Assembly (NCBI RefSeq): GCF_006965445.1
Contig: NZ_CP041356.1
Span: forward strand, 1,426,001 to 1,490,000
Direction of reading: 5' to 3'
DNA: 64,000 bases
Origin: Lactococcus protaetiae
Lineage (GTDB): Bacteria; Bacillota; Bacilli; Lactobacillales; Streptococcaceae
The translations under genes and the position numbers were made by a program. The notes under the pieces are model-generated. The model was not told where the DNA came from. It saw nothing but the letters and a program-made list of their open reading frames with translations, and did not search any database. Shown here in pieces: positions 1-64,000 of this stretch. Position 1 is the stretch's first letter. Each line of letters starts with the position of its first letter.

Positions 1-21
1 AAGCGGAGATGCAAAATAAAA

Positions 22-966
22 ATGATTCATTCGAGTAAAATATTTATTACTGGAGGAGCAGGGTTTATTGGTTCTTCTTTGGCAAACGTTCTTTTAAAAT
101 ACAATAATAAGGTAATTGTTGTTGATGATTTATCAATGGGAAGGTTTGAAAATTTAATTCCATCTACTAATCTTATAACAATTAAAGGTTCTGTGACTGA
201 TAAAGAGTTAATGACCAAAATTTTAAAAGAATATAAATTTGATTATATTTTTCATTTAGCCGCTGTTGCTTCTGTTGCTGCATCTATTGCTAAACCATTA
301 GAAACACATGAGGTTAATTTTGACAGTACATTGATACTATTAGAATATTTAGTAAAACACCCTAAAAATTTAAAGAGGTTGGTATTTTCTTCTTCCGCAG
401 CGGTGTATGGTAATGAAAAAAGGCTACCTAAAAGAGAAGAGTCTCCTATTCTCCCATTAACTCCATATGCAATTGATAAATTTTCATCTGAACGATGGAT
501 TACAATTTATAATACTCTATATGGAATTCCAACAAGTTGTACGAGATTTTTTAATGTATATGGTCCAAAGCAAAACCCAAATTCTCCATACTCTGGTTTT
601 ATTTCTATACTTGTGGATAGATTGAAAAATTTGACAGAATTGAATATTTTTGGAGATGGGGAACAGGCAAGAGATTTTGTCTATATTGAAGACGTTATCC
701 AAGCATTAATATTAATTGCTACATCTGAGGAGTCTCTAGGAGAAGTGTACAATGTTGGGACTGGTAGTCAAAGTACCTTAAACGAATTAATTGAATTATC
801 GCAAGTATTAACCCAAAAAAATATAAAAGTAAATTATTTAGAAAATCGTGAGGGAGATATTAGACATTCTGTGAGTGATATTTCTAAATTAAAAGCTATT
901 GGTTATCAACCAAAATTTGATATAAATCAGGGAATGAAAAAGTACTTCGACTATGAATTCAAATGA
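22..966 (+). CDS. NAD-dependent epimerase/dehydratase (nucleotide-sugar, extended SDR)
   Basis: A 314-aa extended short-chain dehydrogenase of the UDP-glucose 4-epimerase type, expected to remodel a nucleotide sugar in the cytoplasm for surface polysaccharide synthesis. The Rossmann motif GGAGFIG is at residues 11-17 and the catalytic YxxxK pair is Tyr149/Lys153, with the preceding serine-rich FSSSAAVYG stretch. Length fits the family. It is followed by a flippase and a glycosidase-like gene, so it looks like part of the distal end of an eps/cps cluster. A stop codon at 17-19 just upstream may end the preceding gene. The exact sugar substrate cannot be read from the sequence. Confidence 0.85.
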   Translation: MIHSSKIFITGGAGFIGSSLANVLLKYNNKVIVVDDLSMGRFENLIPSTNLITIKGSVTDKELMTKILKEYKFDYIFHLAAVASVAASIAKPLETHEVNFDSTLILLEYLVKHPKNLKRLVFSSSAAVYGNEKRLPKREESPILPLTPYAIDKFSSERWITIYNTLYGIPTSCTRFFNVYGPKQNPNSPYSGFISILVDRLKNLTELNIFGDGEQARDFVYIEDVIQALILIATSEESLGEVYNVGTGSQSTLNELIELSQVLTQKNIKVNYLENREGDIRHSVSDISKLKAIGYQPKFDINQGMKKYFDYEFK

Positions 967-1002
967 AATCAGATATAGTGGGCATAATCATAGGATAAAA
1001 AA

Positions 1003-2385
1003 ATGAAGACAATATTTTCAAAATTATTGGGTAATACTGCAATTTTTGCTATTGGTAATGGAGCAACATTAATTGTATCCTTTTTCATGGTACCTGTTTA
1101 TACTCATATTTTATCAACCTCATCATTTGGTATATCTGATTTAATAAATACAACAGTTAATATGCTTTTACCAGTTGTATCCCTTAATATTTTTGCAGCA
1201 GTATTTCGTTGGACGCTGGATGAAGAAACCAATGAGTTAGAAATATTCTCTAACGGTCTATTTATAACGGGAATTGGTGCTTTTACATCAATTATCATAG
1301 GTTTAGTCTTAATATTATTTCATGTAAAATACACTTGGGCAATTGGAATTAACTTGGGTGGGGTCGTTCTTCTTAATCATTTTCAGAACTTTGCTCGTGG
1401 AACGGATAGAATAAAACTCTATGCATTGTCTGGAGTAGTTAGTTCGGTCGTTAATGTCTTATCCAATGTTGTTTTAATGATAGTTTTTAAGTTTGGTTTA
1501 ACAGGTTACCTTATTTCTTTAATTCTCTCAAATTATATTGCGGTTTTATTTTTAATAGTTTTTGGTAAACTTTATCACTATTGGAGCAGAGCGTTAATCT
1601 CCAAAAATGTTATTCGCGAAATGCTTAGATTTAGTCTACCTATGATTCCCAATGCTTTTACTTGGTGGATGACAAACGATGCTAGTAGATTGATTATTTT
1701 GATGTTTGTTGGACCTGCTGGTAATGGACTTTTTGCAATTGCGAATAAAATCCCGTCTATGATTACTACTGTATTTAATCTTTTCCAAAATGCATGGCAG
1801 ATTTCTGCTGTGGAAACATCTAAAGAAAAAAATGTATCAAGGATTTATTCTATTACATTTAATGTTGTTTTGGGCTTCCTTGTTTTTGGGTCAACAATTA
1901 TTGTCAGTATGATAAAATTGTTTATGCACTATTATGTTGCGCCAGATTTCTTTATAGCTTGGGAATTTGTTCCTATTCTACTGTTAACAGTAACGTTTTC
2001 TAACGCATCAGCTTTTCTTGGCACAACATATCTTGTAGCTATGAAGACAAAAGGATTGTTTACTACAACTATTTGGGGGACTATTATAAATTTAAGTTTG
2101 AGTTTTATCTTGATTCCTTTATTTGGGGTACATGGTGCGGCAATATCTGGGGCTTTAGGTTTTTTAGTAGTGAGTGTGATGCGGCTTAAACAAACTGCCA
2201 GATGGATTAGAATTAGGATAAAATGGGGACTTCAACTGGTGTTAATTGTTGGATACAGCGCGATGACTGTAATTGAATATATAAGTGCTAATGCAATAAT
2301 ATTAAAAATTTTCATTTTGATTATAATGGCTGGATTTTTAATAGTTTATTTGAAGAGTGTTAGAAAATTTAATTTTAATAAGTAG
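1003..2385 (+). CDS. Wzx-like polysaccharide flippase
   Basis: A 460-aa very hydrophobic protein with about 12-14 predicted membrane segments and no soluble domain, matching the polysaccharide transport (PST/MVF) superfamily of lipid-linked repeat-unit flippases. Residues around 10-35 (TAIFAIGNGATLIVSFFMVP) and the FSLPMIPNAFTWW stretch near 210 are typical of Wzx-type proteins. It would move undecaprenyl-linked oligosaccharide across the membrane for Wzy-type polymerisation. It starts 37 bp after the epimerase stop and lies 12 bp before the next gene, consistent with one operon. No polymerase gene is visible in the window. Confidence 0.85.
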   Translation: MKTIFSKLLGNTAIFAIGNGATLIVSFFMVPVYTHILSTSSFGISDLINTTVNMLLPVVSLNIFAAVFRWTLDEETNELEIFSNGLFITGIGAFTSIIIGLVLILFHVKYTWAIGINLGGVVLLNHFQNFARGTDRIKLYALSGVVSSVVNVLSNVVLMIVFKFGLTGYLISLILSNYIAVLFLIVFGKLYHYWSRALISKNVIREMLRFSLPMIPNAFTWWMTNDASRLIILMFVGPAGNGLFAIANKIPSMITTVFNLFQNAWQISAVETSKEKNVSRIYSITFNVVLGFLVFGSTIIVSMIKLFMHYYVAPDFFIAWEFVPILLLTVTFSNASAFLGTTYLVAMKTKGLFTTTIWGTIINLSLSFILIPLFGVHGAAISGALGFLVVSVMRLKQTARWIRIRIKWGLQLVLIVGYSAMTVIEYISANAIILKIFILIIMAGFLIVYLKSVRKFNFNK

Positions 2386-2397
2386 TTTGAGGTTGTT

Positions 2398-3318
2398 ATG
2401 GGAAATTATAGAAAGCATAAAAAGAGTAAATATAAACACATCCGGATAATAGGAATAGTAATTCTTTTCGGAGCTATTGCATTTGGCATATATTCACTGA
2501 GTGAAAAAACTTTCACTAATAAAAAACTATCGGCACCACATATTGCACAAACAAACAACTCTCCTAAAAAAACAAATGAAGTAAATGGCTATATAAGTTC
2601 AGATTCGCCAAAAGCTGTATCTGGAAGTATGCAAATAGTAGCAAACAGTGGTGCTCCTCAGTGGGTTAAAGTTCCTTCAAATGAACAGTTAAACAGATTT
2701 ACAGATATGTCAAAAGATGGTCTTACAATTTATCGGATAAATAACCCTGAAGTTCTAAAGACAGTTACGACGTTGAAAACACCAAGACGTTCGATGACTG
2801 ATATCGAAAAAGAATATCCTAATACATTGATAATGAATGCCTCGGCTTTCAATATGACGACAGGTCAGATAGTTGGTTTTCAAATTAATAATGGTTTTCT
2901 ACTAAATGACTGGGCGGTTGGGAACTATTTGCAGTATACTTTTGTCATTAATAAAAATGGTTCATGTAAAATATATGATTCGACGACACCTGCAAGTACA
3001 ATCATTAAAAATGGTGCAACGCAAAGTTATGATTTTGGTACGGCACTTATTCGTGATGGAAAGACTGTTCCTAGTGACGGTAGTGTAAATTGGGAAATTC
3101 ATGCTTTTATTGCTAATGACAAATCTAATAATCTTTATGTGATTTTGAGTGATACAAATGCTGGTTATGATAATATCATGAAAGGTGTTGCTTCTCTAAA
3201 TTTGGAGAATATGCTCCTTCTTGATAGTGGGGGTTCTAGTCAGCTTTCTGTAAATGGCAAAACAATTGTAGCTAGTCAAGATAATCGTGCTGTTCCAGAT
3301 TATATTGTGATGAAATAA
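2398..3318 (+). CDS. Membrane-anchored phosphodiester glycosidase (NAGPA-domain) protein
   Basis: A 306-aa protein with a basic N-terminus, one membrane segment at about residues 17-34, a low-complexity linker, then a domain ending in LLLDSGGSSQL and AVPDYIVMK. This ending is characteristic of the NAGPA / phosphodiester glycosidase family (formerly DUF2233), whose members often sit in streptococcal and lactococcal exopolysaccharide clusters. The active domain would be extracellular. A GAGG motif lies 5 nt upstream of the ATG. The role in polysaccharide processing is inferred from family and position; the substrate is unknown. Confidence 0.8.
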   Translation: MGNYRKHKKSKYKHIRIIGIVILFGAIAFGIYSLSEKTFTNKKLSAPHIAQTNNSPKKTNEVNGYISSDSPKAVSGSMQIVANSGAPQWVKVPSNEQLNRFTDMSKDGLTIYRINNPEVLKTVTTLKTPRRSMTDIEKEYPNTLIMNASAFNMTTGQIVGFQINNGFLLNDWAVGNYLQYTFVINKNGSCKIYDSTTPASTIIKNGATQSYDFGTALIRDGKTVPSDGSVNWEIHAFIANDKSNNLYVILSDTNAGYDNIMKGVASLNLENMLLLDSGGSSQLSVNGKTIVASQDNRAVPDYIVMK

Positions 3319-3388
3319 TTTTATATTGTTTTGGTTTGTTAGGAAAAAATGAGAAAATAGTATTATAAAAATCGAATGGAGTCTTGAT

Positions 3389-3544
3389 TTGGTACTATTT
3401 TGTATTAGTAGCATCGTTGTTCTTAGCATTTTGGTTTTATTATTAAACCAGGGAGCGAGCAATAATATTAATCGCAATGCTGGAGATTTAGAGGAGATGA
3501 GAATCTTATCTGAAATGAGTAAGGGAATAAATAAAAAATCATGA
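3389..3544 (+). CDS. Small single-pass membrane protein (51 aa)
   Basis: An open frame with TTG start at 3389, preceded by GGAG about 8 nt upstream, and stop at 3542-3544. It encodes one strongly hydrophobic segment (residues about 3-19), then a charged tail ending in MSKGINKKS. An ATG start is absent; the frame closes with an upstream TGA, so TTG is the best start. It lies between the phosphodiester glycosidase gene and a shared terminator and its last codons enter that terminator. No function recognised; it may be a small membrane protein or the remnant of a longer gene. Confidence 0.4.
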   Translation: MVLFCISSIVVLSILVLLLNQGASNNINRNAGDLEEMRILSEMSKGINKKS

Positions 3545-3563
3545 GTAGCACTCATGATTTTTT
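3533..3563. terminator. Bidirectional terminator between eps genes and LCP gene
   Basis: A 13-14 bp inverted repeat (AAAAAATCATGAGT, loop AGC, then its complement) flanked by A and T tracts, placed between two convergent genes, so it can end transcription on both strands. Confidence 0.85.
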
Positions 3564-3569
3564 TGTTTA

Positions 3570-4481
3570 CTATTGGAGAGAAGTGAGGAAGAGGTGTTTG
3601 ACAGTTGTTAATTCATTGCTTGTTATAATTTCGTTACCATCTTGTTTAGTGGTATGAAGATTAAGCTTACTTGTCGTCAATAGTGCCTTATTGTAGTGAA
3701 TTAATATTTCTTTAAATTCGTTGAAAGAAATATTGGTTTTTACAGTGTCACTAAAAGAGTAAAGAATGTTGCGATAGTAGTTAAAGTTAGAAAAATTCTT
3801 GGCTTTGGTTAGCTTTTGAATATTGCCATAAAGTGCCATTGAGACGTTTTGGATGCGTGTGATAAGGGCTTGTTGGTCGTTTTTGTCAACGAGAGAAAGA
3901 TAAGCCTGAACTTCTTTAGTAGCATTAAGGTGAAGAGTACCTCGGTTAAACTGGTAGCCTTCTGATACAAAGGCAGTAGGATTTTGAAGAGTGATCCCTC
4001 CGGTTGCTTCAACTATCTCTCCTATTTTATCTATGTCTATTTGTACGATTTTATTAATAGGAAGTGATAAACTTTTGTGAATGTCGTTGAGGACAGCATT
4101 TTTACCTCCCTTGGCGTAGCTATCAGCAATTGTTGTTTGATTGGGCAGTGTAGCTGTAACTGGGAAATTTAAAAATGTAGTTTGTTTGGTTTGGGCATTA
4201 GTGGCAACTAAAACTGCTGCAAAACAGGAATTTTCTCCATTTACCGTATTGGTTTCTATAATCAATGTCGTAAAAGGTTTAGATTTTGAAAAATTGATAG
4301 GTGTAGTAGCTGAACTTTTAGCGTATGAGCTAGAAAAGGTAGACTCAATATTCTTGTAAATACCAAAAGCGGCTGCACCTATAATTAAGATAAGTGTAAT
4401 AATGACACTCAAGATAATCTTTAGAGCTAAGTGTTTTTTTCTTTTATGGTGTCGGTGATGACTTTTTGATTTATGTGCCAT
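3570..4481 (-). CDS. LCP-family (LytR-CpsA-Psr) protein, divergent
   Basis: A 303-aa membrane protein: histidine/lysine-rich cytoplasmic start, one membrane segment at about residues 20-42, then an extracellular LCP-like domain. LCP enzymes attach teichoic acids or capsule to peptidoglycan. The overall LCP order is visible (AAVLVATNAQTKQTTFLNFP, KIVQIDIDKIGEIVEATGGI, ITRIQNVSMAL). However, the usual arginine of the IPRDT-type motif is replaced (FPVTATL) and the DxRxDT motif is missing, so pyrophosphate-lipid binding may be altered. It is convergent with the eps genes and divergent from rimM. It could be a non-canonical or inactive paralogue. Confidence 0.7.
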   Translation of the reverse strand: MAHKSKSHHRHHKRKKHLALKIILSVIITLILIIGAAAFGIYKNIESTFSSSYAKSSATTPINFSKSKPFTTLIIETNTVNGENSCFAAVLVATNAQTKQTTFLNFPVTATLPNQTTIADSYAKGGKNAVLNDIHKSLSLPINKIVQIDIDKIGEIVEATGGITLQNPTAFVSEGYQFNRGTLHLNATKEVQAYLSLVDKNDQQALITRIQNVSMALYGNIQKLTKAKNFSNFNYYRNILYSFSDTVKTNISFNEFKEILIHYNKALLTTSKLNLHTTKQDGNEIITSNELTTVKHLFLTSLQ

Positions 4482-4512
4482 TCTCTGCCTCTTACGTTAA
4501 TAATATGATAAC

Positions 4513-4541
4513 ATTATACTATATTGCACTGAATATGGAAA
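4513..4541 (-). promoter_or_regulatory. Candidate promoter for the LCP gene
   Basis: On the minus strand a TATAAT box (plus 4513-4518) lies 17 bp from TTTCCA (plus 4536-4541, a weak -35), with an AGAGGCAGAG ribosome-binding stretch before the ATG. Confidence 0.5.
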
Positions 4542-4682
4542 GCTTTTACAGGGGAGAAGAGTGTAACTTAATTGCGGTGCTAATATTTATAAATTGTGAA
4601 TGTTTAGAACACGATAAATAAAAATTTAGGAATAAATTTGTAGTAACAATGACTTCAAACTATTTGTCGTGTGATGGGGTAT

Positions 4683-4696
4683 GATATAATTAATCC
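4683..4696 (+). promoter_or_regulatory. rimM promoter, predicted leaderless start
   Basis: An extended -10 box (TGA-TATAAT, TATAAT at 4685-4690) ends 6 nt before the rimM ATG at 4697. Transcription would begin at or next to the A of the start codon, and no Shine-Dalgarno sequence precedes it. Confidence 0.6.
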
Positions 4697-5212
4697 ATGG
4701 AAAAATTTTACAAAGTAGGAACAATCGTAAATACGCAGGGACTTCAAGGGGAAGTACGTGTGATGCCATCAACAGACTTTGCTGAGGAACGCTTTTCTAA
4801 GGGAGCAGTTCTGGCGCTTTTTGATGATAAGGATAACTATATACAGGATTTAAAAGTTAAATCAGGTCGTTCTCAAAAGAATTTTTATATTGTTAAGTTT
4901 GAAGGCTTTTATCATATTAATGAGGTAGAAAAATTTAAAGGGAGTGTTCTTAAGGTTTCAGAAGAACATCAGTCTTCTCTTGATGATGGTGAGTTTTATT
5001 ATCATGAGATTATTGGAAGTGATGTTTATGAAAACGGAGCGCTTATTGGGCAAGTCTCAGAAATTTTGCAACCGGGAGCAAATGATGTCTGGGTGGTAAA
5101 ACGTAAAGGAAAGCGAGATTTACTCTTACCATATATTCCTTCGGTCGTTTTGAATGTTGATGTAGCCAATCATCATGTGGATGTTGAAATAATGGAAGGT
5201 TTGGATGATTAG
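4697..5212 (+). CDS. rimM: Ribosome maturation factor RimM
   Basis: A 171-aa RimM, which binds ribosomal protein S19 and assists 16S rRNA processing in 30S assembly. The N-terminal beta-barrel begins [20 protein letters not shown] and the C-terminal PRC-barrel contains [10 protein letters not shown] and [10 protein letters not shown], all typical. Length is normal. The start is well supported by family conservation although there is no ribosome-binding site; a -10 box sits 6 nt upstream, suggesting a leaderless message. trmD follows after 11 bp, the standard rimM-trmD pair. Confidence 0.95.
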
Positions 5213-5223
5213 TAGGGAATAAA

Positions 5224-5967
5224 ATGAGAATTGATATTTTAAGCATTTTTCCAGAAATGTTTATACCACTGAATCAGTCTATCGTAGGAAAAGCGCAAGA
5301 AAAAAATATTGTGGACTTTCATACGCACGATTTTCGTGAAAATGCAGCAAATAAGCAAAGACACGTTGATGACATGCCTTATGGTGGCGGTCAAGGAATG
5401 TTGCTCATGCCACAGCCGATTTTTGATACAATTGAGCAAATTCCAGTTTCTCAAGAAAAAGTGCCGCGCGTGATTTTGATGGATCCTGCAGGCAAACGCT
5501 TTAATCAAAAAATGGCTGAGGAGCTAGCTCAAGAAGAGCAACTTATTTTCATTTGTGGGCATTATGAAGGCTATGATGAACGGATTAAGACATTAGTAAC
5601 AGATGAGGTTTCACTAGGAGATTTTGTGTTAACAGGTGGAGAAGTAGCTGCTACGGTGATGATTGATGCAATCGTTCGTTTAATTCCTGGTGTTCTTGGG
5701 AAACAAGCAAGTCATGAGGATGATTCTTTTTCAAGTGGTTTATTAGAGTATCCACAGTATACAAGACCAGAAGAGTTCAGAGGAATGAAAGTACCATCGG
5801 TGTTGATGAGCGGTCATCATGAAAATATTCGAAAGTGGCGTTTAACTGAAAGTTTGAAAAAAACATTAGAACGTCGTCCAGATTTGCTTGAACACTATGA
5901 AGCGAATGAAGAAGAAACGAAAATTTTGAAATCTTTACGCGAAAATGGTAAAGATGTGGTAAAATAA
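5224..5967 (+). CDS. trmD: tRNA (guanine-N1)-methyltransferase TrmD
   Basis: A 247-aa SPOUT-class enzyme that methylates G37 of tRNAs to prevent frameshifting. Visible hallmarks are [13 protein letters not shown] at the start, [14 protein letters not shown], the knot motif [10 protein letters not shown] and GDFVLTGGE. Length is normal for TrmD. It lies 11 bp after rimM and is probably co-transcribed. It is followed by a large structured repeat rather than a simple terminator. Confidence 0.96.
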
Positions 5968-6081
5968 GAGAGTACTGAAAATTTTTATTAATGCGATTTC
6001 ATAGGTTAAATTTGCTTTAGATTTGACTGTGAAATCGAAAAATTTTACCGTGAATTTTGGTAGAAATGATTTGATTTTGAT

Positions 6082-6409
6082 GTTAGGGCACAACCTCTAG
6101 GTGTAACAACTAAGCGACCTGTACGCAGCTAAAGCTGCAACAATCTGCTTAACATCAAAGATATGAGGTTACCCTGTCTCTGAAGTCTATCTCGCTTTGC
6201 TCCGCTGTCGATTTCGCTAAGTTGCTAAAGCAACAAGCTCAAATCGCAATCGCTAAAGCGCTAAGACTCTGGGGCAGTAGAACGAAAGCAAAGTCTAGTG
6301 CTGCTTATCCGTGGGGAGTTGCCACTCCGACTAGGTGCTTTAGCACCGTAGCGAGGATGGACAGCGTAGTCCAAAGGGCGAAGATAGCACGCACTTGCTT
6401 GGTTAAAAT
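6082..6409. repeat. Modular nested-palindrome element, copy 1
   Basis: This gap between trmD and the DUF1149 gene is filled by a structured repeat. Its left end (GTTAGGGCACAACCTC, then TAAGCGACCTGT, then TCTGCTTAACATCAAAGATA) recurs near 19338 and in shortened form near 16283 and 7883. Internal nested complementary blocks include CGCTGTC/GACAGCG and smaller stems such as GGGAGTTGCCACTCC. A reading frame across it (6222-6425) is only a by-product. See findings for the family. Confidence 0.75.
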
Positions 6410-6433
6410 GGAAAAAATGGAGTGACTTTAAAA

Positions 6434-6826
6434 ATGACTTTAACTATTGACCGCGAACAAGAGTTCGTTAATCAATTTCATTATGATGCGCGTAACTATG
6501 AATGGGAAAAAGAAAATGGAACGCCTGAAACAAATTTGAATGTTCAATTTCAATTGGTTCCTGTTGAACAGCTTGAAAAAGCAAATGAGGGCGACACCGC
6601 AATTCATGCTGTGTTGACTTATCTGATTGCATTAGATAATATTGTTCTTTCTGGATTTGTTAGTCAGCTCAACTATGTAAGAAATCGTGTGATTGCTGAA
6701 CAGGAAGAACTTGAACAAGAGGAGCTGGGGCAACTTGCAGCGCCTTTGTTTGATTTGCTTAAACGTTTGGTCTATGAGACAACGGAAGTCGCCTTGGATC
6801 AACCAGGGATTAATTTGGAGTTCTAA
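6434..6826 (+). CDS. DUF1149 family protein
   Basis: A 130-aa acidic cytoplasmic protein (SecB-like fold family DUF1149) common in streptococci and lactococci. A GTG at 6422 gives 134 aa, but the ATG at 6434 is preferred because GGAG at 6419-6422 is then 11 nt away. It contains a strongly acidic helix around residues 95-110. It precedes a DegV gene by about 20 bp, an arrangement common in lactococci. Its function is not established; SecB-like folds suggest chaperone-type binding, which is inference only. Confidence 0.8.
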   Translation: MTLTIDREQEFVNQFHYDARNYEWEKENGTPETNLNVQFQLVPVEQLEKANEGDTAIHAVLTYLIALDNIVLSGFVSQLNYVRNRVIAEQEELEQEELGQLAAPLFDLLKRLVYETTEVALDQPGINLEF

Positions 6827-6846
6827 TTAAGAATTATTATATTTTT

Positions 6847-7692
6847 ATGAAATTAGCTGTTATTACTGACTCCTCAGCGGACTATGCTGAGAAATATAAA
6901 ACTTACGAGAATCTTTTTGTTTTAGATATCCCTATATCAATTGATGGGGTAGATTATGACTTGAGGAAGATTTCTCATGAAGAATGGTTTGACTTGATGG
7001 AAAAAGCACAGGATGTGCCAAAAACGGCGCAACCTAGTGTGGCTGAACTTGAAGTTCTTTTGAAAAATTTGGAAAAGCAGGGCTATACTCATGTTTTAGG
7101 TCTTTTCTTGCCCGCGGCCATCTCTGGTTTTTATCAAAATGCTTTCTATTTACAAAATGAATTTGAACAAATGGAAGTGAAGTTTCCAGAAACATTTATT
7201 ACTTCTAGTCCTTTGGGATATATGGTGGAAACTGTTCTTGATTTGTATGAATCAGGGGCTTTATTTGACGAAATCATATCAAAATTTGAGAAACAGCGTG
7301 ATGGAGACCGAGCTTACATGCTCGTAGATGATTTGAACTGGTTGGCTAAAGGCGGACGTTTGTCCAATGGAGCCGCTGTTTTAGGGACTTTGTTGAATAT
7401 CAAACCTGTGTTGACTTTTAGTCAAGAGGGTAAAGTTGAGGTTTTTGAGAAGGTTCGTACAGTAAAAAAATCAATGAATCGAATCAAAGAGCTATTGCTA
7501 CAAGAGGCGGAAAGTCGCTCTGCTTACAAGGTGTATGTTATTCATGCTCGTGCCGAGGAGAGAGCACAAGAACTATACGATTATGCGCTAGAGCAAGGTT
7601 ATGATGATGTTGAGATTGTAACTTTTGGTCCTGTGATTGCGACACATTTGGGACTTAATACTGTGGCTTACGCTATTTCACCGAAAAAATGA
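6847..7692 (+). CDS. DegV family fatty-acid-binding protein
   Basis: A 281-aa DegV protein. These bind fatty acids and, in firmicutes, hand exogenous fatty acids to the FakA kinase (FakB-type role). Motifs seen are DSSADY at the N-terminus, TAQPSVAEL near residue 58, ITSSPLGYM and the late LAKGGRLSNGAAVLGTLLNIKPVL block that closes the lipid site. Length is normal. It directly follows the DUF1149 gene. Whether it is an FakB or another DegV paralogue cannot be settled, since no fakA is in the window. Confidence 0.9.
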   Translation: MKLAVITDSSADYAEKYKTYENLFVLDIPISIDGVDYDLRKISHEEWFDLMEKAQDVPKTAQPSVAELEVLLKNLEKQGYTHVLGLFLPAAISGFYQNAFYLQNEFEQMEVKFPETFITSSPLGYMVETVLDLYESGALFDEIISKFEKQRDGDRAYMLVDDLNWLAKGGRLSNGAAVLGTLLNIKPVLTFSQEGKVEVFEKVRTVKKSMNRIKELLLQEAESRSAYKVYVIHARAEERAQELYDYALEQGYDDVEIVTFGPVIATHLGLNTVAYAISPKK

Positions 7693-7975
7693 AGTCAAGA
7701 CTTATTCAGTGGGGAGTTTCAACTCCCCACTGAATTTAGTCGGACGAAATTCAAAGTTAGTGCTGCTTCATCCCCTACCTAAGAGGTAGGGGTGTTAGCA
7801 CGTACTTACTTCGATAAAAGCACGTCTTTGCGTGCTTTTCTGTAAATGTGAATGTTCAGAAAAATCAAAATTGTGCTAGTTCATCTAAGCGACCTGTGCG
7901 GAACAGTCTGCTTAACATCAAAAATATGAGGTTACACTGTAGTGAAGCGGAGATAGTACTGCTAAGTTAAAACAA
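7689..7975. repeat. Modular nested-palindrome element, copy 2
   Basis: The 365-bp gap after degV begins at its stop codon with a perfect 15-bp inverted repeat (ATTCAGTGGGGAGTT, loop TC, 7704-7735) that can act as a terminator. Next come the block AGTCGGACGAAATTCAAAG, a CCCCTACCT/AGGTAGGGG hairpin, and at 7883-7937 the TAAGCGACCTGT...CTTAACATCAAA block shared with copies 1 and 6. The dapB promoter must lie in or after this element. Confidence 0.7.
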
Positions 7976-8057
7976 CTATTGGATGGACTGCTATGCGGAC
8001 GATGGTTTTCTTGGAACGAAAACTTTAATGATATTTTAATGATATGAGGAGAAAGAA

Positions 8058-8834
8058 ATGAGTAAAATTAAAGTAATTATTGCGGGATTTAAAGGACGTA
8101 TGGGTTCTACTGCTGTAAATATGGTATTGGAACAGGCAGATTTTGAATTGGTAGCTTTGCTTGATCCTTTTACAACGGAGGCAGAGGCCTTTGGTGCACC
8201 AGTTTTTAATGTAAAAGAGGAACTGAAAGACTTGTCGGCAGATGTTTGGATTGACTTCACTCAGCCATCTGTTGCTTTTGAAAATACAAAATTTGCAATT
8301 GAACATGGATTTCGACCAGCCATTGGTACAACAGGCTTTACAGAAGAACAGATTGCAGAATTAATTGAGATTTCACGTCTAAAAAATTTAGGTGGGTTGA
8401 TTGCGCCTAACTTTGCATTGGGTGCTGTGTTGCTCATGCAATTTTCGAAATCTGCTGCAAAATATTTTCCAGATGTAGAGATTATTGAGCTTCATCATGA
8501 TAAGAAAATGGATGCACCGTCAGGAACAGCTGTGAAAACTGCAGAATTGATTTCTGAAAATCGGAAGAGTCACAAGCAAGGAGCAGCAGATGAGCTGGAA
8601 ACTTTAGCGGGCGCGCGTGGTGCAGATGTTGATGGAATGAGGATTCATTCGGTGCGTTTGCCAGGGCTTGTCGCACATCAGGAAGTGATTTTTGGTTCGC
8701 TAGGTGAAGGCTTAACTTTGCGACATGACAGCTATGATCGTGTGAGCTTTATGACAGGGGTTGCATTGGCTGTGCGTGAAGTGATGAAAGTCAATGAGTT
8801 GAAGTATGGTTTGGAGCATTTCTTGGATTTATGA
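8058..8834 (+). CDS. dapB: 4-hydroxy-tetrahydrodipicolinate reductase
   Basis: A 258-aa DapB, the NAD(P)H-dependent reductase of the lysine/diaminopimelate pathway. The nucleotide-binding start is [11 protein letters not shown], and the substrate/catalytic block is [13 protein letters not shown] (histidine pair and lysine conserved). Length is slightly short but normal for this genus. A GAGGAGAAAG ribosome-binding site precedes the ATG. It stands alone, with a small acetyltransferase gene following by about 30 bp. Confidence 0.95.
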
Positions 8835-8867
8835 TGTTCTTGAACGAATAGAAAATTGAGAAGTTTT

Positions 8868-9398
8868 ATGGAAAATTTAGAAATCAGGCAACTAGAGCCA
8901 AGAGATTTAGAGGCTTTTCTACGCTATACTGCTGACTGGAAAACAGATACAAGCCCCTTCAAGATTGATGAGACAAGTATTTATAATGAAATTTCTAGGG
9001 AAAATTTTTTGGAGTGGCAGGAGAAAATTCGTCGTGAAGAATTTGCTGTTGAAAACCCTGATTGGTCAACTTGTACGAAGTATTTTGCTTTTGTTGATGG
9101 CGAAATTGCAGGAGTTTGCTCTTGTCGTTGGCAGATTGAAAAGGGAATTTTGCTAGAATGGGGCGGACATATCGGCTATGGTGTAGCACCGAGCTTTCGT
9201 GGCGCACATTTAGCTAGTCAAATGGTAACTTTTGTACTTGAAAAATATCGGGAGCGAGGGATTTTGTCTGTGATGATTTCTGCTGATGAAGATAATATTG
9301 CAAGCCGTAAGACCATTGAACAGTGTGGGGGTGTACTTGAAAATATTGTTGATATTGATGGAGATGAAGTTTGTCGCTATTGGATTGATTTGAGATAA
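8868..9398 (+). CDS. GNAT family N-acetyltransferase
   Basis: A 176-aa protein with the GNAT acetyl-CoA fold: IRQLEPRDLEAF start, a mid-protein FAFVDGEIAGVCSCRW strand pair, GYGVAPSFRGAHLASQMV (the pyrophosphate-binding loop), and DNIASRKTIEQCGGVLE, which is typical of the class. A TTG at 8856 would add four residues, but ATG 8868 has a GAGAAG motif 4-5 nt upstream. It probably belongs to the same transcript as dapB. The acetyl acceptor is unknown. Confidence 0.85.
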   Translation: MENLEIRQLEPRDLEAFLRYTADWKTDTSPFKIDETSIYNEISRENFLEWQEKIRREEFAVENPDWSTCTKYFAFVDGEIAGVCSCRWQIEKGILLEWGGHIGYGVAPSFRGAHLASQMVTFVLEKYRERGILSVMISADEDNIASRKTIEQCGGVLENIVDIDGDEVCRYWIDLR

Positions 9399-9407
9399 AT
9401 ATGTGTT

Positions 9408-9421
9408 TGTCAGTACTGACA
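9408..9421. repeat. TGTCAGTACTGACA palindrome copy
   Basis: An exact 14-bp palindrome just after the acetyltransferase stop; one member of the family described in findings (other exact members begin at 10485, 21480, 22066, 23447, 37986 and 45363). Confidence 0.85.
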
Positions 9422-9439
9422 GAATGTACTGATACTGTT

Positions 9440-9625
9440 TAATTTCTAAATATTCCATTTAGAAATTAAAGTTTGCGTGAAACGCAAACTGCTCCTTGTT
9501 CGAGCGCAAGCGCAAGGCAATATCTTTGCAGTTGCCATTTGGCGTTGCTGCTTTAGCAGCTTACAGCCAATGGACAGCGTAGCCAACTAATAATTTTACT
9601 GCGTAAAATTAAAGATGAACTAGTA
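9440..9625. repeat. Cluster of small hairpins, modular element copy 3
   Basis: The 368-bp gap before cca contains successive hairpins: TAATTTCTAAAT/ATTTAGAAATTA, AGTTTGCGT/ACGCAAACT, GCTGCTTTAGCAGC and AATTTTACTGCGTAAAATT. The GGACAGCGTAG fragment is shared with other modular elements. No gene is seen. Confidence 0.55.
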
Positions 9626-9632
9626 TAACATG

Positions 9633-9671
9633 AAAAAGTTTACTGACAACAGTTCTGTCAGTAAACTTTTT
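9633..9671. terminator. Strong terminator before cca
   Basis: A 16-bp perfect stem (AAAAAGTTTACTGACA, loop ACAGTTC, complement ending in T run). Its arms are built around the same ACTGACA/TGTCAGT core as the dispersed palindrome. Confidence 0.85.
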
Positions 9672-9753
9672 TGATATTTAGAGCATTGTGTTGAGATTAT
9701 CGGACAATCTTTAGAGCGAGTGGAAAGAACGTGGCGAATTTCACGTTTTTTTG

Positions 9754-9766
9754 ATAAAATGAAAGA
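9754..9766 (+). promoter_or_regulatory. cca promoter, predicted leaderless start
   Basis: A TAAAAT -10-like box at 9755-9760 ends 6 nt before the cca ATG (9767), the same spacing as at rimM. No Shine-Dalgarno sequence is present. Confidence 0.4.
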
Positions 9767-10978
9767 ATGAAATTAGAAAAAATGCCGTCAGAGTTTGTTC
9801 GAGCGCTGCCGGTTTTGCAAAAAATACAAGCGCATGGTTTTGAGGCTTATTTTGTAGGTGGAAGTGTGCGTGATGTGCTTTTGGGGCGTGATATTCATGA
9901 TGTTGATATTGCGACGAGCGCTTATCCTGAAGAAGTCAAGATGATTTTTCCACATACGATTGATATCGGAATTGAGCATGGCACGGTATTGGTGCTTGCA
10001 GGTAAGGACTTACGTGATGAAACAGAACATTATGAAATTACAACTTTCAGGACGGAGAGTAAATATACGGATTTTAGGCGACCTGATTCTGTGGACTTTG
10101 TGCGTGATTTGCGTGAGGATTTAAAGCGGCGTGATTTTACGATTAATGCATTTGCTTGTAATGCTGATGGTGAAATCATTGATTTGTTTGACGGCTTGTG
10201 TGATTTGCATGAGCGCCGTTTACGTGCAGTGGGTAGTGCGTTTGAGCGTTTCAATGAAGATGCTCTACGAATCATGCGCGCCATGCGCTTTGCGGCGACA
10301 CTTGAGTTTGAGATCGAACCCGAAACTTTTACCGCAATGAAAAATCATGCATCATTACTGACAAAAATTTCGGTGGAACGAATTTTTATCGAATTGGATA
10401 AGTTGTTGAATGCTGAGGGATGGCGCAATGGGCTGTTACTGCTTGCACAGTCTGATGCTTGGAAATATTTACCTGAATTTGAGTTGTCAGCACTGACAAA
10501 ACTGACAAAAGAGCTGTCAGTAGATTTTAGTTTTAAATGTTCAGAACAAGCATGGGCAGCGCTTTTGGTTAGATTTGATAGCATTGATGTTAAGAAATTT
10601 TTGCGCCAATGGAAAGTTTCTAATGAATTTATCACAGCTGTCAGCAGTCTGACAGAGGCTTATAAGTTGTCAGCATGGGATTTACCGAGCCTCTATCGCT
10701 TTGGCTTAGAAAAGTGTCAAATGATTGATGACTTGAAAACAGGAGAAGGCAAAAATGTTGATTTTTCTGAAGCAATCAAAATTAACAATGCTTTACAGAT
10801 TCACGATAAATCGGAAATTGTAGTGACAGGTAGCACTTTGATGAAAGAATGTAATCTAGAAGCTGGACCGCTACTTGGCAAAATCTTGAAAACAATTGAA
10901 GAAAAGATTGTCAAAAATGAGTTAAAAAATGATAAAGCCAGCATTATGAACTTTGTTGCAGAAAACTTTGCTCATTAA
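9767..10978 (+). CDS. cca: CCA-adding tRNA nucleotidyltransferase
   Basis: A 403-aa class II nucleotidyltransferase that adds or repairs the 3' CCA end of tRNA. The head domain carries the signature YFVGGSVRDVLLG followed by DIHDVDIATSA with the two catalytic aspartates. The RRDFTINAFA and EDALRIMRAMRFA neck motifs follow. Length is normal for firmicute enzymes. Two TGTCAG-type palindromes lie inside the gene (10485-10498 exact; 10638-10655 with wider spacer), in poorly conserved tail regions. The ATG lies 6 nt after a -10-like box, so the message may be leaderless. Confidence 0.95.
   Translation: MKLEKMPSEFVRALPVLQKIQAHGFEAYFVGGSVRDVLLGRDIHDVDIATSAYPEEVKMIFPHTIDIGIEHGTVLVLAGKDLRDETEHYEITTFRTESKYTDFRRPDSVDFVRDLREDLKRRDFTINAFACNADGEIIDLFDGLCDLHERRLRAVGSAFERFNEDALRIMRAMRFAATLEFEIEPETFTAMKNHASLLTKISVERIFIELDKLLNAEGWRNGLLLLAQSDAWKYLPEFELSALTKLTKELSVDFSFKCSEQAWAALLVRFDSIDVKKFLRQWKVSNEFITAVSSLTEAYKLSAWDLPSLYRFGLEKCQMIDDLKTGEGKNVDFSEAIKINNALQIHDKSEIVVTGSTLMKECNLEAGPLLGKILKTIEEKIVKNELKNDKASIMNFVAENFAH
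10485..10498. repeat. TGTCAGCACTGACA palindrome copy inside cca
   Basis: An exact palindrome read in the cca frame as LSALT; a degenerate inverted pair follows immediately at 10501-10521. Confidence 0.85.
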
Positions 10979-11020
10979 TATTATTGCTAGTCCCGCTTCG
11001 GAATAGTCGAGGAGAATAAA

Positions 11021-11257
11021 ATGAATGTTCATCAAAACGGCAGTCCGCTGTTACTCATTCCATTATTGATTATTGTGTTCATTGTTAACTTCATTGCGGC
11101 ACGTTTTATGCACTATGAATGTCCGCAGTGTCAAGTGCATTTTCAGACTTCAGTAGCAGATGATATGTTCAAGCCACATTATTTTGGCGAAAGAGAAGAA
11201 ACTTGTCCACACTGTGGCTATACAGGGTTGATGCGCAGACATTCAGGTAAAAATTAA
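11021..11257 (+). CDS. Small membrane protein with C-terminal zinc ribbon
   Basis: A 78-aa protein with one hydrophobic segment (residues about 9-28) followed by two CxxC pairs, CPQC and CPHC, about 27 residues apart, which would form a zinc ribbon. GAGGAG precedes the ATG. It lies about 40 bp after cca and is probably co-transcribed. No function is recognised; membrane-tethered zinc ribbons of this kind are widespread and mostly uncharacterised. Confidence 0.75.
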   Translation: MNVHQNGSPLLLIPLLIIVFIVNFIAARFMHYECPQCQVHFQTSVADDMFKPHYFGEREETCPHCGYTGLMRRHSGKN

Positions 11258-11337
11258 TCTTGAGTCTGCTCATTAGCTTCATTGCGTGAATAAATGACAT
11301 GACTAAAAAATTCAAATTAGAATGATAGGAGTTTATA

Positions 11338-12762
11338 ATGAAATTTCAAGACAGAAAAAAAGGTTCATGTACGACAGTCTTAGTCGGGAAAAAGGCGTCA
11401 CTTGACGGCTCAACACTCATTGCCCGCAACGATGATGGGCACGAAGCACTTGACCCACAACGCTTTGTCGTTGTTCATCCTGACGACCAGCCACGCCACT
11501 ACAAAGCAGTTCTTTCAGGGCTTGAACTTGATTTACCTGAAAATCCATTGCGTTATACTTCTACACCGAACGCTGTCCTCAAAGACGGCATTTGGCCAGC
11601 AGCAGGCATTAACAGCGCCAATGTTGCCATGTCTGCGACCGAAACGATTACGACCAATCCACGCATTCTTGGGCTTGACCCTTATGTTGAAAATGGGATG
11701 GGCGAGGAGGACTTGGTTACGTTAGTCTTGCCTTATATCACTTCAGCACGCGCAGGTGTAGAGCGTCTCGGCGAGTTGCTCACGACTTACGGCACTTATG
11801 AGCCAAACGGCATTGCTTTTGCTGATCATGATGAAGTGTGGTGGCTCGAAACGATTGGCGGACATCACTGGGCAGCAGTGCGTATCCCTGATGACAGCTA
11901 TGTTGTCGCACCAAACCGTATGAATATTGACGAGTTCAAGTTTGACAATGACGACTATCTTTGCTCATCAGACTTGAAAGCCTTGATTGATGAAAATCAT
12001 CTGAATCCTGATGACTTTGGCGGTTACACGACACACTACAATCTGCGCCATATTTTTGGTTCAAGCTCGATTAAAGACAGCGTTTATAACAATCCGCGGA
12101 CTTGGTATGGGCAAAATTTTTTAGGTGAAAAGTCTGATGACCCACAAAATCATGACCTCCCTTTCATTTGCGAAGCAACTCGAAAAATCTCTGTTGAAGA
12201 TGTGAAATTCGTCCTGAGCAGTCATTTTGAAAACACACCTTACGATGTTTATAGCACGACAAATACAGCAGCCGAGCGCAAACTTTTCCGTCCGATTGGC
12301 ATTAACCGAAACCACAGTGTGCATATCCTTCAAGTCAGAAATCATGTCCCTGCTGAACTTGCAGGCATTCAGTGGCTGGCTTTTGGTGCAAATACCTTCA
12401 ACCATGTCGTGCCTTTCTACACGAATATTGACGATACACCTGCTTGCTACCGTGACGCCAAAGCCGAATACGACCCAACCAATATGTACTGGCTCTCTGC
12501 GACAACGGCGGTGCTTGGCGATAGCAACTATGACCTTTTTGTTGATTTGCGTGATACTTATGCGCTTGACACGATGGCAAAATTCCACGAAATCCAAAAC
12601 GAAACTGACCGCAAGCTCCCAGAAATCAACATCACAGCCTATCTCACAAAAGCGAACGAACAACTTGCCAAAGTCGCCCTTGAAGCTCAAACCGAACTTC
12701 TCGGACGCATGGTGGTTTTAGGCTCTGCTAACATGAAATTGCGATTTGATTTTAATGATTAA
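11338..12762 (+). CDS. C69 family dipeptidase (PepD type)
   Basis: A 474-aa N-terminal-nucleophile dipeptidase of MEROPS family C69. Cys11 in KGSCTT is the expected nucleophile, followed by [19 protein letters not shown], typical of lactic acid bacterial PepD enzymes. It hydrolyses a broad range of dipeptides in the cytoplasm and feeds amino acid supply from casein or plant protein. Length is normal. GC content is visibly higher than its neighbours, which may reflect strong codon selection. It stands alone with its own terminator. Lactococci carry more than one PepD, so no letter is assigned. Confidence 0.9.
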
Positions 12763-12792
12763 ATGATAAAATAATGAGAAAAAAAACATAGA

Positions 12793-12828
12793 TGATATGC
12801 TGTGAAACGCATATCATTTTTTTTTTTT
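12793..12828 (+). terminator. Terminator after C69 dipeptidase
   Basis: An 8-bp stem TGATATGC/GCATATCA with loop TGTGAAAC followed by a long T run. Confidence 0.85.
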
Positions 12829-12880
12829 AGATTTTTATTATAATTATATTAGAAAATGATTATAAATAAAAAGGAGATCT

Positions 12881-15800
12881 ATGAGCCAATCAATGAATAA
12901 AAAGTCAGTCCTTTCGATGATTTTGTTAAGCACACTCATACTTTCACAAGCTGCACCAGTTTTCGCAACTGTGCAAGAAGAAATCACTGAGCCAAACACG
13001 GAGCTTGTCACTGAAACACCAACAGTTGAAACTGAAAGTAATGCAGAAGCACCTCCAACAGAGGAAAACTCTGAACTAGAAGATAACTCTGAAATGCTTC
13101 AAAAAATTGCAGAAGCAAATTTAACGCAAGTCACAGAAGAAACATTTGCAATCACACCATCAGAAGACACAATCTTCGATGGTGGCAATGGCACAGTTGA
13201 AAATCCTTATCTTATTTCTACAGCGGAGCAACTTGATAGAATACGTGATGATTTGGGAGCTCATTACGAATTGACGGCAGACATTGATTTGTCTGCTTAT
13301 TCAAATTGGACACCTATTGGAGGCACTATTGAAGATCCCTATAAGGAATTTATGGGTTCGCTAAATGGAAATAACCATTCAATCAGTAATTTATTAATCA
13401 GTAATGCGTTATATACAGGACTGTTCAGAATGACTGGTTCTACTGCGGATATTCGAAATATATCTTTAAATGCGGTAGATATATCAGGCATGACCTGGGT
13501 CGGTGGAATAGCAGGAAGAAATTCTGGGACTATCAATAATGTTATAATTACTGGAAATATTAGTGGTAGCAATGTCATCGGAGGAGTAACAGGTTCTAAT
13601 AGTGGCGGAACCATCTCTCACAGTCGTGTTGATGTTAACATTGCTGCTAATTATAGCCCCTCTAACGCTGGCGGGATAGCTGGACAAAATTCTTCCTCAG
13701 CTTCTATCATTTCATCTTATTCTTTAGGGAAAGTAACTGGCTTAGGCACAGTTGGAGGACTTATCGGAAGCAACAATGGAAATGTTGAGAATTGCTATTC
13801 ATTGACCGATGTAGAAGGAATTACAAATGTTGGAGGACTTATCGGTTATAGTGCTGGAAAAGTGAGTTCAAACTATGCTGCTGGAGATGTGACAAGAGTA
13901 GGATCAAACGATACTGGAAGATTCGGCGGTTTGATTGGCTCTACTAGTTTTTCAGCTATTATGAATAATGTAGCAGTAGGAAAAACGATTAATGCCCAAA
14001 GTGTTCCTTATGTTAATGCTGTTCTCGGTTTAATTGAGGGGCACCTGATATTAGAAATAATCATCGTTATGTAGGGCTTGCCATAAACGGAACTTCTATA
14101 GGTTCCGAAATTAGTAATCAAAATCATGGTTCAGCCTTAACAGCTCAACAACTTCGAGACAAGCAAACTTTTGTCAATCTTGGCTGGGATTTTGAAAATG
14201 TTTGGACTTGGGATAGTGAACGAAATATTCCAATCTTAGGATTTGGCGATGAGCAGGATACTTTTCCTATTGCGCCTGTCAATCATGGGAATACGATTGA
14301 CAAAACTTATGCAGGGGATACTAAACTCACTTTTGACATTGATGACCTCTTTACTTTTAGTGATGATTTTAGTTCTGCAGATTTCACTTATGAGTTGGTT
14401 ACAAAAGACGCTGAGGCTAATTTAAGTCAAAACGGTAATGAATTGACTTTAACTTTTGAAGATGTCAAACGTATCGGAACTTATCAGATTCGAGCTGTGC
14501 CCAATGGCGGAGAAAGTCGTCTGCTCCAAAGTGCAGATATTGCTACGATTAACATTGCTCCTGCTGAGCTGACGCTAACTGAAAACATTAACTTGACAAG
14601 AGCCTATAATGGAGCAAATACTTTTACCTTATCCGCTGCTGATGTGAACAGTCTATATACTGGAGAAATTTTTGAAGAAGATAGCGCAAGTATAGCTGGT
14701 ATGACTGGGAGCACAGCAGATACTTCCGCCAATGTAGGAATGAGTACACTTGTTCTTGATAATGGGGGGCAACTTGTTGGAGAGCATGGGGTGAATTATC
14801 GTTTCGTTATGGCGGACAATGTGAGTATCAATACCGAAATCAAACCCGCAACGCAAGACATTATGGTATCTGATTTTGATGTAAAGACGACAGCGACTAC
14901 GCTCACGGTGTCAAATGTTGAAACGAGTAGTCCACTCGGTGATTTTGTTCTTGAGTATGGCGTTACAGATGATTCTTCTGGTTATGGGACACACTGGCAA
15001 AGCAGTCCAGTATTTACTGGTTTAAAAACAGATACTAAATATTATATCCATGTTCGTGTCGCCAAAAGTCAAAATCACTCTGTTGGAGCTTTCTTGGCGA
15101 AAATTATCAATACGACAAAAGGTGTAACAGCCGAAGATACAAAACTAGTCTATACTGGACGCACACAAGAATTAGCTGATTTGTTTGAATTTGCGGACGG
15201 TTTGTCTATTGATGATTATGACTTACGACTGCTTGATGGCAAGGGAGAGATTGAGGGTTCTATATTAAACTTTGAAAAGGTAGGAACTTTTGAGATTGGC
15301 GCTTTTGCCAAGCACAACGATGAAAGAGCTGAGGCGGTGCTTGAACTCATGATTAGCCCTCGGTCTGTCCGTTTTGGCGGAGAGATTACATTGACAAAAA
15401 CGTTTGATGGGTCAAGCTTCTTTGGCATACTTCCCACTGCTGCTGGAAACTTTACTAGTACCGTGACCAATGCTGATCGTTTTTTAAATGCTGAGAATTT
15501 AGAGTCTGGAATTATCGAAAGGGATGAACTGTTGATGTCCAATGACTTTACGCACTTTTCTGGAGAACACATGGCAGGGAGCAATGCTGGCATGAGTATA
15601 CTTGAACACAAACAACCTATCATAGATTTTCTGTTGTATGGTGCGCAAGCAGCGAATTATGAGTTGAGTGAGAAACCTGTGATTAACACAGTGATTACAC
15701 AGGCAACGCGTGATAACCAGTTTGAACTCAACTTGGGAGTAGAAAGTTTCAGTCACAATCATGTCAGTCTTAGCTATACGTTGACTCATCTGGAGTTGGC

Positions 15801-16241
15801 GGAGCGCTTGATGACACCAATGAACTTTACGAGTCTGACTCGTGCGGAAGTTGATGATACACCAAGGGTAGAGTATGCTTATAGTGCAACAAACTCAATA
15901 ACTGGTGTAACTTGGCAGACTAGCCCAACATTTACTGGTTTGCAACCAAACACAACCTATCATTTCTTTGCTCGTGTTGCTGAAACGAATAACTTTCATG
16001 CAACAGCACATGAAGTTTTATCCCTCCGCACTAATGCTTTAGGGAATGTAACAGTCCCAGAAGAGATAGAGGACGGCAATGGTGGGGGAGTAATGAACAG
16101 AACTTTACCACAGGTGCTGAAAATGTTGAGGGATCTAAAAACTTACCAAGTACAGGCGAGGTACTAGATCCACTCTTTGGTCTTTTGGGTACAGGTGTGC
16201 TTGTAGGACTTTTAACTTGGCTCAGACAAAGGAAAAATTGA
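12881..16241 (+). CDS. LPXTG-anchored surface protein with GLUG repeats (frameshifted twice as assembled)
   Basis: One gene split over three frames. The first part (12881-14074) has a signal peptide (cleavage near PVFA), an acidic Thr/Glu-rich stretch, then several GLUG-type repeats (WVGGIAGRNSG, VIGGVTGSNSG, TVGGLIGSNNG, NVGGLIGYSAG). The second part (to 16088) carries two related fibronectin-like units with WQSSPVFTGLKTDTKYY and WQTSPTFTGLQPNTTYH. The third frame gives LPSTGE (16143-16160), a hydrophobic segment and LRQRKN, a complete sortase sorting signal. Adding one G at the GGGG near 14037-14042 and one at the GGGGG near 16084-16089 restores about 1,120 residues. It is a probable cell-wall adhesin; the break may be a sequencing artefact. 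Confidence 0.8.
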
Positions 16242-16411
16242 AGTGATTACTTCATTGGTGGGAATTCTTTCTCCCCACCAATGTTAGGGCACAACCTCAC
16301 ATCAAAGATATGAGGTCACCCTGTCCCTGAAGTCTAAGCGCTAAGACCCCTAGGGTAGTAGAACGAAAGCAGCACTTGCTAAGTTGAAAGCTTGGATTTC
16401 CAAGCTTTTTT
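16239..16411. repeat. Modular nested-palindrome element, copy 4, ending in a terminator
   Basis: The element starts at the stop codon of the surface protein: TTGAAGTGATTACT then a CATTGGTGGG/CCCACCAATG hairpin, then GTTAGGGCACAACCTC, a deleted middle, and CATCAAAGATATGAGG. It ends in a perfect hairpin AAAGCTTGG/CCAAGCTTT (16387-16408) with a T run. The same left end starts at the stop codon of the gene before 19294. Confidence 0.75.
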
Positions 16412-16471
16412 GCATCTCATTTGCTAAAAAAGTTAAAAGTGATAAAATGAAGTCAGGGAAAGAAGGTGGGT

Positions 16472-16990
16472 ATGAATTCAAGAAAGCTAAGAAAAGTTAA
16501 AAAACATCGAGGGCGAAAGATTGTTGTTACGCTCTTGTCCATCATCGTGGTGTTGGCATTGATTGCTTTTGGCACTATCATGCTAGAGCGTCATATGATT
16601 GCAAGCAAGACGGAGGCGATAATCTCAAAAATCGTGCCGAATACGTCAAGTTTAGACGAGGCAGCAGGAAAGATTGCCTCTGCGAGCCCTAGTGGCATTG
16701 CCAATAAACTGAATGAAAATGCGGATGCCATCGTGAGTCAGTCGCAAGGTCTGATTGATTCTGCTAAGGCTACGAGTACTAACTCAGGGGTGACCTATAC
16801 TATTCAATCTTCAAAGCTTAATGCTGCTGCGGTAAACACACTGCTCACAACAAATGGAGACCAAGCGCAGACGATTGCAGATAAGGTATTAGATGCGATG
16901 AGTCAGTCAGGCGTTGAGCATCCCAAGCTTAAACTCCAATTGACAAATGCCAGTGGAGAAACAGTGAAAACTCTAACTTATGATAAATAG
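16472..16990 (+). CDS. Membrane-anchored extracytoplasmic protein, unknown
   Basis: A 172-aa protein: strongly basic start (MNSRKLRKVKKHRGRK), one membrane segment at about residues 18-38, then a soluble region rich in Ala, Ser, Asn and Thr with probable helices. A GTG at 16466 adds two residues, but ATG 16472 has AAGG at 5 nt and is preferred. No domain is recognised. It is a single-gene unit with its own terminator. The Ala/Ser-rich soluble part resembles cell-envelope-exposed helical proteins of lactic acid bacteria, but no function is claimed. Confidence 0.7.
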   Translation: MNSRKLRKVKKHRGRKIVVTLLSIIVVLALIAFGTIMLERHMIASKTEAIISKIVPNTSSLDEAAGKIASASPSGIANKLNENADAIVSQSQGLIDSAKATSTNSGVTYTIQSSKLNAAAVNTLLTTNGDQAQTIADKVLDAMSQSGVEHPKLKLQLTNASGETVKTLTYDK

Positions 16991-17016
16991 TCAACAGATA
17001 ATCTGTTGATTTTTTC
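16989..17016 (+). terminator. Terminator after 172-aa membrane protein
   Basis: The inverted repeat TCAACAGA/TCTGTTGA with a 3-nt loop overlaps the stop codon and is followed by TTTTTT. Confidence 0.8.
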
Positions 17017-17095
17017 TTGCAAAATTTACCAATAAAGAGTAGAATGTTTTATAAAATTAAAATATTTTCAGAATATTATAAAAGGGAGTTTTGCT

Positions 17096-18177
17096 ATGAA
17101 TTTAATTGAAGAAGTACGTCCTGGGGCGAATCGTTATGTTTCTGGAGTTGGAGTATTGAAAGATTTGCCTGAGTATCTGAGGGATTTTGAGAAGATTGCG
17201 GTAATTACTGGAGAGCAGTCTTATCAGGTGTTTTCAGACTTTTATCAGGGAGAATTTACTTTTCCTGTTTTTCGTTATGATGGCACGGCTTCCACGGCAA
17301 ATGGAAGAGCACTTGCGAGTGAAATTGGTAAGGCAGATGTGATTTTGGCCATTGGTGGTGGTCGTGTGATTGATACGGCAAAAGTTGTGGCGCGTGAGCT
17401 TGGCTGTGATCTAGTGGTGGTGCCGACTTTGATTTCAAATTGTGCGCCTTATACACCTGTTGCAGCGCTGTACCATAGCAATCATACATTTGATAAAGTT
17501 GATTATTTTGCACGTGGGCATATTTAACACTGGTTGACTGGGAATTTTTACTTGCGACACCACGAGAATATTTGGTAGCAGGGATCGGCGATACTGTCGC
17601 TAAATGGTATGAAATGGAAGGAATTGTGCGTCATGTGGCGTCTGAAGATTTGACGGCTTCTGTACGGCTTGGTTTTGCAAGTGCTAAGACAGTTTTCAAG
17701 ATTTTGTTTGAGGATTCGGCGGAAGCTTTGCAAGCTTTAGAAAATCAAAAAGTTACACCTGCTTTTGGTCGGATTGCAGATACGATTATTGAGCTTTCTG
17801 GAACTGTAGGTGGTTTTGCGGGTTCTTATGGTCGGATGTCGGGGGCGCACGCTTTGCATAATGGCTTGTCACTTTTACCTGAAACACATCCGATTTTGCA
17901 TGGCTCGAAGGTGGCTTATGGTGTTTTGGTGCAGCTCGCATATACAGGAGATTTGGCTGAGGTTGAAAAATTATTACCCTTCTATGTAGCGAGTGACTTG
18001 CCTACACGTCTGGCGGAGTTGAATATTACAGGCTTTGACCGTCAGAAACTTTTAAGTGTGGCAGAGTTTGCTGCAAGCAGCAAAGAGTCCTATGTGCTGA
18101 TTGATCCAGAAGTGACGGGTGAGAAAGTGCTGGATGCGATTGAGAAGTTGGAGCAGTTTGTTGCTAAAATTGTCTAG
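17096..18177 (+). CDS. GldA-like iron-containing alcohol dehydrogenase (frameshifted as assembled)
   Basis: Two frames (17096-17527 and 17572-18177 as open stretches) join into one protein of about 360 aa. The N-terminal half has the NAD site VILAIGGGRVIDTAK; the C-terminal half has GIGDTVAKWYE and the metal-binding region GAHALHNGLSLLPETH. The break is at CGTGGGCAT near 17514-17519: adding one G reads FARGAYLTLVDWEFLLATPRE without interruption. The family includes glycerol dehydrogenase and related 2-hydroxy acid/ketone reductases; the substrate is not resolvable. It is monocistronic with a ribosome-binding site AAAGGGAG. Confidence 0.8.
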
Positions 18178-18222
18178 AATCTGTATTAATTTATCGAAAA
18201 AGTGGAATTATTGTGCTAAATG

Positions 18223-18505
18223 ATGAAGTCAAGACTTATTCAGTGGGAGTTTCGTAAAACATTTGTCCATTTTCTTTAGTCGCTATCTTCGCTGCGCTGC
18301 GCTGTCCACACCACGGGTATCCATGCTCGCTACGTGGCTACGTGCTTCGCACACCGTTCTACGAACGGTCTACGCAACTTTGTTGTTTGCTTAGGGCTAA
18401 AGCCCCAAGAGCAAAAGGCAAAGCCACAAGTCGAGTCGCAAAGCACTAACGCCTTAGGGCAGTCGGACGAAATTCAAAGCAGTACTTGCTTTGATAAAAT
18501 AAGTA
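18223..18505. repeat. Modular nested-palindrome element, copy 5
   Basis: The gap between the GldA-like gene and the next gene starts with the same ATGAAGTCAAGACTTATTCA block as copy 2. It then carries GCTACGTGCTTCGCAC and CCGTTCTACGAACGGTCTAC hairpins that recur almost exactly at 19516-19558 in copy 6, and ends with AGTCGGACGAAATTCAAAG, as in copy 2. A 77-residue frame within it is not judged to be a gene. Confidence 0.7.
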
Positions 18506-18691
18506 TAAATTTGGATTTAAAACAACAGTCTGTTGAAAAATTTGATATAATATTCGTAGATAAGTGATTCTGGTTCATTTTAGTATTGTTTTGCATTGTG
18601 GACAATTAGCGGAATTTCTAATTCTAAATTTTATAGCCTCAAAAGCAGTATCAGGAATAAGAGGTTAAACAATATTAGAAGGAATAAAGAG

Positions 18692-19294
18692 ATGGATATC
18701 AAAGATAAGTTTTTAAGTCAGGCAAATGGTTTTGAGATGATTTTTAATGACGTTTTTAGTAGTAAAAATCAGGTGGGGGATGAAGATTCAGAAATTGCGC
18801 TTTTATTGTTTAATCAGGTGGACTCGGCTGAGAAGTCAGATGTGACTGCTAATATTGATAACATGGAAAAAGTTTATAATGTCATCCAACTTCAAACGGA
18901 GATGATGACAGAGTATATTCGCGCGACAGTAGGTTCAATCATGAGTTGGATAGCGAGCGAGGATGCAGCGGAAGATGAGATTATTCCGATGTTTATGTTT
19001 GTCCATGAGAAGATGATTAAACTTCATGACCAGCTTGATTTTTTCTATTCAAGTTTTGAAGAAGAAGACCTTAAAAAAGGTTTTAGTATTACTAGACGTA
19101 GTGTGGCGGCGATGAAATTCACTAAAAATACAGAAAAAGATCAAGTGATTGCTTTTGTTCGTAGCTTGAAATCACGGGTTCTGGGTTATCTGACCACAGT
19201 AAATAATATGCATGATTGGTTACACGGTATGCTTGATACACTTGATTCAGAGTTGAACAAGAATGGCGAAATTGAATCAGTACATCACCATTGA
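18692..19294 (+). CDS. Conserved hypothetical helical protein (200 aa)
   Basis: A soluble, acidic, apparently all-helical protein with no membrane segment, rich in Met and Phe (MMTEYIRATVGSIMSW; MFMFVHEKMIKLHDQLDFFY). The ATG at 18692 has AGAAGGA 9-10 nt upstream; the longer TTG-started frame from 18596 lacks a ribosome-binding site. Its stop codon lies inside the left end of a repeat element. The C-terminus ends in a short histidine run that is partly encoded at the repeat junction. Not recognised. Confidence 0.65.
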   Translation: MDIKDKFLSQANGFEMIFNDVFSSKNQVGDEDSEIALLLFNQVDSAEKSDVTANIDNMEKVYNVIQLQTEMMTEYIRATVGSIMSWIASEDAAEDEIIPMFMFVHEKMIKLHDQLDFFYSSFEEEDLKKGFSITRRSVAAMKFTKNTEKDQVIAFVRSLKSRVLGYLTTVNNMHDWLHGMLDTLDSELNKNGEIESVHHH

Positions 19295-19691
19295 AGTGAT
19301 TACTCCATTGGTGGGTGATTCTTTCTCCTCCACCAATGTTAGGGCACAACCTCTAGGTGTAACAACTAAGCGACCTGTATGCAAACAGTCTGCTTAACAT
19401 CAAAGATATGTGGTCACACCTCCGTTTCACTTCGTTATCCATTCGCTCTATCTTCACTTTGCTCCGCTGTCGATTTCACTAAGCCACTAAAGTGGAAAGT
19501 TCAAATCGCAACTCGCTACGTGCTTCGCACGCCGTTCTACGAACGGTCTACGCAACTTCGACTAGGGCACGTTCGTGCCGTAGCGAGAATCGACAGCGCA
19601 GTAAAACGGAGATAGAGCGAATGAACAGCGTAGCTAAGTGTAGATAGCACGCACTTGCTAAGTTAAAATGTCGCTTTAGCGGCTTTTTTTA
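19292..19691. repeat. Modular nested-palindrome element, copy 6 (largest)
   Basis: The longest copy fills most of a 600-bp gap. It begins at the upstream stop codon with the CATTGGTGG/CCACCAATG hairpin (19306-19338) and continues with GTTAGGGCACAACCTC. It then forms nested stems: ATTCGCTCTATC with GATAGAGCGAAT (12 bp), GCTGTCGATT with AATCGACAGC, CTCGCTACG with CGTAGCGAG, and inner GTGCTTCGCAC and CCGTTC/GAACGG loops. It ends in a short GCTTTAGC stem and T run. The rest of the gap (19692-19891) shows no gene. Confidence 0.8.
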
Positions 19692-19891
19692 GACATGGGG
19701 GAGATGATGAGTTTTCTCAGAAGAGGAAATATGTTAGAATGGAACTATTGTTCAAAAATGAGGAAGAAAGCAAATCCTCCTAGCTTTCTTGTGATGAAGG
19801 ATGGTTTATTTTGGGAAAGGAGCAGGGGACATAATGCCTTTTTAGCAAGGGAGTAGAACAGTCGGATTTGTAGCATTTTAAAGGAGAAAAC

Positions 19892-21359
19892 ATGAAATTT
19901 AATGGACGCTTAGGAATTCTTACGGCCATTTTTATTGCGACATTTATGACCTCTGTTGAGGTGACAATTGTGACAACTGCAATGCCAACGATTATTTCAG
20001 AATTGCATGGGCTTGAGTTACAGAGTTGGGTGTTTGCGATTTATTTGCTTACGACTGCTATTACGACACCGATTTATGGGAAATTATCCGATACGATTGG
20101 GCGTAAAAGAATCTTTATGTTTGGACTCTTTTTCTTTTTAGTTGGTTCAGGGCTTTGTGGATTTGCCCCAAATATGCTGACGTTGATTATGTTTCGCGCG
20201 GTTCAAGGATAGGTGCTGGGCAGTTATGCCGTTGACTTTCACGATTATTGCGGACTTATTTACTTTTGAAGAACGGGCAAGTATCATGGCATTGAACAAT
20301 ACGGCTTGGGCGATTTCAGCGCTTGCTGGTCCGCTGCTTGGGGGATGGATTGTTGATACGCTGGGGTGGCACTGGGTCTTCTTTATTAATGTTCCGCTTG
20401 GTCTGATTACGATTTTACTTGCTGCTTTTGGTTATAAAGATTTACATGAGAGAAAAGATAAGGTGTTAATGGATTGGATGGGGATTTTATCTCTTTCTGC
20501 GCTATTGATTTCTTTGTTAATGGTTTTTCAAGGTTTAGCTGGAGCAGTTATTAATTGGACTTTTGAAGCTATCTTTGCGGTTATATTTGTGATGGCTTTG
20601 GTGATTTTTATTCGAGCAGAGAAGAAAGCAGCGGATCCTATTTTGAATTTTGAAATGTTCAAAACGAGGACTTTTACGATTCAAATTTTGCTGGCGACAC
20701 TTTTGTCAGGGTGTCTGATTGGGTTTAATATTTATTTTCCGATTTGGCTTCAAGCCATTTATCGTGTGCCAGCTTTTGTCGCTGGTCTTGCTTTGACACC
20801 AAGCTCAGTCCTTTGGATGATTGCCTCGTTTTTTGTTGGGTTTTTAATGCGACGATTTATGGTGCGTCCTTTGTTTGCGGTGCTTATTGGTATATTGCTT
20901 ATCAGCTATATTCCACTTGTTTTTGCTGGAGCAAAATTTCCAATGTTTGCTTTCTATGTGATTTCAGGTGTGACTGGTGCGGTGATGGGAATTATTTTGA
21001 CGGCAACAACTTTGCTTGCTCAAAAACTTGTTCCAAAGGAAATGGTAGGGCAGGCGAGTTCAATGGTTGTTCTTGGTCGAACGCTTGGTCAAGCAATGAT
21101 GACAGGAATTTTTGGATTGGCATTTTCACTTGGAATTAATATAGGCCTCAAGAAATTTCCAGAGGTGAGTTATAAGTTAGTCAACGAGTTTGTCAGTACG
21201 ACAACTTCAAATGCTGTGCCTAGTGGACTGCACGCCTCGCTTGAAAAAATTGTCCTTGGAGCAATCCACCATGTTTTTTGGATTACAATTGTTTTATGTG
21301 CATTGAGCTTTGTCATCAATCTTTTTGATAAAAAAGTCGTTAGTAGCGACAAAATATGA
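19892..21359 (+). CDS. MFS drug/proton antiporter, 14-TM DHA2 type (frameshifted as assembled)
   Basis: Two open stretches (19892-20212 and 20226-21359) make one EmrB/QacA-like exporter of about 488 aa. The first has motif D1 and motif A (IYGKLSDTIGRKRIFMFG), the second the remaining membrane segments, including ALAGPLLGGWIVDTLGWHWVFF (motif C region). Between them CAAGGATAGG and GCTGGGCAG each lack one G; adding both reads FRAVQGIGAGAVMPLTFTII without a stop. An AAAGGAG ribosome-binding site precedes the ATG. Likely role is multidrug export; substrate unknown. A terminator follows at 21472. Confidence 0.85.
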
Positions 21360-21471
21360 TAGTTACACTTTAAAAGTTGTAAGGGTTTTATACCCCAATC
21401 GACCGCACAATCCTTTTGCAAGAGATTAATCATAATGTGGTCCATGCTGATGAAGTCATCAGCTCAATGAC

Positions 21472-21503
21472 AAACTCTCTGTCAGTACTGACAGAGAGTT
21501 TTT
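21472..21503. terminator. Perfect 30-bp palindromic terminator with embedded TGTCAG motif
   Basis: AAACTCTCTGTCAGT and its exact complement form a 15-bp stem without unpaired loop bases, then a T run. TGTCAGTACTGACA (21480-21493) is its centre. Confidence 0.85.
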
Positions 21504-21579
21504 AGGGTAATCAGCAGGAAAAGTGTAATATATGGTATAATTTACCTTAGTATTGCAAGTGTTTCATCTCATATTTATC

Positions 21580-21665
21580 AAAACAAGTGCGTGCTAATAC
21601 TCCGACCTCTTAGGTCGGAGATAAAGCAGCACTAAGCTTTGAATTTCGTCCGACTAAATTGCTCT
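21580..21665 (-). repeat. Modular element copy 7, inverted
   Basis: In the 378-bp gap before the ABC-F gene, the blocks GTGCGTGCTAATA, CTCCGACCTCTTAGGTCGGAG (hairpin), GCAGCACTAAG and CTTTGAATTTCGTCCGACT are the reverse complement of the right part of copy 2. The remainder of the gap holds the terminator at 21472 and no gene. Confidence 0.7.
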
Positions 21666-21737
21666 GTTATAATTTAACAAATGCTTTGAAAAAGAGAGAT
21701 GGAGCGACAACTTTATTGACAGAAATTAGGATAAATA

Positions 21738-23699
21738 ATGGCAGATTTTATTGCGCAAAATTTGACAAAGTCGGTTGGTGACAAGACGGTTTTTGATAAG
21801 GTTAATTTTATCATTCACGACCTTGACAGGATTGGACTTTTGGGAATAAATGGAACAGGAAAAACGACACTTCTCAATGTGATTTCAGGAAGTAGTGGAT
21901 TTGATGGCGATGTATCGCCTTTTGAACATCCACAAAATTATAAGATTACTTATTTGACGCAGGAACCAGATTTTGACGATGATGCAACGATTTTGGATGC
22001 AGTTCTGGATGACCAATTGCCACAGATGCGCGTGATTAAGGCTTATGAACAGGCTTTGAATGATTTGTCAGTACTGACAGAAAGCCAAGAAGCGCTGTCA
22101 AAACTGACAAAAGTTCAAGCAGAGATGGATGCATTAAATAGCTGGCGGGTTGAAGCTGATGTAAAAATGGTCCTTTCGAAGCTCAATTTGCCTGAGCCGA
22201 CAAGTCGGATTGGAACGCTTTCAGGAGGTCAGAAACGTCGAGTACAGTTGGCACAGGCGTTAGTCAATGCGTCTGATTTGTTGCTTTTGGATGAGCCGAC
22301 GAACCATTTAGATGTTGAGACGATTGCTTGGTTGCAAAATTATTTAAAAAATGCGAAGCGTACTGTGCTGTTTGTGACGCATGACCGCTACTTTTTGGAT
22401 AATGTCGCAACTCGCATCTTTGAGCTAGAAAATGGTGGTCTTCGTGAATATCAGGGAAATTATCAAGATTATCTTGCCAAAAAAGCAGAAGATGAGGAAC
22501 GAGAAGCGGCTGCCAGCCATAAGGCAAAGCAACTTTATAAGAGCGAGTTGATATGGATTCGCAAATCACCACAAGCAAGAAGTACGAAACAGCAAGCGCG
22601 AATTGACCGTTTTGAAGAACTAAAAACGGCTGTAAGTAGTGACAAAACGAATGATGACAGCCTGTCAGTAAATATTGCAAGTACCAGACTTGGAAAGAAA
22701 GTGTTGAGCTTTAAGGATGCGGGTTTTTCTTATCCTAATCGTACCATTTTTGAGCATTTCAATCTGCTAGTGCAACCTCAAGCTCGGATTGGGATTGTGG
22801 GGGATAATGGTGTTGGAAAATCAACACTGCTTAATCTGATTGCAGGAGAATTACCGCTGACTTCAGGACTTTTAGAAATTGGCGAAACAGTGAAAATTGG
22901 TTATTTCAGCCAAGAAATTCGTGGTTTGGATGAAAATAAAAGAATCATCAATTTCCTTGAAGAAGTCGCCTCAGCTGCACATAATACAAGTGGTGAGAAT
23001 ATTTCAATTGTGAATCTACTTGAACAGTTTTTATTTCCACGAAGCAGTCATGGAACATTGATTTCAAAACTTTCAGGTGGTGAGAAAAAACGACTTTATT
23101 TGCTTAAGATTTTACTCTTGCAACCGAACGTACTTTTGCTCGATGAACCAACGAATGACCTTGATATTGCAACCTTGACCGTACTTGAAAACTTCTTAGC
23201 TCATTTTTCTGGTAGTGTTTTGACTGTCTCACACGACCGCTATTTCCAAGACAAAGTTTCCAATGAATTGTTGGCTTTTGAAAATGGTGAAATCAACCAT
23301 TATTTCGGTGCTTACAGCGATTATTTAGCTGTAATCTCGCCTAAAGGCTCGAATGTCGATGGAACTAAAGGCGCTAAAGCACCAAGTTCCAGTCGCAACT
23401 CTACTGAAAAAATTGCTGACAGCTCTGTCAAAACTGACAAAAAAGCTGTCAGTACTGACAGGAAGACAAACAGCGAAAAAACAAAACTAACCTACATGGA
23501 AAAGAAAGAATGGGAAAGCATTGAAGCTGAAATTGAGCAGTTGGAAGATCGAATCACAGCCATTGATATAGAAATGAATGAAAATGGTTCTAATACAACA
23601 CTTTTACTTGATTTACAAAAAGAACGAGATATAAAGTCGAAAGAGTTAGAAACGAAATATGGCCGCTGGGAATACTTATCAGAAAGGGCAGAATCATGA
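21738..23699 (+). CDS. ABC-F family ATPase, Uup-like
   Basis: A 653-aa soluble tandem ABC protein without membrane segments. First cassette: Walker A GINGTGKTT, signature LSGGQKRR, Walker B LLLLDEPTNHLD. Second cassette: GDNGVGKST, LSGGEKKR, LLLDEPTNDLD. The linker and a C-terminal coiled coil (about residues 570-650) match the Uup subgroup, which acts on ribosomes or on DNA-structure-related events. The gene holds exact TGTCAG palindromes at 22066 and 23447 in non-conserved stretches. The stop overlaps the start of the next small gene (ATGA), implying translational coupling. Confidence 0.9.
   Translation: MADFIAQNLTKSVGDKTVFDKVNFIIHDLDRIGLLGINGTGKTTLLNVISGSSGFDGDVSPFEHPQNYKITYLTQEPDFDDDATILDAVLDDQLPQMRVIKAYEQALNDLSVLTESQEALSKLTKVQAEMDALNSWRVEADVKMVLSKLNLPEPTSRIGTLSGGQKRRVQLAQALVNASDLLLLDEPTNHLDVETIAWLQNYLKNAKRTVLFVTHDRYFLDNVATRIFELENGGLREYQGNYQDYLAKKAEDEEREAAASHKAKQLYKSELIWIRKSPQARSTKQQARIDRFEELKTAVSSDKTNDDSLSVNIASTRLGKKVLSFKDAGFSYPNRTIFEHFNLLVQPQARIGIVGDNGVGKSTLLNLIAGELPLTSGLLEIGETVKIGYFSQEIRGLDENKRIINFLEEVASAAHNTSGENISIVNLLEQFLFPRSSHGTLISKLSGGEKKRLYLLKILLLQPNVLLLDEPTNDLDIATLTVLENFLAHFSGSVLTVSHDRYFQDKVSNELLAFENGEINHYFGAYSDYLAVISPKGSNVDGTKGAKAPSSSRNSTEKIADSSVKTDKKAVSTDRKTNSEKTKLTYMEKKEWESIEAEIEQLEDRITAIDIEMNENGSNTTLLLDLQKERDIKSKELETKYGRWEYLSERAES
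22066..22079. repeat. TGTCAGTACTGACA palindrome copy inside ABC-F gene
   Basis: An exact copy read as LSVLT. A degenerate CTGTCA-AA-ACTGACA pair follows about 17 nt downstream. Confidence 0.85.
23447..23460. repeat. TGTCAGTACTGACA palindrome copy inside ABC-F linker
   Basis: An exact copy read in a different phase (AVSTD), directly after two half-copies (CTGACAGCTCTGTCA, AACTGACA). The cluster lies in the low-complexity linker before the C-terminal coiled coil. Confidence 0.85.
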
Positions 23700-23878
23700 C
23701 AACAGCAGAACTTATTGAAAAATTATCCAAACTTCCTCAAGATGTCACAGTCAAAATCATCCAAGAAGACATGAGTGGTGAGCGTTTTTTTGATGTCAAT
23801 ACTGTTGAAAATCTTGCCAGAGTACGTGTGACAACAGCAGGAGTAGAAACAGTTGAAACAGTAATCATTGGAATTTAA
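23696..23878 (+). CDS. Small conserved hypothetical protein (60 aa)
   Basis: Starts within the ATGA overlap with the ABC-F stop codon, so it is probably translated by coupling. The 60-aa product (MTTAELIEKLSKLPQDVTVK...) looks like a small alpha/beta protein, with no membrane segment or cysteine. The order ABC-F gene then this gene then a terminator suggests a two-gene operon. Function unknown. Confidence 0.7.
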   Translation: MTTAELIEKLSKLPQDVTVKIIQEDMSGERFFDVNTVENLARVRVTTAGVETVETVIIGI

Positions 23879-23898
23879 TGATGTCAAGAGCAGTAAAA

Positions 23899-23930
23899 AT
23901 AAAAACACTAATTATTAGTGTTTTTTTCGT
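23899..23930. terminator. Bidirectional terminator between 60-aa gene and msrA
   Basis: AAAAACACTAAT and its exact complement form a 12-bp stem flanked by A and T tracts; it overlaps the last codons of the convergent msrA. Confidence 0.85.
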
Positions 23931-24463
23931 AAAAAATTAAATTTCCCTTTAAAGTGTTTCAAAGCAAGATAGCGTTCACGCGCTTTATGCATGGCTTGAT
24001 AACGCTTAGGATCTTTCTTATAAAACTGTTGATGATAATCTTCAGCTGGCCAAAAAGTCTTAGCATCTTCAATCGGCACAACGATAGGTTTTTCCCAAAT
24101 TCCAGACTCGGCTAGTAACTGTTTGCTCGTTTCTGCAATCTCACGTTGCACCTCATTTTCAACAAAAATCACGGGACGATAATTATCTCCACGATCATAA
24201 ATCTGCCCTTGTTCATCTGTTGGGTCAATCAACGTCCAATAAAGTTCAACTAATTCTTTATAAGTAATCACTGCATTATCAAATAAAATTTCAACGGCTT
24301 CTGTATGCCCAGTATATTTTCCAGAAACTTGGTCATAAGTTGGGTCATCCACATGTCCACCTGTGTAGCCACTTGTCACAGACAAAATACCCGAACGTTG
24401 TTCAAAAGGCTCAACCATGCACCAAAAACAACCTCCAGTAAAAATTGCACGCTCTGTACTCAT
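23915..24463 (-). CDS. msrA: Peptide-methionine (S)-S-oxide reductase MsrA
   Basis: A 182-aa MsrA, which repairs oxidised methionine using thioredoxin. The catalytic GCFWC motif is near residue 10 and [14 protein letters not shown] and GHTEAVEI follow, all classical. The frame could begin five residues earlier (24478), but ATG at 24463 has GGGAGG 7 nt upstream and matches family starts. It is transcribed from an extended -10 promoter facing the immunity-like gene. The last codons lie in a shared terminator. Confidence 0.95.
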
Positions 24464-24487
24464 ATTTGTACCTCCCAAAAGAGTTAT

Positions 24488-24536
24488 AAGCTCATTATAT
24501 CACGGAAAATGCCCGCTCGTGCTATAATGAGCTCAT
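24488..24536. promoter_or_regulatory. Divergent palindromic promoter pair msrA / immunity-like gene
   Basis: AGCTCATTATA and its exact complement TATAATGAGCT form an inverted repeat. Each arm carries an extended -10 box: TGA-TATAAT on the minus strand (plus 24494-24502) for msrA, and TGC-TATAAT on the plus strand (24520-24528). The plus-strand box ends 6 nt before ATG 24535, so that message should be leaderless. Confidence 0.6.
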
Positions 24537-24804
24537 GGAAAAAAATGCAGAAAAGCAAGAGTTGCTCAATGAACTTTATAATCTCATCTTAGATAAACAT
24601 ATTCGTGATTGGGAGCGTAAGCAACTCATTGATATGAAAAATAATTTAGCAAATCAAGAACGATTTACGGATGAATTATCACGTTTAGAAATTGCCCTTC
24701 GCCCTCTAGCCTTACGGCATAATTTAACTCCAAAGATGACAGTTTTCTATGAAAAAATAACAAGTTCCAAACTTTTTGGGCGTGGTGTTGGTGGTATTTT
24801 TTAG
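24535..24804 (+). CDS. Bacteriocin-immunity-like helical protein (89 aa)
   Basis: An 89-aa, highly charged, helical protein. The pattern ELYNLILDKHIRDWERKQL followed by DELSRLEIALRPLALRHNLTP resembles the four-helix enterocin-A/pediocin-type immunity proteins (EntA_Immun family), in which the RPLALxxxL segment is recurrent. Such proteins protect the cell from class IIa bacteriocins by acting at the mannose PTS. No bacteriocin gene is adjacent, so it may be an orphan immunity gene. The -10 box ends 6 nt before the ATG with no ribosome-binding site. Confidence 0.55.
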   Translation: MEKNAEKQELLNELYNLILDKHIRDWERKQLIDMKNNLANQERFTDELSRLEIALRPLALRHNLTPKMTVFYEKITSSKLFGRGVGGIF

Positions 24805-24883
24805 CAGTCCTGAACAGATAAGATAATAAAAAATCATTTTATCAACCACTAAAGTGCTAAGAACCTAGAGCATGAGAAAAGAC

Positions 24884-24968
24884 AAAATGGAACCTGCTCT
24901 ACGAGCAGAACCACATTTTTCTATTTCTCTACGCTTCTTGACGGCGTTACTCACATCTTGTTATAATT
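24884..24968 (+). repeat. thyA upstream element shared with clpB leader; contains promoter
   Basis: AAAATGGAACCTGC...GCAGAACC-CATTTT forms a palindrome. It is followed by TACGCTTC and CTCACATCTT in the same order and spacing as at 48395-48474 upstream of clpB. Within this copy, TTGACG (24938-24943) and TATAAT (24962-24967), 18 bp apart, make a good promoter for thyA. Confidence 0.7.
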
Positions 24969-24999
24969 AGAGAAGAAAAAGTAGGAAAAGGAAAAATTT

Positions 25000-25839
25000 A
25001 TGACGTATGCAGACCAAATCTTCAAACAAAATATCGAAAATATCTTAGAAAACGGCGTTTTTTCAGAAAATGCACGTCCAAAATATAAAGATGGAAAAAC
25101 TGCTAATAGTAAATATATTACAGGTTCTTTCGTGACTTACGATTTACAAAAAGGACAATTTCCTATCACTACGCTCCGTCGTATTCCTATAAAAACGGCG
25201 ATTAAAGAATTAATGTGGATTTACCAAGACCAAACAAGTCGTCTTGATATTCTTGAAGATAAATATGGTGTCAAGTATTGGGGAGAATGGGAGATTGGTG
25301 ATGGTACGATAGGGCAACGCTATGGTGCAACGGTCAAAAAACATGATATTATCACTAAGCTTCTCGCAGGTTTAGAAAAAAATCCTTGGAATCGAAGAAA
25401 TATTATCAACCTTTGGCAATATGAAGACTTTGAAGAAACAGAAGGGCTGCTTCCTTGTGCTTTCCAGACCATGTTTGATGTTCGCCGCGAGGCCGATGGA
25501 GAGATTTACCTTGATGCAACACTCGTCCAACGCAGCAACGATATGCTCGTCGCCCACCATATCAATGCGATGCAATATGTTGCTTTGCAAATGATGATTG
25601 CCAAACATTTTTCATGGAAAGTTGGAAAGTTCTTCTATTTTGTCAATAATCTGCATATTTATGATAATCAATTTGAACAAGCGAGAGAACTCCTCAGCCG
25701 TACAGCTTCCGATAAAGAACCTTACCTCCTGTTGAATGTTCCAGATGGAACAAACTTTTTTGACATTAAGCCAGAAGATTTTGAACTGGTCAATTATGAA
25801 CCTGTCAAACCTCAATTAAAATTTGATTTGGCGATTTGA
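25000..25839 (+). CDS. thyA: Thymidylate synthase
   Basis: A 279-aa ThyA that converts dUMP to dTMP with methylene-tetrahydrofolate. The nucleophile is Cys153 in [10 protein letters not shown], with the phosphate-binding RRNIINLW region upstream, [19 protein letters not shown] (dUMP binding), and the [11 protein letters not shown] block. The canonical PCH is PCA here, as in several lactic acid bacteria. A GGAAAAGGA ribosome-binding site precedes the ATG and a promoter sits in the repeat element just upstream. It is followed by a strong bidirectional terminator. Confidence 0.95.
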
Positions 25840-25900
25840 ATCTTCTTTAGAAAATAAAAAATTACTAGGGATGTGTTTTTAATATCATTTCTTACAAAAA

Positions 25901-25940
25901 ATAAAAAGTTGTTGATTAATTAATCAACAACTTTTTATTT
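25901..25940. terminator. Long palindromic terminator after thyA
   Basis: A perfect 38-bp palindrome (ATAAAAAGTTGTTGATTAA and its complement) with A and T flanks; it can work in both directions. Confidence 0.85.
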
Positions 25941-25978
25941 TACAAATTTAAGTCAGATATAAATGGATAGAATAAAAA

Positions 25979-26043
25979 TGACAACGTTTACACTGAAAAT
26001 TATACAAAAATTGTAGGAAAAATCATAAATGAAAACGTATACT
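25979..26043 (+). promoter_or_regulatory. Two cre-like operators upstream of the glucuronoxylan operon
   Basis: TGACAACGTTTACA (25979-25992) fits the CcpA/LacI-type consensus TGNNANCGNTNNCA fully. TGAAAACGTATACT (26030-26043) fits except for the last base. Both lie 80-145 bp before the first gene, suggesting catabolite repression or control by a LacI-type regulator encoded elsewhere. Confidence 0.6.
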
Positions 26044-26124
26044 TAAAAACAGATATATCAGTTCTACTCAAAGGGGTACCTCTTTCTCTTTTATCTACAA
26101 GAGAAATCTAGAAAGACTCATTTC

Positions 26125-27975
26125 ATGAAAACATCATTATTTATTCCTTATCTCTTGCGAGATGGTGCAGTTTTACAAAGAAATGCCATTAATCATTTTT
26201 GGGGATATACTGCATCGAACAAATTTATTAGCTTAACTTATGAAAATTTCTTTGAAAAAGTTTCAGCAGATAAATATGGTTATTTTATCTTTGAGCTTCC
26301 TGCGCATGAGGCAAGTTCAAATCTTGATTTTACGATACAGATAGATCGTGAAAAGTGGGTAATTAGAGATATTTCTTTTGGAGATGTCTTTCTATTAAGT
26401 GGTCAGTCAAATATGCAACTTCCGATGGACCGCTTAAAGATGCTTTATCCAGATGAAGTTTCTAAAGCGAACAACCCCCATATTCATTTTTTTGAAGTGC
26501 CCGAATCTCCTGTTTTTAAAGAAAAAAGGAAAGAACTTGAATCAGGAGTCTGGTATAGAGCTATTGGAGAGGATTTAAAAAGACTATCTGGGATTGCCTA
26601 TTTCTTTGCTAAGGAAAAATATAAAAAGGACGGGATTCCTATTGGTCTAATATTAGCTGCAGTTGGAGGAAGTCCGATTAATAGTTGGATGAGTGAATTG
26701 ACGCTTAAAACATTAAATTCTCTACCAATATATTATTCTTCATTGAAAGATGAAACCTTTCTCAAATACCGTACAACTCTTGATGAAGAGTATCAAACTG
26801 GCTACCAGAAGATGTGTGAGCAAACAGATAGGGGCTTATTAGAAAATTGGAAAACGGTTACGTTTGATGATAGTGAGTGGGAAGAAGTTGAGCTTAATAA
26901 ACAATGGTTACAAAAATATAGAACGCCAGGTTGTATCTGGTTACGCAAAAAAATCGTGTTACCTAAAACATTTGTAGGCAAAACTGCTCAACTCTACCTA
27001 GGAACAATGAAAGATGCAGATGAAGTTTTTGTCAATGGAAAGTTAGTTGGTAATACTGAATATCAGTATCCACCACGGATTTATGAACTGACAGAACTTT
27101 CATCAGTACTGACCATTGTTATCCGAGTAAAAATTTATCAATCTTTAGGTGGGATAACACTGACAAAAAACCACTGTTTACTGACAGAAACACAGTCATT
27201 AGATTTGGATAATTTTGGTCATTGGAAGATCAAGCGTGGGAATCATCTTCCAGAACGTGTTCCGCAATATTTTCCTCAATGGGAGGCAAGTGGACTTTTC
27301 AATGGGATGATTGCTCCGTTAAAGCATACGCGCTTTTCAGCAATTCTTTGGTATCAAGGTGAGAGTGATACGGTTTCAGCCAATAATTATGGTTTAAGAT
27401 TTTGCAAATTAATACAAGAGTGGCGCAAGATTTTTTCAGATTCAGAACTCCCTTTTCTCTTTGTTCAACTTCCTAACTATGCTTTGGAGCCAGAAAATGA
27501 TTGGGCAAGATTACGTGAAGAACAAAAGAAAGCTCTAGTATTAGATAAGACGGCTATGGTTGTATCAGTTGGAGATGGTGAGGATGATGACCTTCATCCT
27601 CTCAATAAGGAGGTCATTGCAAAACATCTTTTTCAATCCTATCAAAAGATAGAAAAATATCCTCATGGTTATTGTAATGGTCCTCTAGCTCTTCAAGCTT
27701 ATCAGTATAAAGATCAAATCGTCATTGAATTTCAAACTTTTGGAAAGCATCTAAAAATCAATCACCAACTTGAACTCAAACTCATAGAAAATGAGAAAGT
27801 GTATCAGTTAACAAACATTGAACTAAGTGAAAATGAAGTCAGAATACGTCTTCCATCAACATTAGAGTTGACTCATACAAGTTTAATTAGATACAACTGG
27901 ACTAACCATCCAAAACCATTCATTACAGATGAAGCAGGCAATGCAGCTTCGCCATTTGAACTAAAAATTAGCTAA
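26125..27975 (+). CDS. Sialate-O-acetylesterase-like (SGNH) carbohydrate esterase
   Basis: A 616-aa protein without signal peptide. The SGNH serine is Ser95 in LLSGQSNMQ; the late DDDLHPLNK block supplies the Asp/His pair. A jelly-roll insertion (about residues 255-370, with GCIWLRKKIVLP and DEVFVNGKLVG) resembles glycoside-hydrolase family 2 sugar-binding domains, as in sialate-O-acetylesterase-type enzymes. First gene of an operon with a sugar ABC importer and an alpha-glucuronidase, so it most likely removes acetyl groups from imported xylo-oligosaccharides. The substrate is inferred from context. Confidence 0.8.
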   Translation: MKTSLFIPYLLRDGAVLQRNAINHFWGYTASNKFISLTYENFFEKVSADKYGYFIFELPAHEASSNLDFTIQIDREKWVIRDISFGDVFLLSGQSNMQLPMDRLKMLYPDEVSKANNPHIHFFEVPESPVFKEKRKELESGVWYRAIGEDLKRLSGIAYFFAKEKYKKDGIPIGLILAAVGGSPINSWMSELTLKTLNSLPIYYSSLKDETFLKYRTTLDEEYQTGYQKMCEQTDRGLLENWKTVTFDDSEWEEVELNKQWLQKYRTPGCIWLRKKIVLPKTFVGKTAQLYLGTMKDADEVFVNGKLVGNTEYQYPPRIYELTELSSVLTIVIRVKIYQSLGGITLTKNHCLLTETQSLDLDNFGHWKIKRGNHLPERVPQYFPQWEASGLFNGMIAPLKHTRFSAILWYQGESDTVSANNYGLRFCKLIQEWRKIFSDSELPFLFVQLPNYALEPENDWARLREEQKKALVLDKTAMVVSVGDGEDDDLHPLNKEVIAKHLFQSYQKIEKYPHGYCNGPLALQAYQYKDQIVIEFQTFGKHLKINHQLELKLIENEKVYQLTNIELSENEVRIRLPSTLELTHTSLIRYNWTNHPKPFITDEAGNAASPFELKIS

Positions 27976-27998
27976 AAAAATATTGGAGAATATACCTA

Positions 27999-29333
27999 AT
28001 GAAATTTAACTTTAAACAAAATTGGAAAAAAGTCGCTCTCGGAGGGACAGCACTACTTGCGGTAGCTACACTTGCAGCATGTGGCAGTGGTGCCTCAGCA
28101 AGTAAAGCAAATGCAAAAGCAAATCTAAGCTTTTGGTGGTGGGGCTCAGCAGACCGTAACACTGCGACTCAAAAACAAATTGATAATTTTCAAAAAAGCA
28201 ATCCTAATATCACTGTAAAAGGTCGCCCAACAGGATTTGGAAATTTAGATCAGGTCTTTGCTACTCAATACGCAGGTGGGACATCAGCTGATGTTTTAAC
28301 TTTACTCTACAATTGGGTGCCAATGTACGGTCAAAATGGAGGATTTTATGATTTAAGTAAAATCAAAAGTCTTGATTTAAAAGATAATTATGATGCGAGT
28401 TTCTTGAAATTTGGTCAAGTCGATGGTAAACAAGTTGCAGTTCCCTATGGTCAAAATGTAATGGTAATGTGGGTTAACAAAACAGTTTATGAAAAATTTG
28501 GTGTAGATGTCTCAAAACTTCACACTTGGCAAGATTATATTAATGCTGCTAAAAAATTCCCTAAAGGTTATTACCCATTATGCTCTCCAACTTGGAATTT
28601 TATGCCGACAATCTATCTTCAACAACTTACAGGAAAAACAGAATTTGATGCTAAGGGTAATCTGAACTGGTCAGAAAATGACATTGAACAAGCTGTTTCT
28701 TGGTATTATAGTCTAGTTAAAGATGGTGTTATGGTTCCAGCAGATAACTATATTGCAAACGTTGGTTCAGACCCAGTTAGCTTAGCAAATAATAAAATGG
28801 AACTCAATGGTAATTACGCAGGTGGCGTAGGATGGAATGCAGGACTGCAAGCTGACCACGATGCGCTTGCTGCTAAGGGCGATGATATGGAGATTGTTCC
28901 ATATCCAGTGATTGATAACGCAAAAGGAGCTAATATCCTCTCTAAACCATCACTTTTACTTGCAATTAAGAAAGATGAAAAGAATCCAGAGCAGGCTGGA
29001 AAATATTTGAATGATTTTCTCAATGGAAAGAAAGCGAATCAAATTTTGGGAACGACTCGTGGTGTCCCAGCATCAAAATCAGCAGTAAAAGCGCTCACGG
29101 ATAATGGACAATTAACAGGTTTTGCAAAATCAGCATATGAAGCAGGCTTAAATGTCAAGACAATGAACGAAACACCTTTCTATGAAGATGGTACATTGAC
29201 TCAAATCTGGACTCAACAAGCTCAGGCTGTAGAGTTAGGTAAACAAGATGTAAAAACTGCCGCTAAAAATATTTATACTCAAACAAAAGCTCAAGCAGCT
29301 AAATTAGCGGTGCAGTACAAACTTACTAAGTAA
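27999..29333 (+). CDS. Oligosaccharide ABC transporter, substrate-binding lipoprotein
   Basis: A 444-aa family 1 extracellular binding protein. The lipoprotein signal ends LATLAACGSG with the lipid-modified Cys28. The mature start NLSFWWWGSADRNTATQKQ and the EWEKKNP-like FQKSNPNITVKGR region are typical. It delivers substrate to the two permeases encoded downstream. From the neighbouring GH67 enzyme, the likely ligand is an aldouronic acid (methyl-glucuronosyl xylo-oligosaccharide). A hairpin after the gene may raise its message level relative to the permease genes. Confidence 0.9.
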   Translation: MKFNFKQNWKKVALGGTALLAVATLAACGSGASASKANAKANLSFWWWGSADRNTATQKQIDNFQKSNPNITVKGRPTGFGNLDQVFATQYAGGTSADVLTLLYNWVPMYGQNGGFYDLSKIKSLDLKDNYDASFLKFGQVDGKQVAVPYGQNVMVMWVNKTVYEKFGVDVSKLHTWQDYINAAKKFPKGYYPLCSPTWNFMPTIYLQQLTGKTEFDAKGNLNWSENDIEQAVSWYYSLVKDGVMVPADNYIANVGSDPVSLANNKMELNGNYAGGVGWNAGLQADHDALAAKGDDMEIVPYPVIDNAKGANILSKPSLLLAIKKDEKNPEQAGKYLNDFLNGKKANQILGTTRGVPASKSAVKALTDNGQLTGFAKSAYEAGLNVKTMNETPFYEDGTLTQIWTQQAQAVELGKQDVKTAAKNIYTQTKAQAAKLAVQYKLTK

Positions 29334-29341
29334 AAAAGACC

Positions 29342-29442
29342 AGAGAAAAGTCACTCCTAAGGCTTTTCTCTAGGATTTTTAAGCAATCCAATGAGAGTTG
29401 GATCGCTCAGTGCTATTGAAGTGATTATTTCAATAGTACTAA
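29342..29442 (+). terminator. Hairpins between binding-protein and permease genes
   Basis: Three successive stems: AGAGAAAAG/CTTTTCTCT with T-rich tail (29342-29380), ATCCAA/TTGGAT flanked by AGC/GCT (29382-29407), and CTATTGAA/TTCAATAG (about 29413-29436). The first looks like a partial terminator that sets binding-protein excess; the last contains TTGAAGTGATTA, as at the ends of modular elements 4 and 6. Confidence 0.6.
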
Positions 29443-29487
29443 GCAATTCATCACTCTACTATTATTAAAATTAAAGAAAGGAATTCC

Positions 29488-30378
29488 ATGAAAAATCATA
29501 AGATTGGATTACTTTATATTGCACCCTGGATTATCGGATTTTTGGTTTTGACGATTTGGCCAATTATCATGTCCTTCTATTACTCGTTGACAGATTATAA
29601 TATGATTACTACACCAAGCTTTATCGGTTTTAAAAATTATACGAGTCTTTTTCAATCATCACTTGTAAATCCGAATAGTTTTACCGTTTCACTGAGAGCT
29701 ACAATCATCTATGTTATTTTTTCAGTACCTCTGCAGCTCGTTTTTGCGTTATTTGTCGCCTTTGTACTAAATTTCAAAATCAAAGGAATTTCATTTTTCC
29801 GTACGGCCTATTACATCCCATCAATTCTTGGGGGAAATGTCGCGGTTGGAATTCTTTGGCGTTTTATGTTTAATCCAACGGGACTTGTGAATACTTTTCT
29901 TGGTACATTCGGTATTCATTCTGTGGACTGGTTATCAACAACGGCAGGTGCAATGTTTAGCATTGTATTACTGAAAGTTTGGCAATTTGGTTCATCTATG
30001 CTGATTTTTTTAGCCGCTTTAAAGAATTTACCACCAGATTTATATGAGGTAGCAAGTCTTGAAGGGGCAAGCAAACTTAAACAATTTTTTAAAATTACAA
30101 TTCCGTTGATTACACCTTCTATTTTCTTCAATTTGGTAATGCAAATCAGTAATGCTTTCCAAGAGTTTAATGGTCCTTATCTGGTAACACAAGGTGGTCC
30201 GCTACAAACTACAAATTTAGCGTCACTATTCATTTATCAACAAGCGTTTCAACGATACAATATGGGCTATGCGAGTGCAGCAAGTTGGGTTTTATTTGCG
30301 ATTATTGTAAGCATTACAATTATTTTGTTTGCTACTCAAAGATTTTGGGTTTACTATTCTGATGGAGGTAATGACTAA
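29488..30378 (+). CDS. Sugar ABC transporter permease 1 (MalF type)
   Basis: A 296-aa membrane protein with six expected membrane segments. The start KIGLLYIAPWIIGFLVLTIWP is typical of LplB/MalF-like permeases and the EAA loop reads EVASLEGASKLKQFFKITIPL (the coupling helix to the ATPase). It overlaps the next permease gene by one base. No ATPase gene is present, so a shared MsmK-type ATPase encoded elsewhere is expected. Confidence 0.9.
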   Translation: MKNHKIGLLYIAPWIIGFLVLTIWPIIMSFYYSLTDYNMITTPSFIGFKNYTSLFQSSLVNPNSFTVSLRATIIYVIFSVPLQLVFALFVAFVLNFKIKGISFFRTAYYIPSILGGNVAVGILWRFMFNPTGLVNTFLGTFGIHSVDWLSTTAGAMFSIVLLKVWQFGSSMLIFLAALKNLPPDLYEVASLEGASKLKQFFKITIPLITPSIFFNLVMQISNAFQEFNGPYLVTQGGPLQTTNLASLFIYQQAFQRYNMGYASAASWVLFAIIVSITIILFATQRFWVYYSDGGND

Positions 30379-31262
30379 TGGAAAAGATTACAGGTGGATA
30401 CCATACAAAAATAAAAACTCGGCAACGTTTGGGTAATATTTCAAGATATGTGATTTTGACACTCTTTGCTATTATCATGATTTATCCTCTATTATGGCTA
30501 ATTGGTGCAACTTTCAAGACCAACGCTGAAATTTTTACACAAGTTAGCTTCATTCCAAGAAGGATTGATTTTACTCCTTATATCAAAGGGTGGACATCAC
30601 CAGGTGCTGGTACCAATACTTTTACGACCTATTATATCAATACATTTTTGTATGTTATTCCAAAAGTAGTTTTTACAGCACTTTCAGCGACAATCGTAGG
30701 CTATGGTTTTGCTCGTTTTGAATTTCCATTTAAGAAAATATTTTTTGCTCTTTTAATGGCAACAATGTTTTTACCAGCAGTTGTAACGCAAATTCCACTT
30801 TATCTGTTATTTAAACAAGTAGGACTGCTTGACTCTTATGCACCATTAATCATACCAGCGGCTTTAGCACAACAGCCTTTCTTTGTATTTTTGATGATTC
30901 AATTTATCCGTTCAATCCCTAGAGATTTTGATGAAGCGGCAACAATTGATGGATGTGGTTCATTTGGGATTCTATGGCGAATTTTACTCCCTTCTCTCAA
31001 ACCAGCGATTATGTCTTGTGTAATCTTCCAGTTTGTATGGAGTTTTAGTGACTTCTTGGGACCTTTGATTTATATTACATCTCCTGAGAAATATCCTGTT
31101 TCTATTGCGTTACAGTTAAACACAGATACTTCATCAGGAGTTGTACCTTGGAATCAAATTTTTGCAATGTCGGTTATCTCGCTACTTCCTGCAATTATTT
31201 TGTTCTTTAGCGCACAAAGATATTTTGTTGAAGGAGTTACTTCCTCAGGAATAAAGGGTTAG
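30378..31262 (+). CDS. Sugar ABC transporter permease 2 (MalG type)
   Basis: A 294-aa partner permease with six expected membrane segments. The EAA loop is DEAATIDGCGSFGILWRILLP. The ATG overlaps the last base of the preceding stop, indicating coupled translation. Together with the binding protein and permease 1 it forms a CUT1-type importer of xylan-derived oligosaccharides (substrate inferred from the operon). Confidence 0.9.
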   Translation: MEKITGGYHTKIKTRQRLGNISRYVILTLFAIIMIYPLLWLIGATFKTNAEIFTQVSFIPRRIDFTPYIKGWTSPGAGTNTFTTYYINTFLYVIPKVVFTALSATIVGYGFARFEFPFKKIFFALLMATMFLPAVVTQIPLYLLFKQVGLLDSYAPLIIPAALAQQPFFVFLMIQFIRSIPRDFDEAATIDGCGSFGILWRILLPSLKPAIMSCVIFQFVWSFSDFLGPLIYITSPEKYPVSIALQLNTDTSSGVVPWNQIFAMSVISLLPAIILFFSAQRYFVEGVTSSGIKG

Positions 31263-31267
31263 TTCAA

Positions 31268-31966
31268 ATGAAAAAGAATTTTAAGTGGAGCTTTAACATT
31301 ATCACAGATTGGACCGTTCTTGGAGTTAATTGGTTTTATAAGTTAATCGTGCAAAATTTATATTTTGTTTTGTCTAACTTATTATTTATTGCTATGTTAT
31401 TTGTTTTTCAACTCACTTTAAATAATTTCCCCTTGTTTATCATACCCATTTTTTTATTTTATGTGAGTTTGGCTACACAGTTTAAGATGATAGAGCAAGG
31501 AGGGCAAGAAGAAAACGGAATATCATTTGGAAGTTATCGGAAATATTACCAAAAAATGATTAAGAAGAATTGGAAAACTTTTCTGTTTTATACTTTTCTT
31601 ACCTCATTCATCATTTTTGAAGTAAAAGTGCTTTGGATGGCACAAAAGGGTTTATTACTCATTCCTTTATTAATTACAGCTAGTTTTTTAGCAAGTGGTA
31701 TGTTCTTTGTTTTTCTTCTTTCAAGTGATGAGAGAGCAAGTCAGATTTCTATGGGACAAAAATTTTTTTCTATGCTACTTGTAAGTTATAAGCTGCCATT
31801 CGTAACAGTAGTCAATATGATTTGGATTATAATCGTAGTTTTTGCGTTGCAAAGATTTTCGTTAGCTTACCTTTTATTTTTAGGAGGAGCGATTAATTAT
31901 ATGATTTGTCTTAACCTGAAACGACGATTTTCTGTTCGACTTTATTTTGAACAAATAGGAAAATAA
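31268..31966 (+). CDS. YesL-like (DUF624) membrane protein
   Basis: A 232-aa membrane protein with about five or six hydrophobic segments and the pattern DWTVLGVNWFYKLIVQNLYFVLSNLL, typical of the DUF624/YesL family found in oligosaccharide transport operons of firmicutes. It starts 5 bp after permease 2. Its function is unknown; association with CUT1 importers suggests a regulatory or accessory role. Confidence 0.75.
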   Translation: MKKNFKWSFNIITDWTVLGVNWFYKLIVQNLYFVLSNLLFIAMLFVFQLTLNNFPLFIIPIFLFYVSLATQFKMIEQGGQEENGISFGSYRKYYQKMIKKNWKTFLFYTFLTSFIIFEVKVLWMAQKGLLLIPLLITASFLASGMFFVFLLSSDERASQISMGQKFFSMLLVSYKLPFVTVVNMIWIIIVVFALQRFSLAYLLFLGGAINYMICLNLKRRFSVRLYFEQIGK

Positions 31967-32005
31967 AATCGAAGTAAATTTTTTATAAAATGGAAGGTAG
32001 AGATT

Positions 32006-34000
32006 ATGGGAGTTGATGAAATGTGGTTAAATTCATCAAAGATAAAAGATATTTTGAAAAATGAAGTATTTTATTGTAACTTTGATGAGGAAGATAGCGT
32101 TACTCTACGCTTACGTAGCGAGATAGTGAATTGGTTGGGATTGAAGCTGACCACAAAACAAGAGCTGGCTACTATTAAGTTAGAGATTGATAATAAGCTT
32201 GATAAAAACTTGGAGGCTTATCAGATAAAAGAACAACAAATTCGGGGAACTTCCTCAAAAGGAGTGCTTTATGGATTTTATGCTTATTTGAGAAGAAAAT
32301 TAATAAAATTACCTTTGGAAGAAACATCTGCACCACAGCAGGCATTGCGTATGATTAATCATTGGGATCAAGTAGATGGTACGGTTGAACGAGGTTATGC
32401 TGGGGAGTCAATTTTCTTTGGAAGATTTGGAAGTAATGATAATACAGACAAGGGGTCTTTTGAAGTAAAAGATATTGGAACAGATATTTTTCGTAATGAC
32501 TTTACCCGTTTAGAAATGTACGGTCGTTTTCTTGCTTCTATCGGAATTAATGCTATTTCTTTAAATAATGTTAACGTTAGAGGACTAGGGACGAGTCTAA
32601 TTATTTCTCCTTATATTGAGAAGGTAAGCGAGATTGCAAAAATATTTTCTAGTTTTGGAATTAAGACTTTCTTAGCAGTAAACTGGTCTGCTCCCAAAAT
32701 AATCGGCAAATTATCAAGTTCTGACCCTCTAGAATGTGAAGTTCGTCTTTGGTGGTCGAAGGTTATCTCTCATATTTATCAAGTGATTCCTGACTTTGGA
32801 GGTTTTGTAGTAAAAGCTGACTCTGAAGGTGAGCCAGGTCCTTATCAATATGGCAGAAATCATGCAGAAGGGGCCAATATGTTAGCAGAGGCTTTTCAAG
32901 CCTATCAAGGATTAGTGATTTGGCGAACTTTTGTTTATAATTCGCAAACGGACTGGAGAAACCGTAAAAACGATCGTGCAAAAGCTGCCTATGAGAACTT
33001 TATGCCACTTGATGGGAAATTTGCAGAGAATGTAATCTTACAAATTAAGTTTGGTCCAATTGATTTTGGTGTACGTGAGCCGTTAATGCCTTTGTTTGGT
33101 GCGTTGAAAAAGACGAATCAACTGATGGAATTTCAGATTACCGCAGAGTATTTAGGACAACAAATTGATTTAAATTATTCTGTTCCACAGTGGTTATCTA
33201 TGATTCATTTTAGTAATTATGGACAAGCAAAAGATACTGTAAGAGATAATTCACCTCTTCCAAGCAACTCTGGTTTTGTCGCAATTAATAATGTTGGGAT
33301 GGATGAGAACTGGTGTGGAAATAAATTGGCTCAAGCTAATTTTTACGGTTTTGGTCGGATGTGTTGGGATAATAATTTAAATGCAGAGCAAATATTGGAT
33401 GAGTGGTTAAAGTTAACTTTCACAGAAATAGATGCTATTACACAAAAGAAAATATTCACGATGCTTATCAGCTCAAATCGGACCTATGAACTTTATAATG
33501 CTCCTTTATCTGTGGGGAGCATGATGGTACCACATTATCATTATGGTCCAGCGGTTAATGGTTACGAATACGATCGCTGGGGAGCTTATCATTTTGCTGA
33601 TTGCAATGGTGTAGGTGTTGATCGTACGGTAGCGACTGGGACGGGCTATACTAGTCTTTATGAACCAAGTATAGCTAAAAAATTCGAGTCTTTGGAGGAG
33701 ATTGCTGATGAAGATTTACTCTTTTTTCATCATGTGAACTATAATTATATTTTACATAATGGAAAAACTTTAATTCAAACGATTTATGATCAGCACTTTG
33801 AAGGGGTATCATGTGTTAAAAATTATATTAAAGTTTGGCAAAGTGTCAGTGGAGAAGTTGATGAAGATACATATAATAATGTTGCGGAGCGACTTAATTT
33901 GCAACTATGTAATGCTCAAAATTGGTGTGACCAAGTGAATACTTATTTTTATCGGATGTCGGGCATAGATGATAATCGAGGTAGACAGATTTATAAGTAA
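32006..34000 (+). CDS. GH67 alpha-glucuronidase
   Basis: A 664-aa cytoplasmic enzyme with no signal peptide, which removes (4-O-methyl)-glucuronic acid from xylo-oligosaccharides. GH67 hallmarks are RMINHWDQVDGTVERGYAG, FVVKADSEGEPGPYQYGR, and QIKFGPIDFGVREPL followed by MEFQITAEYLGQQ, where the catalytic acidic residues are expected. Length fits. It is the last gene of the operon that starts with the acetylesterase, implying complete intracellular processing of acetylated glucuronoxylan oligomers. This marks a plant-associated lifestyle. The start at 32006 has GGTAGAG upstream; ATG 32021 is an alternative. Confidence 0.92.
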   Translation: MGVDEMWLNSSKIKDILKNEVFYCNFDEEDSVTLRLRSEIVNWLGLKLTTKQELATIKLEIDNKLDKNLEAYQIKEQQIRGTSSKGVLYGFYAYLRRKLIKLPLEETSAPQQALRMINHWDQVDGTVERGYAGESIFFGRFGSNDNTDKGSFEVKDIGTDIFRNDFTRLEMYGRFLASIGINAISLNNVNVRGLGTSLIISPYIEKVSEIAKIFSSFGIKTFLAVNWSAPKIIGKLSSSDPLECEVRLWWSKVISHIYQVIPDFGGFVVKADSEGEPGPYQYGRNHAEGANMLAEAFQAYQGLVIWRTFVYNSQTDWRNRKNDRAKAAYENFMPLDGKFAENVILQIKFGPIDFGVREPLMPLFGALKKTNQLMEFQITAEYLGQQIDLNYSVPQWLSMIHFSNYGQAKDTVRDNSPLPSNSGFVAINNVGMDENWCGNKLAQANFYGFGRMCWDNNLNAEQILDEWLKLTFTEIDAITQKKIFTMLISSNRTYELYNAPLSVGSMMVPHYHYGPAVNGYEYDRWGAYHFADCNGVGVDRTVATGTGYTSLYEPSIAKKFESLEEIADEDLLFFHHVNYNYILHNGKTLIQTIYDQHFEGVSCVKNYIKVWQSVSGEVDEDTYNNVAERLNLQLCNAQNWCDQVNTYFYRMSGIDDNRGRQIYK

Positions 34001-34008
34001 GCATGTTT

Positions 34009-34037
34009 TTTCCGAACGTTCGAAAAAGCCGAACAAT
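34009..34037 (+). promoter_or_regulatory. Tandem PurBoxes upstream of purC
   Basis: Two direct CCGAAC cores, at 34012-34017 and 34029-34034 (17 bp apart), lie in A/T-rich flanks as in the PurR PurBox. The -10 box TAGAAT (34095-34100) predicts a start near 34107, placing the second box about 76 bp upstream, the position at which PurR activates in lactococci. Confidence 0.75.
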
Positions 34038-34044
34038 AAAATAG

Positions 34045-34082
34045 AAAAGTTCTAATATTACTGGTTGGAACTTTTTTTATTC
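34045..34082 (+). terminator. Terminator of the glucuronoxylan operon
   Basis: AAAAGTTC and GGAACTTT form a stem with a loop of about 17 nt followed by TTTTTTT; it sits between the PurBoxes and the purC -10 box. Confidence 0.7.
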
Positions 34083-34140
34083 GTTCTGGTAGTCTAGAAT
34101 AAGAAGCATAAAGAATTCCGTGGAAGGATGGAGGCTTATT

Positions 34141-34851
34141 TTGAAAAAAGAAACTTTGCTTTATGAGGGTAAGGCTAAGAAACTCTATGTTACTGATGAT
34201 TCAGAGGTGCTTTGGGTAGAATATTGTGACCAAGCGACAGCATTAAATGGCGCGCGCAAGGAGCAAATTGCAGGTAAAGGAGCGTTGAATAATCAGATTA
34301 CTGCTTTGATTTTTGAGCGATTAAATGCCGAAGGTGTGACGACTCATTTTATTAAAAAGTTGTCTAAAACCGAACAATTAAATAAAAAAGTAGAGATTAT
34401 TCCATTGGAAGTTGTCTTGAGAAATGTGGTGGCAGGTTCATTTGCCAAACGTTTTGGTCTTTCTGAAGGGAGCGTTTTACCTGCTCCAATCGTTGAGTTT
34501 TACTATAAAAATGATGATTTAGATGATCCTTTTATCAATGATGAGCATGTGAAATTCCTGAACATTGCGACTGATGACGAGATTGCATTTTTGAAGTCTG
34601 AAACGCGTAAAATCAATGAAATTCTCAAAAAGATTTGGTCAGAAATTGGTTTGACTCTGGTGGATTTCAAGTTGGAATTTGGTCGTTTGGCTGATGGGAG
34701 TATTATTCTTGCGGATGAGATTTCTCCTGACACTTCACGGCTCTGGGACGCGGATGGAAATCACATGGATAAGGATGTTTTCCGTCGGAATATTGGCGAT
34801 TTGATGGAGGTTTATAGCGAAGTTTTAGCGAAATTGCAAGCAGCAAAATAA
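34141..34851 (+). CDS. purC: Phosphoribosylaminoimidazole-succinocarboxamide synthase
   Basis: A 236-aa PurC (SAICAR synthetase). It begins with TTG at 34141, preceded by GGAGG at 34130-34134; the ATG at 34120 would add seven unlikely residues. Motifs [11 protein letters not shown] and [11 protein letters not shown], and [12 protein letters not shown] near the C-terminus, are standard. First gene of purC-S-Q-L, controlled from a PurBox-activated promoter. Confidence 0.95.
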
Positions 34852-34868
34852 GAGGAGAATGAGCAAAA

Positions 34869-35111
34869 ATGACAAAAGCAACAGTTTATGTAACCTACAA
34901 AGAAAGTATTCTTGATCCTCAAGGACAGGCAGTGCAAAAGGCGGCAAGCAAGCTTGGTTATGACAAGGTGTATAAAATCCGTATCGGTAAATATTTTGAA
35001 ATCGAAGGGACAGGGTCAGCCGAAGAGCTGAAAACACAAGTCGAAGCGTTGTCTAATGAGCTTTTGGCCAATCCAAATATGGAAACATACAGAGTTGAGG
35101 TTCAAGACTAG
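34869..35111 (+). CDS. purS: Phosphoribosylformylglycinamidine synthase subunit PurS
   Basis: An 80-aa PurS, the small subunit that bridges PurQ and PurL in the FGAM synthase complex. It starts [20 protein letters not shown], with [19 protein letters not shown] in the middle, exactly as in the family. A ribosome-binding site (GAGGAG) is about 10 nt upstream. The gene is followed by an unusual structured spacer before purQ. Confidence 0.93.
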
Positions 35112-35118
35112 AAAGGGG

Positions 35119-35258
35119 GAAGTGCAAAGCGTGTCTTTTTAGGCACAGTGAGCAGCTTTCGAGTTGCTGCTTGGAACAGTGCTTGAAACTTCGTTTCAAG
35201 TCAATGAACACTGTTCTACGCTACAATCGAAAGCTTAACGCTCACTTTTGCACCAAGA
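35119..35258 (+). repeat. Nested-hairpin element between purQ Shine-Dalgarno and start codon
   Basis: A 140-nt spacer between GAAAGGGGG (35111-35119) and the purQ ATG (35261). It folds as nested stems: GTGCAAA with TTTGCAC (35122/35247), AGTGAGC with GCTCACT (35147/35240), GCTTTCGA with TCGAAAGC (35155/35227), GAACAGTG with CACTGTTC (35174/35209), and CTTGAAAC with GTTTCAAG (35182/35193). Folding would put the purine-rich site about 9 nt from the ATG. Confidence 0.8.
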
Positions 35259-35260
35259 TT

Positions 35261-35947
35261 ATGAAATTTGCAGTGATTCAATTTCCTGGCTCTAACTGCG
35301 ATTTTGACTTGCTTTGGGCGATTCGGGATGTGATGGGTGCTGAGGCAGAGTTTGTCTGGCATGATGAGACCTCCCTCTCTGGTTTTGATGGAGTGTTGAT
35401 TCCTGGAGGATTTAGCTACGGCGATTATTTGCGCTGTGGTGCGATTGCTTCTTTTGCCAATATTATGCCCGAAATCAAGCGTTTAGCGGCTGAGGGGAAA
35501 CCTGTTTTTGGCACTTGTAATGGTTTTCAAATTTTGGTTGAAGCTGGGCTTTTGCCAGGCGTATTGATTAGAAATGACAGCTTAAAGTTTGTCAGCAAAT
35601 GGCAGACTTTAAATGTTCGGAATAAGCAAACAAAATTCACGACAGAATACGCTGAAAACGAGGTCATTAACTTGCCCATCGCCCACGGTGAAGGAAAATA
35701 CGTGGCAGACGAAGCCACGCTTGCTGAGCTGAAAGCGAACAATCAGATTATCTTTACTTATGAAAACGGCAATCCGAATGGCTCGGTTGACAATATCGCA
35801 GGCATTATCAACAAAGAGGGTAATGTGCTTGGCATGATGCCTCATCCAGAGCGTGCGATGGAGGATCTGCTTGGCGGGAGTGATGGTGCGAAGCTGTTTG
35901 CTAGTGTGTTGAAGAATTTTGTGAAAGTGGAAGAGGTGAACGCCTGA
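35261..35947 (+). CDS. purQ: Phosphoribosylformylglycinamidine synthase subunit PurQ
   Basis: A 228-aa glutamine amidotransferase that supplies ammonia to PurL. The start [20 protein letters not shown] is typical; the nucleophile elbow is [16 protein letters not shown] and the late [11 protein letters not shown] supplies the catalytic His-Glu. A longer frame from 35171 would translate the repeat element and is rejected. No Shine-Dalgarno sequence is next to the ATG; the only good one is 142 nt upstream, beyond a foldable element. It overlaps the purL start by one base. Confidence 0.95.
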
Positions 35948-38160
35948 TGACTGTTGAATTATCACCTGAACAAATCCGTGAAACGAAGATTTATCGTGAA
36001 TGGGGTTTGACGGACGAGGAATATCTGAAAATCAAAGATGAGATTTTGGGTGGGCGGCTGCCGAATTTTACGGAAACGGGAATGTATGCTGTGATGTGGA
36101 GCGAGCATTGCTGCTATAAGAACTCGAAGCCTGTGCTGAGGAAGTTTCCAACGACTGGTTCACAGGTGCTGATGGGACCTGGTGAGGGTGCTGGCGTGGT
36201 CGATATTGGCGATGGTCAGGCGGTCGTTTTTAAGGCGGAAAGTCATAATCATCCCTCTTATGTTGAGCCTTACGAGGGTGCGGCGACTGGTTCTGGCGGA
36301 ATTATTCGTGATATTTTCTCAATGGGTGCGCGTCCGATTGCGATTTTGGACAGTTTGCGTTTTGGGCAGATTGATAATGCACACACGAGGCATATCGTGG
36401 ACCAAGTTGTGGCAGGGATTGCAGGCTACGGCAACTGTATTGGGATTCCAACGGTTGGTGGCGAGGTGGCTTTTGATGAGTCTTATAGTGGAAATCCGCT
36501 GGTTAATGTGCTTTGCGTGGGCTTGATTGACCAAAAAGACATTCAAAAAGGTCAGGCAAAAGGTGTTGGCAATAGTGTCTTTTATGTCGGCGCGAAAACA
36601 GGTCGTGACGGCATTCATGGGGCTTCATTTGCCTCAAAAGAATTTGGCTCTGGGTCTGAAACGCAGCGTTCTGCGGTACAGGTCGGTGATCCATTTATGG
36701 AAAAATTGCTGCTGGAAGCTTGTATTGAAGTGATCCAAAAGCATGGCGATATTTTGGTCGGCATTCAGGATATGGGTGCAGCTGGTTTGGTTTCATCGAC
36801 CTCGGAAATGGCTTCAAAGGCTGGCTCTGGCTTGCGGTTGAATCTTGATGATGTGCCACAGCGTGAAACAGGCATGATTCCTTACGAAATGATGTTGTCC
36901 GAAAGTCAAGAACGGATGGTGCTTTGTGTCAAAAAAGGACATGAGCAGGAAATCGTGGATTTGTTCAAGAAATATGACCTTGACGCGGTCAATATTGGCG
37001 AGGTAACAGACGATGGCTACTATACCTTGTACCACAAGGGGCAACTGGTAGCGCACGTGCCTGTTGACAGTCTTGCTGAGGACGCGCCTGTCTATTACCG
37101 AGAAGCAAAAGTGCCTGCACGCATTAGCGTATTTGCTGACGAAGCGAAATATGTGCCTGTCATTTCTGACGCTACTAAAATTTTTAAAAAATTGCTTGCT
37201 CAACCAACGATTGCCAGCAAACGTAGTATTTATGAGACTTATGACAGTCGTGTCATGACTAATACTGTTGTCGCACCTGGCTCTGACGCTGCTGTTTTGC
37301 GGGTTCGTGGGACAAAGAAGGCGCTCGCGATGACGACTGACTGTAACGCGCGTTATCTCTATCTTGACCCTGAAAAGGGTGGCGCGATTGCGGTGGCTGA
37401 AGCGAGCAGAAATATCGTGGCTTCTGGTGGGAAACCGCTTGCCATCACGGACTGTCTCAACTTTGGTAATCCTGAAAAACCTGAACAGTTCTGGGAGCTG
37501 ACGACTGCGGCTGACGGCATTTCTCGTGCTTGTTTGGCGCTTGACACGCCTGTCATTTCGGGCAATGTGTCGCTCTACAATGAAACGAATGGTTCTGCGA
37601 TTTTGCCAACGCCGATGATTGGCATGGTTGGGCTGATTGAGGACACTGACTATATCACGACACAGGATTTCAAAAGGACGGGGGATAGCATTTATCTGAT
37701 TGGGACAACTGCTGATGATTTTGCAGGCTCTGAGTTGCAAAAAATGCTGACAGGTAAAATCAGTGGAAGGATTGACTTTGACTTGGATAGCGAGAAGCGC
37801 AATCAAGATTTGGTCCTTGCTGCAATCAAGGCTGGTCTAGTGGAGTCCGCACACGATTTGTCAGAGGGTGGACTTGCGATTGCACTGGCTGAATCAGCCT
37901 TTGCAGGCAATCTTGGTGTGACTGTCAAATTTGACGCTACTGATGCACAGCTTTTTAGCGAGACACAGGGGCGCTTTATCCTGTCTGTCAGCGCTGACAA
38001 GACTGCTGATTTTGAGAAATTGGCAACTGAGCACGCTGTCAAATTTGTGCAAATTGGCGAGGTTACTGACAGCGGTGTTTTGGATATTAACAGCATCTCT
38101 GTCAGTACTTCCGAAGCCTTTGCTATTTATGAAAATGCTTTGCCTGAATTGATGAAATAA
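35947..38160 (+). CDS. purL: Phosphoribosylformylglycinamidine synthase subunit PurL
   Basis: A 737-aa small-type PurL (needs PurS and PurQ), the synthase subunit that makes FGAM. Motifs include [58 protein letters not shown] and [18 protein letters not shown]. Length is normal. The gene overlaps purQ by one base. It contains an exact TGTCAGCGCTGACA palindrome at 37986 within a C-terminal variable segment. It ends the purCSQL operon; purF, often next, is 8.5 kb away. Confidence 0.97.
37986..37999. repeat. TGTCAGCGCTGACA palindrome copy inside purL
   Basis: An exact palindrome encoding VSAD within the PurL C-terminal domain; CTGACAGC and CTGTCAG half-sites follow within 120 bp. Confidence 0.85.
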
Positions 38161-38168
38161 TAATCTGA

Positions 38169-38202
38169 AAAGACGCGAAATCAAAATTTTGCGTCTTTTT
38201 TG
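38169..38202 (+). terminator. Terminator after purL
   Basis: AAAGACGC and GCGTCTTT stems with AAAATTTT-rich loop, followed by a T run. Confidence 0.8.
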
Positions 38203-38273
38203 TTGAGATAACTGACAGGAGAATTGTCATAGAATGATTTGAAATTGAAAAAATTTCATGAGTACTAAAAAGC

Positions 38274-38289
38274 TGTCAGTACACTGACA
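38274..38289. repeat. 16-bp spacer variant of TGTCAG palindrome
   Basis: TGTCAGTACACTGACA, perfect arms with two extra central bases, in the intergenic region before marR. Confidence 0.75.
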
Positions 38290-38322
38290 AATATCAAATT
38301 TTCACTCTAACTCACTTTTTCC

Positions 38323-38365
38323 TTGACAAAAATAATCCCCAAGAGATATAATTGATACTATCAAT
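38323..38365 (+). promoter_or_regulatory. marR promoter and operator
   Basis: TTGACA (38323-38328) and TATAAT (38347-38352) with an 18-bp spacer; a 13-bp perfect palindrome TTGATACTATCAA (38352-38364) overlaps the -10 box, well placed for autorepression by the MarR protein. Confidence 0.75.
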
Positions 38366-38386
38366 AATATCAAAAGGAAAATAAAA

Positions 38387-38827
38387 ATGACAAGAGAACA
38401 AGCGGAGCGTTTTACGGATATTGTCAAGGCGGTGAACCAGTCAGAAGCTGTGGAGAGCTTCAACTTATATGCGCATGGCGAAATGTTGGTGCTGGTGCAT
38501 TTGGCACGGGCTTTTGGACAGACGGTCTTTCCGAGTGAAATCGCTGAGGCGACACGCACCAGTCCAACGCGCGTGGCGAAAATCTTGAATACGCTGGAAA
38601 AAAAGGGCTACATTGTCCGCAAAACAGATGTCAAAGATCGGCGCAAAGTTCAGGTCAGTGTTACGGAGCTGGGCAACCAGAAGGCTCTGCAGGAAAAAGA
38701 GAAGGCGCTGACACGGATTTCCAATGTTTTGGAGGAAATGGGGCAAGACGATAGTGAGCAATTTATCCGCTTGCTGACGCAATATTTGACGATTACCGAG
38801 CGGCAAAGTTTGGACTGGGAGGACTGA
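38387..38827 (+). CDS. MarR family transcriptional regulator
   Basis: A 146-aa winged-helix regulator. The DNA-binding core ARAFGQTVFPSEIAEATRTSPTRVAKILNTLEKKGYIVR and the wing RRKVQVSVTELG are typical MarR features. It is immediately followed by an MFS exporter whose ATG begins 2 bp after the stop. A palindrome over its own -10 box suggests that it represses this two-gene operon until a toxic ligand is bound. Confidence 0.9.
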   Translation: MTREQAERFTDIVKAVNQSEAVESFNLYAHGEMLVLVHLARAFGQTVFPSEIAEATRTSPTRVAKILNTLEKKGYIVRKTDVKDRRKVQVSVTELGNQKALQEKEKALTRISNVLEEMGQDDSEQFIRLLTQYLTITERQSLDWED

Positions 38828-38828
38828 G

Positions 38829-40307
38829 ATGGCAAAGGACATTCACGGAAATCCCTATTCTCTCTGGGCTTTGGCAGTTTTGGTTTTGGTGGCGACCTTT
38901 GCCGGCGACTTGAACGCGACCATGCTGGCAACGGCGGTACCAACGCTCATGCGCGACTTCAATATCTCACTCTCGACTGCACAGCAGGCTTCCACTTGGT
39001 TTTTGCTGGGCAATGGCATTATGATTCCCGTTACGGCTTATTTGGGGACGCGTGTTCCGACGAAAATTTTGTATCTGTTCTCGCTTGCGGTGCTGTTTCT
39101 GGGCGGACTTGTGGCAATCGCTGCGCCGAGCAGTAATTATCTGCTCTTTATCGTGGGGCGCGTGATTCAGTCGCTGGGCGTTGGCGTGATTATTACCTTG
39201 CAAATGGTCATTTTTGCGGAGATTTTTCCTGAAGAAAAGCGTGGTCAGGCGATGGCGATTGCAGGGCTATCCCTTGCGGTTTCCCCTGCTTTGGGGCCAA
39301 CTTTTGCAGGCTGGGTGTTGAATAAAAATCACAGCTTTTTAGGACTGACTTTGAGTGATTCTTGGCGCTCGATTTTCATTGTGCCAACGGTCATTATCGG
39401 GATTTGCCTACTTTTAGCGCCCTTTGTCATGCGTGATGTGCTGAAAAATAAGACTGTCAAATTGGACATCCTGTCTTTAATTTTGACCGTTGCAGGTTTT
39501 GGGCTATTTTTGTACGGTCTGACAAATGCTGGCACTGACGGCTGGCTCACATTTGACACTGTCTTGCTACCAACGCTGTCAGGGTTGATTTTACTTATCA
39601 TTTTTAGTCTGCGACAGTTAAAAATGACAGCACCATTTTTAGATTTACGTTTACTGACAAATAAGCAATTTTCGCTTGCTACGTTGATATTAGCCTTTGT
39701 GACGATGGCGATGATGGGTGTGGAAATTATTTTGCCCGTTTATTTGCAAGAAATTCGAGGATTGAGCGCCCTGGGGTCAGGTTTGACCTTGCTTCCTGGG
39801 ACTTTGATTATGACCGTTGCCATGCCAGTTTTTGGTGGCATTTATGACAAGATTGGTGGAAAAATGCTGTCCATCTGCGGTTTCATTGCCCTGACACTTG
39901 CGACGATTCCCTTTATTTTTATCAGCAGCAGCACGCCGCGAAGCTGGATTATCTTCTTTTATGCCATTCGCGCCGTCAGCATTGCCGCTGTGATGATGCC
40001 GATGATGAGCGCCGTGATGGATGCGGTCAAGCCGAGCGAAATGACGCACGCCTCCGCCCTGAGCAATACGCTCAAGCAAGTCGCGTCCGCGCTGATTGTC
40101 GCCGTCTTTACGAGTGTGACAACCAAAGTGTCGAAAGACCATCTGCCATCAGCACAGCTGAAAGTCGAAAATCCTACCTTGTACCTCACCAAATTCATCA
40201 ATGCCACGATAAAAGGCTATTCCGCAAGCTTTCTGCTGGCGGTAGTGCTTGGCACGATTGGTGTTGCTTTTACGCTTTTTTTGAGAAATAAAAGCCGTCA
40301 GCACTGA
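38829..40307 (+). CDS. MFS multidrug exporter, 14-TM DHA2 type
   Basis: A 492-aa exporter of the EmrB/QacA group, with the early AGDLNATMLATAVPTLMRDF (motif D1), the SLAVSPALGPTFAGWVL antiporter motif, and 14 expected membrane segments. It is co-transcribed with marR. Its last 279 bp (40011-40289) recur at 98% identity at 44505-44783, and the copies flank a 4.2-kb insert. After the repeat this copy ends NKSRQH, the other NQEKFKK, so one of the two tails is a recombination product. Confidence 0.9.
   Translation: MAKDIHGNPYSLWALAVLVLVATFAGDLNATMLATAVPTLMRDFNISLSTAQQASTWFLLGNGIMIPVTAYLGTRVPTKILYLFSLAVLFLGGLVAIAAPSSNYLLFIVGRVIQSLGVGVIITLQMVIFAEIFPEEKRGQAMAIAGLSLAVSPALGPTFAGWVLNKNHSFLGLTLSDSWRSIFIVPTVIIGICLLLAPFVMRDVLKNKTVKLDILSLILTVAGFGLFLYGLTNAGTDGWLTFDTVLLPTLSGLILLIIFSLRQLKMTAPFLDLRLLTNKQFSLATLILAFVTMAMMGVEIILPVYLQEIRGLSALGSGLTLLPGTLIMTVAMPVFGGIYDKIGGKMLSICGFIALTLATIPFIFISSSTPRSWIIFFYAIRAVSIAAVMMPMMSAVMDAVKPSEMTHASALSNTLKQVASALIVAVFTSVTTKVSKDHLPSAQLKVENPTLYLTKFINATIKGYSASFLLAVVLGTIGVAFTLFLRNKSRQH
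40011..40289 (+). repeat. 279-bp direct repeat, left copy
   Basis: The 3' end of the MFS gene. Aligned by eye with 44505-44783 it has six single-base differences. The repeats bound the rrf2-eamA-methyltransferase-MFS segment. Confidence 0.9.
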
Positions 40308-40346
40308 CAGAAAGATAAAAAATTGTTTGTAAGTGCTGATGAAATA

Positions 40347-40381
40347 ATAAAACTTCTGAAATTTTTATCAGAAGTTTTTTA
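40347..40381. terminator. Bidirectional terminator between MFS and rrf2 genes
   Basis: AAAACTTCTGA and TCAGAAGTTTT form an 11-bp stem with A and T flanks between convergent genes. Just upstream, 40296-40309 is a one-mismatch TGTCAG palindrome over the MFS stop. Confidence 0.85.
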
Positions 40382-40389
40382 TTAACGAA

Positions 40390-40860
40390 TTAAGAATGCT
40401 CAGCAATCCATTCATCTAAGTCAATCAATTCATAATTTTCCTGCGTGTTTTTCGCCACTTGTGCCAGCGTTACCTTTGTCAGCGTACTGACAAGCGTGTT
40501 TTCAATCACATCAAGTGCGTCAGTAATGGCGCATTTTTGCGCTTTATCGCCCTCAGTTCCGAGGAAATTTTTCAGCAACTGCTGACTAGCAAATATCCGT
40601 CCGCGTCCCTCAATCGCCAGAAAAACATCATAAAATGTAATCTCAGTCAGCGGTTTTGCCAGCGAAAATCCGCCATATTTCCCAGGTGTGGAGCTAATCA
40701 ACCCCTCATTGACTAAAGATTTGATAATTTTATGTAAATAGGTTGGCGATACATCGAGTCTCGCCGCGATAGGAGCTGCGCTCATCAGCCTTTTTTCGGG
40801 CAAGCGTCCCAAAATCAGTAACACATAGACCGACTGCTCCCAGCCAGAGGATAGTTTCAT
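40390..40860 (-). CDS. Rrf2 family transcriptional regulator
   Basis: A 156-aa winged-helix protein of the Rrf2 family: ILGRLPEKRLMSAAPIAARLDVSPTYLHKIIKSLVNEGLISSTPGKYGGFSLAK is the diagnostic helix-turn-helix and wing. A single cysteine (KCAIT) is present instead of the three-cysteine cluster of iron-sulfur members, so it is probably not an IscR/NsrR-type sensor. It is divergent from an EamA transporter with a palindromic operator between them. The coding strand holds a TGTCAGCGTACTGACA motif at 40477-40492. Confidence 0.88.
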   Translation of the reverse strand: MKLSSGWEQSVYVLLILGRLPEKRLMSAAPIAARLDVSPTYLHKIIKSLVNEGLISSTPGKYGGFSLAKPLTEITFYDVFLAIEGRGRIFASQQLLKNFLGTEGDKAQKCAITDALDVIENTLVSTLTKVTLAQVAKNTQENYELIDLDEWIAEHS

Positions 40861-40886
40861 TCTTGCAAATCTCCTTATGAAGTTTT

Positions 40887-40929
40887 ATAATAGTTATTGT
40901 AGATATAATTTATCCATAATAACTATTAT
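40887..40929. promoter_or_regulatory. Operator palindrome between rrf2 and eamA
   Basis: ATAATAGTTATT (40887-40898) and its exact complement AATAACTATTAT (40918-40929) flank a 19-bp spacer containing TATAAT-like boxes on both strands; the likely binding site of the Rrf2 regulator. Confidence 0.75.
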
Positions 40930-40965
40930 TCTATCTTATTTTACCATTTTGGAGGTCAAAATACA

Positions 40966-41883
40966 ATGCAAACTCAAACAAGCAGGCGCGTCTTTCTCAC
41001 CTGTATCCTCTTAACCACAGTCTTTATGGGTTCATCTTTCCCAACTGGCAAATATTTGATTTCAGTTGAGCAGGTGCCACCGTTTTTGCTGGGTGCTTGG
41101 CGCTTCATCATCGCAGGGCTCATCATGATTCTCTGGACACTTATCACAAAAGGTGGCGAAGCCATTATTCCACGCAGTAAAGGCAGCTTTTCAAGAGGAT
41201 TTCTCCTTGTCGCGGTCATTGGTTTGCTCCAAACAACAGGCACGATGGGGCTGCTCAACCTTGCAATGGCACACGGACTTTCATCCTCAATGTCATCGGT
41301 TATTCTCTTTACCAATCCGCTCTGGCTGGCGCTACTTGCTCATCCCTTGCTCGGCGAAAAGCTGAATCTTTGGAAAATTTTATCCCTTATTTTAGGTGTT
41401 CTTGGTGTGATGATTTGTCTTGGCTTGGATAGCTCTGCGCTTGGCATTGGCGCCCTTTTCGCACTTCTTGGTTCATTTTGTTGGGCGATTAATTCTATCG
41501 TGACAAAACGTGTGCCTTTTGACAAAGGTGCTTGGATTTTTACAGGTTGGCAACTCCTGATTGGTGGAATTTTGATGCTGATTTTCTCATTTCCTATGCA
41601 CGAAAGTTACCACATTTCACAACTTAACAGCTGGGGTTGGCTCTGGTTTGTTTGGCTGATTTTGCCTGCAAGCGTTGGTTCGTTTGGACTTTGGTTTTCA
41701 AGTCTCAGACAGCGCAAAGCTACGATTGCCAGCAGTTTTCTCTTTCTCGTTCCGGTGTTTTCCACGATTTTTTCAATCATTGGTTTGCACGACAAATTTA
41801 CCCTAGGACTGGTCGTCGGTGGATTGCTGATTGTTATTGCCTTGATTTTGGTTAATCGTGAAACGAAAGAAATCCAAAAATAA
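40966..41883 (+). CDS. EamA/DMT family transporter
   Basis: A 305-aa membrane protein with ten expected segments and two EamA repeats (TVFMGSSFPTGKYLI early; LGSFCWAINSIVTKRVPF in the second half). These are drug/metabolite efflux proteins, often exporting amino acids or nucleobase-like metabolites. GGAGG precedes the ATG. It is divergent from the Rrf2 regulator that presumably controls it. Ligand unknown. Confidence 0.88.
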   Translation: MQTQTSRRVFLTCILLTTVFMGSSFPTGKYLISVEQVPPFLLGAWRFIIAGLIMILWTLITKGGEAIIPRSKGSFSRGFLLVAVIGLLQTTGTMGLLNLAMAHGLSSSMSSVILFTNPLWLALLAHPLLGEKLNLWKILSLILGVLGVMICLGLDSSALGIGALFALLGSFCWAINSIVTKRVPFDKGAWIFTGWQLLIGGILMLIFSFPMHESYHISQLNSWGWLWFVWLILPASVGSFGLWFSSLRQRKATIASSFLFLVPVFSTIFSIIGLHDKFTLGLVVGGLLIVIALILVNRETKEIQK

Positions 41884-41889
41884 AAATAG

Positions 41890-41928
41890 CTTTTACTGTA
41901 CAGTAAAAGGGAGGAGCAAGCTCCTCCC
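41890..41928 (+). terminator. Two adjacent palindromes after eamA
   Basis: CTTTTACTGTACAGTAAAAG (41890-41909) and GGGAGGAG-CAAG-CTCCTCCC (41909-41928), followed by an A run, lie between the EamA gene and the methyltransferase gene and form strong hairpins. Confidence 0.6.
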
Positions 41929-41954
41929 ACAAAAAAAGATAAAGGATTAAGACA

Positions 41955-42665
41955 ATGGAAGTTGGAAACGGAATATTAATATCAGATGGAAAACAATGGA
42001 GCTTTGAAAATCAGGTGGCTGATCATTTCGATGAACACGTGAAACTTTCTGTTCCTCTTTATGAACAAGGACACGAACTGATTGGCTATCTGAGCGACTT
42101 CTTTTTACGAGATAGCAGTGTTTGCTACGAAATAGGTTGCTCTACTGGTAGGCTCATTGGGAAAATTGCTAAACGACATTTTCACAAATCAAATATTCAA
42201 TTTATAGGAATAGAACCCGTTAAAGAGATGATTGATATAGCAGAGAAAGAGCAGGAAGTTAGTCAAATTAAATTTGTAGAAAGTTCCATAGAAGCTGCAA
42301 ATTTAAAGCCGTGCGATTTGGTTTTGAGCTATTACTGCTTGCAATTTGTTTCGCTTTCTCAAAGAGATGAAGTTTGCAAAAAAATCTATAATGCCCTCAA
42401 CACAGGCGGAGCTTTTATCCTTTTTGAAAAAGAAATTGCTGATGATCCTAAAATAAATAAGCTCATTACATCAAGCTATATCAAGTTTAAAGTTCATAAT
42501 GGATTTAGTTCTGAGGAAGTCCTTTCAAAACAACTAAGTCTGGAAGGTGTTATGAAAACAAACACTCATTCTGAAAATAAAAAAATGTTGATTAATGTTG
42601 GATTTCAGCATGTTTCAACAATTATGAAATATGGAGAATTTAATGGATATGTCTGCATCAAATAA
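41955..42665 (+). CDS. CmoA-like SAM-dependent enzyme
   Basis: A 236-aa class I methyltransferase fold with the SAM motif VCYEIGCSTGRLIGKIA and acidic loop FIGIEPVKEMI. The C-terminal half (FEKEIADDPKINKLI, KVHNGFSSEEVLSKQLSLEGVM, then a HSENKKMLINVGFQH-type end) follows carboxy-SAM synthase CmoA. CmoA makes carboxy-SAM from SAM and prephenate for tRNA modification and is not usual in lactococci. No CmoB is seen. It is AT-rich relative to neighbours and overlaps a second methyltransferase, so a specialised small-molecule or RNA modification cassette is likely. Confidence 0.7.
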   Translation: MEVGNGILISDGKQWSFENQVADHFDEHVKLSVPLYEQGHELIGYLSDFFLRDSSVCYEIGCSTGRLIGKIAKRHFHKSNIQFIGIEPVKEMIDIAEKEQEVSQIKFVESSIEAANLKPCDLVLSYYCLQFVSLSQRDEVCKKIYNALNTGGAFILFEKEIADDPKINKLITSSYIKFKVHNGFSSEEVLSKQLSLEGVMKTNTHSENKKMLINVGFQHVSTIMKYGEFNGYVCIK

Positions 42666-43350
42666 GACAAACGTAGAAAAATGGGCTGATTTACATCAAA
42701 AATCTAGTACAATCAGCATTCGTACTACACCAAATTATGCCGTCAAACAAATCTTGGATTTGAAACCTAAGAGGAAACTTGACAACATACTAGAAGTCGG
42801 ATGTGGTTTTGGACGAAATCTAGCTTTTCTGATAAAAAATGATTACTCAAAAAATTACTATGGGATTGACCTTACCAAAACTTCTGTAAATAAATGTATA
42901 GATACTCTTGCTGACTTAAACGCCAAAACGGATATCAGAGTAGGAAATGCTGGAAAGTTTCTTGATTTTCCTAACAACTTTTTTTCTTCGGTGTTTGATA
43001 TTATGTCAGCTATTACATTTATTTCCGATATTTCTGAAAGAAAAAAATATTTTTCCGAAATTGCGCGTGTCCTTGAACCAGAGGGGCATTATTACTTTCT
43101 GTGCCCACGAAAGAATGGGAAATTTCATGATATTTTTGAAAATCAAGACTTACTAGAAAAGGGCTATATTAAACGTAAATTAGATGGAATGTTAGAGAAA
43201 GTCTATACAAAAGATGAACTGACTCAATCATTTCCAAATTTTGACTACCTAAAATTAGAAGTTGTTTCAGAGCATACACGTGCTTTTGGAGATGAAAAAT
43301 TTATTCGCGAGGACGGTTTCTGGTTTGGAGATTTCAAAAAGAGAAAATAG
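42643..43350 (+). CDS. Class I SAM-dependent methyltransferase
   Basis: A 235-aa methyltransferase with NILEVGCGFGRNLAFLI as the SAM-binding motif and YYGIDLTKTSVNKC as the next acidic strand. ATG 42643 has GGAG 6 nt upstream and overlaps the CmoA-like gene by 23 bp, which implies coupled translation. The substrate is unknown; the C-terminal IKRKLDGMLEKVYTKDEL region resembles tellurite/thiopurine-type small-molecule methyltransferases only weakly. Part of an AT-rich three-gene cassette ending with an exporter. Confidence 0.8.
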   Translation: MDMSASNKTNVEKWADLHQKSSTISIRTTPNYAVKQILDLKPKRKLDNILEVGCGFGRNLAFLIKNDYSKNYYGIDLTKTSVNKCIDTLADLNAKTDIRVGNAGKFLDFPNNFFSSVFDIMSAITFISDISERKKYFSEIARVLEPEGHYYFLCPRKNGKFHDIFENQDLLEKGYIKRKLDGMLEKVYTKDELTQSFPNFDYLKLEVVSEHTRAFGDEKFIREDGFWFGDFKKRK

Positions 43351-44494
43351 TATCAGTCAAAAGGCACTTACTTTAGCTACTATCGCAATGCTCATTTCTT
43401 TCATGAGCTGGTCTAGTCTGTCACCGTTGGCAAATTCTATCGCTTCACAATTTGGACTAAATATTACTCTACAAAAGATTTTGGTGGCTTTGCCTGTATT
43501 ATTTGGTTCGTTATTGAGAATTCCGCTTGGTAAACTTTCAGATAATTTTGGTGGTAAGAAAATATATTTGAGTACTTTAGGGATAAGTTTAATTCCTTTA
43601 GCACTTGCCTATTTTGTATTAAAGTTTCATTTATCTATTAATCTTTTGTTTTTGGTAGCTCTAGGACTGGGAATATCTGGTGCTTCCTTTGCAATTTCTT
43701 TATCTTATGCCAGTGCTTGGTTCCCAGAGAGCAGGCAAGGTCGTACTCTAGGAATTGTTGGAATTGGTACAGTTGGCAACGCGATAAGTTCGGGGCTTCT
43801 TCCCTTTATTCAGAAAATATTTCATTCTTTAACGAGTGTTTATAGTTTCTTGTTTTTTATAACTCTCATCTTTATTGGAATTTTTAAATTTATAGGTGAT
43901 GAAGTTCCTATTAACTTTAGAAAAAAGGAAGATAGTCCAAAATTAGATAAGAGATTTTCTTTGTTTTCACTTTCTTTTGCTTGCATGGTTGCCTCTGGAT
44001 CTTTCGTAGCTTTTGGCGCATTGCTACCAACTTTTTTAGGCATTCATTCAATATTTGGTTTATCATCACTGACAGCAGGTTTATGGGGTGCAGTATTTTC
44101 AGTCCTCACTATTGTTACAAGACCACTTGGAGGATATTTTGCTGATATTTCCAACGCAAGAATCTATCTTGTGTTTTCGTTATTTGGAATTATGATATGT
44201 CAGTTTCTAATCAGTTTTTTCATACAATCACTTTTCTTATTTCTCTTTGTTTTTATGACTTATGCAGTCTTTATAGGACTTTGCAACGGCTGTATTTTCA
44301 AAATTACGGCTGAATATTTTCCAAGAAATATTGGATTTGCTTCTGGAATTGTAGGAGCAGTGGGAAGTTTTGGAGGTTTCCTATTTCCATTCATTTTTGT
44401 TTTCGTACCATCAAGTTCTGTAGCCTTTATTGTACTTGGTTTTTTGACTTTATTTAGTGTATTTTCTTCTATTTTTTCCTTAAAAATATTCTAA
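43292..44494 (+). CDS. MFS transporter (NarK/nitrate-nitrite-like group)
   Basis: A twelve-segment MFS protein; FMSWSSLSPLANSIASQF and RIPLGKLSDNFGGKKIYLSTL (motif A) and a second GGYFADISNARIY block resemble the NarK/oxalate-type MFS group. The frame is open from 43262 and overlaps the methyltransferase; the true start is uncertain (ATG 43292, or a later TTG/ATG near 43328-43388), because no clear ribosome-binding site is seen. Position and coupling suggest that it exports or imports the product or substrate of the two methyltransferases. Confidence 0.75.
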   Translation: MKNLFARTVSGLEISKRENSISQKALTLATIAMLISFMSWSSLSPLANSIASQFGLNITLQKILVALPVLFGSLLRIPLGKLSDNFGGKKIYLSTLGISLIPLALAYFVLKFHLSINLLFLVALGLGISGASFAISLSYASAWFPESRQGRTLGIVGIGTVGNAISSGLLPFIQKIFHSLTSVYSFLFFITLIFIGIFKFIGDEVPINFRKKEDSPKLDKRFSLFSLSFACMVASGSFVAFGALLPTFLGIHSIFGLSSLTAGLWGAVFSVLTIVTRPLGGYFADISNARIYLVFSLFGIMICQFLISFFIQSLFLFLFVFMTYAVFIGLCNGCIFKITAEYFPRNIGFASGIVGAVGSFGGFLFPFIFVFVPSSSVAFIVLGFLTLFSVFSSIFSLKIF

Positions 44495-44504
44495 ATAAAA
44501 GATA

Positions 44505-44804
44505 GCCGTGATGGATGCGGTCAAGCCGAGCGAAATGACGCACGCCTCTGCCCTGAGCAATACGCTCAAGCAAGTCGCGTCCGCGCTGATTGTCGCCGTC
44601 TTTACGAGCGTGACAACCAAAGTGTCGAAAGACCATCTGCCATCAGCACAGCTGAAAGTCGAAAATCCTACCTTGTACCTCGCCAAACTCATCAATGCCA
44701 CGATAAAAGGCTATTCCGCAAGCTTTCTGCTGGCGGTAGTGCTTGGCACGATTGGTGTTGCTTTCACGCTTTTTTTGAGGAATCAGGAGAAATTTAAAAA
44801 ATGA
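44505..44804 (+). pseudogene. Duplicated 3' fragment of DHA2 MFS gene (right direct repeat)
   Basis: The frame from 44508 encodes only the last 98 residues of the exporter at 38829-40307, with six base differences over the shared 279 bp, and ends NQEKFKK. It lacks the first 400 residues and a ribosome-binding site. It abuts the MerR gene by 4 bp overlap, which suggests that it is the original gene tail, left behind when the 4.2-kb segment was placed between two repeat copies. Confidence 0.85.
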
Positions 44805-45172
44805 ACATCAAACAAATCGCTGAAAAAACAGCTCTAAGCCCTGACACAATTCGTTATTATGAGAAAGAAAATCTCATCAGAATCCCACGAAACAGCAGTG
44901 GTTATCGTGACTTCAGCGCACAAAATCTGGAACGCTTGACTTTCATCGGGAAAATGCGTGCGGCTGGCTGTGGAATTGATTTTCTGAGAAAATATTGCGC
45001 GCTTCTTGATGACACAGAAAATCATGACAGCGAACAGCGCGAAATGCTGATTGTAGAGGCAAAATCAGCAAGAGAACGACTGTCAAATTTGACAGATGCC
45101 TTAGATTATCTGGAATGGAAGATTGACGTGTACTATAAAAATGTCAAAACGCAAGGAGACAAGTCAAAATAG
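44801..45172 (+). CDS. MerR family transcriptional regulator
   Basis: A 123-aa MerR regulator: MNIKQIAEKTALSPDTIRYYEKENLI is the helix-turn-helix, RNSSGYRDFSAQNLERLTFIGKMRAAG the wing and arm, followed by a coiled-coil dimer helix. No metal-binding cysteine cluster is seen at the C-terminus, so it resembles the AdhR/NmlR-like aldehyde- or stress-sensing group. The next gene, an SDR, has a promoter with the long 19-bp spacer typical for activation by MerR proteins. Confidence 0.9.
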   Translation: MNIKQIAEKTALSPDTIRYYEKENLIRIPRNSSGYRDFSAQNLERLTFIGKMRAAGCGIDFLRKYCALLDDTENHDSEQREMLIVEAKSARERLSNLTDALDYLEWKIDVYYKNVKTQGDKSK

Positions 45173-45183
45173 AAGCTTTTTGC

Positions 45184-45214
45184 TTGCATTAGAGTGCACT
45201 TCAAGGTTTATAAT
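45184..45214 (+). promoter_or_regulatory. MerR-type 19-bp-spacer promoter of the SDR gene
   Basis: TTGCAT (45184-45189) and TATAAT (45209-45214) are 19 bp apart. The spacer holds a dyad-like AGAGTGCACTTCAAG, suited to DNA untwisting by the MerR protein encoded just upstream. Confidence 0.7.
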
Positions 45215-45247
45215 AGACTCATAAACTAAGAAATGGAGATTTCAAAA

Positions 45248-46096
45248 ATGACAAACAATGATAAAGTGTGGCTCGTGACAGGCTCTTCCACAGGCTTCGG
45301 GCGCGCACTTGTTGAAGAACTCATTGCGCAAGATTACAAAGTGGTCGCCACCGCGCGTCATCTGTCAGCACTGACAGACTTACCAGACAGCGAAAATGTA
45401 CTCAAGGCAAGGCTTGATGTCACTGATAAAGCTTCTATCAGTGCTGCAGTGACTGCCACGATTGAAAAATTTGGTCGGCTTGATGTTTTGGTCAACAATG
45501 CAGGCTTTGGCTATTTTGGCGTCATGGAAGAATCGGATCAGACTGCCGTCAGACGCATGATGGATACGAATTTTTGGGGCGCAAATGACATGACACTCGC
45601 TGTTTTGCCTTATATGCGTAAGCAAAAGTCTGGGCGCATTCTCAATACAGTCAGTCGTGGTGGACTGACAACGACAGAAACGCTCGCTTATTATCACGCG
45701 ACAAAGTTTGCGATGGAAGGACTTTTCCAAACATTGCGCAAAGAAGTTGAGCCCTTAGGGATTTTCGTGACTAATATTGAGCCTGGCTCATTTCGCACAG
45801 ATTGGGCAGGACGCTCGAAAGAAAGCAGCCCCGCTGAGATTGCAGATTATGCCGTAGCGCACAAGACGCTTGAGCGCCTGAATAGCTACTCTGGAACTCA
45901 AGCGGGCAGTCCTGCTCTCGCAGCCAAAGCTTTCATCAAGGTGGCTGAACTGGATAATCCGCCCATGCACTATCTCATGGGCAAGGACGCTTATCAGCTC
46001 AGCAAGCAAGTTTTTGAAGCGGCACTTGATGAGTTTGAGGCTTACAAAGAAGAGGCGCAGCACCTTGATTTTGGTGACGAAGCCTATTGGGAATAG
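45248..46096 (+). CDS. Short-chain dehydrogenase/reductase
   Basis: A 282-aa classical SDR: TGSSTGFGRALVEEL is the cofactor glycine motif, NNAGFGYFG the structural motif and YYHATKFAMEG the catalytic YxxxK (Tyr and Lys conserved). ATG 45248 has GGAG 9 nt upstream; the earlier ATG 45233 is less likely. It contains an exact TGTCAGCACTGACA palindrome at 45363 read as LSALT. Likely an NADPH-dependent carbonyl reductase induced via the MerR regulator; substrate unknown. Confidence 0.88.
   Translation: MTNNDKVWLVTGSSTGFGRALVEELIAQDYKVVATARHLSALTDLPDSENVLKARLDVTDKASISAAVTATIEKFGRLDVLVNNAGFGYFGVMEESDQTAVRRMMDTNFWGANDMTLAVLPYMRKQKSGRILNTVSRGGLTTTETLAYYHATKFAMEGLFQTLRKEVEPLGIFVTNIEPGSFRTDWAGRSKESSPAEIADYAVAHKTLERLNSYSGTQAGSPALAAKAFIKVAELDNPPMHYLMGKDAYQLSKQVFEAALDEFEAYKEEAQHLDFGDEAYWE
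45363..45376. repeat. TGTCAGCACTGACA palindrome copy inside SDR gene
   Basis: An exact copy, read as LSALT between the first Rossmann strands of the protein. Confidence 0.85.
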
Positions 46097-46099
46097 CAA

Positions 46100-46171
46100 A
46101 TTTCCGAACAATGGCTGCTCAAAAATCGCTGATATACTACGTACATCAGGTTTGACAAATCTTGTCAAACC
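46100..46171 (+). promoter_or_regulatory. Orphan PurBox and hairpin upstream of tiny Cys-rich gene
   Basis: TTTCCGAACAAT (core 46104-46109) matches the PurBox. A -10-like TATACT is at 46133-46138, which puts the box near -39, not -76. GGTTTGACAA-ATC-TTGTCAAACC (46149-46171) is a perfect 10-bp hairpin before the GGAGG of the next gene. Confidence 0.45.
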
Positions 46172-46189
46172 AACATTGGAGGCAACATT

Positions 46190-46333
46190 ATGAGCGAAAT
46201 ACTTGAAGAGGGTAAAGCCATCTGCGAAGAATGCGGCGGCGAATTTTGGGAAGATGAGTTAGAAGACAGCTACTGCGAAAACTGTATGGATTTTCTCATT
46301 CAGTGCGGGATTGATGCGATGAACGGAGATTGA
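46190..46333 (+). CDS. Tiny cysteine-rich acidic protein (47 aa)
   Basis: An ATG with TTGGAGG 8-9 nt upstream opens a 47-codon frame containing CEEC, a later CENC pair and a further Cys, spaced like a small zinc-finger or zinc-ribbon, with a high Glu/Asp content. A PurBox-like site and a stable hairpin precede it. The next small gene starts with TTG 2 bp after its stop, so the two are probably coupled. No function is recognised. Confidence 0.6.
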   Translation: MSEILEEGKAICEECGGEFWEDELEDSYCENCMDFLIQCGIDAMNGD

Positions 46334-46334
46334 C

Positions 46335-46541
46335 TTGGGAATATTTGACATCATCGCAGCCGTGGGCGATGCGCTTTCGGAAAATGGCGACAAAGCGACC
46401 TATTCTGACGAAATCAAAAACGATAAGCGCATTCAAAAAATGATGCACACTGATGGTACAACGCACCAGACCATCAAAGCATCAAAAGTAAAATATAAGA
46501 GTGGCAAGGTTACGGAAACACGCTCTTATTACGAAGATTAG
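46335..46541 (+). CDS. Small hypothetical protein (68 aa)
   Basis: A TTG start at 46335 with GGAG about 9 nt upstream, directly after the stop of the 47-aa gene. The product MGIFDIIAAVGDALSENGDK... is short, polar and ends in a basic-aromatic stretch. It is followed by a hairpin made of ACTGACA/TGTCAGT. Function unknown; the pair forms a mini-operon in front of purF. Confidence 0.55.
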   Translation: MGIFDIIAAVGDALSENGDKATYSDEIKNDKRIQKMMHTDGTTHQTIKASKVKYKSGKVTETRSYYED

Positions 46542-46549
46542 AAAAATGG

Positions 46550-46576
46550 ACTGACAGAGTAATTTGTCAGTTCATT
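46550..46576 (+). terminator. Terminator built from TGTCAG arms
   Basis: ACTGACA (46550-46556) and TGTCAGT (46565-46571) form a stem, followed by TCATTTTATTT. A further TGTCAGCATACTGACG motif is at 46584-46599. Confidence 0.6.
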
Positions 46577-46612
46577 TTATTTCTGTCAGCATACTGACGG
46601 ATGACAAAACTA

Positions 46613-46690
46613 TTTTTTCCGAACAATCTTTTCCAAAAAATCCAAAAATCTCACTTAGAGCTTTTTATTTCCAGACAATCCAGCTAAAAT
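46613..46690 (+). promoter_or_regulatory. purF PurBox and promoter
   Basis: TTTTTTCCGAACAATC with core 46619-46624, and -10 box TAAAAT at 46685-46690. The predicted start near 46697 places the PurBox about 76 bp upstream, matching the purC arrangement and the known lactococcal PurR activation rule. Confidence 0.75.
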
Positions 46691-46729
46691 AAAGCTATAA
46701 ACAAAGAAATTGACGAGGAAAAGCAACCA

Positions 46730-48207
46730 ATGGCTGACAAGACAAAAATCAATCCCCCCACGTAAGAAAAAATTGGTGGCAAACGCACCCCGATGACGAG
46801 CGTTCGCATCTCAACGAAGAATGTGGGCTTTTCGGCGTTTGGGGACATCCAGACGCAGCTCGTTTGACCTATTTCGGGCTGCACGCTCTACAACACCGAG
46901 GTCAAGAAGGTGCAGGAATTTTAGTCAATGACAACGGAAAACTCAGTCGTCATCGTGGCTTAGGACTGGTCACAGAAGTTTTCAAAGACGAAAAAGACCT
47001 TGAGCTGCTTTCAGGCTCCGCAGCCATTGGCCACGTCCGCTATGCCACTGCTGGCTCGGCTGATATCAACAATATTCAGCCCTTTCACTTTGATTTTCAC
47101 GATGGCGGTCTGGGTTTGGCGCACAATGGCAATCTGACCAATGCGCAGTCGCTCAGACGAGAGCTGGAGCATGATGGCGCGATTTTTAGCTCCAACTCGG
47201 ACACTGAAATCCTCATGCACCTCATTCGCCGCAGTCATCATCCTGAGTTTATGGGCAAGGTCAAAGAGGCGCTGAACACCGTGCATGGCGGCTTTGCCTA
47301 CCTGATTATGACCGAGCATTCGATTTTGGCGGCGCTTGACCCGAATGGCTTCCGTCCACTTTCTATCGGTCAAATGAGCAATGGTGCGATTGTTGTTGCC
47401 TCTGAAACTTGTGCCTTTGATGTGGTCGGTGCGACTTGGTTACAAGATGTCCAACCCGGCGAAATCATCGAAATCAATGATGACGGCATTCATGTGGACC
47501 AATTTACAGACAGTACCAATCTCACGATTTGCAGTATGGAATACATCTATTTTGCACGCCCTGACAGCAATATCATGGGGGTCAACGTGCATACTGCTCG
47601 CAAGCGTTCAGGCAGAATTCTTGCCCGCGAGGCGCATATTGACGCGGATATCGTCATCGGTGTGCCAAATTCCTCGCTCAGCGCAGCCAGTGGCTATGCC
47701 GAAGAAAGCGGTCTGCCCTACGAAATGGGACTGATTAAAAATCAATATGTGGCACGAACCTTTATCCAGCCCACCCAAGAGCTCCGCGAGCAAGGCGTGC
47801 GCATGAAACTCAGCGCCGTCCGTGGTGTTGTTGAGGGTAAACGGGTCATCATGGTTGACGACAGCATTGTCAGAGGAACCACCAGCAAGCGCATCGTCCG
47901 CCTCCTCAAAGACGCAGGCGCAGCCGAAGTCCATGTCGCCATCGCCAGCCCCGCCCTCAAATATCCTTGCTTTTACGGCATTGACATCCAAGACCGCGAC
48001 GAACTCATCGCAGCCAGCCACACCACCGACGAAATCTGCACCCTCATCGGCGCTGACAGCCTGACCTACCTCAGCCAAGAGGGTCTCGTCGAGGCTATCG
48101 GACACGACAAGCTCACACTTGCCTATTTTGACGGGAAATATCCTACGCCGCTTTATGATTATGAGGAGGAATATTTGGAGAGTTTGGAGAAGAATGGGGT
48201 GAGATAA
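46730..48207 (+). CDS. purF: Amidophosphoribosyltransferase PurF (frameshifted near the start as assembled)
   Basis: PurF carries out the first committed step of purine synthesis. The main frame is open from 46864, but the conserved N-terminal nucleophile region ([16 protein letters not shown], with the catalytic Cys) lies upstream in that same frame, and its true start, ATG 46730 with GAGG upstream, is in another frame. Adding one C to the six-C run at 46753-46758 gives a continuous protein of about 493 aa. The PRPP motif [16 protein letters not shown] is intact. It is separated from purCSQL by 8.5 kb and has its own PurBox. Confidence 0.9.
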
Positions 48208-48234
48208 AATCCATCATTACTGATAACAGATGAG

Positions 48235-48265
48235 AATACTGACAGAAATCTCTGTCAGTATTTTT
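48235..48265 (+). terminator. Terminator after purF, TGTCAG type
   Basis: AATACTGACAGA and its complement form a 12-bp stem with loop AATC and a T run; again the ACTGACAG core is used as a stem arm. Confidence 0.85.
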
Positions 48266-48278
48266 CACAATCAAAAAG

Positions 48279-48308
48279 TTTGACCAATACTGACCAATCA
48301 GGTATAAT
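48279..48308 (+). promoter_or_regulatory. CtsR-controlled promoter of clpB
   Basis: Tandem heptads TTTGACC-AAT-ACTGACC (48279-48295) fit the CtsR box. The first heptad overlaps the -35 TTGACC (48280-48285), and TATAAT (48303-48308) follows at 17 bp. Heat stress would release CtsR. Confidence 0.8.
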
Positions 48309-48314
48309 AGGAAT

Positions 48315-48474
48315 GTAGTGAGAAGAGCTCACTAAAAACTGAATGGAAAAGGAGTGAAATTGAGTTCGCCCTCCTTGAAGCTATACAATTAGATAAAATG
48401 GAACCTGCACGCTATGCAGAACCTCATTTTCCTAAATTGTTACGCTTCAGAGCAGTCGGGCTCACATCTTAATT
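48315..48474 (+). repeat. clpB leader with inserted repeat element
   Basis: A leader of about 160 nt. GTGAG-AAGAG-CTCAC is a hairpin; AAAAGGAG (48347-48354) is the only good ribosome-binding site but is 120 nt from the ATG. Between them, 48395-48474 repeats the thyA element (AAAATGGAACCTGC, CATTTT, TACGCTTC, CTCACATCTT). A mini-frame from TTG 48360 follows the ribosome-binding site (12 codons at most). Confidence 0.65.
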
Positions 48475-51078
48475 ATGGACATCGAAAAAATGACAACAAC
48501 AATGCAAGAAAGTCTTGCTGCGGCGCAGCAAATTGCGCAGACGCGGCATCAGCAGGCGATTGAGATTCCGCATTTGTGGCGGATTTTTGTGCAACCGAAT
48601 AGTTTTGGAGCAAATTTTTATCAGGATTTGGGGATCAATCTGGACGAATTTACGTCCGTGATTGAGCAAGAAATTGACAAGATTCCATCAGTGGAAGGCA
48701 GTTCGGTCAGTTATGGGCAAGGGCTGAGTCAAGACTTGTTCAAACTTTTGAATGAAGCAGATCAGATTGCTAAGAAAATGGGCGATGAATATCTCTCAAC
48801 CGAAATCGTCTTGCTGGCGCTCTTTGAGTTGAGGCAAAATTCATTGACCCAATATCTGACAACGCATGGCGTGAGCAGACAAAAGGCTGATGAAGCCGTG
48901 AAAAATCTACGTGGAGGTGATAAAGTGACGAGTCAAAATGCAGAAGAAACTTACAAAGCGCTAGAAAAATACGGTGTGGACCTCGTACAACAGGTCAAAT
49001 CGGGCAAGCAAGACCCTGTGATTGGGCGTGATGAGGAGATTCGCGATGTGATTCGCGTACTTTCTCGGAAAACGAAAAATAATCCGGTGCTGATTGGTGA
49101 GCCGGGTGTTGGTAAAACAGCGATTGTTGAGGGTTTGGCGCAACGGATTGTGCGCAAGGACGTGCCTGAAAATCTGAAAGACAAGACGATTTTCTCGCTG
49201 GATATGGGCGCATTGATTGCGGGTGCGAAATATCGGGGCGAGTTTGAAGAACGCTTGAAAGCGGTGCTGAACGAGGTCAAAAAGTCTGATGGGCAAATCA
49301 TTTTGTTCATTGACGAGCTGCACACGATTGTAGGCGCAGGTAAAACCGAAGGTTCGATGGATGCAGGAAATCTGCTCAAGCCAATGTTGGCACGTGGTGA
49401 GCTGCATTTGATTGGTGCGACTACACTCGACGAATATCGTAAATACATGGAAACCGACAAGGCACTAGAACGCCGTTTTCAAAAGGTTTTAGTGACAGAG
49501 CCAACGGTTGAGGATACGATTTCCATTTTGCGTGGGCTGAAAGAGCGCTTTGAAATTCATCACGGCGTGACGATTCATGATAACGCGCTCGTGGCAGCTG
49601 CAACTCTATCCAATCGCTATATCACTGACCGCTTTTTGCCCGACAAAGCGATTGACCTGGTTGACGAAGCCTGCGCGACCATTCGGGTGGAAATGAATTC
49701 TTTGCCCACCGAGCTTGACCAAGCCAATCGTCGTCTGATGCAGCTTGAAATCGAAGAAGCAGCACTCAAAAAAGAACGCGATGATGCGTCTAAAAAACGG
49801 CTGGAAATCTTACGTGCCGAAATCGCTGAACTTCGTGAAGAAAATAATCAACTCAAAAGCCAATGGGAAGCGGAGAAAAAGGAAGTCGGCAAGATTTCTG
49901 AAAAACGCAACGAGCTAGAACAAGCACGTCATGAGCTTGATGAGGCGCAAAATGACGGCAATCTCGAAAAAGCTGCAGCGCTGCGCTATGGCAAAATTCC
50001 TGAAATTGAAAAAACGCTCAAGGAACTTGAAGAGAAGGCGAAATCTGATGATTTGAGTTTGGTGCAAGAGTCTGTCACAGAGGAGCAAATTGCCGAAGTG
50101 GTCGGGCGCATGACAGGCATTCCCATTACCAAGCTGGTTGAGGGCGAGCGTGAAAAACTACTCCATCTGCCAGAAACCTTGCACGAGCGTGTGGTGGGGC
50201 AAGATGAAGCCGTTGAGGCAGTATCTGATGCTATTATCCGTGCGCGGGCAGGCATTCAAGACCCCAATCGTCCGCTGGGTTCTTTCCTTTTCCTCGGTCC
50301 GACTGGGGTCGGTAAGACTGAGCTTGCCAAGGCGTTGGCTGAAAATCTATTTGACAGCGAGGAGCATATGGTGCGGATTGACATGAGCGAGTACATGGAA
50401 AAGCACAGTGTATCGCGGCTGGTCGGCGCCCCTCCAGGCTATGTCGGCTACGACGAGGGTGGCCAGCTGACCGAAGCCGTGCGGCGCAATCCTTACACGA
50501 TTATCCTGCTTGACGAGATTGAAAAAGCGCACCCTGACGTGTTCAATATTCTCTTGCAAGTCTTGGACGACGGGCGTTTGACAGATTCCAAAGGTGTTCT
50601 GGTTGATTTCAAAAACACAGTGCTGATTATGACGTCAAATGTTGGCTCGCAGTATTTACTTGACGCTGTCAGTGCTGACGGAAAGCTGTCAGAAGAGGTC
50701 AATGAAGCCGTCATGGCGCAACTCCGTGCGCATTTCAAACCCGAGTTTCTCAATCGGATTGACGACACGATTATCTTCAAGCCTTTGTCGCTTGACAACA
50801 TTAAAAACATTATCGTCAAAATGACGAGTCTGCTGACCAAACGTTTGGAAGAAATGGAAGTGACCCTTGAGCTGACCGACGAGGTCAAGACATGGATTGC
50901 CGAAAATGCCTACGAACCAGCCTATGGCGCGCGTCCACTGAAACGCTATCTGACAAAAGTTATTGAAAATCCACTCGCGAAATTGATTGTTGGTGGGAAG
51001 ATTTTACCGAAATCGAAGGTTTTGGTAGAGTTGAATGATGGGCAGATTGATTTTGAGATTCAGTCTATTTCTGAATAA
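48475..51078 (+). CDS. clpB: ATP-dependent disaggregase ClpB
   Basis: An 867-aa AAA+ disaggregase that rescues aggregated proteins with DnaK. It has an N-domain (to about residue 145), first AAA domain with Walker [11 protein letters not shown], a coiled-coil middle domain rich in Glu/Lys (about residues 400-520), second AAA domain with [10 protein letters not shown], and a C-terminal small domain. Control by CtsR is indicated by the upstream box. The ATG lacks a nearby ribosome-binding site because a repeat element lies in between. A near-match TGTCAG palindrome sits at 50667-50680. Confidence 0.96.
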
Positions 51079-51085
51079 AAATTAG

Positions 51086-51119
51086 AACCGCTGAGTGCAT
51101 GATTTTCAGCGGTTTTTTG
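51086..51119 (+). terminator. Terminator after clpB
   Basis: AACCGCTGA and TCAGCGGTT form a 9-bp stem followed by TTTTTT. Confidence 0.88.
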
Positions 51120-51189
51120 CTTGCTCTTGGCTGAATAAAAAGGTAAAAAATGGTAAAATTAAAGGAAGTAAAAAGAGTTTGGAGAGAGA

Positions 51190-52740
51190 ATGACAGCACA
51201 AAATCAAAGACAAGAACTACAACGAAATATCTGGTCTATTGCTGACCAAGTTCGTGGCGCTGTGGACGGGTGGGACTTTAAACAGTACATTCTAGGGATT
51301 TTGTTCTACCGTTTTATCAGTGAAAACTTTCAAAATTATATAGAAGCAGGTGACCCAGAAGTTCACTATTCGGATTACCCAGATGAAGCGATTAGCCCTG
51401 AGATTATTGATGACGCAGTAAAAACGAAGGGTTACTACATTGCACCCAGTCAACTTTTCTCAAATGTTGAGAAGACTGCGCGTGAAAATGCTGATTTGAA
51501 TACAGACCTCAAAGCAATTTTTACCGCCATCGAATCAAGTGCGATTGGCTATGCTTCGGAAAATGACATCAAAGGTTTGTTTGATGACCTTGATACAACC
51601 AGTAATCGCTTAGGAAATACGGTTGCAGAGAAGAATAAACGCTTAGCCGATGTCCTTGAAGGAATCAATCAACTGAACTTTGGTCGTTTTGAAGATAATC
51701 AAATCGATCTTTTTGGTGATGCTTATGAATTCTTGATTTCAAACTATGCCTCAAACGCTGGTAAATCAGGAGGCGAATTTTTCACACCTCAATCTGTCTC
51801 AGCACTACTAGCTAAAATTGTCATGCTTGGGAAAGATGAACATAATAAAATCAATAAAATCTATGACCCTGCCTGTGGTTCAGGCTCTCTTTTGCTTCAA
51901 GCGAGAAAGCAATTCTCAGAGCATATCATCGAAGAAGGTTTCTTTGGTCAAGAAATCAATATGACCACCTATAACCTTGCACGCATGAATATGTTTTTAC
52001 ATAATATCAACTATGATAAATTTGATATTAAACGTGGAGATACGCTTATCAATCCACTGCACAATGATGACAAGCCTTTTGATGCCATTGTCTCTAACCC
52101 TCCTTATTCCATCAAATGGATTGGTTCAGATGATCCAACTTTAATTAATGATGACCGCTTTAGTCCAGCAGGTGTTTTAGCGCCCAAATCAAAAGCCGAT
52201 TTTGCCTTTATCATGCACGCTTTAAGTTATTTGTCCGCCAAAGGTCGTGCCGCGATTGTCACTTTCCCAGGGATTTTTTATCGTGGTGGTGCCGAGCAGA
52301 AAATTCGTAAATATTTGATTGACAACAACTTTGTGGAGTCTGTTATCCAACTGCCCAGCAATCTTTTCTTTGGGACAAGTATCGCCACTTGTATCTTGAT
52401 TTTGGCAAAAAATAAGTCGAATACTGATACATTTTTTATTGATGCAAGCAAAGAGTTCAAAAAAGAAACTAATAATAACATTCTAACGACTGATAACATC
52501 GATAAAATCCTTGCTCATTTTGATAAAAAAGAAGAGTTGGACTATTTCTCAAAAGCCGTCAAATTTGATGCGATTGTCGAAAATAACTATAATCTCTCTG
52601 TTTCTAGCTATGTGGAAGCAGAGGATTTGACGGAGAAGATTGATATTGATGTACTTAATCAAGACATCAAGGTGACTGTTGAGAAGATTGATAAATTGCG
52701 AGCTGATATTGATGAGATTGTGAAGGAGTTAAGTAAATGA
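51190..52740 (+). CDS. hsdM: Type I restriction-modification, methyltransferase subunit HsdM
   Basis: A 516-aa N6-adenine methyltransferase. The N-terminal domain ([33 protein letters not shown]) is typical; SAM motif I is [16 protein letters not shown] and the catalytic motif IV is NPPYS. It methylates host DNA together with HsdS, and is required for restriction with HsdR. GGAGAGAG precedes the ATG. It overlaps the fic start by 4 bp, so it heads one long operon to hsdR with defence genes nested inside. Confidence 0.96.
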
Positions 52741-53475
52741 AAAATCTAATTTTAGAAAAACTCCTAGAAGAACGAAAAAACGGTCTTAAAGGTGGGCTTT
52801 ATCACAAAACACAAGTCAGCTTGACTTACAATTCCAACCGAATTGAAGGCAGTAAACTGACCGAAGAACAGACGCGCTATGTCTTTGAAACAAAGACGGT
52901 TGGTTTTGATGCGGACGGTCTGCCAGTTGATGATATTATCGAAACCAGCAATCATTTTCGAGCGTTTGATTATCTGCTTGACACGATTGAAGAAGATTTG
53001 AGCAAGAAAATCATCAAAACTTTTCACAAAATCCTAAAAGAAGGCACAAGCGATAGTCACAATGCTTATTTTAATGTTGGCGATTGGAAAAAAATTCCGA
53101 ATGAAGTTGGCGATATTAAGACAAGTCTGCCAGAAAATGTCGACTCAGATATTTCCAACCTTCTTGTTGAATATTTGACAAAACCAGCAGTTACTTTTAA
53201 TGATTTAATCGCTTTTCATGAGCATTTTGAGCGCATTCATTCTTTCCAAGATGGGAATGGTCAAGTTGGACGTTTGATTCTTTTTCGGGAATGCTTGAAA
53301 CAGGACATTGTGCCCTTTGTGATTGATAATGATAAAAAGTTATTTTACTATCGTGGTTTGCGTGAGTTTGCGACTCAATCGGGTTATTTGATTGAGACTT
53401 GTTTAGCGGCGCAAGATTGTTTATAAAGAGTGGGTTCAGTATTTTTATCCAGAGGTTGAGGTGGATGACGATTAA
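52737..53475 (+). CDS. Fic family protein (C-terminus frameshifted)
   Basis: A Fic-domain protein expected to AMP-ylate target proteins. The active-site loop reads [12 protein letters not shown] (canonical HxFxxGN(G)R/K with Gln for the first Arg), and the N-terminal YNSNRIEG is the usual self-inhibitory motif. The main frame stops at 53426 after AAQDCL; the next frame continues [17 protein letters not shown] to 53475, which fits a normal Fic ending. This shift needs one base less (or two more), unlike the G/C-run shifts elsewhere, so it may be a genuine mutation. It overlaps hsdM (ATGA). Confidence 0.75.
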
Positions 53476-53615
53476 GTTGTTAAAAAAACGGACAACACAA
53501 GTGCTGTCCCTCCCAGATCAATGCAAGCATTCTCCTTGGCATAGGTTGAAAAAGCTTATCTGGATGGTATTACGAAGCTTGGGAAAGAAAGGAAGCGGGA
53601 AGTTAGGAAGAAAAA
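53476..53615 (+). pseudogene. Degenerate coding remnant between fic and sir2
   Basis: In one frame the spacer reads VVKKTDNTSAVPPRSMQ..., stops, and then VEKAYLDGITKLGKERKREV-RKKK before a stop just upstream of the sir2 start. The lysine-rich tail looks like a former coding end rather than random spacer. Which gene it came from is not recognised. Confidence 0.3.
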
Positions 53616-54638
53616 ATGAAAAAGTTAAGAGAAGATATAACAAAGCAACTTAGAAGTCTAGCAATAACAAAGCAACTGAACTTTTTGATAGGTTCTGGTG
53701 TATGTTTTGATGTGATTCCGGGTATGGGTGATAAGGCCTATCGAAATGATGAAATTGAAAATAAACCATGGGTTTCTTTGAGTGTTAATGATAAAGAAGA
53801 TGTTTCAAAGAAGCTGACAGCCAAAGTATCTGAGGTTAGTAGCGAATTATTGAGTGACAGTCCTGGGGAAGATGTAGCGAATCTACAGAAATCCTTTGAT
53901 GGATTTATGCAGTCTATTGTGTCTGTATTAAATCTATCGAATTCTCGTCAGACTCCAAGAAGCGCGAATATTTTTTCTACAAATTATGACTTGTTCATTG
54001 AAAAATCTGCTGACAATGTCCTGAAAACTAACAGACTAGTTTTTAATGATGGAGCAAGTGGGTATTTTGAGCGTTATTTGGATGGACAAAATTATAATAG
54101 ATTGGTCTCCTATAAAGGACTTAACGATAACTATATCAGTGAAATCCCACAAATTTCTTTGATTAAACCTCATGGATCAATTAACTGGCAGAAAACCAGT
54201 GATGGCAAAATTCAAATAAAGAATGAAGTAGTTTCAAATTCCGAAGTGGTTAATCCTCTAGGTTTTGAATCAGAGGACACATTCTTGAATAATCACTTTC
54301 ATGAAATGCTTCGTCTTTTTCAACTAGAGTTAGATAAGCCACAAACTGTTTTATTTGTGAGTGGCTTTTCTTTTCAGGACCCTCATATCTCTAAAATGGT
54401 CTCGCGTGCTATACAAAATCCTGAATTATTAACTTATGTTTTTGCTTATGACGATAAAGCAAAAATAGATATACTTAATAATATCAAAATATCTGAGAGG
54501 GTGAACTTTAAGGTTTTAACACCAAGGGATATTTTTGAAAATGTAGAAATAGAGGATAAGTTGACACTAGAAGTTTTGACCGAGATTCTAAATGGTTCCA
54601 GTTTGGAGGATTTGAAAGAAAATGGAAGTTCCAAGTAA
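53616..54638 (+). CDS. SIR2-like protein (SIR2-HerA defence, NAD-consuming subunit)
   Basis: A 340-aa SIR2_2-type protein. An N-terminal nucleotide-binding stretch NFLIGSGVCFDVIPGMG, the FSTNYDLFIE asparagine-aspartate motif, and LIKPHGSINW with the catalytic histidine are visible; GFSFQDPHI lies near the end. Such proteins pair with HerA helicases in a known anti-phage system and deplete NAD+ on infection. It overlaps the HerA gene by 17 bp, arguing for a fixed pair. The location inside a type I RM operon between hsdM and hsdS is unusual. Confidence 0.85.
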   Translation: MKKLREDITKQLRSLAITKQLNFLIGSGVCFDVIPGMGDKAYRNDEIENKPWVSLSVNDKEDVSKKLTAKVSEVSSELLSDSPGEDVANLQKSFDGFMQSIVSVLNLSNSRQTPRSANIFSTNYDLFIEKSADNVLKTNRLVFNDGASGYFERYLDGQNYNRLVSYKGLNDNYISEIPQISLIKPHGSINWQKTSDGKIQIKNEVVSNSEVVNPLGFESEDTFLNNHFHEMLRLFQLELDKPQTVLFVSGFSFQDPHISKMVSRAIQNPELLTYVFAYDDKAKIDILNNIKISERVNFKVLTPRDIFENVEIEDKLTLEVLTEILNGSSLEDLKENGSSK

Positions 54639-56470
54639 AAAACTCGGTGTTATTGTCGGTGTGGACGGTACTGTGGCGCAAGTTGGAATGTATGATATGT
54701 CAAACGATACAAATTACATCTGGTTTGGAAATATTTTGTCAGGACCGAAAGTTGGTGCATTTTTAACAATTAATCAAAATTATTCAAAAATTATTGCTAA
54801 AGTTATCTCTGAGAAGGTAGTTGACCAGCAAAATACTATCAAGAGTACGGAGTTTGATAATAGGTATAGTAAGAACTCCATCAATAGGGTCATTTATCTT
54901 AAAACACAAGGAATAATTGAAGACGGTATATTTCAAGTAACTAGTTCTGTTGTACCGATGGTTGGGAATGAAGTCACTTTAACAACTCAAGAAGAGATAA
55001 AAATCATATATAATCTTCATCAAAATGATGCTACTATTTGTGTTGGGAAATCTATACTTGAAAATCAGCCAATACTTCTTTCAATAAATCAACTTTTTGC
55101 CAGCCATATTGGGATTTTTGGAAACACTGGAAGTGGAAAATCAAATACCTTGCACAAGGTTTTTCTTGAGTTATTTCGTTCAAAGTATTTACCCCAAATT
55201 ATCAAGCACTCTCAATTTTTCGTTATTGATTTTAATGGAGAATACACTGGAAAAGATTTGTTTGGTATTGATGAAAACCATAAGAGAATCTTTGGAATTA
55301 ATACTCGAAAACCTCAGAATGGTCAAAAACTACCAGTTAAAAAAAGTTATTTATTTGATGCAGATATCTTGTCAATTCTTTTTGACGCAAGACCTGCAAC
55401 ACAAGTTCCTTTTTTGAGAAATGCACTTCGTACTTACAGAGAAAAAATTAGTGATGGAATGTCATTTGCGAATCTTGAAATAGGACTATTAAAATCATTA
55501 ATAATTTCAACAGATAAAGTTGAAAGTAATTCTATTGATGCATGGGTTGAGGCTGCGAGTTCATTACAAATTAATAAATCGCTTTTTGACGGAATCTTGA
55601 ATAATCATTTCAAAAAAAGTTATGGAAATATGAATATCTACAACGAAAGCAATGAGGTTATCGTTGAAAATAACAATATTAGTATTAGAGGAGAGCAATT
55701 TTTTAAATTAGAGGAACTTGCTAGTGCTCTGGGTGATGCTTTTAACTCGGCAAGTGAAATTCAGAAATTGGCTTGCTTTTTACAATTTCAGAAAGTATAT
55801 GTGTCTGCATGGAAATCTACTAATATTGAGTTTATCAATCCGTTGTTTCACAGGATTAAAACAGCTTTTGACAGTTTAGAAAAAGTAGTTGAAATAAAAA
55901 ATTCTATCGAGAATGAGTTCTCAACCTTAAATATTATTTCTCTGTTGCATGCAAATCAAGAAATAACAAGATTACTGCCAATGCTTCTTTCAAAGATGAT
56001 TTATGATGAACAAAAGATTGGTGTTTCGGAAAATCAAGCAAAGCAAACTAAACATCTAATTATTGATGAGGCTCATAATATTCTAAATGACCAATTTAGA
56101 AATAATAATGACGACTGGCAAGATTATCGTTTGACGGTATTTGAAGAAATAATAAAAGAGGGACGGAAATTTGGCTTTTACTTAACCCTGAGTTCGCAAC
56201 GTCCAGCCGATATTTCACCAACGATACTTTCTCAAGTTCATAACTATTTCATTCATCGGCTGGTAAATGAAAAAGATTTGCGCATGCTCGAGAATACGAT
56301 GCCTACTCTTGATGCTAGCTCATTTCAGATGATTCCCAGTTTAGGTAAAGGAGAAGTTATAATCACAGGAAATAGTATGCAGGTTCCAGTATTTGCTAAA
56401 ATCTCAAAAGAAGAGAAGCTACGCCCATCTAGTGATGATATAAACCTGACGGAAATGTGGAGTGAAGAAA

Positions 56471-56478
<8 letters not shown>
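54622..56478 (+). CDS. HerA-like ATPase (SIR2-HerA defence, motor subunit)
   Basis: A 618-aa HerA/FtsK-superfamily ATPase (DUF87). The N-terminal barrel domain (about residues 1-150) begins LGVIVGVDGTVAQVGMYD; Walker A is GIFGNTGSGKSNTLH and Walker B is HLIIDEAHNIL; the arginine-bearing block is SSQRPADISPTILSQ. These proteins form hexameric rings that associate with SIR2 partners. The ATG follows a GAGG at about 12 nt inside the sir2 gene. Its end overlaps the hsdS start by 8 bp. Confidence 0.88.
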
Positions 56479-57666
<1,188 letters not shown>

Positions 57667-57686
57667 TTAGCAGCTATCTCTTTGTT

Positions 57687-58334
57687 TTGCGTGAAGCCGC
57701 TGAGAAAGTTGGCGTTTCGCTGGATGATTTGGTAAAAGTGATTTGGACAACGTTAGGGGAAATCGGTGAGTTTGTGCGCGGTAATGGAATGCAAAAAGCG
57801 GATTTTGTAGAAAATGGTTTTCCAGCCATTCATTATGGGCAAATTTATACAAAGTATGGACTGTCAGCTAATCAAACTTTTAGCTACGTTTCTGCTGACT
57901 TAGCGAAGAAACTCAAGATTGCTGATAAAAATGACTTGTTACTTGCGACAACCTCTGAAAATGATGAAGATGTATGTAAACCACTCGCTTGGTTAGGCGA
58001 AAAAGCTGCAATTTCGGGAGATATGATGCTTTTTCGACATCAACAAAATGTTAAATTTTTAGCTTATTACATTCAAACCACAATGTTTCAATCAGCTAAA
58101 AAGAAAAAAATTACAGGAACAAAAGTTCGACGTGTATCGTCAGCAGATTTATCAACTATGAAAATTCCAGTGCCCTCTCTGTCAGAACAAACCCACATCG
58201 TCGAAATTCTCGATCGCTTTGATACCCTCACGTCAGACCTGATAGTGGGCTTACCAAGGGAGATTGAGCTCCGACAAAAACAGTATGAGTATTGGCGAGA
58301 GCAGTTATTAAGCTTTAAAAAAATAAAATTTTAG
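57687..58334 (+). CDS. Third HsdS target-recognition module (half-subunit or fused domain)
   Basis: A 215-aa single-module HsdS: the start REAAEKVGVSLDDLVKVIWTTLGE copies the inter-module linker ending, then a target-recognition domain with GEIGEFVRGNGMQKADFVENGFPAIHYGQIYT, and the conserved end EIELRQKQYEYWREQLLSF. GTG 57687 has no obvious ribosome-binding site. The frame is open back through the GCCA repeat, so it is best seen as the third module of HsdS, separated by the repeat count in this clone. Alone, it could still act as a dimerising half-HsdS. Confidence 0.8.
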   Translation: MREAAEKVGVSLDDLVKVIWTTLGEIGEFVRGNGMQKADFVENGFPAIHYGQIYTKYGLSANQTFSYVSADLAKKLKIADKNDLLLATTSENDEDVCKPLAWLGEKAAISGDMMLFRHQQNVKFLAYYIQTTMFQSAKKKKITGTKVRRVSSADLSTMKIPVPSLSEQTHIVEILDRFDTLTSDLIVGLPREIELRQKQYEYWREQLLSFKKIKF

Positions 58335-58345
58335 GAGTTTATAGG

Positions 58346-59368
58346 ATGGGAAATGAAATCTTTGAGTATGGTTTTCACTTAGTAAGTGAATTAGAGATTG
58401 CTGCAAATTTTATTTGGGCCGGTATAAAGGAAGTCAATAAAATAAGAGACTTTGAAGTTGATATTCCAATAGAACTGTCAGACCTAATGGATAAAACTGT
58501 TGATTATGGTAGAGCAGGAGGAACTTTTCAAGAAGCTAATGCACATCTAATAGTTAGAGAAAACCAAGATAAAATATTTACGGCTCTTTACCATTTTTCG
58601 ATTGGAATTGAGAGAGTTCAAAAGACAATCCTTAAATTATATTTGTTTCCAAAGGATAGGGATGAGGATTATGAAAAGAGTGATCTTGAATTACTAAAAA
58701 GCCATAAAATGGAGGCACTTCAGCAACGCCTGAAAAGATTATTTCCAGAGCTTCATTTTGAAAAAAGAGAAAATAATCTTCTTGAACTTTTATCGCACTA
58801 TTATAATCATGAAAGGTACATGAATCTTCATGCAGACACCAAGGAGGATAATTACTATCATCTTTTTATAGAGTTTCTTAAAAGGTATTCTAAAGATTTA
58901 ACAAATAGGAAAACTGTATTAGAGGTTATTGGTAGTTCTGTTGGACGTATCATAGCAAAATACTATAGTATTCTTGAAAATTTAAGTCATGAAAAAGGAG
59001 TTTTTGTATATGAGATTAACTACCAAAAAGAGAGCAGATACGTTTATTTAGCATATCAAAATCGGAACGCTTCTTTACAAATCCAGTTTGATAAGATAAG
59101 ACGTGCAAAACAGGAGTTAATCTTGTATCTGATAGAACAGGGGAAAGCAATTTATCCAGTAGATAGTTTAGAAATTGATTCTTTAGATTTTGATTTTGCA
59201 GAGCTCCCTGATATGATAGATTACATTTTGAATGAAAATGTTCTAAATGATTTCACAGACACAGTGGAAAGCTTTGATGACGATATCTTTTATGAGGTTG
59301 AGGATAAAAAGGAATTTCAAAGAATTATAGCTGAACGGAAAGAAATTCTAGATAATTTTTATAAATGA
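58346..59368 (+). CDS. Uncharacterised protein between hsdS and prrC (340 aa)
   Basis: A soluble 340-aa protein rich in Glu, Asp, Tyr and Leu, with no membrane segment, nucleotide loop or cysteine cluster. Visible features are a helix-rich N-terminal half with MNLHADTKEDNYYHLFIEFL, a beta-like segment (VFVYEINYQKESRYVYLAYQ), and a very acidic C-terminal stretch (ESFDDDIFYEVEDKKEF). GGAG precedes the ATG. The stop overlaps an ATG leading to prrC. Not recognised. From its place in a restriction operon next to an anticodon nuclease, a defence or nuclease-control role is possible. Confidence 0.7.
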   Translation: MGNEIFEYGFHLVSELEIAANFIWAGIKEVNKIRDFEVDIPIELSDLMDKTVDYGRAGGTFQEANAHLIVRENQDKIFTALYHFSIGIERVQKTILKLYLFPKDRDEDYEKSDLELLKSHKMEALQQRLKRLFPELHFEKRENNLLELLSHYYNHERYMNLHADTKEDNYYHLFIEFLKRYSKDLTNRKTVLEVIGSSVGRIIAKYYSILENLSHEKGVFVYEINYQKESRYVYLAYQNRNASLQIQFDKIRRAKQELILYLIEQGKAIYPVDSLEIDSLDFDFAELPDMIDYILNENVLNDFTDTVESFDDDIFYEVEDKKEFQRIIAERKEILDNFYK

Positions 59369-59397
59369 TTGGTTTGGTAAAAAATAGGATAATAATT

Positions 59398-60540
59398 ATG
59401 GGAAAAACTTTGAGTGAGATTGCAGAAGAGTTAAAAGAATGCGATAAAAAAGTTCAGCTCATTTATGCTTTCAATGGAACGGGAAAAACAAGATTGTCGC
59501 GTGAATTTAAGAAATTAGTACAGCCAAGTGATGCGAAAGATATCGAAACGGATAGTATGGCTCGCGATACAATTTTGTACTACAATGCGTTTACAGAGGA
59601 TTTGTTTTATTGGGATAATGATTTAGAAGAGGATACTGATAGGAAATTAATTGTTCAGTCCAATTCTTTTATTGATTGGATTATTTTTGAGCAAGGTCAG
59701 GACCAAAGTATTATTGAACATTTTCAGCATTATACTGATAACAAGCTAGTTCCCAAATTTGAACTTCCTCCTATAAAAGATGAGAAAGGGGAAACTATTG
59801 GCTATGAAAACCACGTAGAAGCAATATCCTTCTCTTATCAGAGGGGAAATGAGGATGATTATGAATTAGTAAAAATTTCAAAAGGAGAAGAAAGTAATTT
59901 TATTTGGAGTATTTTCTACTCTCTAATTGAAAATGTTGTGGATATCTTGAATGTAGTGGAAGATAGAGAAACAGATGAATTTGATAAGTTAAAGTATATC
60001 TTTATTGATGATCCAGTGAGCTCATTAGATGAAAATCACTTGATTGAGACGGCTGTTGATTTGGGAACCTTGATAAAGTCTAGTGAATCAGATGTTAAAT
60101 TTATTCTCACAACGCATAACCCATTATTTTATAATGTATTGCACAATGAGTTCAATAAAGCAAAGAAATATTTTTTGAAGCGATTGGAAGACGGAACATT
60201 TGAACTAAAAGAACAGTCAAATGATTCTCCATTTTCGTATCATTTAACTTTGCTAGAAGAGCTTCATCATGCAATCAAAGTTAACGAGATAACCAAATAT
60301 CATTTTAATTTTTTAAGGAATTTGCTGGAAAAAACTTCAACATTTTTGGGCTATAAAAACTGGACTAGCTTATTGCCAGAAGATAGCAGAAAGGCTTACG
60401 AAAGCAGGATTATAAATATTTCAAGCCACTCTAAATATACAACAGATGAAATCGCTGAAGCAAATGATCAAGAAAAACAAATGTTAAAATATCTTGTTGA
60501 ACTGTTAGAAGACACCTATAAATTTAATAAGGAGCAATAA
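59398..60540 (+). CDS. prrC: PrrC-type anticodon nuclease
   Basis: A 380-aa protein closely following the PrrC pattern: [16 protein letters not shown], then [20 protein letters not shown] as Walker [29 protein letters not shown] as the ABC signature-like block, and [16 protein letters not shown] as Walker B. The C-terminal nuclease has the Arg-xxx-Glu pair in [17 protein letters not shown] and the His in [12 protein letters not shown], the catalytic triad of PrrC. PrrC is kept silent by the type I enzyme and cuts tRNA-Lys when a phage inhibitor targets restriction. ATG 59398 is preferred over 59365. The hsdS-prrC-hsdR order is classic. Confidence 0.9.
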
Positions 60541-63500
60541 TGCAAGAAGCAACCGAAACTTCCCCAATCATAGAATCCAACAACTTCATCGTCCTTGACA
60601 AATGGACAAAACTTGAACAAAAAGGGAGCTTTCAATCTGAGGCAGACCTTGAACGTGAGATGATTTCAGATTTGCAACAGCAAGGCTATGATTATGCTAA
60701 TTATTTAGTGACACCAGAAGCCTTACTTGGAAATTTGCGGCTTCAACTGGAAGATTTAAATGCTGTTCATTTTTCAGATAGTGAGTGGGAACGTCTTTTA
60801 TCAGAATACATTAATAAACCAAGTGATGGCATTATCGAATGTACACGTAAAATTCATGATGACCATGTCTATGATTTTATTTTTGATGATGGGCATATTC
60901 AAAATATTTATCTATTGGATAAGAAAAATATTGCGCGCAATAAAGTCCAAGTCATCAATCAGATGAAGCAAAAAGGCAGTCATGCTAATCGTTACGATGT
61001 GACGATTTTAGTGAATGGTCTGCCTTTGGTGCAGATTGAATTGAAAAAGCGTGGGGTATCCATTCGGGAAGCCTTTAATCAGATTCATCGTTATAGTAAA
61101 GAAAGCTTTAACGGAGAAACTTCTCTTTTCAAGTATCTCCAAATTTTTGTGATTTCAAACGGCACAGAAACCCGTTATTTTGCTAATACCACAAAACGGG
61201 ATAAAAATTCCTATGATTTTACCATGAATTGGGCGCGTAAAGATAACGAGCCGATTAAAGATTTGAAAGATTTTACGGCGACTTTTTTAAGTAAACGAAC
61301 ACTACTCAATGTTTTGATGAACTATTCGGTGTTTGATTCAAGTAACACGCTTTTAATCATGCGTCCTTATCAGATTGCTGCAACGGAGCGTATTCTTTGG
61401 AAAATTAAATCCGCTCATGATTCAAAATTAAAAGCAGGGATTGAAACAGGGGTTATATCTGGCACACTACAGGCTCTGGTAAAACGTTGACCTCGTTTAA
61501 AGCTGCCCGCCTTGCGACGGAGCTGGAGTTTGTTGACAAAGTTTTATTTGTGGTAGATCGAAAAGATCTCGACTATCAGACGATGAAAGAATATCAACGT
61601 TTTTCACCAGATAGTGTGAATGGTTCTGATAGCACAGCTGGCTTGAAGAGAAATATTGAAAAAGAAGACAATAAAATCATTGTGACGACCATTCAAAAGC
61701 TCAATCATCTCATGAAAACGACAGAGGCACATGAGATTTATGACAAGCAAGTGGTCTTTATCTTTGATGAATGCCATCGTAGTCAATTTGGTGAAGCACA
61801 AAAGAATCTGAAAAAGAAGTTTAAGCATTATTACCAATTTGGCTTTACAGGGACACCAATTTTTCCTGAAAATGCTTTGGGGAGTGAAACAACAGCTTCC
61901 GTATTTGGGCGAGAATTACATTCATATGTGATTACGGATGCCATTCGCGACCAAAAAGTTTTAAAATTTATGGTGGATTATAATGATGTTCGTCCACAGT
62001 TTGCAAGGCTAGAATCTGAAACAGATGATCAGAAATTATCAGCGGCTGAAAATCGACAAGCCTTACTTCATCCCACACGGATTCATGAAATTTCAGACTA
62101 TATCTTAAATCATTTTGCGCAGAAAACGCACCGAACAGCAGGAAAAGGGTTTAATGCTATGTTTGCTGTATCAAGTGTCGAAGCAGCGAAACTTTACTAT
62201 GAAGAACTCCAAAAATTACAAGAAAAATCTGAGAAGAAGCTGACGATTGCGACCATTTTTTCTTTTGCAGCAAATGAAAACCAAAATGCGATTGGTGATA
62301 TTGAAGATGAAAGCTTTGAACCAACAGCATTAGATTTATCTGCAAAAGAATTTCTGACGAAAGCGATTGACGATTATAATCACAGCTTTGGTACAAGTGA
62401 ATCAATTGAAAAATTTGAACAATATTACAAACGATTAGCTGAAAAAGTTAAAAACAAAGAAGTAGATTTATTGATCGTCGTCGGGATGTTTTTGACAGGC
62501 TTTGATGCGCCGACATTAAATACCTTATTTGTGGATAAAAATCTGCAGTATCATGGCTTGATTCAAGCCTTTTCACGGACTAACCGAATTTATGATGCGA
62601 CCAAATCTTTTGGAAATATTGTGACCTTCCGTGATTTGGAAAGTAAAACAAAAGCAGCGATTACTCTATTTGGAAAATCACAAACAGCAGAAGTTCTCCT
62701 TGAACGACCATATAACGAATATATGAATGGCTTTAAAGATGATGAAACTGATGAAGCTAGGCGAGGTTATTTAGATGTTGTTCATGAGCTAAAAGAGAAA
62801 TTTCCAGAGCCAGGTAAAATTGTTAAGGAAGTAGATAAAAAGCAATTTGTTAAACTCTTCGGCGAATTTTTGAAACTGGATAATATCTTGCAAAACTATG
62901 ATGAATTTGCAGGATTGCAAGCTTTACAAGAAATTGATTTATCAGATGAGCAGGCGGTTGAGGAACTTAAAACAAAATTTTATTTAGATGATGAAAAGAT
63001 TCAGGAGCTTGAACAACTAGAAATTCCAAATGTTCGAGAAATACAAGATTATCGCTCAACTTATAATGATATTCGCGAGTGGTATACGAATGAACGGCGG
63101 AATAAAAAGCAAGGAGAATCAACTGTAGATTGGGATAGCGTTACTTTTGAAGTAGAGCTCTTGAAATCCCAAGAAATTAATTTGGACTATATTTTGGAAC
63201 TTATTTTTGAAACAAATAAAAAGGTTTCGGATAAAGATAAGCTGATTGATGAAATTATAGGGACAATCCGTGCGAGCGTTGGAAATCGTGCGAAGGAAAG
63301 TCTAATTGTAGATTTTATCCGTCATACAGACATTGATGCGATTAAAAATCGTCCAGAAATTCTTGAGAAATTTTATACTTTTGCGCAAAAAGAGCAACAA
63401 AAAGAAATGATCAAACTCATTAAAGAAGAAGGGCTAAATGAACAAAGTACAAAACGTTATATTCAAGCTTCGCTTAAACGCGAGTATGCAAGTGAAAATG

Positions 63501-63629
63501 GAAATGAGCTCAATGAAACATTGCCAAAAATGAGCCCTTAAATCCAGCATATCACACCAAAAAACAAACGGTCTTTGAAAAGCTCAGTGCTTTTGTAGAG
63601 AAATTTAAGGGATTGGTGGAAAATTATAA
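60540..63629 (+). CDS. hsdR: Type I restriction endonuclease/translocase HsdR (three frameshifts as assembled)
   Basis: A protein of about 1,030 aa once joined. The nuclease domain (frame from 60540) contains [14 protein letters not shown], a PD-(D/E)xK core. The frame breaks in ACAGGGGTTATATC (61452-61455); one added G restores [15 protein letters not shown], the Walker A motif. The motor carries [13 protein letters not shown] and the later FSRTNRIY motif. A second shift at AGCCCTTA (63535) and a third at AAGGGATTGG (about 63609), each repaired by one C or G, give [15 protein letters not shown] and a normal ending FKGIGGKL. HsdR cuts unmodified DNA after translocation. Its start overlaps the prrC stop. 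Confidence 0.85.
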
Positions 63630-63950
63630 TTTTTTTCGGACATTTGATTATGATAGAGATATAATAATCTTTGAATAGGGGAAGATGATGGCTGAGAATG
63701 CTGACTTGAAGTCTGGTGTTGAGGTTGGTTATAGGTGGTGAATCATGTTTTGTAGATAGTTCCTTTCATCGCCATAGGAATGCTGAAAGAGTTGATGAGG
63801 AAGCCATCAGCATCTGTGAACAAGTATCTTCATAAATTTACCGCTAGTGATTTATTGATAAAATTGGTGATAAAAGTGACAAAGGATAGATTGAAATAGT
63901 AATAGGGGGGGAGAGTTAAGTTTATCTATGCTTAAGGGAGAAGGGAAGAG
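63630..63950. other. Region after hsdR with no convincing gene
   Basis: About 320 bp. Short frames only: ATGATGGCTGAG from 63685 (18 aa) and a frame of about 39 aa ending at TCATAA near 63836, with no ribosome-binding signal beyond GGGGAAG before the first. They may be remnants of a gene. No terminator is seen, so transcription may continue into the next gene. Confidence 0.4.
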
Positions 63951-64000
63951 ATGGGTTATTACGATATTCTTGAAAAAAATAGAAATATTTTACTTTTTAT
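63951..64000 (+). CDS. Start of a gene cut by the window end
   Basis: ATG at 63951 preceded by GGGAGAAGGGAAGAG opens a frame (MGYYDILEKNRNILLF) that runs off the window. It cannot be identified from 16 residues. Its nearness to hsdR makes it a candidate further member of the defence locus. Confidence 0.5.
   Translation, partial: MGYYDILEKNRNILLF

Follow-up and report, generated by a model that had tools for sequence, protein, structure and literature searches.

The type IC locus EcoprrI-PrrC of Escherichia coli is what we take to be the closest known system with the gene order hsdM-hsdS-prrC-hsdR. There, PrrC is held latent on the R-M complex and cuts tRNA once a phage disables that complex. 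Other elements of the locus described here have precedents of their own. In Streptococcus thermophilus, SIR2-HerA pairs have inserted at sites that lie between R/M systems or follow them downstream, and one cloned pair resists phage sk1 while another gives up to three logs of resistance against streptococcal phages (PMC11514479). An E. coli island carries a defense module, RptR-DarTG2, between hsdS and hsdR, a site considered by its authors a potential recombination hotspot (PMC12255303, which cites a 2024 preprint by Payne et al. on embedding). HsdS subunits with three recognition domains (TRDs) are credited to Atack et al. 2020 (PMC12429846); JHP1422 of H. pylori is a three-TRD HsdS with two specificities (PMC3936762), and at NgoAV hsdS1/hsdS2 slippage in a poly-G tract joins parts of hsdS and changes the specificity (PMC9577141).

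We analyzed a stretch of 64,000 nucleotides from Lactococcus protaetiae, hereafter the window, which carries a type I R-M locus, probably of an IC-like subtype. HsdM scores 674.9 bits against TIGR00497 (cut-off 242.75). All genes lie on the + strand between 51190 and 63541 in the order hsdM, fic, sir2, herA, hsdS (two modules), third module, 340-aa gene, prrC and hsdR (Table 1), in agreement with the gene list of a preliminary description of this DNA, and each named gene matches its family. We consider it probable that the locus is a type I R-M chassis with two exchangeable cargo slots, in which PrrC would serve as a guard, SIR2-HerA would be a passenger, and a slipping repeat would precede a third recognition domain.

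Table 1 Features of the locus in window coordinates.
Feature	Position	Strand	Remarks
hsdM, type I methyltransferase subunit, 516 aa	51190..52740	+	profile matches; identity to the two congeners, 98 and 96%
fic, 229 aa as read, PADLOC PDC-S04	52737..53426	+	C-terminal end in another frame; scaffold gene in genus
189-bp gap	53427..53615		DNA similarity to both congeners ends here (L112, 53458; L113, 53464)
Terminator-like hairpin	53490-53509	-	inside fic-sir2 gap
sir2, 340 aa	53616..54638	+	slot A cargo; SIR2_2 match
herA, 618 aa	54622..56478	+	slot A cargo; DUF87/HerA match
hsdS module 1 (TRD1 + conserved region)	56471..57081	+	12-bp repeat at 56970-56992; ORF reaches 57283, frame shifts before module 2
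hsdS module 2 (TRD2)	57082..57666	+	frame passes through AGCC repeat to stop
(AGCC)8.25 tandem repeat	57630-57662	+	TRD2-TRD3 linker; putative phase-variation tract
Third recognition module (TRD3)	57687..58334	+	open back to AGCC repeat, different frame
340-aa ORF, no family assigned	58346..59368	+	slot B cargo
prrC, anticodon nuclease, 391 aa from first ATG, 380 from 59398	59365..60540	+	slot B cargo
hsdR, N-terminal part (nuclease domain)	60540..61490	+	HSDR_N E 3.1e-51
hsdR, helicase part, another frame	61487..63541	+	TIGR00348 417.6 bits; more frame changes near 3' end
935-aa helicase gene, start	63951..64000	+	leaves window; adjoins hsdR in one congener too

The genes are co-oriented and mostly tightly packed. 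The overlaps of 4–17 bp previously reported correspond to overlaps of 1–17 bp at five junctions (prrC/hsdR, 1 bp; hsdM/fic and 340-aa ORF/prrC, 4 bp each; herA/hsdS, 8 bp with hsdS counted from its ATG; sir2/herA, 17 bp), but gaps separate fic from sir2 (189 bp), hsdS module 2 from module 3 (20 bp) and module 3 from the 340-aa ORF (11 bp). The eight terminator-like sites in 50900–63900 are what chance predicts (7.3 ± 2.5); three of them are on the + strand, located within hsdM or fic, and the one in the fic-sir2 gap is on the minus strand. Promoter-like sites in the same interval are also at chance level (47 vs. 44.8 ± 6.5 expected), so that separate promoters are possible; a single transcript across the operon is plausible. 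The island sits between clpB and purM and extends beyond the end of the window into the 935-aa helicase gene, and in 4 of 13 clpB loci of the genus the site is free of it, with purM following clpB within the fetched flank.

Evidence for exchange of contents comes from two of 17 congeners (L112 and L113), which share the scaffold of the window at 96–98% identity in HsdM, 92.5% in Fic and 93–95% in HsdR. DNA identity is about 89–91% over hsdM-fic and over hsdR; similarity stops in the fic-sir2 gap, resumes at 60551 (L112) and 60524 (L113), and is limited to short stretches in hsdS in between. In place of the window genes, L112 carries a 256-aa ORF with a HamB-like helicase (E 4.3e-39), forming a Hachiman-like pair, together with another Fic and a distantly related PrrC (PADLOC E 5.9e-84), while L113 carries a 265-aa ORF with a DUF2806 protein (E 8.4e-25) and a 189-aa ORF; both have a two-module HsdS, and neither has a sir2 match. 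Hence what differs between scaffolds, as a block, is sir2-herA together with the recognition domains and the cargo between hsdS and hsdR, as observed in three scaffolds among 18 congeneric genomes, with one genome per species. In the chassis reading, hsdM, fic and hsdR would form a scaffold that changes little between congeners, and slot A (fic to hsdS), slot B (hsdS to hsdR) and the hsdS recognition domains would be replaced together as a cassette, with homologous recombination in the conserved flanking DNA as the probable route. In the window, slot A would then hold SIR2-HerA and slot B the 340-aa protein and PrrC.

The three scaffolds identified in the genus all retain fic, two of them without sir2-herA, which indicates that fic belongs to the scaffold here. 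The window Fic matches PF02661 and, inside the R-M locus, the PADLOC profile PDLC04836 (E 2.4e-100) of system PDC-S04, a PDC label presumably denoting an embedded candidate. Its joint with hsdM is not a general arrangement, being confined to this genus within the order sample searched: among 395 order-level genomes, 17 including the window's own match Fic with an E-value of at most 1e-20, and none of the 17 Fic places in the 16 other genomes lies between a labeled hsdM and hsdS. Only one of these places (L152) adjoins a labeled type I R-M locus, with the labels deriving from window-like queries that distant R-M genes could escape. A Fic-SIR2-HerA unit, suggested by this gene order on a Leuconostoc plasmid, was also rejected, since the plasmid Fic is only 23% identical to that of the window and both congeners retain fic while lacking sir2-herA. 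According to the preliminary description, a recent one-off insertion of fic-sir2-herA would speak against its reading; the data bear this out in part, as sir2-herA is one of three contents seen in this scaffold, but fic lies outside the insertion.

The SIR2 and HerA proteins are encoded by adjacent genes, score 43.1 bits (SIR2_2, cut-off 24.5) and 56.2 bits (HerA, cut-off 23.2), and in profile comparisons match partner chains within shared solved entries such as 8yhx and 8j4u. Their scores against the NCBIfam equivalogs, 66.5 of 500 and 141.8 of 800 bits, stay far short of the cut-offs, and they therefore represent another subfamily. TNYD and KPHGS, which we take to be catalytic motifs of SIR2-HerA, are invariant across four sequences. 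A shared region upstream of sir2 in the window and in plasmid copies was dismissed, the matches being only 7–11 bases long. The preliminary description knew of no described case of SIR2-HerA and Fic placed between hsdM and hsdS; in agreement, the order hsdM, sir2-herA, hsdS occurs in none of 79 scorable HerA loci (of 80) and none of nine non-self SIR2 loci, sets that overlap in at least one locus (L016/L230).

The same description regarded the operon as a layered device. Taken in full, this would be a dedicated, co-evolved assembly of R-M, Fic, SIR2-HerA, the 340-aa protein and PrrC in which restriction failure triggers the abortive effectors. Tight packing on a single strand and the usual place of PrrC agree with such a device, as does the recurrence of SIR2-HerA with type I R-M: six of the nine non-self Streptococcaceae SIR2 loci are ordered hsdR-sir2-herA-...-hsdS-...-hsdM, and in one further locus, located where a contig begins, hsdS and hsdM follow downstream. 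However, the position of SIR2-HerA relative to hsdM, hsdS and hsdR varies between scaffolds, relatives of the pair occupying different places in other R-M loci, and the near-identical scaffolds of the two congeners hold other cargo. Plasmid relatives (SIR2 53–59%, HerA 61–63% identical) have no R-M gene annotated within 8 kb on each side or to the record end, in gene tables that are incomplete. Moreover, 63 of 80 HerA loci have no labeled type I gene within eight same-strand ORFs, an upper bound given that many contigs are short. We thus regard a device that includes SIR2-HerA as very unlikely. As a passenger, SIR2-HerA would act independently as an abortive, NAD-depleting pair that has only transcription in common with the operon.

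PrrC is a different case. It matches PADLOC PDLC02360 (E 2.1e-142) and lies between hsdS and hsdR, a position shared by 8 of 19 order-level relatives (L206–L224), an Enterococcus and an E. coli plasmid. Since this setting is common, it is reasonable to infer that PrrC watches over the R-M complex, and the earlier view that PrrC is under R-M control stands by analogy: PrrC probably guards the R-M enzyme. The enzyme would cut unmodified phage DNA and its complex would keep PrrC latent, until a phage disabling the complex would release PrrC to cut tRNA. The C-terminal Arg, Glu and His, presumably the catalytic triad, are found in LRNLLEKT and SSHSK in the window and, in an alignment read by eye, also in L112, L120 and L207; no PrrC relative was found among solved structures. 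The neighboring 340-aa ORF has no match at curated cut-offs or E-value limits in Pfam, PADLOC, NCBIfam and PHROGs, matches six plasmid records (best 34%), and has a weak match in one of 394 other order-level genomes. Its motif RYMNLH recalls R-x4-6-H, a conserved mark of HEPN RNases, but a HEPN assignment was set aside as the motif is not constant among relatives, its H being present in L115 and L117 and absent from L118, L233 and L234.

Wider comparison bears on the view that the locus is an ordinary defense island, with independent insertions and slots devoid of functional meaning. Among the 19 relatives, slot A is empty in 11, and slot B is without prrC in 11, which weighs against the chassis reading; the empty slots A, like the known embedding of defense genes in R-M loci (PMC12255303), favor an ordinary island. 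The latter is countered by the conserved operon order and by slots filled mostly with what annotation marks as defense or candidate-defense genes (slot A in seven of eight relatives with cargo; slot B with prrC in 8 of 19), making an ordinary island unlikely in our view. Slot A holds RhuM (PADLOC candidate PDC-S05) in five relatives and AbiD in two, in one of which (L222) a 117-aa RhuM fragment still adjoins.

Three Methylase_S matches delimit the modules of the window HsdS. A tetra-amino-acid (TAEL-type) repeat in the central region of HsdS is linked to type IC; a 12-bp repeat in the window HsdS has only 1.9 copies, and a 48-bp repeat of four 12-bp copies is present in L211 and L212. The AGCC tract lies in the TRD2-TRD3 linker. 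Its unit is not a multiple of three and the next module is in another frame, as expected for a repeat-driven phase-variable HsdS; four AGCC copies in a row are unique to this tract in the window genome, absent from 16 of 17 congeners and found once in the remaining one. Thirteen of the 19 relatives have a three-module HsdS, and a repeat of 4–5-bp units occupies the TRD2-TRD3 linker in all 13 as in the window, a constancy of place that is directly observed. Module 3 is fused to the preceding frame in four of them and out of frame in nine. No tract of at least four copies of a 4–7-bp unit occurs between hsdM and hsdR in the ten two-module loci examined. Across 460,920 bases of relatives there are eight such tracts, seven of them at hsdS, as is the only one in the window. 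Copy number differs between species from 2.8 to 25.25 (one genome per species), and the six of 13 tracts with fewer than four copies (2.8 to 3.8) may be fixed. The two nearest congeners have two modules, so that a third is not constantly present; the three-module label requires three changes on the HsdM tree as drawn, although well-supported branches force only one. From these sequence patterns, the third recognition domain is possibly phase-variable via slippage, in which case the tetranucleotide tract would yield a two-domain or three-domain HsdS and add or change a recognized sequence. An extension of this idea, which we consider quite unlikely, is a phase-variable guard: slippage would toggle the third domain and so alter the DNA that the enzyme modifies, the assembly of the R-M complex and the firing threshold of the PrrC bound to it, while specificity and abortive cargo would be exchanged as one cassette, each specificity with its own back-up killers.

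As sequenced, three genes are frame-broken: fic, hsdR ahead of its helicase part, and hsdS at the passage from module 1 to module 2. Intact HsdS and HsdR frames are accordingly not found in the window, where sequence error is possible, and both are open in L112 and L113. With these three genes broken, the R-M enzyme of this strain may lack activity, or the assembly may contain errors. The Fic active-site loop reads HPFQDGNGRVGR in both congeners and has two substitutions in the window. These defects would suit a decaying locus in which the three broken genes have become pseudogenes and the autonomous cargo alone still functions. However, single-base breaks of the same kind occur in other window genes at about 17.5 and 20.2 kb, and probably near the start of purF, suggesting base-calling error or recent decay, with decay no more strongly indicated than sequence error; the dN/dS of hsdM, fic and hsdR between window and congeners (0.03–0.14) also speaks against pseudogenes. 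We regard decay as rather unlikely. The AGCC repeat count may itself be wrong. Programmed switching at the frame breaks was rejected because similar breaks hit unrelated genes. Neither the AGCC repeat nor the breaks appear in the preliminary description.

The three congeners offer a natural experiment, with different contents in one R-M chassis, for asking whether embedded defenses depend on their host operon or ride along. If the repeat slips, the handling of an added recognition domain by a type I enzyme, and its effect on PrrC control, become testable. More generally, readings of defense islands from gene lists need relatives: sir2-herA had the look of a device component, but a passenger role is more likely.

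Compared with EcoprrI-PrrC, the locus retains the order hsdM-hsdS-prrC-hsdR, with a PrrC 51.5% identical to an E. coli plasmid copy, but also carries fic, two sets of cargo, a repeat tract and a third recognition module. Its SIR2_2 and HerA proteins are adjacent as in SIR2-HerA (Gao_19, Nezha) and related to both chains of the solved entries, but sit between hsdM-fic and hsdS and belong to another subfamily. The S. thermophilus pairs are likewise at R-M loci, in the same bacterial family, whereas the accessible text on them describes neither an arrangement hsdM, sir2-herA, hsdS nor any exchange of cargo within one scaffold (PMC11514479). RptR-DarTG2 has one slot under repressor control and, in the portion of the paper available, no mention of a third recognition domain (PMC12255303), in contrast to two slots and a third module here. 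Unlike in JHP1422 and NgoAV, the repeat has a 4-bp unit (4–5 bp in relatives) and precedes a third module after a two-module HsdS. The available sections of four open-licence papers (PMC6241649, PMC10790761, PMC10030836 and PMC7154626) contain no repeat before a third TRD; this arrangement may already be described in Atack et al. 2020, and we claim no novelty for it. Each element has a precedent on its own (embedding, SIR2-HerA beside R-M, PrrC, an HsdS with three TRDs, and repeat switching); new here are their combination and the swap between congeners.

The genes that the preliminary description had named in the operon were recovered on the + strand and match their families in profile searches, and the window lies (1426001–1490000) within a single contig of 2,696,018 bases. 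As sequenced, several reading frames are interrupted: the last residues of fic fall in another frame, with the break near 53417; hsdS changes frame between recognition modules 1 and 2; and hsdR does so ahead of its helicase part and again near the gene end. Frames were compared with about 78 kb of congener G001, syntenic over most of its length; of 59 long ORFs contained in the DNA fetched from it, 39 have window matches. Relative to this congener, unrelated window genes at ~17.5 kb and ~20.2 kb carry single-base frame breaks, as probably does the start of purF (46757), and these breaks represent assembly error or decay. The scaffold genes hsdM, fic and hsdR are under strong purifying selection, with dN/dS of 0.034–0.141 between the window and its congeners. 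Because of the breaks in unrelated genes and the low scaffold dN/dS, we attribute the frame breaks either to sequence error or to decay that is very recent, and base no conclusion on them. Two window substitutions in the Fic active-site loop, absent from both congeners (G001 and G007), are no effect of the frame breaks.

Some HsdM match was present in 13 of the 18 congeneric genomes searched (window's included), and apart from the window's own genome only G001 and G007 reached 98 and 96% identity, respectively. Their loci, L112 in G001 and L113 in G007, both keep hsdM, fic and hsdR; the contents of their fic-to-hsdS interval (slot A, sir2-herA in the window) and hsdS-to-hsdR interval (slot B, the 340-aa ORF and prrC in the window) are listed in the table. 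Aligned with L112, window DNA is 89.5% identical over 48457–53458 and 90.8% over 60551–63629; for L113 the values are 89.4% over 51109–53464 and 88.9% over 60524–63620. Between these flanks, window DNA matches either locus just in short hsdS stretches. A sir2 search of the same 18 genomes returned three matches, namely the window and weak ones in G004 and G017 (32–37% over part of the protein), and none in G001 or G007. Since the 256-aa ORF of L112 is without a Pfam or PADLOC match, the slot A pair there is termed Hachiman-like by its HamB and gene order only. The hairpin in the fic–sir2 gap of the window is perhaps a relic of insertion.

Features of the scaffold loci and contents of slots A and B in congeners and order-level relatives
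Feature	Location	Coordinates	Remark
Helicase gene, 935-aa product	window and L272	window 63951–64000 + L272:452–3259	downstream of hsdR
Terminator-like hairpin	window, fic–sir2 gap	53490–53509	minus strand
256-aa ORF + 808-aa HamB-like helicase	L112, slot A		chromosomal place same as window
Distant PrrC + 417-aa Fic	L112, slot B		
265-aa ORF + DUF2806 protein	L113, slot A		chromosomal place differs from window
189-aa ORF	L113, slot B		
RhuM (PDC-S05)	relatives, slot A		5 of 19 (L207, L217, L221, L223, L224)
AbiD	relatives, slot A		2 of 19 (L219, L222)
Unknown protein	relatives, slot A		1 of 19 (L215)
RhuM N-terminal fragment beside full-length AbiD match	L222, between hsdM and hsdS	L222:6485–7783	

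Across the genus, clpB is followed by hsdM in two of 13 clpB loci (window, G001) and by purM, within the fetched flank, in four; the short flank fetched for the other seven holds neither gene. In the window's own genome purM lies downstream of the island. The 935-aa helicase is 74% identical to the helicase downstream of hsdR in L113, and no such ORF occurs in the hsdR–purM interval of L112. In the L113 relative, DUF2726 is matched at the C-terminus and PADLOC gives Mokosh-like hits.

HsdR matches at E ≤ 1e-100 occurred in 36 of 395 order-level genomes, and all other-genome matches listed at 62–75% HsdR identity were fetched (19 loci, L206–L224). Slot A is filled in eight of these, and prrC occupies slot B in eight. 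The RhuM fragment next to AbiD in L222 is a trace of cargo replacement; in L219, the hsdM upstream of AbiD is of another kind.

Module numbers were counted with a half-HsdS profile built from the relatives' own loci. Three modules were found in 13 of the 19 relatives (the first being partial in L206) and two in the remaining six, as well as in L112, L113, L008 and L120. The linker before module 3, 82–189 bp long, contains a tandem repeat in all 13 three-module relatives and in the window, with units of AGCC, GCCT, AGAC, AGAGT, ACAGT, ACAGC or AACGG in 2.8–25.25 copies; all units measure 4 or 5 bp, and none has a length divisible by three. Single-base shuffles (200 per linker) equalled the real repeat in no case for 13 of the 14 linkers and in two cases for L224. 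Among 460,920 bases of relatives, seven of the eight tracts with at least four copies of 4–7-bp units lie at hsdS, the eighth being in L121. Module 3 is fused in one frame in four loci (L206, L217, L219, L222) and out of frame in nine relatives and the window. An HsdM tree was built from 23 rows, L206 being omitted as too short; its branch to L219 is very long. On this tree, three-module status requires 3 changes as drawn vs a mean of 7.8 for shuffled labels, and well-supported branches force only one.

A SIR2 profile matched in 10 of 335 Streptococcaceae genomes, window's included, and six of the nine non-window loci (L226, L227, L228, L230, L231, L232) have the order hsdR-sir2-herA-...-hsdS-...-hsdM. 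In L219, a locus at the start of its contig, hsdS and hsdM follow sir2-herA; L225 and L229 have no such hsd frame around the pair, L225 carrying a 120-aa hsdS-like fragment downstream of herA. A loose rule was applied to HerA loci of named genomes (best 80 of 183): labelled type I genes lie on both sides in 6 loci and on a single side in 10, while 63 loci have none on either side. The rule gave no score for L070, though R-M genes precede herA there. Within the six both-sided loci, opposite-strand genes intervene in L025 and a 1304-aa methylase-like protein forms one side in L047. The two sets overlap, as L016 (Streptococcus parasanguinis) is the same contig as L230. Neither the scorable HerA loci among these best 80 nor the nine SIR2 loci place sir2-herA between hsdM and hsdS, and relatives of the pair also occur on plasmids with no R-M gene annotated close by.

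Downstream of herA in L219, L226, L229 and L232 lies a 457-aa protein, 90–100% identical among the four; the copy scanned (L226) is itself of the SIR2_2 family, the second such protein there, and gives a ThsA-like match. The genes sir2-herA-(457-aa)-hsdS-x-hsdM, of one kind, come first in L219; AbiD is next, and after it a three-module hsdS, fused, and an hsdR, both of the other kind. L219 thus appears to be two type I loci run together; a second hsdM is not present in the fetched stretch. Relatives of the 340-aa ORF occur on Lactococcus plasmids (L115, L116) with no annotated R-M gene within the stretch, L115 encoding, ~1.3 kb downstream, a small protein that matches PBECR4 below threshold. 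On a viral contig (L233), an adenine-methylase-like gene and one for a HerA-like ATPase, identified by reading translations, lie downstream of such a relative.

HsdRMS carries out restriction. In the window locus, PrrC may monitor the type I enzyme and SIR2 may deplete NAD, activities described in passages of PMC12479173, PMC12322248 and PMC11514479. The repeat would most simply toggle HsdS between two-domain and three-domain forms.

In the literature searched, we found no report of congeners that exchange whole cargo and specificity blocks in a common scaffold. Likewise not found there were the order hsdM, sir2-herA, hsdS, which the preliminary description did not know to be described, and a constant repeat ahead of a third recognition module; this repeat arrangement may already have been described. 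As excerpts of the respective papers describe, a three-TRD HsdS of H. pylori methylates two motifs (PMC3936762), and slippage in NgoAV joins two parts of hsdS and alters specificity (PMC9577141). Such repeats are reported for about 10% of type I systems (PMC7394358). The window locus is real, and its parts are of known kinds.
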